Shown: in pieces, positions 1 through 40,857 of the stretch | Position numbering within the stretch: position 1 is the stretch's first letter | Layout of the letters: each line of letters opens with the position of its first letter | From: a virus | IMG/VR virus record: IMGVR_UViG_3300003937_000091 | Coordinates: 1 to 40,857 of that record | Length of the DNA stretch: 40,857 bases | Reading direction: 5' to 3' (one strand) | Notes under the pieces: model-generated | Told to the model about the DNA's origin: nothing | What the model saw: the letters and a program-made list of their open reading frames with translations, nothing else | Database searches by the model: none | Made by a program: the position numbers and the translations under genes

Positions 1-99
1 CTCTTGGTCCATGGCTAACCATTCTAGAACATCTTCTCTCTCTGCTCTAGTTAGGTCATTCCACTGTACAATCTCGTGATTGTACTGGCTACCGCCATC
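1..99. repeat. Terminal direct repeat, left copy
   Basis: The first 99 bases are identical to bases 40759-40857. Joining the copies restores one uninterrupted leftward gene, so the contig is circular as assembled. An exact length of 99 with no mismatch fits a k-mer overlap from the assembler better than a packaged terminal repeat, but sequence alone cannot exclude a real one. Confidence 0.95.
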
Positions 100-339
100 A
101 CCCTCTATGCCACTGTGTCTCATATTTACTGGCATATTGTCTTGGTTAAGGAACTGTGGCTTAAAGTGTTCTACTTTGCATGCCACTGGGTTAGGCCATC
201 TATACTCTGTATTGATACCTAACTTACCTTGTAATTTAGTCCATTTGTTTATAGCTGAAGACGCACTGTCTGCGGTTACCTTGAACGCGTCATGGTAGCC
301 ACTGAAGTTATCTCTAGCTGTTATAATATATGCTTGCAT
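1..339 (-). CDS. Hypothetical early protein, N-terminal 113 residues (gene crosses the contig join)
   Basis: The ATG at 339 follows a strong ribosome site (AAAGGAGATAT) on the minus strand. The frame stays open to base 1 and continues at 40758, where nine more codons (ending ELTPF) reach a TAG at 40729-40731. The full product is 122 aa. It starts MQAYIITARDNFSGYHD and is hydrophilic, with Trp and His scattered through it. I recognise no family. It lies downstream of the SprT-like gene in the leftward early operon, separated by a TGTTTAAACA hairpin. Annotation of the linear contig would lose or truncate it. Confidence 0.85.
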   Translation of the reverse strand, partial: MQAYIITARDNFSGYHDAFKVTADSASSAINKWTKLQGKLGINTEYRWPNPVACKVEHFKPQFLNQDNMPVNMRHSGIEGDGGSQYNHEIVQWNDLTRAEREDVLEWLAMDQE

Positions 340-376
340 ATATCTCCTTTCTGTTTGTGTCTTGATAAATATAATC

Positions 377-406
377 GATAGCTCGCTGTTTAAACAACAA
401 GCTATC
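377..406 (-). terminator. Intergenic hairpin with TGTTTAAACA tip (module 5)
   Basis: On the minus strand GATAGCTTGT and CGAGCTATC flank the palindrome TGTTTAAACA (387-396) and pair almost throughout. The two positions that are not Watson-Crick are G.U on the minus strand and would be A.C on the plus strand, so the hairpin is built for leftward RNA. It sits between the SprT-like gene and the gene crossing the join. It could be a terminator, a processing site or a protein-bound element. There is no clean T-run, so plain termination is uncertain. Confidence 0.6.
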
Positions 407-413
407 TATATAC

Positions 414-1133
414 TTACTTGTAATCTTTTCTAAGATTTTCCGGTAACTCTACAACAGTACTGGAACCGCAAGCCATGCATCTAAAGTTGTCACCAACTTT
501 TCTGTAGACTGCGATAGATACTCTTGCAATCAATCCCCAACCTTGGGCAATTGATTTGTCTGATGAACCTGGGCAACTCTCTGCTCCTGTGCATCGTACT
601 GCAACTGTAGTCGAACCCTTACCGATTTTATCTTCTAACATTTTTGAATGTGGAAGATAACCTAAGCTCTCAATGAAGTCTTTGACTAACAATGTGAACC
701 CTGGGCCTGCAACAGTAGCTGTTGGTTTACCTTCGGCACCTAGATAATTCTTGATTATTCTAGCGAACTTAGGGCCATGGCCGACTTTAGGTGGCAACAC
801 TGCGTGTGTAACTTCGTGGGCTACAACTTGTGCTGTCTCGATACATTCGACTAGGTTACTGGCTCCGAGTGTAGGCTTGATGAAGATTTCTCTATAGTTT
901 CCTGTAGAGTGGCCTTCATAATGGCATACACCGATAGCGTTACCCATCTTGTTACCTGTAGGCATGAACCCCATAGATAATTTAATATTTTCTCTAGGTA
1001 CAACAGGAACATATTCTTCTTTTATTCTATTGTAAAAGAAGTCGGCTACATCGTTGAGCCATTCCTCGCGTGTGCCTTGATATACTTTGTTACCTGTTGG
1101 GTTTTCTGCCAACAATTGTTTTTGTGTATTCAT
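414..1133 (-). CDS. SprT-like zinc metallopeptidase
   Basis: This 239-aa protein has the zinc-peptidase motif HEVTH at residues 106-110 and a further His in GHGPKF (H119), the usual SprT/Wss1-like arrangement. A C-terminal four-Cys ribbon (C181, C187, C219, C222) resembles the zinc ribbon of SprT proteins. Cellular relatives (SPRTN, Wss1) cleave proteins crosslinked to or stalled on DNA, so a role clearing host or phage DNA-protein complexes is plausible, though inferred. The start has AAAGGAG seven bases upstream. It is an early leftward gene, 119 bp downstream of a 38-aa gene and followed by a palindrome-tipped hairpin. Confidence 0.8.
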   Translation of the reverse strand: MNTQKQLLAENPTGNKVYQGTREEWLNDVADFFYNRIKEEYVPVVPRENIKLSMGFMPTGNKMGNAIGVCHYEGHSTGNYREIFIKPTLGASNLVECIETAQVVAHEVTHAVLPPKVGHGPKFARIIKNYLGAEGKPTATVAGPGFTLLVKDFIESLGYLPHSKMLEDKIGKGSTTVAVRCTGAESCPGSSDKSIAQGWGLIARVSIAVYRKVGDNFRCMACGSSTVVELPENLRKDYK

Positions 1134-1168
1134 GTGTCTCCTTTATTGTGTGTCTTACAATAATAGCG

Positions 1169-1185
1169 GGCATAGGATATATGCC
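1169..1185. other. Small hairpin upstream of the SprT-like gene
   Basis: GGCATA and TATGCC form a perfect six-base stem around a five-base loop. It lies in the 119-bp gap between the 38-aa gene and the SprT-like gene, the longest gap among the first early genes, and about 35 bases before the start codon. It may tune translation or mRNA stability. Confidence 0.4.
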
Positions 1186-1220
1186 AACTCCTATTGAATA
1201 GCTTGATATAGCTATCATAA

Positions 1221-1244
1221 AACGCACTGTTTAAACAATGCGTT
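1221..1244 (-). terminator. Intergenic hairpin with TGTTTAAACA tip (module 4)
   Basis: A 24-base near-perfect palindrome: on the minus strand AACGCAT, TGTTTAAACA minus its centre, and GTGCGTT pair over 12 bp, one pair being G.U. It is followed by TTTATGATA on the minus strand, a short U-rich tail consistent with a weak terminator. Compared with module 3 (1697-1720), the stem has C-G where that one has G-C, a compensatory difference that keeps the pairing. Confidence 0.65.
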
Positions 1245-1252
1245 CTAGATAG

Positions 1253-1369
1253 TTATTTAGAAGAAAGTATATCTTCAATTCCATGGTCTCCACAAAAAGG
1301 CGTGCTTACTTCACCCCATGGCGAATTAAATTTAAATACTTCTTTAGTACAATTTTTTTCGTTACACAT
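1253..1369 (-). CDS. Small Cys-containing early protein (38 aa)
   Basis: The ORF begins MCNEKNCTKEVFKFNSPWG and contains two close N-terminal Cys (C2, C7) plus FCGDHG further on (C26, H29), which could bind one metal ion. A canonical AAAGGAG lies eight bases before the ATG and overlaps the end of the upstream 93-aa gene, so the two are probably translated together. It is the same size class as the other tiny Cys proteins of this phage. No family recognised. Confidence 0.7.
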   Translation of the reverse strand: MCNEKNCTKEVFKFNSPWGEVSTPFCGDHGIEDILSSK

Positions 1370-1379
1370 ATTTTCTCCT

Positions 1380-1661
1380 TTATAATATGCTGTCTGTTCT
1401 ACGAATTTGGTCTAATTCATTTACAGCATTTTGCAACATTGTGATTTGTTTCATTAAGTCAATTTGTATTTCTACAACTTGTTCTTTATGTGTCATATCA
1501 CTTTTACCTTTGTAAACAAGTTTTTTATTAGTTTGTAATGAAGCTCTTTCATCAAAATTAACATTTACATTTACAAATGCTGTATTTTCAACTAAAAAGA
1601 TTGTTGTACAATCTCCAATTAAATGAACATTTGGGTCGTCTAGTTTTATATAGCTACTCAT
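1380..1661 (-). CDS. Hypothetical early protein (93 aa)
   Basis: The start chosen is MSSYIKLDDPNVHLIG, which has AAAGGAGAAAAT directly upstream; a longer frame reaching 1703 lacks a ribosome site and would run through the upstream hairpin. The first 50 residues look like beta strands (VNVNVNFDE). The last 35 form a probable amphipathic coiled helix (VEIQIDLMKQITMLQNAVNEL), suggesting oligomerisation. It is in the early leftward operon and ends within the ribosome site of the next gene. No family recognised. Confidence 0.75.
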   Translation of the reverse strand: MSSYIKLDDPNVHLIGDCTTIFLVENTAFVNVNVNFDERASLQTNKKLVYKGKSDMTHKEQVVEIQIDLMKQITMLQNAVNELDQIRRTDSIL

Positions 1662-1696
1662 ATTTTCTCCTTTATCTATTTGTATAAGTATCATAA

Positions 1697-1720
1697 AAGG
1701 CACTGTTTAAACAATGCCTT
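1697..1720 (-). terminator. Intergenic hairpin with TGTTTAAACA tip (module 3)
   Basis: A 24-base palindrome pairing AAGGCAT with GTGCCTT around TGTTTAAACA; the only non-Watson-Crick pair is G.U on the minus strand. It is followed on that strand by TTTATGATACTTATAC, close to the sequence after module 4. It separates the 48-aa gene from the 93-aa gene. Confidence 0.65.
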
Positions 1721-1731
1721 CTAGATAGTTA

Positions 1732-1878
1732 TTATATTGATAGTTTTTTAACGCCATTGTTGCTCAAAACATCTGCTTTGTAATTGTATTCTTTTACTAA
1801 TTCTTTTACATTGTCTTTAGTTACTGTTGTAACTTTGTGCGTAATGGTCCTGTCTTTACCTAATTTAATTTCTATCAC
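1732..1878 (-). CDS. Hypothetical early protein (48 aa, GTG start)
   Basis: The GTG at 1878 has a strong AAAGGAGG eight bases upstream and opens a frame of 48 residues beginning MIEIKLGKDRTITHKVTTV. It is basic and probably a small alpha/beta protein; the spacing and ribosome site match its neighbours in the early leftward operon. No ATG is available at this position. No family recognised. Confidence 0.7.
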   Translation of the reverse strand: MIEIKLGKDRTITHKVTTVTKDNVKELVKEYNYKADVLSNNGVKKLSI

Positions 1879-1944
1879 TGGGCCTCCTTTGTTAGTTGGT
1901 ATAAATACCATAAAACCTTCGAGGGGGTCAAAGGCTCTAGCTAT
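1879..1944 (-). repeat. Duplicated intergenic hairpin module 2
   Basis: On the minus strand this reads stop codon, ATAGCTAGAGCCTT, a C-rich loop, AAGGTTTTATGG, then the palindrome GGTATTTATACC. AGCCTT and AAGGTT pair (one G.U) and are followed by TTAT. Its plus-strand TTGGTATAAATACCATA (1897-1913) and GGCTCTAGCTATTTATA are repeated exactly in module 1 about 195 bp away, although the genes between them are unrelated. Confidence 0.65.
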
Positions 1945-2073
1945 TTATAGTAATTCTTCTGCAATATCGTCAATTAATCCTAAGCACTCATCTTTTTGGG
2001 ATGAGGTAATAAATAGGTCTTCAATAATTGCTGTAAGTTTTGTTAGTCTTTCTTCCATTTTTGTTTCTTCCAT
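1945..2073 (-). CDS. Hypothetical early protein (42 aa)
   Basis: An AAAGGAG seven to eight bases before the ATG and a clean 42-codon frame support this small gene. The product is acidic and mostly helical (MEETKMEERLTKLTAIIEDL, then a second helix ending AEELL). It resembles a small helical-hairpin or inhibitor-type protein, but no family is recognised. It sits between two copies of the same intergenic hairpin module. Confidence 0.7.
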   Translation of the reverse strand: MEETKMEERLTKLTAIIEDLFITSSQKDECLGLIDDIAEELL

Positions 2074-2140
2074 TTTTTCTCCTTTATCTATTGGTATAAA
2101 TACCATAGAACCTTCTAAAGGGGTAGAAGGCTCTAGCTAT
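2074..2140 (-). repeat. Duplicated intergenic hairpin module 1
   Basis: On the minus strand AGCCTTCTA and TAGAAGGTT form a nine-pair stem (one G.U) around the loop CCCCTT, followed by CTATGGTATTTATACC. The stem is longer than that of module 2, but the flanks are the same, including the GGTATTTATACC palindrome just before the ribosome site of the 42-aa gene. Confidence 0.65.
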
Positions 2141-2482
2141 TTATATTTGGTATTCTCTTTCGGCATCTAACATATCTTGGGTAACTTTTTTAACCCAACG
2201 AACAGCCGGTTTAGCTGTTCTGCCTTTCCATGGGCCTTCTAGAATTGTTACGCCTACAGTCTTTTGATTAACTTTAGTAACTCTGCATCTGTAAGAACCA
2301 TCTTTGAATTTAACATTTACAAGGTCTAACTCATTGAATGTTTTTACTTTTGCTCTAGCGTTTCTATCCCACTGAATTTTCATCGCATCCCAAACAACTT
2401 TTAAATCGTCATTGTCTGTAATTCTACGAATATCGTCAATTATTCCAGTTAAATCGTCACCAGTATTTGCGAAATTATTCAT
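2141..2482 (-). CDS. First early protein, SH3/KOW-like C-terminal half (113 aa)
   Basis: This is the first gene after the long leftward leader. AAAGGAGAAAT precedes the ATG. The N-terminal half is acidic and helical (MNNFANTGDDLTGIIDDI). Residues about 50-100 (VNVKFKDGSYRCRVTKV, then GPWKGRTAKPAVRWVKKV) have the strand pattern and Gly/Lys content of a small SH3-like or KOW-like barrel, a fold often used to contact RNA or ribosomal proteins. As the first product after a structured RNA, an RNA-binding or transcription role is possible. That is inference only. Confidence 0.75.
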   Translation of the reverse strand: MNNFANTGDDLTGIIDDIRRITDNDDLKVVWDAMKIQWDRNARAKVKTFNELDLVNVKFKDGSYRCRVTKVNQKTVGVTILEGPWKGRTAKPAVRWVKKVTQDMLDAEREYQI

Positions 2483-3006
2483 ATTTCTCCTTTATATAGT
2501 GCTAATTAATAGCTTGTAACACACAGTTTGAGGTTGCCTAGAAAACCTATTACAAAATGCTTTCGCTTAGATTGTAATACCTTACTATGTGCTACAAGCT
2601 ACCAACTAAGGTAGCTAATAAAGGTTTTAGCTAAGAATGCGTACAGCTAGTAAGGATATATGGCCTGTAAATCTGCAATCTGATTGGGTAACTATCGTCT
2701 AACCTGTGGATGATACTTCGGGCTTAATCTAGGTATCGTTTTAAATATTGTCGAAACTTTCTCAATGGTAGATTTTTTCGCTTATGAGGTCGTGTTATGC
2801 CTTCGGGCCAATCTCGGTGGTCTGAGCCGGATAAAACTCCTTATCGTTAAGAGTGTCTAGGTGTCTCCGGTGGGCTTAGTGGGTAGGTATCTCGGGCCAT
2901 TATGGCGCTTTCCGAGTATTTATTTGCATCCTCTAAGCTGTACTTGTCTCGCTCATTTCCTTAGCTATTTGGGTGAAAGTTAAGGGCCTCTCTACTGTGT
3001 TTGTTA
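2483..3006 (-). ncRNA. Large structured leader RNA of the early operon
   Basis: This 0.5-kb stretch between the promoter at 3013-3041 and the first early ATG has no credible ORF. On the minus strand 2584-2600 pairs with 2511-2527 over 17 bp, two pairs being G.U; on the plus strand those would be A.C. Inside that stem lie an 8-bp hairpin tipped GCGAAAGC (2548-2579) and a 5-bp hairpin (2531-2548). AGCTACC/GGTAGCT (2597-2616) gives an alternative 7-bp stem that shares AGCT with the long one. CTCGG/CCGAG enclosing GCCA/TGGC lies at 2891-2916. It may be a separate RNA or a leader; I cannot assign it to a known family. Confidence 0.65.
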
Positions 3007-3012
3007 TTATTA

Positions 3013-3041
3013 AATATAGGGGGAATGTCTTTACTTGTCAA
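3013..3041 (-). promoter_or_regulatory. Consensus sigma-70-type early promoter
   Basis: On the minus strand TTGACA (3036-3041) and TATATT (3013-3018) are separated by exactly 17 bases, a near-perfect housekeeping promoter. Transcription would start near 3006 and run leftward through the structured leader into the early genes. The TTGACA sits inside the small palindrome CTTGTTGACAAG, which could be an operator. Confidence 0.75.
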
Positions 3042-3107
3042 CAAGCATTGAATGAATGAAGAAAAAACATAGGGTGAAATAGCCTATAATCATTGGGGTT
3101 TCTACTA

Positions 3108-3148
3108 CATCAAAAAAAAACTTTAAATAATCTAAAAAAACTTTGATG
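3108..3148. other. A-rich inverted repeat, candidate unwinding region
   Basis: CATCAAA (3108-3114) and TTTGATG (3142-3148) flank two copies of AAAAAAACTTT. It lies just upstream of the early promoter in the divergent non-coding region. An origin or a bent-DNA regulatory site is possible; no DnaA-type boxes were recognised. Confidence 0.35.
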
Positions 3149-3184
3149 ATTTGCACCACAAAACACCCTAAGACTTTTTCATTA

Positions 3185-3198
3185 GTGAAACATTTCAC
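3185..3198. promoter_or_regulatory. Operator-like palindrome GTGAAA-CA-TTTCAC
   Basis: Six-base arms separated by two bases, typical of a dimeric regulator site, about 150 bp upstream of the early promoter. It occurs in the divergent control region, where a repressor or activator site would be expected. No regulator is identified. Confidence 0.35.
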
Positions 3199-3199
3199 A

Positions 3200-3878
3200 A
3201 GCCGGCTACATCCATTGAAGGAGAAGGAGGAACAGAAGAAAGTTAGTTGTTAAACATTCGGGGGGTATTTGTTTAAATTTCTAATACACTCTTAGCCAAC
3301 CTGTATGAACAGCCAGTCATTAGATATATATTGCACCCATATACACCAACAAAATAAATAAAATTGGTCTTAGAAACTGAAGATAAACAAGGGAGAGGTT
3401 CAATGTTGACACCCATTCTATTATATGTGTACCCTTCAGAGATATGCTGTTAACTAATATAAAACGCACTACAGATAGTGGTGTTCCTTTACTAGCAAGT
3501 TATTACTTATTTAAGATGTTAAGTAGTTCTTACCCTGTGCTACTCCCAACCCAAACCGAATAACTCCATATAGTAGCTATATAACATATGTAGAATAATA
3601 GGCTTTTACCCTAGTTACCATGGTCAGACTAATCCACTTACTTGATGTCTTATCTATTAGATTGTTCTAAAAGTCTGCAATCTAATGTGTTTGTGTAATT
3701 CAACTATACCATAAAAAATATATAGTAAACTGATATAGGGTATTTTTTTTGTAGGCCTCCTTACTTAATTTAATACCCCACATAAATTACAACTATGCTA
3801 TTATTACTAATAGATAGGTAACTTAGGAACCTCACTGGTTTTTCATAAGTTCCTCCTTTCTATTGTGTATGTTAAGTT
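3200..3878. other. Non-coding divergent region, several inverted repeats
   Basis: No convincing gene was found on either strand. It contains a 9-bp hairpin (ATTAGATTG 3656-3664 with CAATCTAAT 3678-3686), a small hairpin with arms CACTA/TAGTG near 3466, and AGGAAC/GTTCCT (3825-3830, 3849-3854). Two minus-strand ribosome-site-like stretches near 3755 and 3850 have no ORF after them except a four-codon one. An untranslated RNA on the plus strand is possible, since terminators follow at 3880 and 4244. Confidence 0.4.
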
Positions 3879-3879
3879 T

Positions 3880-3910
3880 AGGTCCTACTGGCAACAGCAG
3901 GGCCTTTACT
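3880..3910 (+). terminator. Hairpin with GCAA tetraloop and U-rich tail
   Basis: AGGTCCT (3880-3886) pairs with AGGGCCT (3899-3905), one pair being U.G only on the plus strand. An inner CTG/CAG stem carries a GCAA tetraloop, and TTTACTTTA follows. The wobble shows plus-strand RNA. It may end a short rightward transcript or protect the 5' end of the 33-aa gene that follows. Confidence 0.5.
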
Positions 3911-3928
3911 TTATGGTATAGTTTCTTA

Positions 3929-4030
3929 ATGGATTATGTAAGCGTAGAAGATTGTGATATTTGTTTGCATCCTTATTGGGCTGACCAGTTAATGGATGGT
4001 GTATGTGAGAACTGCCAACAGTTTACATAA
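3929..4030 (+). CDS. Cys-rich microprotein (33 aa)
   Basis: The frame reads MDYVSVEDCDICLHPYWAD and ends CENCQQFT. The pairs CDIC and CENC, 14 residues apart, form a complete four-Cys zinc-knuckle pattern. No clear ribosome site precedes the ATG, which lowers confidence. It lies between two plus-strand hairpins, in a region otherwise without genes. A regulatory zinc finger would fit this control region, but the function is unknown. Confidence 0.5.
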   Translation: MDYVSVEDCDICLHPYWADQLMDGVCENCQQFT

Positions 4031-4240
4031 AAAATTTTTTTCACCCTACTTAAATTACTAGCAGTAGTAGATTAGGTATACCTGGAAAATCCAGGTGGAG
4101 CTATGAGGATAGCTTCTATTTATAATAAGAAAGAAAAACTTTTCATCTAAGAAACAGTATGTGGTGTACAGTGTAATGGAGAAATGTTTTTGTGGATTGT
4201 TATATTTTTCATAACAGTAATGGACGACTGTACGATGACA

Positions 4241-4263
4241 GAGCCTCGCTTCGGCGGGGTTTT
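4241..4263 (+). terminator. Rho-independent terminator with UUCG loop
   Basis: CCTCGC (4244-4249) and GCGGGG (4254-4259) pair around TTCG, giving the very stable C(UUCG)G loop, and TTTT follows at 4260-4263. The orientation is rightward. It insulates the late arm from any transcript starting in the divergent region. Confidence 0.8.
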
Positions 4264-4264
4264 G

Positions 4265-4273
4265 TGTTATGAT
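4265..4273 (+). promoter_or_regulatory. Extended -10 promoter for the late arm (TGTTATGAT)
   Basis: TG-N-TATGAT directly after the terminator matches an extended -10 element; no -35 is visible because the terminator occupies that position. Transcription would start near 4280, about 20 bases before the first late gene, whose ribosome site is GAAAGGA. Similar TGnTATAAT boxes occur at 22486 and 31244. Confidence 0.5.
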
Positions 4274-4298
4274 AAGAGAAAGATTTGAAAGGAATATT

Positions 4299-4370
4299 AT
4301 GCCAAAAGGAATTGGATACCCAAAGGGAATGCCTAAAAAGAAAAAAGCTAAAAAGAAAAAGAAAAAGTAA
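4299..4370 (+). CDS. Lysine-rich mini-protein (23 aa)
   Basis: The product starts MPKGIGYPKGMPKKKK and is more than half lysine. AAAGGA lies upstream and the stop overlaps the next ATG (TAATG), the junction used throughout the late arm. Very small basic proteins next to head genes occur in many marine phages; a nucleic-acid-binding or capsid-interior role is a guess. Confidence 0.6.
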   Translation: MPKGIGYPKGMPKKKKAKKKKKK

Positions 4371-4627
4371 TGGCCGAGTTTCAAGGTAAATCTGTATCTT
4401 TAAATAAACCTTCCAGGATTGGTAAAGGTGAACCAGGTCATGGTCGAAAGAAATTTAAAGTGTATGTTAAGGATGGCGACAAAGTTAAGAAAGTAATGTT
4501 CGGCGACCCTAACATGGAGATAAGAAAAGATAACCCGGCAGCTAGGAAATCATTTCGTGCTAGACACAAATGTGATACAGCATCGGATAAGACAAGTGCA
4601 AGATATTGGTCTTGCAAAATGTGGTAG
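4370..4627 (+). CDS. Conserved small basic phage protein (85 aa)
   Basis: The protein is strongly basic. Its C-terminal half has a sequence I recognise from many marine and large viruses: FGDPNMEIRKDNPAARKSF, then RHKCD and YWSCKMW. The function of that family is not established. The ATG overlaps the previous stop by one base. The two Cys in the conserved region may be structural. It is placed just ahead of the terminase, so a head or packaging link is plausible but not shown. Confidence 0.75.
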   Translation: MAEFQGKSVSLNKPSRIGKGEPGHGRKKFKVYVKDGDKVKKVMFGDPNMEIRKDNPAARKSFRARHKCDTASDKTSARYWSCKMW

Positions 4628-4634
4628 GAGAAAT

Positions 4635-4766
4635 ATGGCCGGTAAAAGAGTAACTTGGAAGTGGGGCAACAAAACTTATAGTGGAACTTTAATTAGAGAA
4701 ACTAAAACACATAAGTACGCCAGGACCAAGAATGGTAAAACTAAGGTTATACGAAAAAAAGTTTAA
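4635..4766 (+). CDS. Small basic protein (43 aa)
   Basis: The start at 4635 (MAGKRVTWKWGNKTYSGTLI) has TAGGAG six bases upstream. A longer frame from an upstream TTG or ATG would overlap the preceding gene without a ribosome site. It has a predicted beta-hairpin pattern with many Lys, Arg and Thr, like a small SH3-like nucleic-acid binder. No family recognised. Confidence 0.65.
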   Translation: MAGKRVTWKWGNKTYSGTLIRETKTHKYARTKNGKTKVIRKKV

Positions 4767-4868
4767 TTGAAAGTAGCATGCCCTAAGTGTGGCCTATACT
4801 TAATATACGATATAGACAGGGAAAAAGTAACTTGTTTAAACAAAGAGTGCGAGGATTATTCTAAATGA
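4767..4868 (+). CDS. Zinc-ribbon microprotein (33 aa, TTG start)
   Basis: Directly after the TAA of the 43-aa gene, a TTG opens a frame that reads KVACPKCGLYLIYDID and ends CLNKECEDYSK. CPKC and CLNKEC make a classic zinc ribbon. Its TGA overlaps the terminase ATG (ATGA), implying coupled translation. The weak point is the TTG start without a good ribosome site; reinitiation from the upstream stop would explain it. One TGTTTAAACA copy (4833-4842) lies inside. Confidence 0.55.
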   Translation: MKVACPKCGLYLIYDIDREKVTCLNKECEDYSK

Positions 4869-6781
4869 CAAATGTTAAGTTATGTTTTGCACAATCTTGT
4901 CATAATGTATTAAAAGCACCTAAACGAAAGTTTTGTTCTGCTACTTGTTCTAAGGCCTACCATAATAAAAAATTTTACGCCCAACAACAAGGTGCTGTCT
5001 ATGAACCTGAACACGATGGTAAACCTGTAGCACAACCTAATGTACAAAAAAGAAGAGGTGTCGTTTATGACGCCCTTATAGAAAAAGACTTAGGACCCCT
5101 TATTCTTAAAGGTGATTTAAAAAAACAAGACGCTGCAGAAATCTTAGGCTGTACAAAAGCTGCTTTATCTTATGCGTATGCTGCATGGATAGAAGATATG
5201 GAGACAAAAGAAAAAGCAGAGAACTGGACTTTACCTGCTAAAGCAGAGAAGTCATTAGCTGACTTTAAAATATTTAGAGATAGGTATTTTCAAACAGAAA
5301 CTGGTGAACCCTATCAAACTCCGGAGTTTCACATTAGATGGATTAAATCTATTCTTGAAGCTATAGAACATGGAAATCAACAGATGATACTATCTCCTCC
5401 TCGACATGGCAAGACTGACCTACTAATTCATTTTGCAGTATGGCTTATAATCAAGAACCCTAATGTTAGAATATTGTGGGTAGGTGGTAATGAAGAGATA
5501 TCTAAGAATGCTGTCGCTTCAGTAATAGACCAGTTAGAGAACAATGAAAAACTTATCGAAGAACTCTGCCCACCTGGAAAAAGTTTTAAACCAACTAGCA
5601 GAGCAGGAAAAGCGTGGTCGCAAAGTGGGTTTACTGTTGGTACTCGTACTGTTACCGGGATTAAGTCTCCTACCATGGTTGGTATCGGTCGGGGTGGAAA
5701 AATTCTTTCACGAGATTGTGATATTATCATAGGCGATGACTTAGAGGACCACTCTTCTACAATGCAACCTGCATCGAGAGAGAACACAAGAACCTGGTGG
5801 ACAACAACATTATCTTCTCGAAAAGAAGAACATACAGCTTTAATTGTTATTGGCTCCAGGCAACACTATGACGATTTATATTCTCATCTACTAGACAACG
5901 AAAGTTGGAATACGATAGTAGAAGAGGCACACGATACAGGATGTACTTTACCCGACTGGAATGATGAAGCTCACCAGGACTGTATGTTGTGGGCAAAGAA
6001 AAGAACTTACAAGTGGTTAATGGGTAGAAAGTCTGCTGCAGAGACTACTGGTGGTAGAGCAATTTACGAAATGGTTTATCTTAATGTTGCTATGCCTGAT
6101 GGTATGGCCTTATTCGACAGCGTAGAAATAGAAGCATGTCGAGACCAAAGTAGAGAAATTGGGCAGGTACCTGCAGGAGTTAGGTTAATTGCAGGACTTG
6201 ACCCGGCATCAGTCGGATATCAAGCTGCATTTTTATGGGGTTATGACCAGGCATCTAACAAATTGTATATGATTGATATGGAAAACTCACTTGGAGGTGG
6301 TATTCCACAAGCACTTAAAATAATTAAAGAATGGTTTGTGAAATACAATCTCTCTCATTGGGTTATTGAAGAGAATGGTTTTCAGCGTGCAATTAGACAA
6401 GACCAATCTATTAGAGACTTTGCAGGTAAGCATGGTATCTTCTTAGAAGGAACGCAGACTTATTCTAATAAACACGACCCAATATTTGGTGTTACAGCAA
6501 TGAGACCATTGTTTGAACAAAAATTAATTTCTTTGCCATACCTTGGCTTTGAGGCCCAAGAAAAGGTAAACTTATATAAAAGTCAGTTAGTGTATTTCAG
6601 TTCTGCTCAAAACAAGAGTAGGTCAGTAGGACAAAAGTCTGACTTAGTAATGGCTAGTTGGTTCCCAATGAAAACTATTCGTAGACTTCAGAAGGAAAGA
6701 CTTGCTACAATGGGACTTGAATATGAGCCATCTTTTGGTGGGTATGAAGGTAGTAACATGGATTTGGATAATTGGAGATAA
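4865..6781 (+). CDS. terL: Terminase large subunit
   Basis: This 638-aa DNA-packaging motor has Walker A SPPRHGKT near residue 177, Walker B IIIGDD near 288, and nuclease motifs GLDPASVG (about 444), VIEENG (about 500) and SDLVMA (about 592). The N-terminus is unusual: a four-Cys cluster (C7, C12, C24, C28) followed by a helix-turn-helix-like stretch at about 80-105 (KKQDAAEILGCTKAALSYAY). No separate small terminase gene was recognised, so this extension may supply DNA recognition. That part is inference. Confidence 0.95.
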   Translation: MTNVKLCFAQSCHNVLKAPKRKFCSATCSKAYHNKKFYAQQQGAVYEPEHDGKPVAQPNVQKRRGVVYDALIEKDLGPLILKGDLKKQDAAEILGCTKAALSYAYAAWIEDMETKEKAENWTLPAKAEKSLADFKIFRDRYFQTETGEPYQTPEFHIRWIKSILEAIEHGNQQMILSPPRHGKTDLLIHFAVWLIIKNPNVRILWVGGNEEISKNAVASVIDQLENNEKLIEELCPPGKSFKPTSRAGKAWSQSGFTVGTRTVTGIKSPTMVGIGRGGKILSRDCDIIIGDDLEDHSSTMQPASRENTRTWWTTTLSSRKEEHTALIVIGSRQHYDDLYSHLLDNESWNTIVEEAHDTGCTLPDWNDEAHQDCMLWAKKRTYKWLMGRKSAAETTGGRAIYEMVYLNVAMPDGMALFDSVEIEACRDQSREIGQVPAGVRLIAGLDPASVGYQAAFLWGYDQASNKLYMIDMENSLGGGIPQALKIIKEWFVKYNLSHWVIEENGFQRAIRQDQSIRDFAGKHGIFLEGTQTYSNKHDPIFGVTAMRPLFEQKLISLPYLGFEAQEKVNLYKSQLVYFSSAQNKSRSVGQKSDLVMASWFPMKTIRRLQKERLATMGLEYEPSFGGYEGSNMDLDNWR

Positions 6782-8538
6782 TGAAAACAGCAGACGAAAT
6801 ATATAACAGAGTGTATGAACTTAGAGCGCAACATGCAGATGTCATTTCAGAAAAAGATAAAATACGAGCAATTATGAATGGTGGTGCTGATGGTATTAAG
6901 GCTTTACTTGGCAAACAAATGCGTGACATGGATTATAACCAAATACCTGCACCCAACCTTTTGCATTCAGCTATGGAGAGATTTGCACAAAAATTAGGTA
7001 GAGCGCCTGATTTAAGAATTGACATATTTAATGATAAAGATAGTGAACGCGCTACAAAACGAGCAGAAAAAATAGAACGAATAGTACATGCTTATGATGA
7101 ACAACAAAAATTAGAATTACAATTACCACAAGTTGGTAGATGGCTACCTGGTTATGGTTTTGCTGTATGGGTGTTAAAAGAGAAAAAAGATGCTAATGGC
7201 ATTCCTTATCCATATGCAGAAACTAAAGACCCTTATCTTTGTTACCCAGGATATTTTGGTGAAGGGCAACAACCTAAAGAACTAGCTATTGTGCAAAGAG
7301 TTCCACATGAGACATTGGCTAAACTGTATCCAAATCACAAGAATGTTATCTTAGATGAAATTGATGCTGAATATAATACAATGGCCTACATGTCAAGTTA
7401 TGACAAGACCTGGGCTAATCAAAGTGGTACAGGTAAAGTTGTAGCAGAATACTATGATGACGAAGGTACATACATTTTCTTACCGGAAAACAAAGTTATA
7501 TTAGATTTTATTCCTAACCCTTTAAAATCCGGACCAAGATTTGTAGTAGCTAAAAGATTTGCTTTTGACCAAATGCAAGGTCAATTCCATCATGTTATAG
7601 GATTGATGGCTAATATGGCGAAGATAAATGTTCTATCTGTCATTGCAATGGAAGATGCTGTGTTTACAGAAACCAACATCATTGGCGAGATAGAAAGTGG
7701 ACAGTATAAGAAAGGACGATTGTCAGTTAACTATTTGACACCTGGAAGCCAGGTATCTAAACCAACAAACAATCTACCCTATCAGCTGTTCCAACAGATA
7801 GATAGACTAGAAAGACATCTTCGTTTAGGTTCTGCATATCCTGTATCAGATGATGGACAATCGCCTAACGCTTTTGTTACTGGTAGAGGATTAGAAGAAC
7901 TAGGACAATCTGCATCATTGCATGTAAGAGAATATCAAGTAATTCTTAAAGATGCTTTAGAACAAATTGATACTAAAAGATTAGAGTGGGATGAGACCAT
8001 GTATCCAAACATGCGTAAACCTATTGCAGGTTTTAGAGATGGTACAGCCTTTAAAGAGACTTATGTTCCTAGTAAAGATATTGCAGAGATGTACAAGACA
8101 AGAAGAATTTATGGTGTTATGGCCGGGTTTGATGAACCACAAAAAATTATTACAGGCCTACAGCTAAAACAACAAGGTATTATTGATAAACAAACTTTAC
8201 AAGAGAACATGGATGGATTAGATAACATATCACAAATCAATTCAAGAATTAATGCAGAGAGAGCAGAGAATGTTTTGTTTGAAAGTCTTATGGCCCAAGC
8301 TGCACAAGGTAATCCTAAAGCAACTATGGCTGCAATTGAGATTAAGAAAAATCCTCAAAACATGAATTCAATTTTAGAAAAGTTCTATACTCCTGAAGGT
8401 GACGACATGACACCGGAAGAGGCCGCCTTAGCCCAAGCAGGTCAGCAACAAGCAGGACCGCAAGCAGGACCTCCACCGGGATTACAACAAGTGTTAGCAC
8501 AAGTTGCAGCACAACAAGGAGGTGGACAAGGTGGCTAA
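6781..8538 (+). CDS. Portal protein
   Basis: This 585-aa protein directly follows the terminase, as portals do. The ATG at 6781 overlaps the terminase stop and has GGAG six bases upstream; a TTG nine bases earlier is less likely. The sequence is mainly helical with a mid-region of strands, a length and position typical of portals. The C-terminus is a low-complexity Gln/Gly/Pro/Ala tail (AGPQAGPPPGLQQVL). The portal forms the ring through which DNA enters the head. The assignment rests on position, size and overall resemblance to phage portals. Confidence 0.8.
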   Translation: MKTADEIYNRVYELRAQHADVISEKDKIRAIMNGGADGIKALLGKQMRDMDYNQIPAPNLLHSAMERFAQKLGRAPDLRIDIFNDKDSERATKRAEKIERIVHAYDEQQKLELQLPQVGRWLPGYGFAVWVLKEKKDANGIPYPYAETKDPYLCYPGYFGEGQQPKELAIVQRVPHETLAKLYPNHKNVILDEIDAEYNTMAYMSSYDKTWANQSGTGKVVAEYYDDEGTYIFLPENKVILDFIPNPLKSGPRFVVAKRFAFDQMQGQFHHVIGLMANMAKINVLSVIAMEDAVFTETNIIGEIESGQYKKGRLSVNYLTPGSQVSKPTNNLPYQLFQQIDRLERHLRLGSAYPVSDDGQSPNAFVTGRGLEELGQSASLHVREYQVILKDALEQIDTKRLEWDETMYPNMRKPIAGFRDGTAFKETYVPSKDIAEMYKTRRIYGVMAGFDEPQKIITGLQLKQQGIIDKQTLQENMDGLDNISQINSRINAERAENVLFESLMAQAAQGNPKATMAAIEIKKNPQNMNSILEKFYTPEGDDMTPEEAALAQAGQQQAGPQAGPPPGLQQVLAQVAAQQGGGQGG

Positions 8539-8833
8539 AGATTTTGACCCAATGGCAAAAACCAATCACGAATTCTATGACATCATTAATCAAGAAGACT
8601 GGAATTTTCACAATGTTGAAGATGAGGTAACTTTGAGTGAAGCAATGGAAGAGCTAGTTATAGATTTAGAAGAATTTCCTGTAATTTTTGAATACATGTT
8701 ACCAGGCCCTATAGAAGGCGTGATGATAAAAATTATGATGAAAAAATTATCTGATGAACAACAAAGTAAATTTGTACATTTTCTAGCAGACATGGCTAAC
8801 TTTTTAAATAACGAGGATGAAAACTATGGTTAG
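8531..8833 (+). CDS. Hypothetical acidic protein after portal (100 aa, GTG start)
   Basis: The GTG at 8531 is preceded by AAGGAGG at eight bases and overlaps the end of the portal gene by eight bases. An upstream TTG in the same frame has no ribosome site. The product is acidic and helical, with ELVIDLEEFPVIFEYMLPG and a C-terminal helix rich in Phe and Met. It may be a small chaperone or a head-completion factor. No family recognised. Confidence 0.75.
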   Translation: MAKDFDPMAKTNHEFYDIINQEDWNFHNVEDEVTLSEAMEELVIDLEEFPVIFEYMLPGPIEGVMIKIMMKKLSDEQQSKFVHFLADMANFLNNEDENYG

Positions 8834-9275
8834 AAAAACAGCATCACAAAAAGCAGCTGCAGAAAATACAGATTTAAAAATAGACCCTGCAACAGCAGAT
8901 TTATATGTACCTAGAAAATCAGGTGACCCAACAGGACAAAGTAAATTAATTAACGAAGGGCTTACACCAGGTTTAAATGCAGAGACAAGTGGGCCTGATG
9001 GTGCAGGAGCGCAACAAAATATATCTACACCTATGGGTAGACCTATAAAATTAGGAGCGCAAACTAAATATCAAAGCCAAGATGTTGCAGAAGGATTAGC
9101 AACAGCAGGTGCAAACATTCCGGGCAAACAAACCTTAGATGTAGAAAGTTATTGGATGGGTTTAATGGAAAGATTTAATGACCCTATTATTGCAGAGTAC
9201 TTAACTCCTGATGCTTATGCCGCACCAAGAGTAGAGCCAATAAATAAAAATGAAGCTGATACAGAGACTACCTAA
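8826..9275 (+). CDS. Hypothetical head-region protein (149 aa)
   Basis: The start at 8826 (MVRKTASQKAAAENTD) has GAGG at the proper distance; an ATG nine bases earlier is possible. The product is low in hydrophobic residues and rich in Gly, Ala, Pro, Gln and Thr, and is probably extended. It ends with a short ordered part (VESYWMGLMERFNDPII). It overlaps the previous gene by eight bases and couples by TAATG to the giant gene that follows. No family recognised. Confidence 0.75.
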   Translation: MVRKTASQKAAAENTDLKIDPATADLYVPRKSGDPTGQSKLINEGLTPGLNAETSGPDGAGAQQNISTPMGRPIKLGAQTKYQSQDVAEGLATAGANIPGKQTLDVESYWMGLMERFNDPIIAEYLTPDAYAAPRVEPINKNEADTETT

Positions 9276-12200
9276 TGAGGTTTTCTCCTTTTAACTTTTC
9301 GGCTTCTCATATATCCGAAGCTATAGCAGCAGAAACTCTTAACAAAGTTAACTCCTATAACTTAGGTCAACAGATTGCACAAACACCTAAAGGCCAAGAG
9401 ATGGCTAGAAACTTTAGTGAGTTAGGTAATACATATCCTAATGTGCCATTCAAAATGAATGCATATCAAGCAATGGTAGGAACAAATGCAGGCGATGGTA
9501 ATGCATTTCAAACTGCATTAAAAACACAAGAATTATTAGCACAACAAAATACTTATAACCTTAAACCAGTAACACAAGTTGGTGGATTAAAAAGAGCATT
9601 CCAAGTAGGTATGTTAGGTTTAGACAGCATGTTTCAACCAGTATCAAGAGGTTTTAAATCTGCGGTAGTAGCAGCACAATCTACAGGTAAATCAGTTCCT
9701 GGAACAGTTGCATTAGCAACTCTTGCCGGAATACCTGAAATCTTCATTGGCGATAAAGGTGAAGGTGGCGGTGCGGTTACACAAGGAATATTAAATGCTG
9801 TACTGGGTGATAATGCAGGTGATAAATATAGAGAAGCAAGAGATGCTTATGGACCAACAGAACTTACAAGATATATACAAGAAAAAAATAAAGGTAATCC
9901 TATAAACCTAGGTACTGGAATGATGCCTAACTCTGTAAATTTAAAAGAAACACAAGAATATTTAAATGCTATTCGTGCAGGAGCTACTCAACAAGTAGCT
10001 TATAACAAAGCTAAATCTGTTTATGGTAAAGATATTACAAATGCTTTTGACCAAGCAGAAAATAGATTTAAATATACAACAGGGCGTGGAGAGAAAATAA
10101 ACATATCTCCTGGAAGATTGATTGCATCTACAGTAACTAATCCAGGAAGTACAGGATACAGTGTTATATCAGGAGTTATTGATGGTGTCTTTCGTGTAGC
10201 TGCTGACCCTATGAACCTAGCTTTAATGTATGGTGCAGGTGTTAAGACAGCTATGAGAGGTTTATTAAATGCAAATCAACAAGCAGCTAAGTCAACTGCA
10301 AAAGGTTTAAAGAATATAAATTTTTGGAAAGGATTTTTACCAGGTAAAACAGGTAAAGAGAACAGAGCTTTGTATTATGGAAAATCTGTTGATGATGTCA
10401 AAAATTCTCAATGGGGTAAAGATTTCGGAAAAGCAATAGCAGATTTACAAGGAGATGAAGGACTAGCTTTTTTACGAGATATAAAAGAGTTTGATAGATT
10501 ACCTGTATCAGTATTACAAGTACTTACAGAAGTTGATGACCCATTGCATGTGTGGACAATATTAGACACAGTCGCTAAAGGTGGAAGACTAACAGACCAA
10601 AACTATGATGACATTTTTAATGTCATAAAAGAATATGTACCTGATGGAAGAAAAATAGAATTAGATAGAGTTAGAGAACTAACTAAACAAAATAGAAATG
10701 TAGGGTTAGACGCACTGCCTTATAAACCTACTGCTTATGGTGAGTTCTTTAATTTTATGAATAAAGTTATTACTGGTAAAGCAACTGATGTTGCACCATT
10801 TAGAAAACTAGCAAAATTAGGAGCAGAACAAACACAAGTATCTAATTTTCAAACAAGAGGTTTACTAGGATTAGGCCAACAAATAAGAATGGCTTTACCC
10901 AAACATATGCAAAGAGCATTTCAATTAAGACCTGAAGCTGTAGTTATGTGGTCACAATTAGATGAGAGTGTAAAAAATCTAGACAACATGATGAAGATAG
11001 CATTTGTTGACCCTCAAACTAGAGGTAGCATTATGCGTGAAGCACTAGGTTCAGCATCACAATCACAATTAGACGAGATTGTGAATGCAACAAATCTTGA
11101 AATTGCAAGTAGTCTTATAAAACAGAACCCTAATTTAAAATTTGATATTGAGGAAATAGTAAAACAGCAAGCAAACTTTAATGCACAAATGGAAGAGCTA
11201 AGAAGTTTTTTTAGTGGTACAGCAGGTTCACTTGCATTTAATGGTACAAAAATTAAGAAAAAGTATAAGACTTTAATTAAAGATGTAAAAGAATATTATG
11301 AACGAGTTGGTATAAAAGATTTCGATGATGGACAGTTAGAACGATATATTTTTGAAGCAGTTCCTACAATGCATTTGATGTCACAAGCATCTAGCAGTTT
11401 CGCATTGTTGTTAGACCCACAAGATATTGTTCGTGCATCTAAAGCACATCAACAACTTCTTGGACCGGAAGAAAGTTTACTAAGAGCATATGGTAAAAAC
11501 TTAGGTCTCATAGAAGATAAAGATTGGGTTAAACAATTTAAAATTCCTAGAAGAGCTACAGCTGAAGCAAGGTCATTAAAGCCGCAGGGAGTTATAGATT
11601 ATCATTTTAACAATCTACAAAATAATTTCTTAAAACCATTATGGATGATGAGGTTAGCTTTGTTACTTCGTGTAGTTCCTGAAGAAGCATTAAGAAATGC
11701 TTATGCCGGAAAAGTTAATCCATTTACAAGTTTCTTTAAAAGATTGTCTTTAACTTCTAATAAATATTACGAGTTCTTTGATGTTGAAAGAGCTGATGAA
11801 GTAGCGAGAATATTTGATAATACTGGTGAACTTGTTATGACAGTGCAAATGAAAGCTGATGATGTAGAGTTTATGAAAAATGTTATTGATGTAGATGATG
11901 TAGCAACTTTAAATGCATTTGATTACAAACAAGCACAAAAACTAATGAAGCATTATTTACTTGAAACTAACTATAAGGGTGAAGTTAGTGAGTATATGGT
12001 AAATGCAGCTGTAAATAATTTTGATATCAGACAAATCAAATTTGCAGAGTTAACTGAAAAAACATTTAATACTAAAACTAAAACAATAAAAGCAACAGCA
12101 CAAGGTGCTATAAAAGGATACGATAAAAAAACATACAATTCTATGGGTGAAGCACTAATTGAAAGTGGTGGTTTTACAACATCATTAGATGAAAGACAAT

Positions 12201-15200
12201 TTATTGATTTGGGATATAGAGGACCTGCTGAAGGAGATGTATTCGTATCTGCATATAAAGATAAAGAAATGGTTTTAGGTAATCTTGGAACTATAGAAGC
12301 AGAAGCAGCAAAAGTAAATCTTACTCCTGCAGCATATTTAGACACACAAATAGATAATCTATTTTTTGATGATGACACAGTTGGTTTATTAGGTAAAGAT
12401 AAACATGCAGTAGGTGTTTATACAGATAAAGATGGAAACATAATGATAGATGTTTCTATTGGATTAAGTGGAGAAAATTCAATGAGCAATGCTGTGATGA
12501 TGGGTGTCAATGCATTCCAAGAAAGTGTTTATGTAACAAACAAACAAGCAGCTATAGACCAAGGGTTTGAAAAACTATTAGCTACTGGGGATAACGAAGG
12601 TCTTATCTTTTTGCATAGAGTTCAAGAAGGTAAAGGCGCAGCATCAATTAATTACGATAGTGTTATTAACAAACCTGTACTTGAAGCACTATTTCCACAT
12701 AACTTCGATGCACTAAAAGTAACTGTTGATGAAGTCAAAGGTGCAGCAAGAGGAACTCCAGGAGGAAACCTTTTTAACAATACACCGGAATATTTATCTT
12801 CTCTTGGTGAACAAGCTGTCACATCTGCATTTAAAACTGGTCGTAAAGACTTAATAGAAAATATGTTTATTCAAGTAGATAAGTATTTACCTACTGGAAA
12901 AATAAACCCAAGATACTGGGAAGCATTATGGACAGAAGTAGAAATATTAGCTACAGACCCTATTGCTGTAAGAATTGCAGATTTAGGATTAGATGAAACA
13001 TTTGCATACCTAAGAGGAGATGGCAAAGAACTGCTACAAGATTTAGTAGCTAGGAGTTTCAACGATGGAGATAAAACTTATTTAAAAAGTGACAAAGCAT
13101 TAAAAGAATATTTAGAGAGTGTTCAATATAGAGTTGCAAGACTTGTAGGTGCAGAACACAAAATTATAAATCCACAAACTGGTGTTGAGTTATCAGCAGA
13201 AGCAGCAAGAAAAATAGATTTTCAAAATGGATATAAAGTATTTCCTAAGTTTGTAAGCGACTTATCTTCAGTCAATAACTCACAAATTCTAGAAATGATT
13301 TCTAATGGTGGAGTTTATAAAAGAAAAGACTGGGTTAAGTGGAAGCAACATAACCAATTACTCAAAGGTAATTCAGCAAGACTTGGTGGTAAAAGTATTA
13401 AAGGTAAAGCTAATGAAGCATTTTATAAAGAGCTAATAGAAGTATTAACTCCTGAAGTAGATAGAGCCGGACTAGGCCCACAGTCATTGCCCGCTAAGTT
13501 TGATGGGACACAAAGAATAAGTGAAAGCGGAACTATGGTTGCAGGTGATGATATAGTTGCAGCAGGATTTTTTGATGACGCTAATTATGCAGGTACAAAT
13601 TTTCCACAATATCGTAAGTTGTTAGATACAGGTTATGATGTATTACTAGCTAAACCCTCTAATAAATTAAACAGAGACCCATTGTTTAGATATTCTTTTT
13701 ATGAAGAAGCTATAGAGTTAATGGCCTATATGAATGATGCTACTAGAGCAGAGTTTCTTAAAGGTGCAGAAGCATGGGTAGATGGAAATAAATTATGGGA
13801 TAACTTAATTGAAGCTGCGAAACAACCTGCTGTAGAAAATACAGTTACTTCATTGAAACAAGCAGAAGATATATTAAAACAAAAAGCTATGGAAACAGTA
13901 AAGACATTATTGTATTCAACTTCTAATAGACATGTTGCTTCTGATTTGTTTAACAAGTACATACCATTCCCGGAAATATGGGCAGAGGTATTTCAATCAT
14001 GGGGTAAATTAATTACAGAAAATCCACAGAAGTTTAATAAGACAAGAGTAGCTATAGACAATGGTGAGAGTGCAAAACCTTGGGATAGTGAAAATGGTTT
14101 CTTAGAAGAAGACCCAAGAACTGGCAAGATGATGTTTAACTATGTTGACGCATTAAACTTACTAACATTTGGTGTTGGTGGTAGAGCATTAAAAGCTGTA
14201 GCACAACAAGCAGCATTCGGTGAAAATATGGAAGAAGAAGGTGTAAGACTTTCTATACCTGGATACGCTAGTGGTCTTAACTTAATTGCACAAAATGGTT
14301 TCGCTCCTGGATTTGGACCTCTTGTAACAATACCTGCAAACTATATTGTAGATAGATTACCTGTACCTAAAGTTATGCAAGATTTCTTTTTAGGTTCTTT
14401 CGGTAGAGGTAATCCTATTGACCAAATGCCTGCCTGGTTACAAAAGTTTTTTACAAGTGAAGAGACATACAGTGTTGAAAGACAACAAGCATTCGGTACA
14501 GCTGTTATGGATACTTACAGTGCTTATGTCTTAGCAGGTAAAGTGGACCAAACTAGCCAAGTAAGTATAGATAAGTATATGGATAAATCATTTAAGAAAG
14601 CTAGAAGTTTATTTATATTTAGAGGAACTACACAGTTCACATTGCCAACTGGTATACAACCAAGGATAGAAGTGGAAGATAAAAATGGAACTTGGTGGGC
14701 AACACAATCACTAAAAGTAAAATATGATGAAATGTTATTGAAAAATGGATATGACTATATGCAAACTGATATAGACTTTGAAGAAAAGTTTGGTATCAAT
14801 CCAATTCCATTAACTCAATCTAAGAGTGAGACCATGGGCAAAAAGCCTATAAAAGAACATTCTTACTTTTGGTGGAACGAAGGAGATAGGAAAGATTTAT
14901 TAGAACCAGGTGCATTACCAAATACTGGTATTTATATACAACCGGATACAGTAGAAGATGAATTATATTATCCTGCATTCTACGACATACAAACTAGGAA
15001 TTTAAGCCCTAGAGAGTATCCGCAGTTTATGCAACAATCACAAGCTATCTTTGAGTTAGAGAAAAGAAAAAAAGAGATTAGAGAGACTGAACCTCAGCGC
15101 AACTGGGATGATGCTTACAAAGAAGCTAAAGAAAAAATTCAAGAGGAATATGACATAGTTAATATTTACAACTTTGTTGGCAAACAACAGCGAGCAACTG

Positions 15201-15571
15201 TTGAAACTGTTATGGGTGAGTTAGCTAACTGGAAAGATTATCCACTTACAAAAAATTCCCCGGAATATCCTTTTGTAGTACAATATCTAGAAGAACGAGA
15301 TAATGTTATAGATGTTTTAATAAACAATGGTAGATATAGTTATACTAACATTAAGGGAGAAAAGTTATCTGTAAGGATATCAGGTTCTACTAGAACAAGT
15401 AAAAAACTTTATGGTGATAGTAATGATTACCTTAAAGCACAAGAGCTTATGAGGTTTATTTGGGCAGACATAATAGCTCAGTCTGAAGGAACTAACTTTG
15501 CTAAACTTGCTAATGAAGTATTGTTTTATGAAATTAGCCCAGTGAACCCTAGAAATGTGAAGGACAATTAA
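9275..15571 (+). CDS. Giant virion-type protein (2098 aa)
   Basis: One frame of 6.3 kb, about 15% of the genome, starting MRFSPFNFSASHISEAIAAE. It is mostly helical with scattered strand-rich parts. There is a short hydrophobic stretch around residue 795-810 (LWMMRLALLLRVVPEEALRN), and Gly-rich hydrophobic segments near the C-terminal third (NYVDALNLLTFGVGGRALKA). No enzymatic motif was recognised. Proteins this long in small phages are usually tape measures or internal virion proteins ejected with the DNA. Position between portal and capsid favours an internal virion protein. It is the first of six large genes joined by TAATG or near-TAATG junctions. Confidence 0.7.
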   Translation: MRFSPFNFSASHISEAIAAETLNKVNSYNLGQQIAQTPKGQEMARNFSELGNTYPNVPFKMNAYQAMVGTNAGDGNAFQTALKTQELLAQQNTYNLKPVTQVGGLKRAFQVGMLGLDSMFQPVSRGFKSAVVAAQSTGKSVPGTVALATLAGIPEIFIGDKGEGGGAVTQGILNAVLGDNAGDKYREARDAYGPTELTRYIQEKNKGNPINLGTGMMPNSVNLKETQEYLNAIRAGATQQVAYNKAKSVYGKDITNAFDQAENRFKYTTGRGEKINISPGRLIASTVTNPGSTGYSVISGVIDGVFRVAADPMNLALMYGAGVKTAMRGLLNANQQAAKSTAKGLKNINFWKGFLPGKTGKENRALYYGKSVDDVKNSQWGKDFGKAIADLQGDEGLAFLRDIKEFDRLPVSVLQVLTEVDDPLHVWTILDTVAKGGRLTDQNYDDIFNVIKEYVPDGRKIELDRVRELTKQNRNVGLDALPYKPTAYGEFFNFMNKVITGKATDVAPFRKLAKLGAEQTQVSNFQTRGLLGLGQQIRMALPKHMQRAFQLRPEAVVMWSQLDESVKNLDNMMKIAFVDPQTRGSIMREALGSASQSQLDEIVNATNLEIASSLIKQNPNLKFDIEEIVKQQANFNAQMEELRSFFSGTAGSLAFNGTKIKKKYKTLIKDVKEYYERVGIKDFDDGQLERYIFEAVPTMHLMSQASSSFALLLDPQDIVRASKAHQQLLGPEESLLRAYGKNLGLIEDKDWVKQFKIPRRATAEARSLKPQGVIDYHFNNLQNNFLKPLWMMRLALLLRVVPEEALRNAYAGKVNPFTSFFKRLSLTSNKYYEFFDVERADEVARIFDNTGELVMTVQMKADDVEFMKNVIDVDDVATLNAFDYKQAQKLMKHYLLETNYKGEVSEYMVNAAVNNFDIRQIKFAELTEKTFNTKTKTIKATAQGAIKGYDKKTYNSMGEALIESGGFTTSLDERQFIDLGYRGPAEGDVFVSAYKDKEMVLGNLGTIEAEAAKVNLTPAAYLDTQIDNLFFDDDTVGLLGKDKHAVGVYTDKDGNIMIDVSIGLSGENSMSNAVMMGVNAFQESVYVTNKQAAIDQGFEKLLATGDNEGLIFLHRVQEGKGAASINYDSVINKPVLEALFPHNFDALKVTVDEVKGAARGTPGGNLFNNTPEYLSSLGEQAVTSAFKTGRKDLIENMFIQVDKYLPTGKINPRYWEALWTEVEILATDPIAVRIADLGLDETFAYLRGDGKELLQDLVARSFNDGDKTYLKSDKALKEYLESVQYRVARLVGAEHKIINPQTGVELSAEAARKIDFQNGYKVFPKFVSDLSSVNNSQILEMISNGGVYKRKDWVKWKQHNQLLKGNSARLGGKSIKGKANEAFYKELIEVLTPEVDRAGLGPQSLPAKFDGTQRISESGTMVAGDDIVAAGFFDDANYAGTNFPQYRKLLDTGYDVLLAKPSNKLNRDPLFRYSFYEEAIELMAYMNDATRAEFLKGAEAWVDGNKLWDNLIEAAKQPAVENTVTSLKQAEDILKQKAMETVKTLLYSTSNRHVASDLFNKYIPFPEIWAEVFQSWGKLITENPQKFNKTRVAIDNGESAKPWDSENGFLEEDPRTGKMMFNYVDALNLLTFGVGGRALKAVAQQAAFGENMEEEGVRLSIPGYASGLNLIAQNGFAPGFGPLVTIPANYIVDRLPVPKVMQDFFLGSFGRGNPIDQMPAWLQKFFTSEETYSVERQQAFGTAVMDTYSAYVLAGKVDQTSQVSIDKYMDKSFKKARSLFIFRGTTQFTLPTGIQPRIEVEDKNGTWWATQSLKVKYDEMLLKNGYDYMQTDIDFEEKFGINPIPLTQSKSETMGKKPIKEHSYFWWNEGDRKDLLEPGALPNTGIYIQPDTVEDELYYPAFYDIQTRNLSPREYPQFMQQSQAIFELEKRKKEIRETEPQRNWDDAYKEAKEKIQEEYDIVNIYNFVGKQQRATVETVMGELANWKDYPLTKNSPEYPFVVQYLEERDNVIDVLINNGRYSYTNIKGEKLSVRISGSTRTSKKLYGDSNDYLKAQELMRFIWADIIAQSEGTNFAKLANEVLFYEISPVNPRNVKDN

Positions 15572-17025
15572 TGGACCCGGAAGAACAAGAAGAACAAAGT
15601 ATATTAGACCTTGAAAATGAAGGTGGCATTGATGTTGTAGAGATATCCGACAGAGGTGTTGGTCAAATGACTATACCTGAAATTATTGATGACTACATGC
15701 AACAAGCTGTATACAAAATAGCCGAGACTAAAGTAGGAGAAAGACTTGGAAGCATAGACACTAAAACTACTTCATACAATCTTAATCAATTGTTCCAGGA
15801 TGAAAACCTAAGAAAATTTTTTACCGATGAAACTATAACTTTGTACAATAAAGTATCAAGTGAAGCGGATATAAATTCTTTAACTGCATTATTAACATCA
15901 GCAGATAAAGACATACGAAGTAATCCTACTGTTGTAGATAGGCCTACTCCAGGTAAAGCTGCAGGTTCTACTACTTACTCATTTAATAGTAAAGTAAAAT
16001 CGAATGCTTACAATGTCGATGAAATAGTCGGTAGTGTAAACAGAACCCTTGAAAGCAGTGATTATAATGCCACTAGAGAAGCAGAGAAAAAAGCACAAGA
16101 TAGTGCAGATGTAGCAGAATACATTGGTGATGAGTATGGTACATACAGAAGTTCTCATCCTTACTGGGGTTACAAGACAGACAGAGATGGATTAATACCT
16201 TCTACAGTACAAATTGATGGCGATGGCAACCCTGAAATGATTGACGCACCATTTGCTAAAGGTTCCGAGTATAGAAACTTTATAGATATGTCACCGCACG
16301 AAATATTCCAATTACAAAAAAGACTGGTTTTAGCGGGAATGGATGCACCTACTACATCAGAGTATGGTCAATGGTCACAAAGAGAGGCTAAGTTTATGTC
16401 TGCAGTATTTATTAGAGCTACAGATACAGGAAACTGGGAAGAAGATTTAGCTAATCAAGTTCCACTTTATGAAACAACATTAAGTGAACTAGAAGATATT
16501 TATACAGAAACATCAGAGTTTGCAGACTTGTATCAAAAAGGTTTATTCTTAGAGCAACAAGCTAAAGCAAACCCTGGACAGATAAAAGATATATTAGACC
16601 AAGTATCTGAGATACTAGGTATTAACTTTACTGATAACGATTATCTTGAATTTGCTAATGAAGTAAATAAAGGATTAGCAACATCTGCTTTAGCTCAAAA
16701 AGAATATGAAGACAGTCTTATAACAGATAGGGATATAATACTAGGAACTAATGTAGGAGACTTTAACGCAACTCCACAAGGTAAATTTCCTTTATACTTA
16801 CCAGGTAGTTCTTTACCATTAGTAATTCCAGGCTATGATATTTTAAGACAAGAAAAAGGTGAGATACCTGAACCTTTAAATTCATTAGATGTTATTACAG
16901 AAAACTTAAAAGCTAGACCTGACATACAAAGAGAGATGTCGTCAGTTGAAGCATTAGATGCAATCAAGTATTCAACAAATTTATTTGAAGCATCAATGGG
17001 ACAAATAGAATTAGGAGATGGATAA
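15571..17025 (+). CDS. Large acidic virion-block protein (484 aa)
   Basis: It starts MDPEEQEEQSILDLENEGG and overlaps the giant gene by one base. Residues about 245-285 (SPHEIFQLQKRLVLAGM, then YGQWSQREAKFMSAVF) resemble the helix-loop-helix pattern of peptidoglycan-binding or short internal-virion repeats, but too weakly to assign. The rest is helical and rich in Asp, Glu and Thr. Its role is probably structural, in the same virion assembly as its neighbours. Confidence 0.65.
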   Translation: MDPEEQEEQSILDLENEGGIDVVEISDRGVGQMTIPEIIDDYMQQAVYKIAETKVGERLGSIDTKTTSYNLNQLFQDENLRKFFTDETITLYNKVSSEADINSLTALLTSADKDIRSNPTVVDRPTPGKAAGSTTYSFNSKVKSNAYNVDEIVGSVNRTLESSDYNATREAEKKAQDSADVAEYIGDEYGTYRSSHPYWGYKTDRDGLIPSTVQIDGDGNPEMIDAPFAKGSEYRNFIDMSPHEIFQLQKRLVLAGMDAPTTSEYGQWSQREAKFMSAVFIRATDTGNWEEDLANQVPLYETTLSELEDIYTETSEFADLYQKGLFLEQQAKANPGQIKDILDQVSEILGINFTDNDYLEFANEVNKGLATSALAQKEYEDSLITDRDIILGTNVGDFNATPQGKFPLYLPGSSLPLVIPGYDILRQEKGEIPEPLNSLDVITENLKARPDIQREMSSVEALDAIKYSTNLFEASMGQIELGDG

Positions 17026-18032
17026 TGGAAGAAGACTTTGGACCTTTAGATTGGTATAGAGCTAAAACAGTAGAAGATATGCGTAGTGATTTAGTTACTA
17101 TGGCACAAGGTAATTACTTCGACAATAACAAAGAATACGCTTTTATGTCAAGTGGAAAACTTGTTATAAGAACTGGTGCAGATTTAAATGACCAAGCACC
17201 TGAAGGACCTGGCCCTGAAGAATATGAACAAATGTCAGAGGAACAAATTGTAGAACAGTATGTATCAAGAATTAAAATGTATCCTGCTTATGAAGATATT
17301 GCAGACCAAGAAGGTTTTGCAGCTGCATTCTTACCTGCATTAGATAACATGAACAATGTTGCTAGTGTATATGGGAATAATGTTCAGTATGGAAATGGTA
17401 TGGAGTTAGCATCTGAAATACAAACAGGTGCAATAACAGACTATATTTCTACAGGATTTAAAAGTAAAGAAGAGTTTTATAAATGGTATCTTAGTGATGT
17501 TGCTAATAATCAAGTAGTATTGCAACCAGGCCAAACACAAGCAGAAGACTTTAGTGTTGTAGATGAAGGTTTTTATGATGACAAAGTAGATGCTCCTAAC
17601 AGTAAATTCTCACAAAGACCGGAAACACAGGCTGATGACAGCGTGTTTAAACAAGGTGATAAAAGCCTTGTAGATAAAGGTAATCAGTTCTTTTCTGATT
17701 TACCAGTAGGCCCTATAACACAAAAGATAAGAGATGGCATACCTGTATTTGAAGATGCATTGTATGACAGTACAGTTGCACCTGCTAAAAGATACTTTGA
17801 ATATCTGAAGATGATTACAGAAGTAGGACAAAGTACTGTAAAAAATATAGGCGGAGGTTTAGCTGAAACTGGTAAGTTAATTGCAGATACTCCAGGAGCA
17901 GTTGCAGATAAAGTAAAAGAGAGTGTTGAAAATCTAAAAGAAACTGCAGAAAAAACACCATCTTTAATAGAAGTAATGGAGATGCTTAGAGATAAACCTG
18001 ATACATTAGAAGGTATCCCGGACAATGAGTAA
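17025..18032 (+). CDS. Virion-block protein (335 aa)
   Basis: It starts MEEDFGPLDWYRAKTVED after GGAG and overlaps the previous stop. The middle is Gln/Asn/Asp-rich. The last 80 residues form a long amphipathic helix rich in Lys, Glu, Ala and Thr (DTPGAVADKVKESVENLKET), reminiscent of membrane-surface or LEA-like helices. No family recognised. One TGTTTAAACA copy (17644-17653) is inside and encodes VFKQ. Confidence 0.65.
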   Translation: MEEDFGPLDWYRAKTVEDMRSDLVTMAQGNYFDNNKEYAFMSSGKLVIRTGADLNDQAPEGPGPEEYEQMSEEQIVEQYVSRIKMYPAYEDIADQEGFAAAFLPALDNMNNVASVYGNNVQYGNGMELASEIQTGAITDYISTGFKSKEEFYKWYLSDVANNQVVLQPGQTQAEDFSVVDEGFYDDKVDAPNSKFSQRPETQADDSVFKQGDKSLVDKGNQFFSDLPVGPITQKIRDGIPVFEDALYDSTVAPAKRYFEYLKMITEVGQSTVKNIGGGLAETGKLIADTPGAVADKVKESVENLKETAEKTPSLIEVMEMLRDKPDTLEGIPDNE

Positions 18033-18111
18033 GTCTAAATACGAAATATTTTTTGAAAAAGCACATAAAGAATGGGCAGAGGAAAAAGCTAAGAGACAGA
18101 AAGCAAAATAA
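18025..18111 (+). CDS. Tiny charged peptide gene (28 aa)
   Basis: An ATG overlapping the stop of the 335-aa gene opens a 28-codon frame, MSKSKYEIFFEKAHKEWAEE, ending KRQKAK. It is one long charged helix with aromatic residues on one face. It fills the gap before the 678-aa gene and has no separate ribosome site, so it would rely on translational coupling. Confidence 0.5.
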   Translation: MSKSKYEIFFEKAHKEWAEEKAKRQKAK

Positions 18112-18114
18112 TCT

Positions 18115-20151
18115 ATGGCAGAATATGGCAATAGAGAAATTGGAATTGTTCAAGACGCTTTAAAAGAAATCTATGACGAACTACTTGATGGTGGTGCAGT
18201 TGAGTTTCGCAAAAATTTATTAAGAAACCTTATGCAAAGTATGGAAACAAAATCCTCGTACACAACACATGCTGTTGCTGTATTTGACGCTTACCAACCT
18301 TTAGAGAAAAACTTTGGTAACTTGAATTTAGAGACCATGGTTAATTATGCATTAGCAAATCTAGAAGTATTGATAGAGATGGAACAGCTAGACGATATGC
18401 GTCAGCCTGACCAAATGTGGACTGGATACGAAGAAACATCAGAAGCAATACAAGAAATAGCAGAGGCATTAAACGAAGGTTTTGATTTTGAAATAGACAC
18501 AAATCAAGATGTATACGAGTTAACAAGGGAGATAAGTGAACAACTAGAAGGTAGCAATATAAAAGTTCAAGATGTTCCTATGGCATTAGAGTTGCAAATA
18601 AGAACTCTTGATGATATGAAGTATTTTGAATTTGGTTCAATTACTTCTGCTTTTCATTCAACAGAAGTTATGCGACCTTTTACTGTACAACTTATAGAAA
18701 TATATAATCAAATAGAAGATTTACCGGAAGACTTAGTATCTAATTTGTATGCTGAAATAGCAGACAATTTAGGATTAAAAGAAGGACCTAGTGATTATCT
18801 AAGAGCGTACGACAATCCAAATAACAGCGAAGCTAAAGCTGTTAAGAATGTTATCAAATATTTTTTTGAGCAACAAGGAAGACAACAAACTGGGTACATA
18901 AATTTTAGTTCTGTAGATAATATGTATTTAGATGGTGGACAAATGTACAGTCACATTGATAGTGCAGACAGTGTAGCTGCTTATGTAGGTGAGATTATGC
19001 AAAATAATATAGAATTTTTTCTGCCTAATTCAACACAACCTGTACAGTTACTTAACAGTGTCAGACCATTTGAAATGGTAAGTCAACCATTCCCTTTAGA
19101 AATAAGCGGAGATTATATTAATGAATACAATAAAATTATTGGAACAACTATTATTGATAACCCTACAGTTAGCAATAAAACAGTAGAGGCTTTTGCCGAT
19201 ATGAACAATTTAGTTACTGGGGAACCTTTAACTATTGGAGAGATAGCAAAAGAATTAGGACTTCCTGAAAGATTACATACTATAGATTTACCATCCACAC
19301 CTACAAATGTAGTAGATGATGTACTGCTAACAAGAAATCATTTCGGCGTTCCTGAAAGTGAACTTGATAAACCTATACCTATAGTAGAAGGAGATTTTGT
19401 ACAAGCTACAACTCTTGAAGTTAAGGGTGGATTACACGCAAGACCTACTGGAAAATTAGGAAAAATTGCAAATAACAGCCCAATAGAATTATTTTTAAAA
19501 ACACCTGAAGGATTTAAACCATTTGGTGTTATGAGTTTATGGACACGAAAAGGTAATCCCAATTCAATTGAAATATTTATTAAAGAAGGAAATGATGCAG
19601 ATGAAGTTGTTAATTATCTTAAAAAAAATGAAGGTGTTTTATTTGATGCAGATGGTTTTTTTGCAGGAACAGAAGCTGAAACAAGTTTTAAAGTAAAAGA
19701 CACACCTCCAAATTTAGTAGATATAGATGAAGTAATATCTCAGTCAGATGGTGTAGATAATCTAAACAAATCTAAAGAGATTATGCAAAAGAACCCTGGC
19801 ATGTTTAGAAGAATATTTAATGTATTAGAGAAGTTAGACATAGGCGACCAAGTAATAACTAAAGCAGTGGCTAAAGGTTTACCTGCAATAGGCTTAGCAG
19901 CAGCAGCACCAGGAGTAGCAATAGCTTACACAGCTTATGAGATGTCAATATTACTTACAGATGCAGCACAGGCATACAATAAGATGCAGACAACTGATGA
20001 AGGTTTTTGGGAGAACTTTGGTGAGCTGTCTGATAAGTATTCAATAGCTTACAAAATAAGTAAACCTGTGTATGATATAATATTAGATAGCTTAAATGAC
20101 GATTTAACAGAGGAAAAGGATGAAGAAATATTATTTTCTTTTAATAGATAA
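18115..20151 (+). CDS. Virion-block protein with an embedded HPr-like domain (678 aa)
   Basis: Residues about 429-506 match the HPr phosphocarrier of the sugar phosphotransferase system. There is GGLHARP with the phosphorylated His equivalent at H441 and Arg at R443, the helix TGKLGKIANN, the segment FGVMSLW (470-476, GVMSL exactly as in Bacillus HPr), and IEIFIKEGNDADEVVNYLKK at the end. The regulatory Ser46 position appears to be Lys. The other 600 residues are helical, acidic and unrecognised, with a hydrophobic stretch near 595-625 (GLPAIGLAAAAPGVAIAY). It lies in the portal-to-scaffold block, so it is probably carried in the particle or needed for assembly; a link to host PTS signalling is inference. 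Confidence 0.75.
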   Translation: MAEYGNREIGIVQDALKEIYDELLDGGAVEFRKNLLRNLMQSMETKSSYTTHAVAVFDAYQPLEKNFGNLNLETMVNYALANLEVLIEMEQLDDMRQPDQMWTGYEETSEAIQEIAEALNEGFDFEIDTNQDVYELTREISEQLEGSNIKVQDVPMALELQIRTLDDMKYFEFGSITSAFHSTEVMRPFTVQLIEIYNQIEDLPEDLVSNLYAEIADNLGLKEGPSDYLRAYDNPNNSEAKAVKNVIKYFFEQQGRQQTGYINFSSVDNMYLDGGQMYSHIDSADSVAAYVGEIMQNNIEFFLPNSTQPVQLLNSVRPFEMVSQPFPLEISGDYINEYNKIIGTTIIDNPTVSNKTVEAFADMNNLVTGEPLTIGEIAKELGLPERLHTIDLPSTPTNVVDDVLLTRNHFGVPESELDKPIPIVEGDFVQATTLEVKGGLHARPTGKLGKIANNSPIELFLKTPEGFKPFGVMSLWTRKGNPNSIEIFIKEGNDADEVVNYLKKNEGVLFDADGFFAGTEAETSFKVKDTPPNLVDIDEVISQSDGVDNLNKSKEIMQKNPGMFRRIFNVLEKLDIGDQVITKAVAKGLPAIGLAAAAPGVAIAYTAYEMSILLTDAAQAYNKMQTTDEGFWENFGELSDKYSIAYKISKPVYDIILDSLNDDLTEEKDEEILFSFNR

Positions 20152-21332
20152 TGCTTACTAATCAATTTACATTTCAACCCGAAGAGATTATTGAAATAGA
20201 TGGTGTTATCTATGCAGTATTTTTTGACACAGATGAAGCGCTTGGTGACTTTCCTATACTTGCAAAAGTAGATAACCCTAACTTTTTATCAGAAGGTGTA
20301 GAGCCAGTATCATACGATGCAACAACTTTTGCAGAAAGATATGGGTATGCATTCAGAGGACATGAAGATTTATTAGTAAGTGAAATACTGCGAGTAGGCG
20401 AAGATGGTGAACAAGAACCATACAGAGGTGTCTTCGATGCAATTGAAAAAGAATTTGAAACAAAAGCAAAAAAAGATGGTATGAAATGGTTACTTGATGT
20501 AGATGTACAAGCTGCATTTCTAGCAGCTAGTTTAACTGGAGTACCTGTATCAGAAGATGATTTAGCAGGCACAGCTTGGTATACAAACTCAACTGCAAAC
20601 GAAAGAAAGTTTATGTTAAAATTTTATTCTGACCCTGATGGAGTAAAGAAAGACCTGACTACAAACATTGCAAATATTACAAAAGGTATTATATCAAGAA
20701 ACATGCAAGGACCAGTTAATGACCTTGCAGAAGCACTAGCTATAGCAGTAACTACATTTCAGATAGATGCAGATGAAGTAGATACCCTTTTAGATTACAT
20801 AGATGATGAAACATATCTAAATTTATTGGGAGGTAAAGACTTGTTACCTGAAAGTTTACAACCATTTATAGGTAAATTTAGTGGTGTTAATACAGGACAA
20901 TCAACTGCTAAAGGATTTATTGTAGATACTTTAGGTATCAACGCATACGAAGCTATGAAACAAACAGGAGCATTTTATAAAATTGCTGCAAGAGTTAGAG
21001 CAGGAGATATAGAAGGCGTGAAGAATGAATTACAAATGCAACACGATACCTTGTATCCTATGTTTAAAGGTTCTAACTTTGGTACTTGGAATGGATATTA
21101 TTCTAATAGAGCATCAAGACTTATTAATGATGTTACAGGTAATCAAATAGTAGAGCTAACACCTAATCAAAAAGATATAGTTGACGAAGCAATAATTGCA
21201 GCTAATGGTGATTACATGGAGTTTGATAAAGAAATTAGAAGTAAGTTTGTTAACAGCCCAGGAGTTAAAAATAAATTCTTAAACGACTTAGCGTCAAGAG
21301 TACCACAAGCCTATTCGGGAGTATTTAACTAA
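20151..21332 (+). CDS. Virion-block protein (393 aa)
   Basis: It starts MLTNQFTFQPEEIIEIDGV and overlaps the previous stop by TAATG. An N-terminal strand-rich part is followed by a helical remainder (VQAAFLAASLTGVPVSEDDL; EALAIAVTTFQIDADEVDTL). No motif recognised. Codon use and junctions match the neighbours, so it belongs to the same structural operon. Confidence 0.65.
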   Translation: MLTNQFTFQPEEIIEIDGVIYAVFFDTDEALGDFPILAKVDNPNFLSEGVEPVSYDATTFAERYGYAFRGHEDLLVSEILRVGEDGEQEPYRGVFDAIEKEFETKAKKDGMKWLLDVDVQAAFLAASLTGVPVSEDDLAGTAWYTNSTANERKFMLKFYSDPDGVKKDLTTNIANITKGIISRNMQGPVNDLAEALAIAVTTFQIDADEVDTLLDYIDDETYLNLLGGKDLLPESLQPFIGKFSGVNTGQSTAKGFIVDTLGINAYEAMKQTGAFYKIAARVRAGDIEGVKNELQMQHDTLYPMFKGSNFGTWNGYYSNRASRLINDVTGNQIVELTPNQKDIVDEAIIAANGDYMEFDKEIRSKFVNSPGVKNKFLNDLASRVPQAYSGVFN

Positions 21333-22450
21333 TGGTTATTATAGGTAGAAATGCTCTAACAGGAGAACAAGAATTTTATGTTGACAAAGATGCTGCAAAA
21401 CTAAATAATGCAATAGATATAGAAGAAGTTGAGGGTAAAGGTGTAAAGGAAGATAAAGTAGTAGAAGTTACTACTGGAGTAAGCACTACAAGTGCGGGCC
21501 TTGCAGAGTTAGAAAGTGCAGAAAGTAAAGCACTAGCTATCATACAAGGTTTTCTTGACGAATTTGAAAGCGTAAATATATATAATACCAAAGATGATGA
21601 TGATGATGATGATGATGACCCTAAGTTTGAAGAAGAGACACAAACATATAAACCAACTAAAGATGATGCAGCTGCTTTATATCCATACTTTCCTTCCAAC
21701 ATACTTGACGAGTTAATTATGAAATGGACTGAAACAGGAAGTATTGATATAGCTCTAGCAACAGTTAGAAGTGGTGATGCTTATGCTAAAGCATTTCCTG
21801 GTATTCGTAGAGTAGATGGTTCATTAAGAATGACTGAGATACAATACTTAGAACTTAAAGATAGCATGAAAGACCAACTTAGAAATTACAATTTAAATCC
21901 TGATGTGTTTGCTAATGAAATAATAGAAGCAATAGAAGGTGATGTAAATATAAAAGAGTTTACAGCTAGATTACAATTCGGATATGAGCAATTACTTAAC
22001 AATAAAGAACAAGTATTGGAAGTTTTTAATGAACAGTATGGTTATGGACTAGATGAAACAGTTTTATTTGCTATGTTTATTAGCCCTGATATATCACAAT
22101 CAGTATTAGAAAATCAAATATTAGTTTCACAGATACTTGCTGAAGCAGAAATCTCGACTACAGAAATAGGTTTAAGTACAGCAGAAAAGTTTGTACAAGC
22201 TAATATATCACAGCGAGATGCTGCACAAGTATTTTCTAGAACTGAAGAGTTATCAGGACTTGTAGGAGTAGGCGCTCGTAGAGGAGTATCTATAACTGAA
22301 GAAGATATAGCTACAGGATTAGCAGGTTTATCAACAGAAGAATTAGCATTAATCAGGAGAACACAAGCAACATCAGCGTCTGAAAGTTCTATACAAGCAG
22401 GTGCTGCAACTACACAAGAAGGACAAGTCACTGGATTAGTTGAAGAATAG
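21332..22450 (+). CDS. Virion-block protein with a poly-Asp tract (372 aa)
   Basis: It starts MVIIGRNALTGEQEFYVDKD. A run of nine Asp (residues about 89-97), mostly encoded by GAT triplets at about 21596-21618, is a likely slippage-prone microsatellite. The rest is helical and acidic, with a C-terminal Ala/Gly/Ser/Thr/Gln-rich tail. It is the last gene of the large-protein block before a hairpin and a new promoter. No family recognised. Confidence 0.65.
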   Translation: MVIIGRNALTGEQEFYVDKDAAKLNNAIDIEEVEGKGVKEDKVVEVTTGVSTTSAGLAELESAESKALAIIQGFLDEFESVNIYNTKDDDDDDDDDPKFEEETQTYKPTKDDAAALYPYFPSNILDELIMKWTETGSIDIALATVRSGDAYAKAFPGIRRVDGSLRMTEIQYLELKDSMKDQLRNYNLNPDVFANEIIEAIEGDVNIKEFTARLQFGYEQLLNNKEQVLEVFNEQYGYGLDETVLFAMFISPDISQSVLENQILVSQILAEAEISTTEIGLSTAEKFVQANISQRDAAQVFSRTEELSGLVGVGARRGVSITEEDIATGLAGLSTEELALIRRTQATSASESSIQAGAATTQEGQVTGLVEE

Positions 22451-22477
22451 ATACTTGTTTAAACAGCTTGCATTCTT
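22443..22477 (+). terminator. Hairpin with TGTTTAAACA tip before the capsid unit
   Basis: AAGAAT (22443-22448) pairs with ATTCTT (22472-22477) around a core containing CTTGTTTAAACAG. It overlaps the stop codon of the 372-aa gene and lies just upstream of the -10 box at 22489. It could end the large-protein transcript, act as an operator for the capsid promoter, or both. Confidence 0.45.
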
Positions 22478-22485
22478 AAATTACA

Positions 22486-22494
22486 TGATATAAT
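22486..22494 (+). promoter_or_regulatory. Extended -10 promoter of the scaffold/capsid unit (TGATATAAT)
   Basis: A perfect TGnTATAAT box at 22486-22494 with only weak -35 matches (GCTTGC at 17 bases). A TGTTTAAACA palindrome (22456-22465) lies just upstream at about -45 to -35, a good place for control. It would give the capsid genes their own transcript. Confidence 0.6.
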
Positions 22495-22500
22495 AACTAT

Positions 22501-22662
22501 TGACGCTCTACTAAGGCCGGGCGGTTAAACTAGACCTAGGTTACGAGAACTGTCTTGATGCCTACATACAAGACACGCAAAATAAATAACATGTAGCAGA
22601 ACCCAGTGCATTACATAGATGGCACTTGCTTAAATATTATTTATAGATAAAGGAGACAATAC
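22501..22662 (+). other. Structured 5' leader of scaffold/capsid mRNA
   Basis: About 160 untranslated bases between the promoter and the scaffold ATG contain TGTCTTG/CAAGACA (7 bp, about 22552-22577) and AGTGC/GCACT (about 22605-22630). No ORF of note was seen. The leader probably affects mRNA stability or translation of the most abundant virion genes. Confidence 0.45.
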
Positions 22663-23118
22663 ATGTCAGAAGAAATAACTAATGAGACTGAAGTTCAATC
22701 AGCTCCTGGAGATAAGAACTGGAAAGCAATTCGTGAAGAGAATAAAGCTCTGAAGGATGAGCTAGCACAGTATCAAGTCAAAGAGAGAGATGTACTTTTT
22801 CAAGAGATTGGATTAGACAGAACTAAAGGTATTGGTAAAGCAGCCGACCAAATGTACGAAGGCGATTTAGCTGCAGATGCATTAAAAGCATTTGTATCTG
22901 AAGAGTTCGGAGAAGAAGTATTTGGACAGCAAGACAGTTTTCGTGAGACAGTAAATGCAGGACAAGATAGATTAGACAATCTAGCTAGCCAAGCACAAGC
23001 TGTAAGTGCTAACACAAGTGTACAAGAACAGATAGCTGAAGCTCAACAAACTGGTCGAGTTAGAGACAGTATTGCTACAAAAATGAAAGCTCTAGAAGAG
23101 CTTGAAAAAAACAAGTAG
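22663..23118 (+). CDS. Scaffold protein
   Basis: This 151-aa protein is acidic and nearly all helical: Gln/Glu-rich with a central coiled coil (IREENKALKDELAQYQVKER) and a charged C-terminal helix (ATKMKALEELEKNK) that would contact the capsid. It lies directly upstream of the major capsid gene, the standard place for a scaffold. AAAGGAG lies nine to ten bases before the ATG. Assigned by position and composition; no protease domain is visible. Confidence 0.8.
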   Translation: MSEEITNETEVQSAPGDKNWKAIREENKALKDELAQYQVKERDVLFQEIGLDRTKGIGKAADQMYEGDLAADALKAFVSEEFGEEVFGQQDSFRETVNAGQDRLDNLASQAQAVSANTSVQEQIAEAQQTGRVRDSIATKMKALEELEKNK

Positions 23119-23119
23119 C

Positions 23120-23142
23120 GTTTAGGAGAAAAGCTCCTAAAC
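23120..23142 (+). other. Stable hairpin immediately before the capsid gene
   Basis: GTTTAGGAG and CTCCTAAAC pair perfectly over nine bases around AAAAG. It lies right after the scaffold stop and 17 bases ahead of the capsid ATG, whose own ribosome site (TAGGAG) is left free. Such hairpins often protect or mark a processed mRNA 5' end and would raise capsid over scaffold output. Confidence 0.6.
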
Positions 23143-23159
23143 AGAATTAGGAGAAAAAA

Positions 23160-24170
23160 ATGGCAGCTATAGGCTCACCAGACCCAATCTCAGTATCTGA
23201 GATTAATAACTTTACAGGTGAACTCTTTAAAGTCGGAGCAAGAAGGACCCCATTACTATCAATGGTTGGTGGTTTAAATGGTGGTAAACTTCTTAACTCT
23301 CCTGTTTTCCAAACCCAAAAAGTAGATACCCCTACAGTCAGCTCTTATACAGCAGTTGCTGAAGGTGGAACACCTGCTTACTTTGGTAGAAGCAGAAGTT
23401 CTGCAATAGACTGTGTGCAAATTTGGAACCAAGGTATTAAACTTACCTATTCCGCAATGGCATCAACAGGCTATTTGAACTCACAAGCTATGGAAAGCGG
23501 AACAAAGGCTTTTGAAGGGCAAAACCCAATCAATGATGAAATGGCATTTCAGTTAGAAGAACTACTTAGCAAAATCGCAAGAGAAGTTGAGTACGAATTC
23601 TTTAATGCTACTTTCAATGATGGAACAGATGGCAACCCAAGAGAGATGAGAGGTCTCGCTGAATGGGTAGCTACAGGAAATGGTTCATCAGCTTTCGCAC
23701 ATGATGCATCCGGAGATGGAACAGGAGCAGCACAAGGTCTTGACTTTGATGCTATTGCTGAAACATTGAAGTTAATGTATGATAATGGCGCACCAATGGC
23801 AAACCCTGTACTTTTCGCAAGACCAGGCTCAATCTTAGACTTGAACCAAAACCTTGTTAAGAGTGGTTCTAATCAAATGGCAATCTTGCCAAGAGATAGA
23901 AATGTTGCAGGCGTAAACATTGACACAATCATTACACCATTCGGAAATATTGGACTTGCAGTGAACGAATATGTTCCTGCTGACCAAGCATTCGTATTGG
24001 ATATGTCTTACCTAGATGTTTGTTTCTTAAACATCCCAGGAAAAGGCGGAGTATTCGTAGAGGATACAGACAATGATGATGCAGCCGCAGTATCAAAGCG
24101 TGTCTACATGGAAATTGGTCTTGATAAAGGACCTGCCGAGTATCACGCAGTTATCAATGGCGTAAGCTAA
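23160..24170 (+). CDS. Major capsid protein
   Basis: This 336-aa protein begins MAAIGSPDPISVSEINNFTG and includes EVEYEFFNATFNDGTDGNPR and REMRGLAEWVATGNG, a pattern I recognise from HK97-fold major capsid proteins of the SU10-like type. It is preceded by TAGGAG, a scaffold gene and a stabilising hairpin, and followed by a strong terminator-type hairpin. Codon use here is visibly less AT-biased than in neighbouring genes (many GGA, GCA and ACA, with clean ATC and TTC), as expected for the most highly expressed gene. Confidence 0.9.
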   Translation: MAAIGSPDPISVSEINNFTGELFKVGARRTPLLSMVGGLNGGKLLNSPVFQTQKVDTPTVSSYTAVAEGGTPAYFGRSRSSAIDCVQIWNQGIKLTYSAMASTGYLNSQAMESGTKAFEGQNPINDEMAFQLEELLSKIAREVEYEFFNATFNDGTDGNPREMRGLAEWVATGNGSSAFAHDASGDGTGAAQGLDFDAIAETLKLMYDNGAPMANPVLFARPGSILDLNQNLVKSGSNQMAILPRDRNVAGVNIDTIITPFGNIGLAVNEYVPADQAFVLDMSYLDVCFLNIPGKGGVFVEDTDNDDAAAVSKRVYMEIGLDKGPAEYHAVINGVS

Positions 24171-24190
24171 AGATATATATTTGAAGATTA

Positions 24191-24216
24191 GGGTGGAATT
24201 CCACCTCCACCCTTTT
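24191..24216 (+). terminator. Terminator after the capsid gene
   Basis: GGGTGG (24191-24196) and CCACCC (24207-24212) pair and TTTT follows. An alternative perfect palindrome, GGTGGAATTCCACC, overlaps it. It would stop most transcription after the capsid gene and let less through to the connector and tail genes. Confidence 0.75.
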
Positions 24217-24254
24217 CTTCTGTTAGAATAATAAAAAAAGATTTAGGAGATTAA

Positions 24255-24608
24255 ATGCCAGTTGCAGGTAAAAGTTTATACAAAACAAAAGCGGTCACAA
24301 TTGATATATCAGAAAATGCTACAACAAGTACAGCAATAGATACCAATGGATTGTTACTATCAGGAATTATTTTTCCTGCCGCTATGACAGGTGCAAACTT
24401 AACTTTTCAAGTAGCTTCTACTAATACAGCAGGAAACTTTAAAGCATTAAAGGAAACTGATGGAACAGATGTAACTTATACAATCACTGCCGATGCTCAT
24501 GTTAGAATAGACCCTAGCGGATGGGCCGGAGTAGGTGCTATAAAACTTATATCAGATGGTACAGAAGCAGCAGACAGAAAAATAAATTTAGTATTTCATT
24601 CAGCGTAA
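24255..24608 (+). CDS. Small beta-rich virion protein (117 aa)
   Basis: It starts MPVAGKSLYKTKAVTIDISE after TAGGAG. The pattern AIDTNGLLLSGIIFPAAMTG, then LTFQVAS and INLVFHS, is seen in a widespread group of small phage proteins encoded near head or tail genes, predicted to be a single beta sandwich. A capsid decoration or tail-associated role is likely; which one cannot be decided here. It is the first gene after the capsid terminator. Confidence 0.65.
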   Translation: MPVAGKSLYKTKAVTIDISENATTSTAIDTNGLLLSGIIFPAAMTGANLTFQVASTNTAGNFKALKETDGTDVTYTITADAHVRIDPSGWAGVGAIKLISDGTEAADRKINLVFHSA

Positions 24609-24617
24609 GGAAGTAAA

Positions 24618-25580
24618 ATGAGTACAAATATAAAAGGCCTTATAGATAGGACTTATAGAGAGTACCTTGAACCTATGGAAGATATGGTTAGCTACACAGT
24701 TTTAAGTGGAGCTTTATCAGTTTCAGATACATCAGTTGGTTTTAATGGAGACTTACTTTCTACAGAAGAAGAAGACGCTTTAGACGCAGGAACAATAATT
24801 GAAATAGGTCAAGAGCTTATGATATGTACTGAGTTAAATGTTGTTACAAACAGTATTACTGTAACTAGAGCAGCTAGAGGAACTACTGCAACAACACATA
24901 ACGCAGGAGATGTAATTAAAATTACTCCACAGTTTCCTAGAGTAAATGTTTTTAATGCTATTAAAGACCAAATAGAAAATTTATATCCAACATTATATGC
25001 AGTGGAAACACAAACAATTTCTAGTGCAGTTGGTTATGTAGCTTTAGCAGGTGCTGATGATGATAGAATTGTTGCACCATTAAAAGCAGTATCACAATAT
25101 CAAGAACTAGATGCAGGCAATCAAACCACTGTGCAGTTTAGAGGAGTTGCTATGGAACTTATAGATGTACCAACTACTGTGACTGCATCAGGTAAAGTTG
25201 TACAGTTCTCAGGTGTAAGTAATGGAGTAAATGTACACTGCACTTTTAAAAAGAAATTTGGAGAAGTAAAAGATTACGATAGTGATGGTGACGCAGAAGA
25301 CACTACACTAGCAGAGATAGGTTTAGAGACAGAGTATGAACCTATTATTATGGCCGGAGTTGCTGCACAAATGATATCGGGTAAAGACATACCTGCCTAC
25401 ACAGCAGATTACATTACAGAACAAATGCAAGTAACAAATTATCCAGTTAACTCTTCATCGAATATAAGAAATTCTTTATTGCAATATCAACAAGTACTTA
25501 TAAATCAAGCAAGAAAAGATTTAAGAGCTAGATATCCGGAGCCTGTAAGTGTAAACAGCGTGGTATATCCTAGTGCCTAG
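24618..25580 (+). CDS. Head-tail connector or neck protein candidate (320 aa)
   Basis: It starts MSTNIKGLIDRTYREYLEPM after AAGGAAGT. The N-terminal half contains a strand-rich part with VTRAARGTTATTHNAGDVI, a segment common in phage neck and baseplate proteins. The C-terminal half is helical (QQVLINQARKDLRARYPEP). The position after capsid genes supports an adaptor between head and tail. The gene end overlaps the next GTG start by eight bases. No exact family assigned. Confidence 0.55.
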   Translation: MSTNIKGLIDRTYREYLEPMEDMVSYTVLSGALSVSDTSVGFNGDLLSTEEEDALDAGTIIEIGQELMICTELNVVTNSITVTRAARGTTATTHNAGDVIKITPQFPRVNVFNAIKDQIENLYPTLYAVETQTISSAVGYVALAGADDDRIVAPLKAVSQYQELDAGNQTTVQFRGVAMELIDVPTTVTASGKVVQFSGVSNGVNVHCTFKKKFGEVKDYDSDGDAEDTTLAEIGLETEYEPIIMAGVAAQMISGKDIPAYTADYITEQMQVTNYPVNSSSNIRNSLLQYQQVLINQARKDLRARYPEPVSVNSVVYPSA

Positions 25581-27552
25581 AGTAGCAACAACCCTTAGTG
25601 TAAAAAATCCTAAACGATTAGGATATGATATTCGCCTGGACTTAAACTTATACAGAACTGCTGTAGGCCCAGGAAGAGAAATGACAATACAGTCTTCTAA
25701 TGTTGAGGACAACAATATTAATGTGAAACAAAATGCAGAGGACTTTACTTCTAACTTAGGTCGTATATACTCCAGGAATAATTTTAGTGGTGGACAAGGA
25801 CTTGACACAGCACATAGAGCTGATGGAACTGCACAAGATACAACTAGATTTTGGGATAGTAAGGGTGTAGATGTATTTCATGGGGATGATGAAACATCTT
25901 ATAACTTACATTTACTTTACACAACAGCACCTGAAAGTATTAGTTTTAGTGGTACAAACAACTACTTAACACAAACAACTAATGGTGATTTGTTTGTTAC
26001 AGACCAAGCAGTAATTTATAAATCTACAGATTTTGGTGTTACCTGGGCAGAAGTGAATGATGCTAGTTATGTATCATTGACAATAAATTATAACTTTACA
26101 GGAGCAGCCGCAGTTGGCGACCAAGTATATTTTACAACTGCAGATGGAACTTCTAACTCAGAACTTATAAAATATGATGGCTCTACTTGGTCAGAAGAAA
26201 GCACACATTACGATAGTAATGGTGGACTTACAGGAGTATGGTTTTCTAAAGGACAGCTATTTATATCTGCTGACGATGCAACAGTAGAAAAAGTATTTGC
26301 TGTTAGCCCATTTGAAAAAACTTGGACATCATCAGATTTATCTAGTGGTGCAATAATTACATTTGAAGACAGTCATCATGTGTCACAAGTTGTAGATGCA
26401 GGAGCAGTTGTTTTAGTTGCCTCTACAAATGGTGATATATATTCTGTAAAAGATGTTGATGGAACTATGACATTAAAGGGACAAACAAATATACCTTTTG
26501 AAGAAGTGCATTGTATTGCAGCATCAGAAAGTATTGTATTCTTTGGAACAAAAGAAAAAGCTAGAGATGTAGGTAGATTTTATCGTGCAGATTTAGTTGT
26601 TGCTAATGACTTATATGTTTTAGCTAACAGACAGTTAATAAAAGAATGGGTCATAGCGGATATAGATACCACACCTAAACACATGTTTGTATCAAGGGAT
26701 AGCGTGTATTGTGGAGTAAAAGAAAGCAACACAGAAAGTTATCTATGGAGATACTACTTACCTACTGCAGGATTTGCTAGAGATTTAGAGATAGGTGTCT
26801 CAGGATTTATTCTCGGTATAACACAATCGGATGGTAAGTTTGTAATATCAGTATCCGGTTCCGACATATACAGAGAGACATCTACCTACGAAAGCGAAGG
26901 TTATGTTTTAATGTCAGCAGCAGATTTTTATACAGCAGAACACAAACAGTTTGTTGGTGCAGAAATATCTACATTCGATATGACGACTGCTGTTAGTGCA
27001 GAATTGTTTTATTCTACAAAGTTTGAAGCATTAGATAATCCAACAGATGCATCTTATGTTAGAGCGTTAACACAATCATCCGGTGTAGGAGATGAAGAAA
27101 AACAAATTGCAGAAGTAGCAAGATATATTATTGGCAAAGTAGTTTTAAAATCAAGTGATGGTACTGACACACCAAAAGTTAAATCAGTACAGTTTCGTGC
27201 ATTAGCAAGGCCTGAACTTGTAGTAGCACAGATACCTGTAAATATATCTGATAGAGTAGAAAGACCTAACAGAAAACCTATAAAGGTAAAAGGTTTAGGA
27301 GACACCATGTATGCTTCACTTAGAAATCTAGAAGGTACATCGGTGACACTAGAAATATTTAACCCTGGAGAAATTATAAAAGGTGTAGTAGAAAGAATTA
27401 GCTACCCTATACAAGCTGAACCCGAAGTTGGAAGTGTCATGCAGTATGCTATAATTACTGTTCGAGGTACTAGACAACCTGTTATTTCTGATATAACATC
27501 AGAGATGACACCAGGTATAGCAGCGTTTGGTATAATGAGGTATGGAGCATAA
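25573..27552 (+). CDS. Tail or spike protein with beta-propeller (659 aa, GTG start)
   Basis: The GTG at 25573 overlaps the previous gene; no ATG is better placed and there is no strong ribosome site, so coupling is likely. Strand repeats across residues 100-450 include an Asp-box-like STDFGVTWAEV near 150-160 and several SxxG and WSE motifs, typical of a BNR-type propeller. The C-terminal part (RPELVVAQIPVNISDRVE; MQYAIITVRG) resembles a tail-hub or baseplate domain. It is probably a tail tip or tubular component contacting the host. Exact role inferred. Confidence 0.6.
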   Translation: MPRVATTLSVKNPKRLGYDIRLDLNLYRTAVGPGREMTIQSSNVEDNNINVKQNAEDFTSNLGRIYSRNNFSGGQGLDTAHRADGTAQDTTRFWDSKGVDVFHGDDETSYNLHLLYTTAPESISFSGTNNYLTQTTNGDLFVTDQAVIYKSTDFGVTWAEVNDASYVSLTINYNFTGAAAVGDQVYFTTADGTSNSELIKYDGSTWSEESTHYDSNGGLTGVWFSKGQLFISADDATVEKVFAVSPFEKTWTSSDLSSGAIITFEDSHHVSQVVDAGAVVLVASTNGDIYSVKDVDGTMTLKGQTNIPFEEVHCIAASESIVFFGTKEKARDVGRFYRADLVVANDLYVLANRQLIKEWVIADIDTTPKHMFVSRDSVYCGVKESNTESYLWRYYLPTAGFARDLEIGVSGFILGITQSDGKFVISVSGSDIYRETSTYESEGYVLMSAADFYTAEHKQFVGAEISTFDMTTAVSAELFYSTKFEALDNPTDASYVRALTQSSGVGDEEKQIAEVARYIIGKVVLKSSDGTDTPKVKSVQFRALARPELVVAQIPVNISDRVERPNRKPIKVKGLGDTMYASLRNLEGTSVTLEIFNPGEIIKGVVERISYPIQAEPEVGSVMQYAIITVRGTRQPVISDITSEMTPGIAAFGIMRYGA

Positions 27553-28523
27553 TGGCCGATAGAGCAACACAAATTGTAAACTTTTACGAGAGTACACTTG
27601 CATCCAGTTTAATTGGAGCTAGCGGTACTGGAACAACACTTTCACAAGCACCTACAACAGATGGTTCTTCTTCTATAAGTGCAACAGTAGGTGATGAAAA
27701 TACCTGGTATTACTTAGTAGTCGCACCTGACACAGCAGGTAGTCGTGAAGTTATTGTTGTTAAAGCTAGTTCGGGAACTACTATTACAAATGTTGGTAGA
27801 GATATAGAAGGTAGATATGCTTCTACTGCATTACCTGAGCATACATCAGGAACAATTGTCAGAATGGCAGTTGTTGCAAGTCACATAGATGACCAAAACG
27901 ATAGAGTTGCTACAAACATTACATCATTAACAACAGCTGTATCAGATTTTAATACAAACAGTGCATCTGCAATTACAACTTTTAATGGTAATGGTACAAC
28001 AGCTATATCAAATATAAACTCTGCATCAGCTACATCAATGGTAAATAATGCTACTGATGGTACAAGTATTGAAGTAGATATAGATAATGATTTTATGGTT
28101 GTATATGATGCAACAGACACTACATCAAAAAAAGTATATGCTAATCAAACTAATAAAGAACTAAAAGGCTATAAAGAAACAGATGTAGCTCTAACTTCTA
28201 CTTCAGGAGTAGTTACTATAGATTTAGATAATGGAAATACTGGTTCTTTATTATTGACAGAAGCAGTGACCGATATAGACTTTACGAATGTACCTACAAA
28301 TGGTGTATCTTCTTTTACAGTCAAAGTAACACAAGACGCTTCATCAGCATATACAGTTGCAATTAATGCTATTACTGTAAATGGTGGTGGTGATGTAACT
28401 GCAAAGACTGCAGGTGCAGGTGGTTTTACAATGACAGCTACATTAGGTGCAGAAGATTTATTATTCTTTTTATTCTTTGGCGCAGGAACACCTTATCTTA
28501 CAGCAACACAGGAGATGAGCTAA
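27552..28523 (+). CDS. Tail-fibre-like protein (323 aa)
   Basis: The N-terminal 110 residues are globular (MADRATQIVNFYESTLASSL; RDIEGRYASTALPEHTSGTI). The middle has repeated short Asn/Ser/Ala/Thr segments (NTNSASAITTFNGNGTTAI) typical of trimeric fibre shafts. The C-terminal 100 residues form a domain also present in the 148-aa protein at 28795, with TDIDFTNVP and AINAITVNGGG conserved. It overlaps the previous stop by TAATG. Probably a host-binding fibre. Confidence 0.65.
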   Translation: MADRATQIVNFYESTLASSLIGASGTGTTLSQAPTTDGSSSISATVGDENTWYYLVVAPDTAGSREVIVVKASSGTTITNVGRDIEGRYASTALPEHTSGTIVRMAVVASHIDDQNDRVATNITSLTTAVSDFNTNSASAITTFNGNGTTAISNINSASATSMVNNATDGTSIEVDIDNDFMVVYDATDTTSKKVYANQTNKELKGYKETDVALTSTSGVVTIDLDNGNTGSLLLTEAVTDIDFTNVPTNGVSSFTVKVTQDASSAYTVAINAITVNGGGDVTAKTAGAGGFTMTATLGAEDLLFFLFFGAGTPYLTATQEMS

Positions 28524-28786
28524 TGTCAATGTTATTAATGCTTAAAGAAGGTGGAAGTCTAGGCATTGATACTATTGGTAATAAACCTATTGATGAAGAT
28601 ATAAACATAACAGATGTACTTAAATTTATATTAGCTAGTGGTAGTGCAGACAATATTACAGTAGCTAACAACGCTTTAAGTTTTACAGAATATGATGGTT
28701 CAACAGATAATATTTCTACAATGGGGGGAATATTGAGTTTTACCAAGTATGATGGTACAGTAGATAATATAAATTTAATTAATTAA
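28523..28786 (+). CDS. Small repeat protein of the fibre region (87 aa)
   Basis: It starts MSMLLMLKEGGSLGIDTIGN and overlaps the previous gene. The second half contains an imperfect duplication: LSFTEYDGSTDNIS followed by LSFTKYDGTVDNIN, and an earlier divergent copy around ILASGSADNITV. This gives a short solenoid-like beta structure. It is probably a fibre accessory or tip protein. No family recognised. Confidence 0.6.
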   Translation: MSMLLMLKEGGSLGIDTIGNKPIDEDINITDVLKFILASGSADNITVANNALSFTEYDGSTDNISTMGGILSFTKYDGTVDNINLIN

Positions 28787-28794
28787 GGAAAAGC

Positions 28795-29241
28795 ATGGCA
28801 GAATTTAGACCAGTACACGCAACAAATACAGGTGGAGATACAGATGGATTAGCAGAATATTCCAATACAGATGGCTTACTTCTTCCTAACTACAATGAAA
28901 AAGTACAAGCAGTAACAAGTTCATCAGGAGTACTAGCTATAGATGTACTATCAGGAAATGTTGCAACTATTACACTTACAGAAAATATTACAGATATAGA
29001 TTTTACTAATGTACCTGCAGCAGGTACTTGTGCTATAACATTAATAATTACACAACACGCTTCATCAGCAAAAACAGTAGCTATAAATGCTATAACAGTT
29101 AATGGTGGAGGAAACTTAACAGCTAAGACTGCAGCAGCAGCAGGGTTTACTATGACAACTACAGTAGATAAAACAGATGTTTTATCTTTGTTATTTGTTA
29201 ATGCAGGAACACCACTATTAAACGCAGTACAGGAGTTTTAA
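28795..29241 (+). CDS. Fibre paralogue (148 aa)
   Basis: It starts MAEFRPVHATNTGGDTDGLA after AAGGAAAAG. Residues 40-148 are a clear paralogue of the last 105 residues of the 323-aa fibre protein: TDIDFTNVP, AINAITVNGGG, LTAKTAA and the NAGTPLLNAVQEF ending all match. A duplicated adhesin module suggests either alternative receptor binding or a hetero-trimeric tip. Confidence 0.65.
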   Translation: MAEFRPVHATNTGGDTDGLAEYSNTDGLLLPNYNEKVQAVTSSSGVLAIDVLSGNVATITLTENITDIDFTNVPAAGTCAITLIITQHASSAKTVAINAITVNGGGNLTAKTAAAAGFTMTTTVDKTDVLSLLFVNAGTPLLNAVQEF

Positions 29242-30096
29242 ATGCCATTAGGTGCATCAAGATTTGGATTTGCAGGTAGTGGAGTTGTAGAATTTGATTT
29301 ACAATATTTAGTTATTGGTGGTGGAGGTGGAGCTGGTGCTTCTCAATATGTTTCCGATAGCGGTGGTGGCGGAGGTGCAGGTGGTTATCGTAACTCTTAT
29401 GCTTCAGAAACTTCAGGAGATAGTTCATCAACAGAAAGTACATTAGCTATTACTGCTGATGGTTCAACAACTTACGCTGTATCAATAGGTCTTAGCGGTG
29501 GCGCTCCTCCTGCTAGTAGTTATTCTGCTGCAGGTAATGGTGGTAATTCACAATTCGGTTCTATCACATCTATTGGTGGTGGAGGTGGAGGTACTCATGG
29601 TGCTAACTCAGGTGGTGCAGGTGGTGGCGGTGGTCACGCAGGTGGTGGTGGTTCAGGTACTTCAACACAAGGTGGAGATGGTGGTTCAGGTAGAACTTCA
29701 TCCCCTTGGGCAGGTGGAGGCGGCGGAGGCGGTGGCGGTGCGTCAGGTAATGGTCAAACTGCTGCTAACTATCAAACTGCAGGAAATGGTGCAAATGGTT
29801 TAGCTTCTTCTATCACAGGTTCTTCAGTAACTAGAGCAGGTGGTGGCGGGGCAAGAGCGCAAGGTGCTTCTCCTACACAAGGTTCAGGTGGTTCAGGTAG
29901 CGGTACTACTGCTAACTATGGTGGTGGTGGTAATGCTAACAGAGGTTCAGGAGGCACAGGAGTTGTAATTTTGAGATACCCTACTACAGTTACAATTTCT
30001 AATCCAGGTGGTGGTTTAACTATTGTTACTTCTTCTGTTGGTTCAGATACTGTAGCTCAAATTAAGTCAGGTTCAGGAAATGTGGTTTTTTCATAA
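29242..30096 (+). CDS. Glycine-rich adhesin or fibre-tip protein (284 aa)
   Basis: It begins MPLGASRFGFAGSGVVEFDL and continues with YLVIGGGGG. It contains many runs of Gly (GGGGG, GGGGGGGGG) separated by Ser/Ala/Asn/His loops and ends with GVVILRYPTTVTISNPGG. This is the plan of phage distal fibre tips built from polyglycine helices, where the loops contact the receptor. The start codon comes right after the stop of the 148-aa paralogue. The Gly tracts are GGT/GGA/GGC-rich and prone to recombination. Confidence 0.7.
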   Translation: MPLGASRFGFAGSGVVEFDLQYLVIGGGGGAGASQYVSDSGGGGGAGGYRNSYASETSGDSSSTESTLAITADGSTTYAVSIGLSGGAPPASSYSAAGNGGNSQFGSITSIGGGGGGTHGANSGGAGGGGGHAGGGGSGTSTQGGDGGSGRTSSPWAGGGGGGGGGASGNGQTAANYQTAGNGANGLASSITGSSVTRAGGGGARAQGASPTQGSGGSGSGTTANYGGGGNANRGSGGTGVVILRYPTTVTISNPGGGLTIVTSSVGSDTVAQIKSGSGNVVFS

Positions 30097-30494
30097 TGCC
30101 TTCTGAATATGTTTTTTTAGATGAAAATAATATTGTTGTAGATGGAATTTCAGGAATAGATTTTGATGATACTTCAAATTTAGCTGATGGTTTTTCTTCT
30201 TGGGAAGAATTTTATGGAAATCATAAAGGTTTGACTTGTAAAAGAACTGATGTAAATACATACAATAATGAACATAACAATGGTGGAACACCATTTAGAG
30301 GAAACTATGCATTAATAGGTTATATATATGATGAAAGTAATGATGTATTTTATCCTGAAAAACCTTTTGATAGTTGGATATTAGACACAGATGATTGGAA
30401 TTGGAAACCACCAACTCCACATCCTAATACACTAGACAATACCGATACACACCCTTATACTTGGGATGAAGATACTAAAACTTGGGTAGAATAA
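30096..30494 (+). CDS. Hypothetical tail-region protein (132 aa)
   Basis: It starts MPSEYVFLDENNIVVDGISG and couples by TAATG. The C-terminal third is Asp/Trp/Pro-rich (DSWILDTDDWNWKPPTPHP; TYTWDEDTKTWVE-like ending), a composition seen in short virion proteins that close tail-fibre operons in marine phages. No family assigned. Confidence 0.6.
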   Translation: MPSEYVFLDENNIVVDGISGIDFDDTSNLADGFSSWEEFYGNHKGLTCKRTDVNTYNNEHNNGGTPFRGNYALIGYIYDESNDVFYPEKPFDSWILDTDDWNWKPPTPHPNTLDNTDTHPYTWDEDTKTWVE

Positions 30495-30516
30495 TTTAAT
30501 AAAGATAGGTGGAATT

Positions 30517-31239
30517 ATGACAGTATTAAAATATACTTCTACTGTAGAAGAATTACTACATATAGAAGAATTACAACCACAACCAGGTAGAAAATTTGTA
30601 CCTGAATGGTTTAAAAAAACTATTGCAGATGCACATAAAAATGTAAATACTAATGAGTTTAAATCTAAGAAAAAACCAGGACTAAGAACTGTTAAGAGAT
30701 GTCCTAGTTTCCATGAAATATTTGATGAAGGTCTTGTTGTAGTTGCACCTTGTGATATATGGATACGATTGTATAACTTTGATAATGAATGGGAATGGGA
30801 AACTAGATTAGAAGAAGCAGTACAAGTAGAGTTCCATAGCCACGAACAATTTAGAGACCCTTATGGCGATAAAAATATAAGAGCAGTATTTAAACTTAAT
30901 TTGCCTTGGAAGTTTGAAACACCTAAAGGATATAGTTTAAGACAGTTTCCTATGTTATATTCTAATAATCCTGATTGGACAATAGCTTATGGTGTTGTTA
31001 GAACAGATGTACATAATGAAATAAATGCACAGTTATTATATACATCTAATGAAGATGAAATATTTATTAAAGCAGGAGAACCTATATGTTATTTAGTTCC
31101 TTATAAAAGATTAAATAACAAGTATAAATTAATTACTAATAAAAAAGAAAGAGAAAAATTTTTGTTGAAACAAAAAGTTAGATTATATAGAGTAGTTGCT
31201 ACATTTAAAAGTGGGTATCATAAATTAAAAAAAGATTAA
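30517..31239 (+). CDS. Hypothetical protein (240 aa)
   Basis: It starts MTVLKYTSTVEELLHIEELQ after a weak ribosome site (TAGGTGG). It is a globular mixed protein with KFVPEWFKKTIADAHKN early, a jelly-roll-like strand pattern in the middle (VVVAPCDIWIRLYNFDNEWE) and a basic helical end. It resembles uncharacterised proteins found in the tail region of marine cyanophages, by recollection only. It ends just before an extended -10 box. Confidence 0.55.
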   Translation: MTVLKYTSTVEELLHIEELQPQPGRKFVPEWFKKTIADAHKNVNTNEFKSKKKPGLRTVKRCPSFHEIFDEGLVVVAPCDIWIRLYNFDNEWEWETRLEEAVQVEFHSHEQFRDPYGDKNIRAVFKLNLPWKFETPKGYSLRQFPMLYSNNPDWTIAYGVVRTDVHNEINAQLLYTSNEDEIFIKAGEPICYLVPYKRLNNKYKLITNKKEREKFLLKQKVRLYRVVATFKSGYHKLKKD

Positions 31240-31243
31240 GTTG

Positions 31244-31252
31244 TGTTATAAT
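31244..31252 (+). promoter_or_regulatory. Extended -10 box TGTTATAAT, possible leaderless start
   Basis: A perfect TGnTATAAT lies just six bases ahead of the ATG at 31259. A start site seven bases after the -10 would fall on the A of the ATG, giving an mRNA with no leader, which is common in actinobacteria. The gene indeed has no convincing ribosome site. It would give the lysis-type genes their own transcript. Confidence 0.55.
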
Positions 31253-31258
31253 CCAAGA

Positions 31259-31396
31259 ATGGATTTTATAATTGGATTTTTACTAGGTTATTTTTTAAAA
31301 GAAATTAGTTCTTATCTTAAAAGAATAAGCAAATACGACCTAGATAGCAATGTAAATAAGGAATGGGACTGGCTTTCCCATGATGACTTACCATAA
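31259..31396 (+). CDS. Small membrane protein (45 aa)
   Basis: It starts MDFIIGFLLGYFLKEISSYL, one N-terminal hydrophobic segment (residues 3-14), followed by a charged cytoplasmic-type tail ending WLSHDDLP. It has no ribosome site and a TATAAT box six bases upstream. It overlaps the next ATG by TAATG. It is the first gene of the lysis-type cassette. Confidence 0.65.
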   Translation: MDFIIGFLLGYFLKEISSYLKRISKYDLDSNVNKEWDWLSHDDLP

Positions 31397-31563
31397 TGTC
31401 ACATTCAGACAACTACACACAGAAAGAAATTATCGAAATGATATTTAAAAAGCTCGATGACATCGAGAAAAAACTTGACACTAAATTAGATAAGTCAGAA
31501 TTTTATAAAGTATTAACATTAGCAGTTGCTATAGGTGGAGTAGTCGCAGCAATCGTAATGTAA
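31396..31563 (+). CDS. Holin-like protein, XhlA-type layout (55 aa)
   Basis: An N-terminal charged amphipathic helix (YTQKEIIEMIFKKLDDIEKK; LDTKLDKSEFYK) is followed by one C-terminal transmembrane helix (VLTLAVAIGGVVAAIVM). That is the architecture of XhlA-type hemolysin/holin proteins: helix first, membrane anchor last. Coupled by TAATG on both sides. Probably a membrane component of lysis. Confidence 0.65.
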   Translation: MSHSDNYTQKEIIEMIFKKLDDIEKKLDTKLDKSEFYKVLTLAVAIGGVVAAIVM

Positions 31564-33317
31564 TGTTGTTTAAACAAGCAGCAGTAACCCTTGTATTGCT
31601 TATTCTTTTACCTTCTACTGTATTAGCAGAGGAAGTACCTAATGAAGTTACAGTTAATGAAGCGTTTGAGGATGATACATACGAAACAGGTTTAACTATT
31701 AGTGGTGGTAATACTGCTGCATCTATTTACTGTAATGAACAAGGAAGATATGGAACTACAGGTTGTTCACTAGCTTTAGAAAGTGGTACTTATCTATTTG
31801 AATTTGCAGAAGATGTATATGAAATAGGATTTCTAGTTGGTGCAGTAAATAATACTTATGATGTTAAGTACTACTACTCTGATGACACAGATGAAACTAT
31901 ACAAAAAGCAGGGCAATCATGGGGAGAAGATGGCAATGATATGTATGATGATTTCTACAAATCATTTACTGATTACAACAATGATGAAGCTAACACAGAT
32001 AAATTTATTACAAAGTTTGAAGTTACATTAACTGACATATCTGTATTAGACACACTTTATTGGCAGTATGTAGAGATACCTGTTACCACTACTACATCTA
32101 GTACCACAACATCTAGTACTACAACTACTACAACTACTACAACTGTACCTCCTAAGCCTGAACCGGAACCTGAACCTTACATACCACCTCCACCACCACC
32201 ACCTACACCACAAGAAATTATTGTTGATGTAAAAGTAGAAGGTGTTGATAAAACTTACACACAAGCAGATGTCAATGATGGAACCATAGAGCGTGACCAG
32301 GAGCGTGTAGATAATGAAGCTGAGTTTGGTTGCTTTATGACTAATGCACAGATAGAGCGTGGTGATTGTGTAATCATAATAGAAGAGGTAGAAGTTTTTG
32401 AAGATGATATTATAGAAGAAGAGGTAATCAATGAAGAGATTAAAGAAGATGTGGAAGTCATCGTTCCTAAGGATGATGTTGATGTACTCGACCCACCTAA
32501 AGAGGAAGTTGTTGAAGATGCAATTGTGGAGTTTGAAGAACTCCCTATTGAGTTCGAGATTATTGAATTTGATTTGGAAGACATTGCTCCCGAAATCGTG
32601 GTGGAAATACCAATACAAGATGAAGAACTAGAGGAGGTTATAGATGAAGAAGTTAAAGAGGATGTCAAGGAAGTTTTGGATGAGCCGATACAGGAAGTTG
32701 TTAGTGAAGATACGCCAACCACTGCATTACCGGGAGTGGAAGAGGAAGAACCCTTAGAGCTTATTGAAGTAGAAGAGCTTGTAGAAGAGCTTGTAGTAGA
32801 AGAAGCTACTGTTGAAGAAGTTGTTGAAGTACTAGAACAAGTAAATGATATTGGTGTACAGAACCTGGACCAAGCTACAGAAGAAGTACAAGAGATAGTA
32901 CAAGCTGTTGTTGAGGAAGCTATTGCAGATGTTGAAGAGCTTACTGAAGAACAGGTAGAAGTTGTCGCTGAAATATTCCAGGTAGAAGCAGAGGATGTAA
33001 CTATCATTGCTGAAGCAGTTAAAGATGACGAAGTAATAGCTGAAGCTGTTGAAGAGTATGTAGCTAGAGCAGTAGAGAACACAGATGTAGAGAACTACAC
33101 CCTTGCTGATGTTGTTACAGAGGTACAGTTCGAGAACTTTATAGAAAATCCTATACAAACTTTTGTAGATATAGACATACAAGAAATAAATCTTTCGGAG
33201 ATAGGTGACGACATGACACAAGACCAACGAGAAAAAGCACAAGAAGTTGTAGTGCCAGTTATTCTGACTAGAATAGTATCTATGGCAGCTTTTGTATTTA
33301 GGAGAGGCAATGTTTAA
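31563..33317 (+). CDS. Secreted or surface acidic protein with Thr-rich and Pro-rich linkers (584 aa)
   Basis: The parts in order are: a signal peptide (residues 1-22, VLLILLPSTVLA); a strand-rich domain with C57 and C68; a Thr/Ser linker (174-194); a Pro/Glu spacer (196-216); a short domain with C257 and C269; and about 280 residues dominated by Glu, Val, Asp and Ile in heptad-like repeats. It ends in a hydrophobic helix (VVVPVILTRIVSMAAFVF) plus FRRGNV. This plan fits a protein that crosses or coats the host envelope, anchored at the C-terminus. Thr-runs like this are common in actinobacterial secreted proteins. It could be a spanin-like or superinfection-exclusion factor. Function unknown. 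Confidence 0.7.
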   Translation: MLFKQAAVTLVLLILLPSTVLAEEVPNEVTVNEAFEDDTYETGLTISGGNTAASIYCNEQGRYGTTGCSLALESGTYLFEFAEDVYEIGFLVGAVNNTYDVKYYYSDDTDETIQKAGQSWGEDGNDMYDDFYKSFTDYNNDEANTDKFITKFEVTLTDISVLDTLYWQYVEIPVTTTTSSTTTSSTTTTTTTTTVPPKPEPEPEPYIPPPPPPPTPQEIIVDVKVEGVDKTYTQADVNDGTIERDQERVDNEAEFGCFMTNAQIERGDCVIIIEEVEVFEDDIIEEEVINEEIKEDVEVIVPKDDVDVLDPPKEEVVEDAIVEFEELPIEFEIIEFDLEDIAPEIVVEIPIQDEELEEVIDEEVKEDVKEVLDEPIQEVVSEDTPTTALPGVEEEEPLELIEVEELVEELVVEEATVEEVVEVLEQVNDIGVQNLDQATEEVQEIVQAVVEEAIADVEELTEEQVEVVAEIFQVEAEDVTIIAEAVKDDEVIAEAVEEYVARAVENTDVENYTLADVVTEVQFENFIENPIQTFVDIDIQEINLSEIGDDMTQDQREKAQEVVVPVILTRIVSMAAFVFRRGNV

Positions 33318-33498
33318 ACAAGTAGGCAACTGGATAATTAAAGTAATTAAGGAAACACTTAACCTTAGTTGGACTTTAGTTGGTTTAGTTATTGCTACAT
33401 TAACACTCACTGGTTCTGCACAACAAGTGACAGGACTTGCTACACTAATTACACTAGCCATATGGTTATTAACTATTAGTTTTAGACAAGGAGATTAA
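33310..33498 (+). CDS. Two-helix holin-like membrane protein (62 aa)
   Basis: The ATG at 33310 has TAGGAG at seven bases and overlaps the previous gene by eight bases. A short amphipathic start (MFKQVGNWIIKVIKE) is followed by two transmembrane helices (LSWTLVGLVIATLTLTG; LATLITLAIWLLTISF). Its position between the secreted protein and the lysis enzyme suggests a holin. A TGTTTAAACA copy covers the start codon region (33311-33320). Confidence 0.7.
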   Translation: MFKQVGNWIIKVIKETLNLSWTLVGLVIATLTLTGSAQQVTGLATLITLAIWLLTISFRQGD

Positions 33499-33499
33499 C

Positions 33500-33538
33500 A
33501 TGGATTGTTGTGGTGGCGGCTGTTGTGGCGGCAAGTAA
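33500..33538 (+). CDS. Tetracysteine micropeptide MDCCGGGCCGGK (12 aa)
   Basis: The ATG at 33500 is placed seven bases after a strong AAGGAG, right after the holin-like gene, and the frame ends at a TAA after 12 codons. The product is almost entirely CC-GGG-CC, a compact metal- or thiol-type motif. It overlaps, in another frame, a 41-aa ORF (33510-33635). It may be a real micropeptide or a leader that couples translation to that ORF. Confidence 0.45.
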   Translation: MDCCGGGCCGGK

Positions 33539-33635
33539 AGAAGATTTCTGTACTCCCAAGCAGAATAAAAATGGAACTTGGGTAACTATATGTAACTGCA
33601 AGTATGGTAGTTATCTAACACACGAGGAGGCGTAA
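33510..33635 (+). CDS. Small Cys-containing protein (41 aa, GTG start)
   Basis: A GTG opens a frame VVAAVVAASKEDFCTPKQNK that continues with TWVTICNCKYGSYLTHEEA. The N-terminus is hydrophobic and three Cys follow. It ends in TAATG overlapping the next ATG, and its last codons form that gene's ribosome site (GAGGAGG). Start choice is uncertain (GTG at 33510, 33513 or 33525), and it overlaps the 12-aa peptide. Confidence 0.4.
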   Translation: MVAAVVAASKEDFCTPKQNKNGTWVTICNCKYGSYLTHEEA

Positions 33636-34225
33636 TGAAATTACAAGTAGTAAGAACACAGTTCGGTAAGGATGCAACGAATGGCTTGCTCTTTATAGAT
33701 GGTAAGTTTGAGTGCTATACACTTGAAGACCAGTATCAAGCAGTCAAAGTAATGCACGAGACTTGCATACCCGAAGGCGAATACGATATACAGTTTAGAA
33801 AAACAGGTGGTTTTCACACAAGGTACTCTGCTAAATATGGCAACTCATACTATGGAATGTTGCATCTACAAGATGTTCCAGGATTTACTTACATACTTAT
33901 ACACTCCGGGAATACCGATGAGCATACCAGTGGGTGTCTCATTGTCGGGGAAACTCAGCAAGACTTAGACCTAGGTAAAGATGGGTTCGTTGGCCAAAGT
34001 GTAAAGGCCTACAAAGCTATGTATAGAAAAGTTGCTAACGAATTACTACAAGGTAAGAAGGTAAGCATTGAGTATACAACTATACAACAACTCTTAAAGA
34101 AGGATTTAAATGACGCTAGTTTAACAGATGTTATTGTAGCTAAGGATGTTATGGAGAAATTAAATGAGATTAATGGTGGTGTCGTAGCATTAAACGCTAA
34201 GATTAAAGGTAGAGTAATAAACTAA
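33635..34225 (+). CDS. DUF5675-type protein, probable cell-wall-related (196 aa)
   Basis: Residues 1-125 match the DUF5675 phage family as I know it: LEDQYQAVKV, IPEGEYDIQFRKTGG, and the signature LIHSGNTDEHTSGCLIVGE. The conserved His and Cys near residues 91-105 look like an active site, and family members usually sit in lysis cassettes. Activity has not been established to my knowledge. The last 65 residues are a helical extension without recognised function. GAGGAGG lies before the ATG. It sits between two holin-like genes. Confidence 0.7.
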   Translation: MKLQVVRTQFGKDATNGLLFIDGKFECYTLEDQYQAVKVMHETCIPEGEYDIQFRKTGGFHTRYSAKYGNSYYGMLHLQDVPGFTYILIHSGNTDEHTSGCLIVGETQQDLDLGKDGFVGQSVKAYKAMYRKVANELLQGKKVSIEYTTIQQLLKKDLNDASLTDVIVAKDVMEKLNEINGGVVALNAKIKGRVIN

Positions 34226-34527
34226 TGTTTGAAAAATTTAAAAGAAAAAGAAAATCTGATGGGACATTCAAGAAGGATGTAGCGTGGACCCCTTGGAATG
34301 AAGCATGGAGTTACAAAATGAGCCAAGAATATAAAGATGTTCTTAGTAAAACTGTTTGGACTTTTGTTGAAGCATTCATATCTGCGTTAACTGTTGCACC
34401 ATTAGTTGGTGTTGACGCTAATGCAGTACAACTCGCTGCCCTATCCGGTGGAGCTGCTGCACTTGTAGTAGTGAAAGAGTTTGCTAAAAAACAAATAGGA
34501 CCAAAACCTACAAAAGCATCCAAGTAA
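34225..34527 (+). CDS. Holin (100 aa)
   Basis: A basic N-terminus (MFEKFKRKRKSDGTFKKD) precedes two hydrophobic segments (TVWTFVEAFISALTVAPLVG; LAALSGGAAALVVVKEFA) and a Lys/Pro-rich tail. This resembles actinobacterial phage holins of the r1t type. It couples by TAATG to the DUF5675 gene. The cassette thus has up to four small membrane proteins, and this is the most holin-like of them. Confidence 0.75.
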   Translation: MFEKFKRKRKSDGTFKKDVAWTPWNEAWSYKMSQEYKDVLSKTVWTFVEAFISALTVAPLVGVDANAVQLAALSGGAAALVVVKEFAKKQIGPKPTKASK

Positions 34528-34548
34528 ATACATAGGTAATTCAATATC

Positions 34549-34571
34549 TGTTATATACTAAATGTAGTATA
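34549..34571 (+). promoter_or_regulatory. Extended -10-like box with operator palindrome
   Basis: TGTTATATA (34549-34557) resembles the other late boxes, and TATACTA-AATG-TAGTATA (34554-34571) is a perfect inverted repeat overlapping it. The palindrome could be a repressor site or a hairpin in the leader of the metallophosphoesterase gene. Confidence 0.4.
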
Positions 34572-34585
34572 TGAAAGGTGGAAAC

Positions 34586-35782
34586 ATGCCTAAGAAAAAA
34601 TCATCTAAGAAAACAGCTATACCTGCAGAGAATGGTAATAACTTTTACAAAGCAGGATGGCAACCTTCTATTGATATAGACCCTAACACAGGTAAGGGTG
34701 AGCTTGTACATGTAGGTACAGACCCTAACTATGAGAATGACTTCGATAACATTCTAAAGAACTGGGGATTTGACCCAAGCATATACGAAATAGATGGCAT
34801 CTTAAAGGTATCTTCCTGGAATGCACAGCTTAAAGGTGGTATCGTTGAAACCTTTCACGCATTCAAAGGAACTATACGCAGGAAATCAGCCACACATGAC
34901 AAGCATTATGACGCATTGTTTAAACAAGCAGTAAAGAAGCCGGCGCTCACTAAACGAAATCTATTCGGTGGTGATACAGCTATGTTATTTATGATGAGTG
35001 ACTGGCAGTTGGGCAAGGATGACTATGGAGTTGAAGCTACAATAGCTAGATATGATGTAGCATTGCAGGATGCAGTCAAGCTACTAAAGAACTATCGTAA
35101 GATGGGGATGAAGATTGATGAAGTATTTCTAGTAGGAATGGGTGACTTGACAGAAGGGTGTTCTAAGTTCTTTTACGACAGTCAACCCTTTAATGTTTCC
35201 CTAAATCTTTTGGAGCAATACTCACTAGCTAGAGCTATGATATACAAAACAGTAGAGACTTTCTTGCCACATGTAGATAAGATTACTTTGACTGGAGTGC
35301 CAGGGAACCATGGTGAAATGACCAGGAGTGGTAAAGGGCAAGTGCTTTCTAATAGATTAGACAACTCAGATACTATGCACCTACAGATAATGGAAGAAAT
35401 ATTTTCGGCCAACAAAGAACGATACAAAAAAGTAAAGGTCATAGTACCGGAAGGTTATCATTTAAATATAGAGGTCAAGGGTAAGAAGACTGCATTCACG
35501 CATGGTCACATGACAAATGGTGGAGGTAATGCAGAGGCTAAGATAGAGGCCTGGTGGAAGGGTCAGATGTTTGGTTTCCTACCAACAGGTGAAGCAGAGA
35601 TACTTATAACAGCTCACTACCATCACTTTCGTGCTAAGAACCAAGGAGATAGACACTGGTTTCAATGTCCATCCCTTGATAAGTCTATTGATTTTACACA
35701 AAGAAGTGGATTGTGGTCACACCCTGGCGTGCTTACTCTTTTAGTAAACGACAGAGGGCCTAGCTTTCCGGTCATTGTTTAA
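34586..35782 (+). CDS. Calcineurin-like metallophosphoesterase
   Basis: This 398-aa protein starts at 34586 after AAGGTGG; an ATG 15 bases upstream lacks a ribosome site. Metal-binding motifs of the family are all present: D139 (MSDWQLG), GD at 186-187 (VGMGDLTEG), GNH at 240-242 (VPGNHGEM), H306/H308 (THGHM) and H344/H346 (TAHYHHF). The first 120 residues are an unrecognised extension with a Lys-rich start. Substrate unknown; phage members may act on nucleic acids or nucleotides. It ends the rightward arm, with its stop codon inside a TGTTTAAACA copy. Confidence 0.85.
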   Translation: MPKKKSSKKTAIPAENGNNFYKAGWQPSIDIDPNTGKGELVHVGTDPNYENDFDNILKNWGFDPSIYEIDGILKVSSWNAQLKGGIVETFHAFKGTIRRKSATHDKHYDALFKQAVKKPALTKRNLFGGDTAMLFMMSDWQLGKDDYGVEATIARYDVALQDAVKLLKNYRKMGMKIDEVFLVGMGDLTEGCSKFFYDSQPFNVSLNLLEQYSLARAMIYKTVETFLPHVDKITLTGVPGNHGEMTRSGKGQVLSNRLDNSDTMHLQIMEEIFSANKERYKKVKVIVPEGYHLNIEVKGKKTAFTHGHMTNGGGNAEAKIEAWWKGQMFGFLPTGEAEILITAHYHHFRAKNQGDRHWFQCPSLDKSIDFTQRSGLWSHPGVLTLLVNDRGPSFPVIV

Positions 35783-35790
35783 ACAACCGG
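35768..35790. terminator. Convergent-end hairpin with TGTTTAAACA
   Basis: CCGGT (35768-35772) and ACCGG (35786-35790) pair around CAT and the palindrome, at the point where the two arms converge; the two stop codons are about 15 bases apart. No T-run follows on either side. It is probably the stop or roadblock for both arms. Confidence 0.5.
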
Positions 35791-35797
35791 ATACAAG

Positions 35798-36223
35798 CTA
35801 ACGATTAAAAGGATACAGAGCTATCTCTTCTATAGGTACCAGTACTCCTTTACTTCTGTTACCATCACCACCATCAACATCTCTATCGGTGTTAACATAT
35901 TTCCTACCTATTTCTCTTAGTGCGGCTACTGGTATGGTGTAACACATGATGGGTTTGTCATTGTCGTCTATTAAAAACAATGCCCACCATTCAGCTTTAG
36001 TGGCGGATATCCCACTAGGTTCGTACTTTAATTGATTGACAGGCCTGTACAGATATTCTACAAAATGGTTTTTAGACTTCTCCCAAATGTGTCTTTCTGA
36101 TTTAACTTCTATGCTGTCATTACCCATGAACTTCTTGTATAGGTTCTCCATTTCTTCACCTTGTTTAAGTTGTTCATAGAATTTTTCTCCATTAATATCC
36201 CAGTCTTTATTTGCTTTTGTCAT
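35798..36223 (-). CDS. PD-(D/E)XK-like nuclease (141 aa)
   Basis: The start at 36223 (MTKANKDWDINGEKFYEQ) follows GGAGGACAT. The core NDSIEVKSERHIWEK (D36, E39, K41), then VEYLYR and EPSGISATKAEWWALF, matches a phage nuclease family with D-x2-E-x-K and SGI/T-x-A-W motifs. Such enzymes in phages process DNA ends or resolve branches. It is the last gene of the early leftward arm and would partner the Rad52-like protein upstream. Overlaps the lysozyme-like gene by 17 bases. Confidence 0.7.
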   Translation of the reverse strand: MTKANKDWDINGEKFYEQLKQGEEMENLYKKFMGNDSIEVKSERHIWEKSKNHFVEYLYRPVNQLKYEPSGISATKAEWWALFLIDDNDKPIMCYTIPVAALREIGRKYVNTDRDVDGGDGNRSKGVLVPIEEIALYPFNR

Positions 36224-36635
36224 ATGTCCTCCAACATTTATTGCTACTGTTCCAATGGTGACTACCACTGTTGTAATATAACCAACTTGCTATCTTTGTA
36301 CTAAGTACAGGGTCAGTTCTTGGTCCAGTTATATTTAACTTAGGTGTCAGCCAAATCCAAGTGAAGTCATTAAATTGCCACAACCCAATGTCTCTTGTGT
36401 TATTGGTATTGCCATTCACTGCTTCACTTCGTCCACTGCTTTCACAGAATATAATCAACAAGGCCTCTGCTACATCTTCTTCTTTGAAGTGTTCTGTAAC
36501 TAGAGGCTCCCATTGAATTACATGTTCTATCTTTGTTTCATTGTTTAAACAATGTATGTATTGTCTTATGCCTTCTTGTGTTTCTTGGATGGGTATTAGA
36601 CATAAGGGTAGAATGCTAGCGAAGAGGCTGAACAT
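36207..36635 (-). CDS. Secreted lysozyme/transglycosylase-like protein (142 aa)
   Basis: The N-terminus MFSLFASILPLCLIPIQ is a probable signal sequence or anchor. Then come FCESSGRSEAVNGNT with a catalytic-type Glu (E65), RDIGLWQFNDFTW (81-93) and HHWNSSNKCW (126-135), the order expected for the lysozyme-like (SLT or C-type) fold. It would cut peptidoglycan. Placement in the early leftward arm, not in the late lysis cassette, is unusual. A perfect 16-base palindrome with TGTTTAAACA (36542-36551) lies within it. Confidence 0.7.
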   Translation of the reverse strand: MFSLFASILPLCLIPIQETQEGIRQYIHCLNNETKIEHVIQWEPLVTEHFKEEDVAEALLIIFCESSGRSEAVNGNTNNTRDIGLWQFNDFTWIWLTPKLNITGPRTDPVLSTKIASWLYYNSGSHHWNSSNKCWRTYDKSK

Positions 36636-36921
36636 TTCTTATCCTCTTCTGCTCTGCTTTCTTCATTGATAACTCAACTAGATAAGCTCCGCACTCTTTG
36701 TTTGATTTCTCCATGGTTCTTTCATCCATCATCTTAATGATTGCACCACAGAAATAGTTTCCACTATTGTCATAGTAAATAGCCCTGTTGCCAGGGCATC
36801 TACCATTAACTTTGCATTTAGTATCGGGCATAGGAGCAACATCAAAATTGTGATTAGGATATTTCTCCTTTAGCTTTGCCTTTAACTTATCTAGTGGGAA
36901 CGATGGCTGTTCTAGAGCCAT
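36616..36921 (-). CDS. Cys-containing hypothetical protein (101 aa)
   Basis: It starts MALEQPSFPLDKLKAKLKEK. Cysteines at CKVNGRC, FCGA and ECGAY could bind metal or form a small zinc fold; the ends are basic helices (ELSMKKAEQKRIRNVQP). It overlaps the Rad52-like gene by 10 bases and the lysozyme-like gene by 20, indicating tight coupling. No family recognised. Confidence 0.7.
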   Translation of the reverse strand: MALEQPSFPLDKLKAKLKEKYPNHNFDVAPMPDTKCKVNGRCPGNRAIYYDNSGNYFCGAIIKMMDERTMEKSNKECGAYLVELSMKKAEQKRIRNVQPLR

Positions 36922-37850
36922 GTGCTAGGTACTTCCTTGTCACCTTTGCCACCAATGTATCCACCCCATCCACATCCATTAGCCGCCGGTCTATATTTCG
37001 GGTCATTCTTTTCACACATAAAGTCCGGTAAGTTTTTAATACCACTACCTTCGGGTGCCTCTGCTTTCTTGACACGCATATCTGTTATGTCTTCTGTCTT
37101 TCCACACTTAGGGCATGGCTTTAAGCTACCACTGTTATCAACTACTTCTCCAAATACTTCCTCGACTGTGTCGATTAGTGCTTTAGGTGTAGCTGATTGG
37201 TACTGTACAAACAAGTCTAAGTACGCATCGAAATCTTGGTCTGTCCATTTGCTAACATCTTTTTCTTTATTAGCTTTTGTCCAGTCATCCCATGATTGTT
37301 TTTTAATTGCTTTTCTTGTCTCCTCTAAAGGTTCGTGAAAGGCAAGTGCTTCTCTTAGTCTATTCAACATATCACTTGGGTCTTCGTCTAAGAACTTATC
37401 ACTTGGTTTTGTTATGTTAGGTGTAGCTGATTTTTGTGGGAACTTCTCTACGCTTTTGTTGGCGTAGTGTTCTTCCTCTGTAACCTCACCTGTCCATAAG
37501 TGTAGTCCAATACCATGACGCATTGCTCCACGCTTTAGTGCATCCGACATACATAGCTTTAGTAACTCACCTTCGGTATTGTTATTCTTTACATCAACGC
37601 TATCGACATCACCGACTTCGTCATGTGTTACACCGAACAGTGTGAATGAAGTTACTACAGCTCTGATACTTCCTTCTTTATCTCTTGCAATTTCTTTTAA
37701 TGTATGGCTCCACTCACCATAAGCAACATCGTTAAGTCTCTTAGTGACTAGGTGATGAGGTACATAAGAACCGAACTTACCTTTGGGTGGTGGCTTTACT
37801 TCGTCTTTACTGAATGGCTTTGTTAAGGCCTTCTTTATTTTATCGTCCAT
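36912..37850 (-). CDS. Rad52-like single-strand annealing protein with C-terminal zinc ribbon
   Basis: In this 312-aa protein the first 120 residues match Rad52-like recombinases: YVPHHLVTKRLNDVAYGEW, the VTSFTLFG strand, GDVDS, and LLKLCMSDALKRGAMRHGIG followed by LHLW. The middle (150-240) is a charged helical spacer. A zinc ribbon follows, with CPKC at 246-249 and Cys at 279 and 293. GGAGG lies before the ATG. It would anneal strands in recombination-dependent replication, possibly with the nearby nuclease. Because no polymerase is encoded, it is probably the phage's main DNA-handling protein. Confidence 0.8.
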   Translation of the reverse strand: MDDKIKKALTKPFSKDEVKPPPKGKFGSYVPHHLVTKRLNDVAYGEWSHTLKEIARDKEGSIRAVVTSFTLFGVTHDEVGDVDSVDVKNNNTEGELLKLCMSDALKRGAMRHGIGLHLWTGEVTEEEHYANKSVEKFPQKSATPNITKPSDKFLDEDPSDMLNRLREALAFHEPLEETRKAIKKQSWDDWTKANKEKDVSKWTDQDFDAYLDLFVQYQSATPKALIDTVEEVFGEVVDNSGSLKPCPKCGKTEDITDMRVKKAEAPEGSGIKNLPDFMCEKNDPKYRPAANGCGWGGYIGGKGDKEVPSTWL

Positions 37851-38055
37851 TTATTTCCTCCATTATTTTGTATACTCTTGCCAAACTAATATCTAAGATA
37901 CCTGCTATCTGCTTGACTGTTATGTCGTTGTTTAAACAATCAACGATGAACTGCTTGCGTGTCTTGTGTTTTTCTTCCAACATCAACTGCGCTCTGTTTA
38001 TCTCTGATTGTATTCCTTTAAGTCTATTAAGAACTATAGTACTTTGGTCTGTCAT
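37840..38055 (-). CDS. Small helix-turn-helix protein (71 aa)
   Basis: The start at 38055 (MTDQSTIVLNRLKGIQSE) has GAGGTGATAAATTT upstream. The C-terminal 30 residues DITVKQIAGILDISLARVYK form a clear helix-turn-helix; the N-terminal 40 residues are a charged helix likely to dimerise. It is a candidate transcription regulator, and a possible reader of the TGTTTAAACA palindromes (one copy, 37929-37938, is inside the gene). The partner site is inferred. Confidence 0.7.
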   Translation of the reverse strand: MTDQSTIVLNRLKGIQSEINRAQLMLEEKHKTRKQFIVDCLNNDITVKQIAGILDISLARVYKIMEEINGR

Positions 38056-38228
38056 AAATTTATCACCTCTGCTTTCTCTACATTTGTACTTACAACTGTG
38101 CAACCAGGGATACTACCAATATATCCTTTAAGAAAATTTTCTCTTTGCTCTGCTGTTCTGTCTAGGCTTTCGTCAATAAGAATTTCTATTGTTAAAAGTT
38201 TATTCTTCCTCTGTTTTTCCGGCGTCAT
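38052..38228 (-). CDS. Hypothetical small protein (58 aa)
   Basis: The ATG at 38228 has GGAGAGG upstream. The frame MTPEKQRKNKLLTIEILIDE continues to EKAEVINL, with GYIGSIPGCTVVSTN in the middle. Its start overlaps the end of the 72-aa gene in another frame, and its stop overlaps the HTH gene start (ATGA). It probably adopts a ferredoxin-like alpha/beta pattern. No family recognised. Confidence 0.65.
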   Translation of the reverse strand: MTPEKQRKNKLLTIEILIDESLDRTAEQRENFLKGYIGSIPGCTVVSTNVEKAEVINL

Positions 38229-38418
38229 CTTTTTCCTCTCCTATTAATTGTGTATTGTATGCTATTGCGAACTGTTCTAACAGTGCATTAGCTTTTGTAG
38301 GGTTTGGTTTTTTTATATTTCCAAACATAATCTTGCTACCTCCACAAGCATTAGCTAATTCAATAGCCCAGTTTTTTATAGTTGCGGGGTCACGAAAATT
38401 GATACCATCGTTTGGCAT
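38200..38418 (-). CDS. Hypothetical protein (72 aa)
   Basis: It starts MPNDGINFRDPATIKNWAIE after AAGGAGG. It has two helices (IKNWAIELANACGG; KANALLEQFAIAYNTQ) and an acidic tail (EEKDDAGKTEEE). Tight overlap with the 58-aa gene. No family recognised. Confidence 0.7.
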   Translation of the reverse strand: MPNDGINFRDPATIKNWAIELANACGGSKIMFGNIKKPNPTKANALLEQFAIAYNTQLIGEEKDDAGKTEEE

Positions 38419-38441
38419 ACTGCCTCCTTAATTGTTTAGTG

Positions 38442-38603
38442 TTAGATACTTGCTGATACTTTGCTGTATAGTCTTATCATAAAGTGATTAGAACCTACAT
38501 CTTTAAGCTCTCTCACCTTAGCTTGTGCCTCGAATAGGTCTTCAAACTCCCACTCATAGACACTGCTGTCAAATATGCTCACACTTTTTACAATGTATTT
38601 CAT
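38442..38603 (-). CDS. Hypothetical protein (53 aa)
   Basis: It starts MKYIVKSVSIFDSSVYEWEF and ends RLYSKVSASI. The pattern strand, helix (EDLFEAQAKVRELKDV), strand is that of small phage alpha/beta proteins. The ribosome site is weak (no GGAG before the ATG), which lowers confidence, but the frame fills a gap of over 200 bases in the operon. Confidence 0.6.
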   Translation of the reverse strand: MKYIVKSVSIFDSSVYEWEFEDLFEAQAKVRELKDVGSNHFMIRLYSKVSASI

Positions 38604-38641
38604 ACTTATAGACTAACAGCTATTGAATATTAAACAACTAT

Positions 38642-38863
38642 TTAAATAGCCCCATGTTCTTTTAGTGTCCTCTGTATCTCTATGTTGCATCGTTCTATTT
38701 GTATCTCCAACGATACAAGTTTTTTATTTACCGCCAACTTTTCTCTAGTATGTATCAATGTTTTTATGTTATCGTTTTTACCAGGGGCAATTAACTGATT
38801 GATTGCATCAATCTCTGTTTGCAATCTAACCTTCTCATCTTCTAATCTTTTTAATTCACTCAT
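38642..38863 (-). CDS. Coiled-coil protein (73 aa)
   Basis: It starts MSELKRLEDEKVRLQTEIDA and is nearly one helical hairpin with heptad patterns (KLVSLEIQIERCNIEIQRTL). GGAGAG lies upstream. It overlaps the previous gene by eight bases. Perhaps an adaptor or an inhibitor of a host factor; unknown. Confidence 0.7.
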   Translation of the reverse strand: MSELKRLEDEKVRLQTEIDAINQLIAPGKNDNIKTLIHTREKLAVNKKLVSLEIQIERCNIEIQRTLKEHGAI

Positions 38864-39047
38864 CTTCTATCTCTCCATTCATTGTGTAATCGTATGGGCT
38901 ATAGTTAAACAGTTTCCAAAAACTTTTGTCGTATATCTTTCGTGCATACTTGTAACCTATTCTTTTTGTAACTGTATCTTTGTTTTCTGTTAGCTCCATT
39001 GCATCTAGCGAAAAGTAAAACAGTTTGTAATATAATTTTTCACTCAT
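38856..39047 (-). CDS. Hypothetical protein (63 aa)
   Basis: It starts MSEKLYYKLFYFSLDAMELT after AAGGAGG. It is rich in Tyr, Phe and Lys, with a central basic part (VTKRIGYKYARKIYDKSFWK) and an acidic tail. It overlaps the next gene by eight bases. No family recognised. Confidence 0.7.
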   Translation of the reverse strand: MSEKLYYKLFYFSLDAMELTENKDTVTKRIGYKYARKIYDKSFWKLFNYSPYDYTMNGEIEDE

Positions 39048-39282
39048 CTGATACCTCCTTATACTTTATCTCTATACCTTCTTCAAGCTCTAGTACGAAC
39101 CCTTGGTCGTTGGTACCTACAACTTTAAAGTGTTGTAAGACTGTTGGCTCTGTTAGTTCTTCCTCTGTTTGCTTTTTAATTGCTTCGTCTCTACTGTCGT
39201 ACATTATCCATTTGATATCGCTATTTTTAAATTCGACTATGTCAAACTTAGAACATATAGATATTTCCTTTGGCTCTCTCAT
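39040..39282 (-). CDS. Hypothetical protein (80 aa)
   Basis: The start at 39282 (MREPKEISICSKFDIVEF) has GGAGCAAAG upstream. A longer frame to 39396 would run over the preceding gene and the palindrome at 39294-39303. It is a mixed alpha/beta protein with VLELEEGIEIKYKEVSDE at the end. No family recognised. Confidence 0.7.
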   Translation of the reverse strand: MREPKEISICSKFDIVEFKNSDIKWIMYDSRDEAIKKQTEEELTEPTVLQHFKVVGTNDQGFVLELEEGIEIKYKEVSDE

Positions 39283-39310
39283 TCTTTGCTCCTTGTTTAA
39301 ACAGTCGGCA

Positions 39311-39562
39311 CTATATGTACCAACTGTTATCACCATCACTATCGTCTGCATCGAGAACTGATATGGATTGTATTTCCTCACCAGTTTGCTTTGCATCGTT
39401 ATTGTTTCCCCACTTCTCTAAGAAGTTACTACTGTCATTCATTGCATCTTGTCTGCAATCATGTAGCTCATCTTCTGTCATTGGGTAGTCATACTTATAG
39501 GTAACAACCTTGGTTACCTTAAAGAACACTTGGTCTTGTGGCGTATCTACTTGTTCTGCCAT
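39311..39562 (-). CDS. Hypothetical acidic protein (83 aa)
   Basis: It starts MAEQVDTPQDQVFFKVTKVV after GGAGCAAAG. A beta strand, then a helix rich in Asp, Glu and Asn, and an acidic end (VLDADDSDGDNSWYI). Overlaps the end of the 102-aa gene by 44 bases in another frame. The next gene starts 28 bases on, with a TGTTTAAACA in the gap. Confidence 0.65.
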   Translation of the reverse strand: MAEQVDTPQDQVFFKVTKVVTYKYDYPMTEDELHDCRQDAMNDSSNFLEKWGNNNDAKQTGEEIQSISVLDADDSDGDNSWYI

Positions 39563-39827
39563 ACTTTGCTCCTTTTATTTCTCCACTCCTAACAACAGCG
39601 TCCCACTTCTTGGTAGCTGTGTCTCCATCAACTGAACCAATCTCTCTTGCTTTCTCCATAGCTTTGATAAGACTGTCGAATGCAACAGGATGTATCATCA
39701 CTGAAGTATTTCTTTTGTCTGTTGGGTCTGTCTCTATCTCTAACCAAACACTGAACTCATTCAATGTATAGGTACTGTATTTGCCTATTTCTATTAGGCC
39801 ATTATTAGTTTCATATTGCTTTGGCAT
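39519..39827 (-). CDS. Hypothetical protein (102 aa)
   Basis: It starts MPKQYETNNGLIEIGKYSTY after AAGGAGG. Strand-rich N-terminal half (FSVWLEIETDPTDKRNTSVM), then a helix (FDSLIKAMEKAREIGS) and a basic tail (KGAKYGRTSRYATRPSVL). No family recognised. Confidence 0.7.
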   Translation of the reverse strand: MPKQYETNNGLIEIGKYSTYTLNEFSVWLEIETDPTDKRNTSVMIHPVAFDSLIKAMEKAREIGSVDGDTATKKWDAVVRSGEIKGAKYGRTSRYATRPSVL

Positions 39828-39970
39828 TACGCCTCCTTATCTTTTCTTACTTGTTTAAACAGCCATGTGGGTAGGCTGAACAACCATACCCACCCAATGG
39901 CTTTCCCTGTTGGGTTAATTATAGAACAGGAAGTCTTGGTCCTGTTGCTGATATGTAGTACCATACTCAT
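39827..39970 (-). CDS. Possible small membrane protein (47 aa or shorter)
   Basis: A frame ending TAATG at the next start fills the 90-base gap after the 92-aa gene. Its last 30 residues (GKAIGWVWLFSLPTWLFKQV) look like a membrane segment with a positive tail. The start is uncertain: the ATGs at 39970 or 39964 overlap the preceding gene and have no clear ribosome site. A TGTTTAAACA copy (39852-39861) encodes LFKQ. Confidence 0.35.
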   Translation of the reverse strand: MSMVLHISNRTKTSCSIINPTGKAIGWVWLFSLPTWLFKQVRKDKEA

Positions 39971-40193
39971 TAATATGCGTGTCGAATTGTGCGTTAGGAT
40001 GTTTCTCTGCAATAGGTAGAAGTTCACCTTCTTCACCTTCAACGCTCCAACCACATTCGTTTAGTCGAATGTTGTGCATATTCTCTCCACCTCCACCGGT
40101 GTAGTCTGATATCTTTTGTATTGCTTCTTCTTCGCTGTCTGCTGAGACATATGCCTCGCTTTCTTGCGTATACTTTAAGTAATATAATTTCAT
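39915..40193 (-). CDS. Hypothetical protein (92 aa)
   Basis: It starts MKLYYLKYTQESEAYVSADS after GGAGGG. The start, SEEEAIQKISDYTGGG, resembles small phage proteins with a strand-helix pattern that begins MKxYxVxxTxExxxxVxAxSxxEA. The remainder is acidic and His-containing. Couples by TAATG. No function assigned. Confidence 0.7.
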   Translation of the reverse strand: MKLYYLKYTQESEAYVSADSEEEAIQKISDYTGGGGENMHNIRLNECGWSVEGEEGELLPIAEKHPNAQFDTHINEYGTTYQQQDQDFLFYN

Positions 40194-40378
40194 TACTTTC
40201 CCTCCAATTCTCTAACTAATCTGTGCAATTGATTTGTGTAATCTGAAATTCTATAACGAACAAACTCATCAATCGTTTTGTCTTTGAACGCTTTAGCTTT
40301 TTCCTTGTCTGTACTCCAGTCATTACAAATTTTAATTGCTTTTAACAATTCTCTTAACTCTGCTTTTATTTCTTCCAT
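40193..40378 (-). CDS. Hypothetical helical protein (61 aa)
   Basis: It starts MEEIKAELRELLKAIKICND after GAGGAGG; all-helical and charged, ending LHRLVRELEGK. Starts inside the stop of the 49-aa gene and ends inside the next start (TAATG at both junctions). No family recognised. Confidence 0.7.
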   Translation of the reverse strand: MEEIKAELRELLKAIKICNDWSTDKEKAKAFKDKTIDEFVRYRISDYTNQLHRLVRELEGK

Positions 40379-40527
40379 TATTCTTCCTCCTCTATTACTG
40401 TTATAGCATGTTCTACACCTGCTATATATCCTTCGTCCCAGTAAATATCTTTGACTTCCATTAAAGATTTGTCTATCTCTAATTGTTTTTCTACTATTGC
40501 GATTACTTTCTTTAATCGTTCTATCAT
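40378..40527 (-). CDS. Hypothetical small acidic protein (49 aa)
   Basis: It starts MIERLKKVIAIVEKQLEIDK and ends AITVIEEEE. Two helices joined by a short YWDEGYIAG loop. The ribosome site is modest (TAGGA). It is the first gene after a structured 200-base gap and leads a run of small leftward genes that couple closely. No family recognised. Confidence 0.65.
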   Translation of the reverse strand: MIERLKKVIAIVEKQLEIDKSLMEVKDIYWDEGYIAGVEHAITVIEEEE

Positions 40528-40728
40528 TGTGTCCTACTTTCTTTGTGTCTCTGCTGTTTGTTTAAACAGCAAGCAATCTACATAAGACTTTTTATACAGG
40601 GCAATGTATCTTTTGCCTCACATAAATTGCTTGCTATCTACACCCAGTAGCCTACAAGGTAAAGGAAGGTGGATGAATAAACCACCTATAAGTACTCCTC
40701 ATAGGCTACAAGCTGTCAACCCTCGACA
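40528..40728 (-). other. Structured non-coding gap within the early arm
   Basis: This stretch holds two nested elements. A 10-base inverted repeat, AGCAAGCAAT (40568-40577) with ATTGCTTGCT (40626-40635), adjoins a TGTTTAAACA copy (40559-40568). Further right, GTAGCCTA/TAGGCTAC (8 bp, about 40646-40713) encloses AGGTGG/CCACCT. On the minus strand TTGACA occurs at about 40713-40718 but without a good -10. It is likely a leader or regulatory RNA for the genes from 40527 leftward. Confidence 0.5.
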
Positions 40729-40857
40729 CTAAAAGGGCGTAAGCTCATCGTCTTTGGTCTCTTGGTCCATGGCTAACCATTCTAGAACATCTTCTCTCTC
40801 TGCTCTAGTTAGGTCATTCCACTGTACAATCTCGTGATTGTACTGGCTACCGCCATC
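40729..40857 (-). CDS. C-terminal part of the gene crossing the contig join
   Basis: The second copy of the 99-base repeat plus 30 further bases encode the last 42 residues of the 122-aa early protein, ending at TAG 40729-40731 after ELTPF. It is the same gene as at 1-339; only the residues from 40758 to 40732 are unique to this end. Confidence 0.85.
   Translation of the reverse strand, partial: DGGSQYNHEIVQWNDLTRAEREDVLEWLAMDQETKDDELTPF
40759..40857. repeat. Terminal direct repeat, right copy
   Basis: Identical to bases 1-99. See the left copy: it marks circular closure of the assembly. Confidence 0.95.

Follow-up and report, generated by a model that had tools for sequence, protein, structure and literature searches.

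A covarying, structured leader RNA at the head of a leftward operon in uncultured, mainly marine phages

In the early mRNA of phage T7, hairpins that are RNase III sites separate segments of the transcript and directly precede ribosome-binding sites. Among the RNAs that phages encode, GOLLD and ROOL often adjoin tRNA islands; a ROOL example is 659 nt in length, while GOLLD often exceeds 800 nt (PMC12286853). The put RNA of HK022 is a phage early leader of another kind, ~70 nt in length with two stem-loops, which needs no phage protein and suppresses pausing and termination in cis via the zinc-binding domain of the RNA polymerase beta′ subunit (PMC9378689). Here I describe a leader RNA of a phage that was compared with these three systems.

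The window, that is, the whole stretch of phage DNA analysed, is 40,857 bases in length and has an exact 99-bp terminal direct repeat (1-99 and 40759-40857). Its ends are read straight across in the relatives L001, L003, L004, and L090. Thus, the window is a complete circular map of ~40.76 kb. The record is classed as linear despite the repeat, and its genome is effectively complete and circularly mapped. The terminase and the long rightward genes start from 4865, and the leftward genes run from 2482 to 1 and continue from 40857 to 35798. The leader is the head of this 7.5-kb leftward operon, which includes the genes of an SprT-like protein (417-1133) and of a Rad52/Erf-like annealing protein (36915-37850). 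Judging from its gene content and layout only, the operon is probably early. The consensus promoter that a preliminary description placed ahead of the leader was verified (Table 1). It is the best sigma-70-like site in a scan of 1-5000 and the only strong promoter of the operon; in a scan of 35.7-40.9 kb, the best sites have nine of 12 matches, which is not above chance.

Table 1. Positions of the leader RNA, the neighbouring RNA2, and associated features in the window
Feature	Position	Strand	Remark
First leftward ORF, 113 aa	2141..2482	-	No Pfam or PHROG match
Shine-Dalgarno AAAGGAG of the first ORF	2487..2493	-	Sequence
Separate hairpin before the first Shine-Dalgarno	2510..2601	-	17-bp stem of the preliminary description; variable interior
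Alternative 7-bp hairpin AGCUACC/GGUAGCU	2597..2616	-	Arms 2597-2603/2610-2616; shares AGCU with the stem
Conserved core of the leader RNA, ~370 nt	2637..3006	-	R1 match and covariation; transcription start inferred
Terminal hairpin UACAG (2669-2665)/CUGUA (2646-2642), then CGCA	2638..2669	-	3′ end of the core
Conserved single-stranded motif CCUCAUAAGCGAAAAA	2774..2789	-
Element IV, small hairpin GCC-CGAA-GGC	2799..2808	-	Often GNRA-capped
Element III, hairpin CCGGA/UCCGG with inner ACUCUU/AAGGAGU	2827..2870	-
Element II, stem GCUUAG/CUAAGC around the conserved CAAYUAAAUA segment	2874..2938	-	Window copy CAAAUAAAUA
Element I pseudoknot, hairpin loop CCUUA (2985-2981) with UAAGG (2963-2959)	2959..2985	-
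Element I, 5′ hairpin GAGAG/CUUUC	2975..2992	-	8 different strand pairs in relatives
Sigma-70-like promoter TTGACA-17-TATATT	3013..3041	-	11/12 matches; drives the leader; conserved in relatives' leaders
Dyad CAAY-N4-GTTG	3039..3050	-	Overlaps the -35 box; CAATGCTTGTTG in the window
RNA2	3410..3708	-	TATAGT promoter-like element at 3708-3703; R2 match 3578-3696
RNA2 hairpin and its loop pseudoknot	3686-3678/3664-3656; 3677-3672/3630-3625	-

The CAAY-N4-GTTG dyad at the promoter is a possible operator of an early regulator. It takes the form CAAC-N4-GTTG in L033, L042, L045, L023, L164, and L200. The motif occurs nine times in the window (3.3 expected), and one copy lies on the -35 box of a second leftward promoter-like site (1185-1196, minus strand). 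The palindrome GTTTAAAC has 15 sites in the window (1.5 expected), e.g., at 388, 1229, 4834, 33312, and 35777. It is often located in hairpins between cistrons or, with a TAA in frame, where genes end, and in the relatives it is also found 12-13 nt before TATAnT-like boxes.

The phage group that carries the leader is uncultured and mainly marine. No nucleotide relative of the window was found among annotated phages, and the terminase matches among deposited phages are all <60% identical (best ~24%), with no close isolate; the terminase relatives in MAG contigs are three and of mixed taxonomy. Among the listed titles and abstracts of papers on put, GOLLD/ROOL, pelagiphage RNAs, and RNase III, no description of the leader or of RNA2 was found.

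Is the leader a relative of GOLLD or ROOL, the RNAs that its size and phage context had called to mind? All three are phage-encoded, large, structured, pseudoknotted non-coding RNAs of unexplained function (PMC12286853), and on this likeness the leader might be a divergent ornate RNA of the type that assembles RNA-only cages. However, a search of the window and ten relatives against 4227 Rfam families, including GOLLD and ROOL, gave zero matches at gathering thresholds, and at a permissive E<10 it gave chance matches only, nothing bacterial. There is no tRNA gene in the window. Moreover, unlike GOLLD and ROOL, the leader has only about half their length, with a core of ~370 nt, and heads a protein operon in which a separate hairpin and then an ORF follow. 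Kinship with GOLLD or ROOL was thus not borne out, and a cage-forming RNA of this type is very improbable here.

Close relatives were collected via the first-ORF protein, and divergent ones via the terminase, RNA patterns, and DNA patterns. The close relatives are ~92% identical over the entire region, and iterated nhmmer detected the leader in 24 distinct sequences. A structure based on MAFFT only had nearly no consensus fold across all subgroups, because MAFFT misaligned the subgroups. One AT-rich subgroup of eight divergent relatives was aligned alone (alignment A3) and is the basis of the covariance model R1. The E-values of these covariance models are rough. R1, which was built without the window, matches the minus strand of the window at 2774-2995 with 64.4 bits (E=1.1e-12) and also matches the GC-richer L027, L023, and L200 types (E ~1e-9). 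Further leaders were found in L216-L218 and L227-L229, and those of L224 and L219, which lie outside the significant range of the model, were recognised by the motif and the curated helices.

In A3, 87.7% of the cells are paired, two-sided changes occur in 16 pairs, and covariation scores 0.464 versus 0.186 ± 0.021 for shuffled alignments and at most 0.156 for slid structures; the leader sequences are related, and the shuffle counts are not to be read as probabilities. A consensus fold computed de novo from seven relatives reached -63.2 versus -35.3 ± 4.0 with shuffled columns (z=-7). A larger alignment of 23 distinct sequences (A4) has two-sided changes in 29 of the 31 modelled pairs, 86.4% of cells paired, and a covariation score of 0.489 versus 0.172 ± 0.013 when shuffled, but it was fitted to the model and includes the training rows and two weak matches (E ~0.5), so that A3 is the cleaner test. 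The leader thus evolves as a structure, with pairing kept while letters change. Conserved pairing in homologues, the lack of which would by its own account have refuted the preliminary description, is found in A3, in A4, and in the R1 match. Given the strength of the covariation, the leader is almost certainly a real structured RNA on the minus strand.

The conserved heart of this RNA is its 5′ ~370 nt, and the earlier reading missed the pseudoknot formed there by the loop of the 5′ hairpin. The element is composed of this loop pseudoknot, then several small hairpins in a row, and finally a terminal hairpin with CGCA after it. The helices were read by hand in 21 sequences, a reading that may be biased. 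In element I, the hairpin is paired in 79 of the 82 cells of the hand-read table and in 96.8% as a helix of A4, and the pseudoknot, which is also a helix of the A3 structure, is formed by ten different complementary strand pairs without a mispaired cell. A blind search for complementarity between the loop and the downstream sequence scored 82, while shuffles scored 56.6 ± 3.0 with a maximum of 65 in 500, the rows being related. Element II has an optional inserted GC-rich hairpin (CUCGG/CCGAG), which is absent or different in L033 and L042 and reads UUCUC/GAGAA in L093. The outer stem of element III has 12 different strand pairs, all of which pair (94.5% paired in A4), and its loop is GUGUAA in many relatives. 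Element IV has nine different strand pairs, again all pairing (93.9% in A4). AGCGAAAAA is kept in nearly all leaders. The 3′ domain of the core is full in the window and L027 and shortened in L033 and L042. The terminal hairpin has ten different strand pairs and a single mispaired cell among 81. A thermodynamic fold had suggested another pairing, of GUACAGCU (2943-2936) with AGCUGUAC (2648-2641). This pairing was rejected, since the 3′ partner is ACCCC in L095 while the 5′ side is still GUACAG; the terminal hairpin covaries instead.

The ~500 bases without genes at this place were confirmed: neither strand of 2483-3006 has an ORF of at least 50 aa. Counted from start to stop, the longest frame of the window core has 17 codons, and the relatives have no reading frame in common, which rules out a small-protein coding region. 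The minus strand of the whole region folds with z=-4.48 and the plus strand with z=-2.33. Most of this energy signal comes from the 3′ hairpin region (2483-2636, z=-4.56), and the core alone has a modest z=-1.76. Thus, it is covariation rather than energy that proves the core. The leader has 39 G.U cells and 23 A.C cells (147 and 4 in RNA2), and this excess of G.U supports the minus strand. The original proposal that the operon on the leftward strand is headed by a large, structured RNA is upheld. The leader is flanked by divergent gene blocks, with an AT-rich tract nearby, and the close relatives are alike throughout, which would also suit a DNA-level element such as a replication origin or a protein-binding array, or an unrecognised coding region. 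However, two-sided compensatory changes, a one-strand G.U excess, and a lack of conserved frames are signatures of RNA. A DNA-level element is contradicted by the covariation, and neither it nor a hidden coding region is a credible account of the locus.

Between the core and the first ribosome-binding site lies a separate hairpin. When its arms are taken as 2601-2588 and 2523-2510, 14 of 14 pairs form, and the arms extend to a 25-nt arm pair with 80% complementarity plus G.U. The stem covaries, with 13-15 of 14-15 pairs formed in six variants, and the outer UAGCUUG/CAAGCUA is common to the window clade and L042/L135. The inner hairpin TATTACAA/TTGTAATA with its GCGAAAGC loop is present in the window. 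On the other hand, every relative has a different interior (2524-2587, minus strand) within the conserved stem; thus, the GNRA hairpin is private to the window. The long stem and GNRA hairpin of the preliminary description exist, and the stem covaries, but they are separate from the conserved heart of the RNA. The interior resembles a hypervariable insertion spot. In the window clade, the hairpin is long enough for a good RNase III substrate, and in L027/L033 it has only ~11-12 bp. Of the whole locus, only this 3′ hairpin is comparable to the RNase III sites of T7, and, unlike in T7, a cut at it would leave a conserved non-coding RNA on the upstream side.

The 7-bp stem that shares AGCU with the long hairpin is also real, and the two are mutually exclusive. 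A swap between them might turn translation or transcription of the first ORF on or off, as in a riboswitch, and pairing between the base of the 3′ hairpin and the Shine-Dalgarno sequence is possible in several subgroups. However, the accessibility of the Shine-Dalgarno sequence is overall not below that of shuffled linkers (the share of shuffles that do not exceed the observed value ranges from 0.03 to 0.90), and no intrinsic-terminator-like site was found in the leader. It thus has neither form of the expression platform of a riboswitch or attenuator, terminator or sequestered Shine-Dalgarno, and the switch proposed earlier for the competing stems found no support. The 7-bp hairpin is confined to close relatives, with no covariation or conservation found beyond them, and the hypervariable hairpin interior also speaks against a switch. 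Nor does the leader precede a consistent gene family. The leaders of the window and L090 are ~91% identical and those of L219 and L224 96% identical, while the first ORFs in each pair are unrelated, and at least eight mutually unrelated first-ORF groups follow the leaders in other phages. Since near-identical leaders precede unrelated first genes, the leader does not serve as a dedicated switch of the first ORF. It goes with no particular downstream gene, and a riboswitch-like leader is improbable.

The reading preferred here is that of an autonomous early structured non-coding RNA of ~370 nt, which would be cut from the operon mRNA at the hairpin and act in trans; I give it about an even chance. 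It is preferred because the leader is non-coding, has no tie to the first gene, has no Shine-Dalgarno sequestration above shuffles, and has no terminator. From its own sigma-70-like promoter, the leader would be made as the 5′ end of the leftward operon. The covarying hairpin before the first ribosome-binding site may serve its release from the downstream mRNA, or insulation against it, by RNase III-like processing. The released RNA would then act in trans early in infection and most likely bind a protein of the host or of the phage; candidate partners are RNA polymerase and a ribosome or RNase component.

The constant position of the leader at the operon head fits a cis-acting role equally well, and the main rival is an operon-wide antiterminator like put, in which the folded nascent RNA would stay on RNA polymerase and resist pauses and terminators through the operon. 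As with put, a structured RNA lies directly 3′ of a phage early promoter, here the only strong one of the operon, and is indifferent to the downstream gene; put also provides the precedent of a phage early leader that works without a phage protein (PMC9378689). Terminator-like sites on both strands around the operon outnumber those in shuffles, but the minus-strand sites have weak T-tracts. Unlike put with its ~70-nt form of two stem-loops, the leader has a more elaborate core of about fivefold length, which includes a pseudoknot and six or more helices, and the leader-less relatives L070 and L063 keep the leftward operon in the same place. Such an antiterminator is therefore possible but rather unlikely.

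A second RNA, RNA2, adjoins the leader just upstream and is conserved even more strongly. In close relatives it is 100% identical over ~200 nt, and it is found in at least 120 viral contigs. In 62 distinct sequences, 98.7% of the cells are paired (score 0.468 versus 0.181 ± 0.008). The loop pseudoknot is 100% paired in all 62, with covariation at four of the six positions and variants such as CAGACU/AGUCUG, CCUGCU/AGCAGG, and CCAGCU/AGCUGG. RNA2 has no match in Rfam, and its pattern was not found in cellular genome contigs; a weak match (E=0.0017) was seen in a MAG contig of the Rhodobacteraceae, next to a terminase of 51% identity. L224 has the leader without an RNA2 match, in the same place relative to the terminase-side genes. 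In L224, the space equivalent to RNA2 (~2000-1450, minus strand) is other gene-free sequence, which might hold a different RNA. A four-codon ORF, ATGAAAAACCAGTGA (3832-3846, minus strand), has a strong Shine-Dalgarno sequence and lies inside a GGAAC/GTTCC hairpin. It is kept as MKNQ, MKNL, or MNKL in relatives, and is a possible candidate for a leader peptide.

The leader and RNA2 each have their own promoter-like site and a 5′ hairpin-loop pseudoknot. As a tentative idea, they may be two unrelated new families that form a two-RNA module, which would act when infection begins and commandeer a host machine (such as RNA polymerase or the ribosome) throughout this uncultured, mainly marine clade. 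Few large structured RNAs are known from phages, and most of them are unexplained. The leader is an RNA family without an Rfam match that shows strong covariation, is fixed at the operon head, and is indifferent to the gene that follows, and RNA2 is a second, broader family beside it. With covariance models and defined boundaries for both, their expression and function become directly testable in metatranscriptomes and in vitro.
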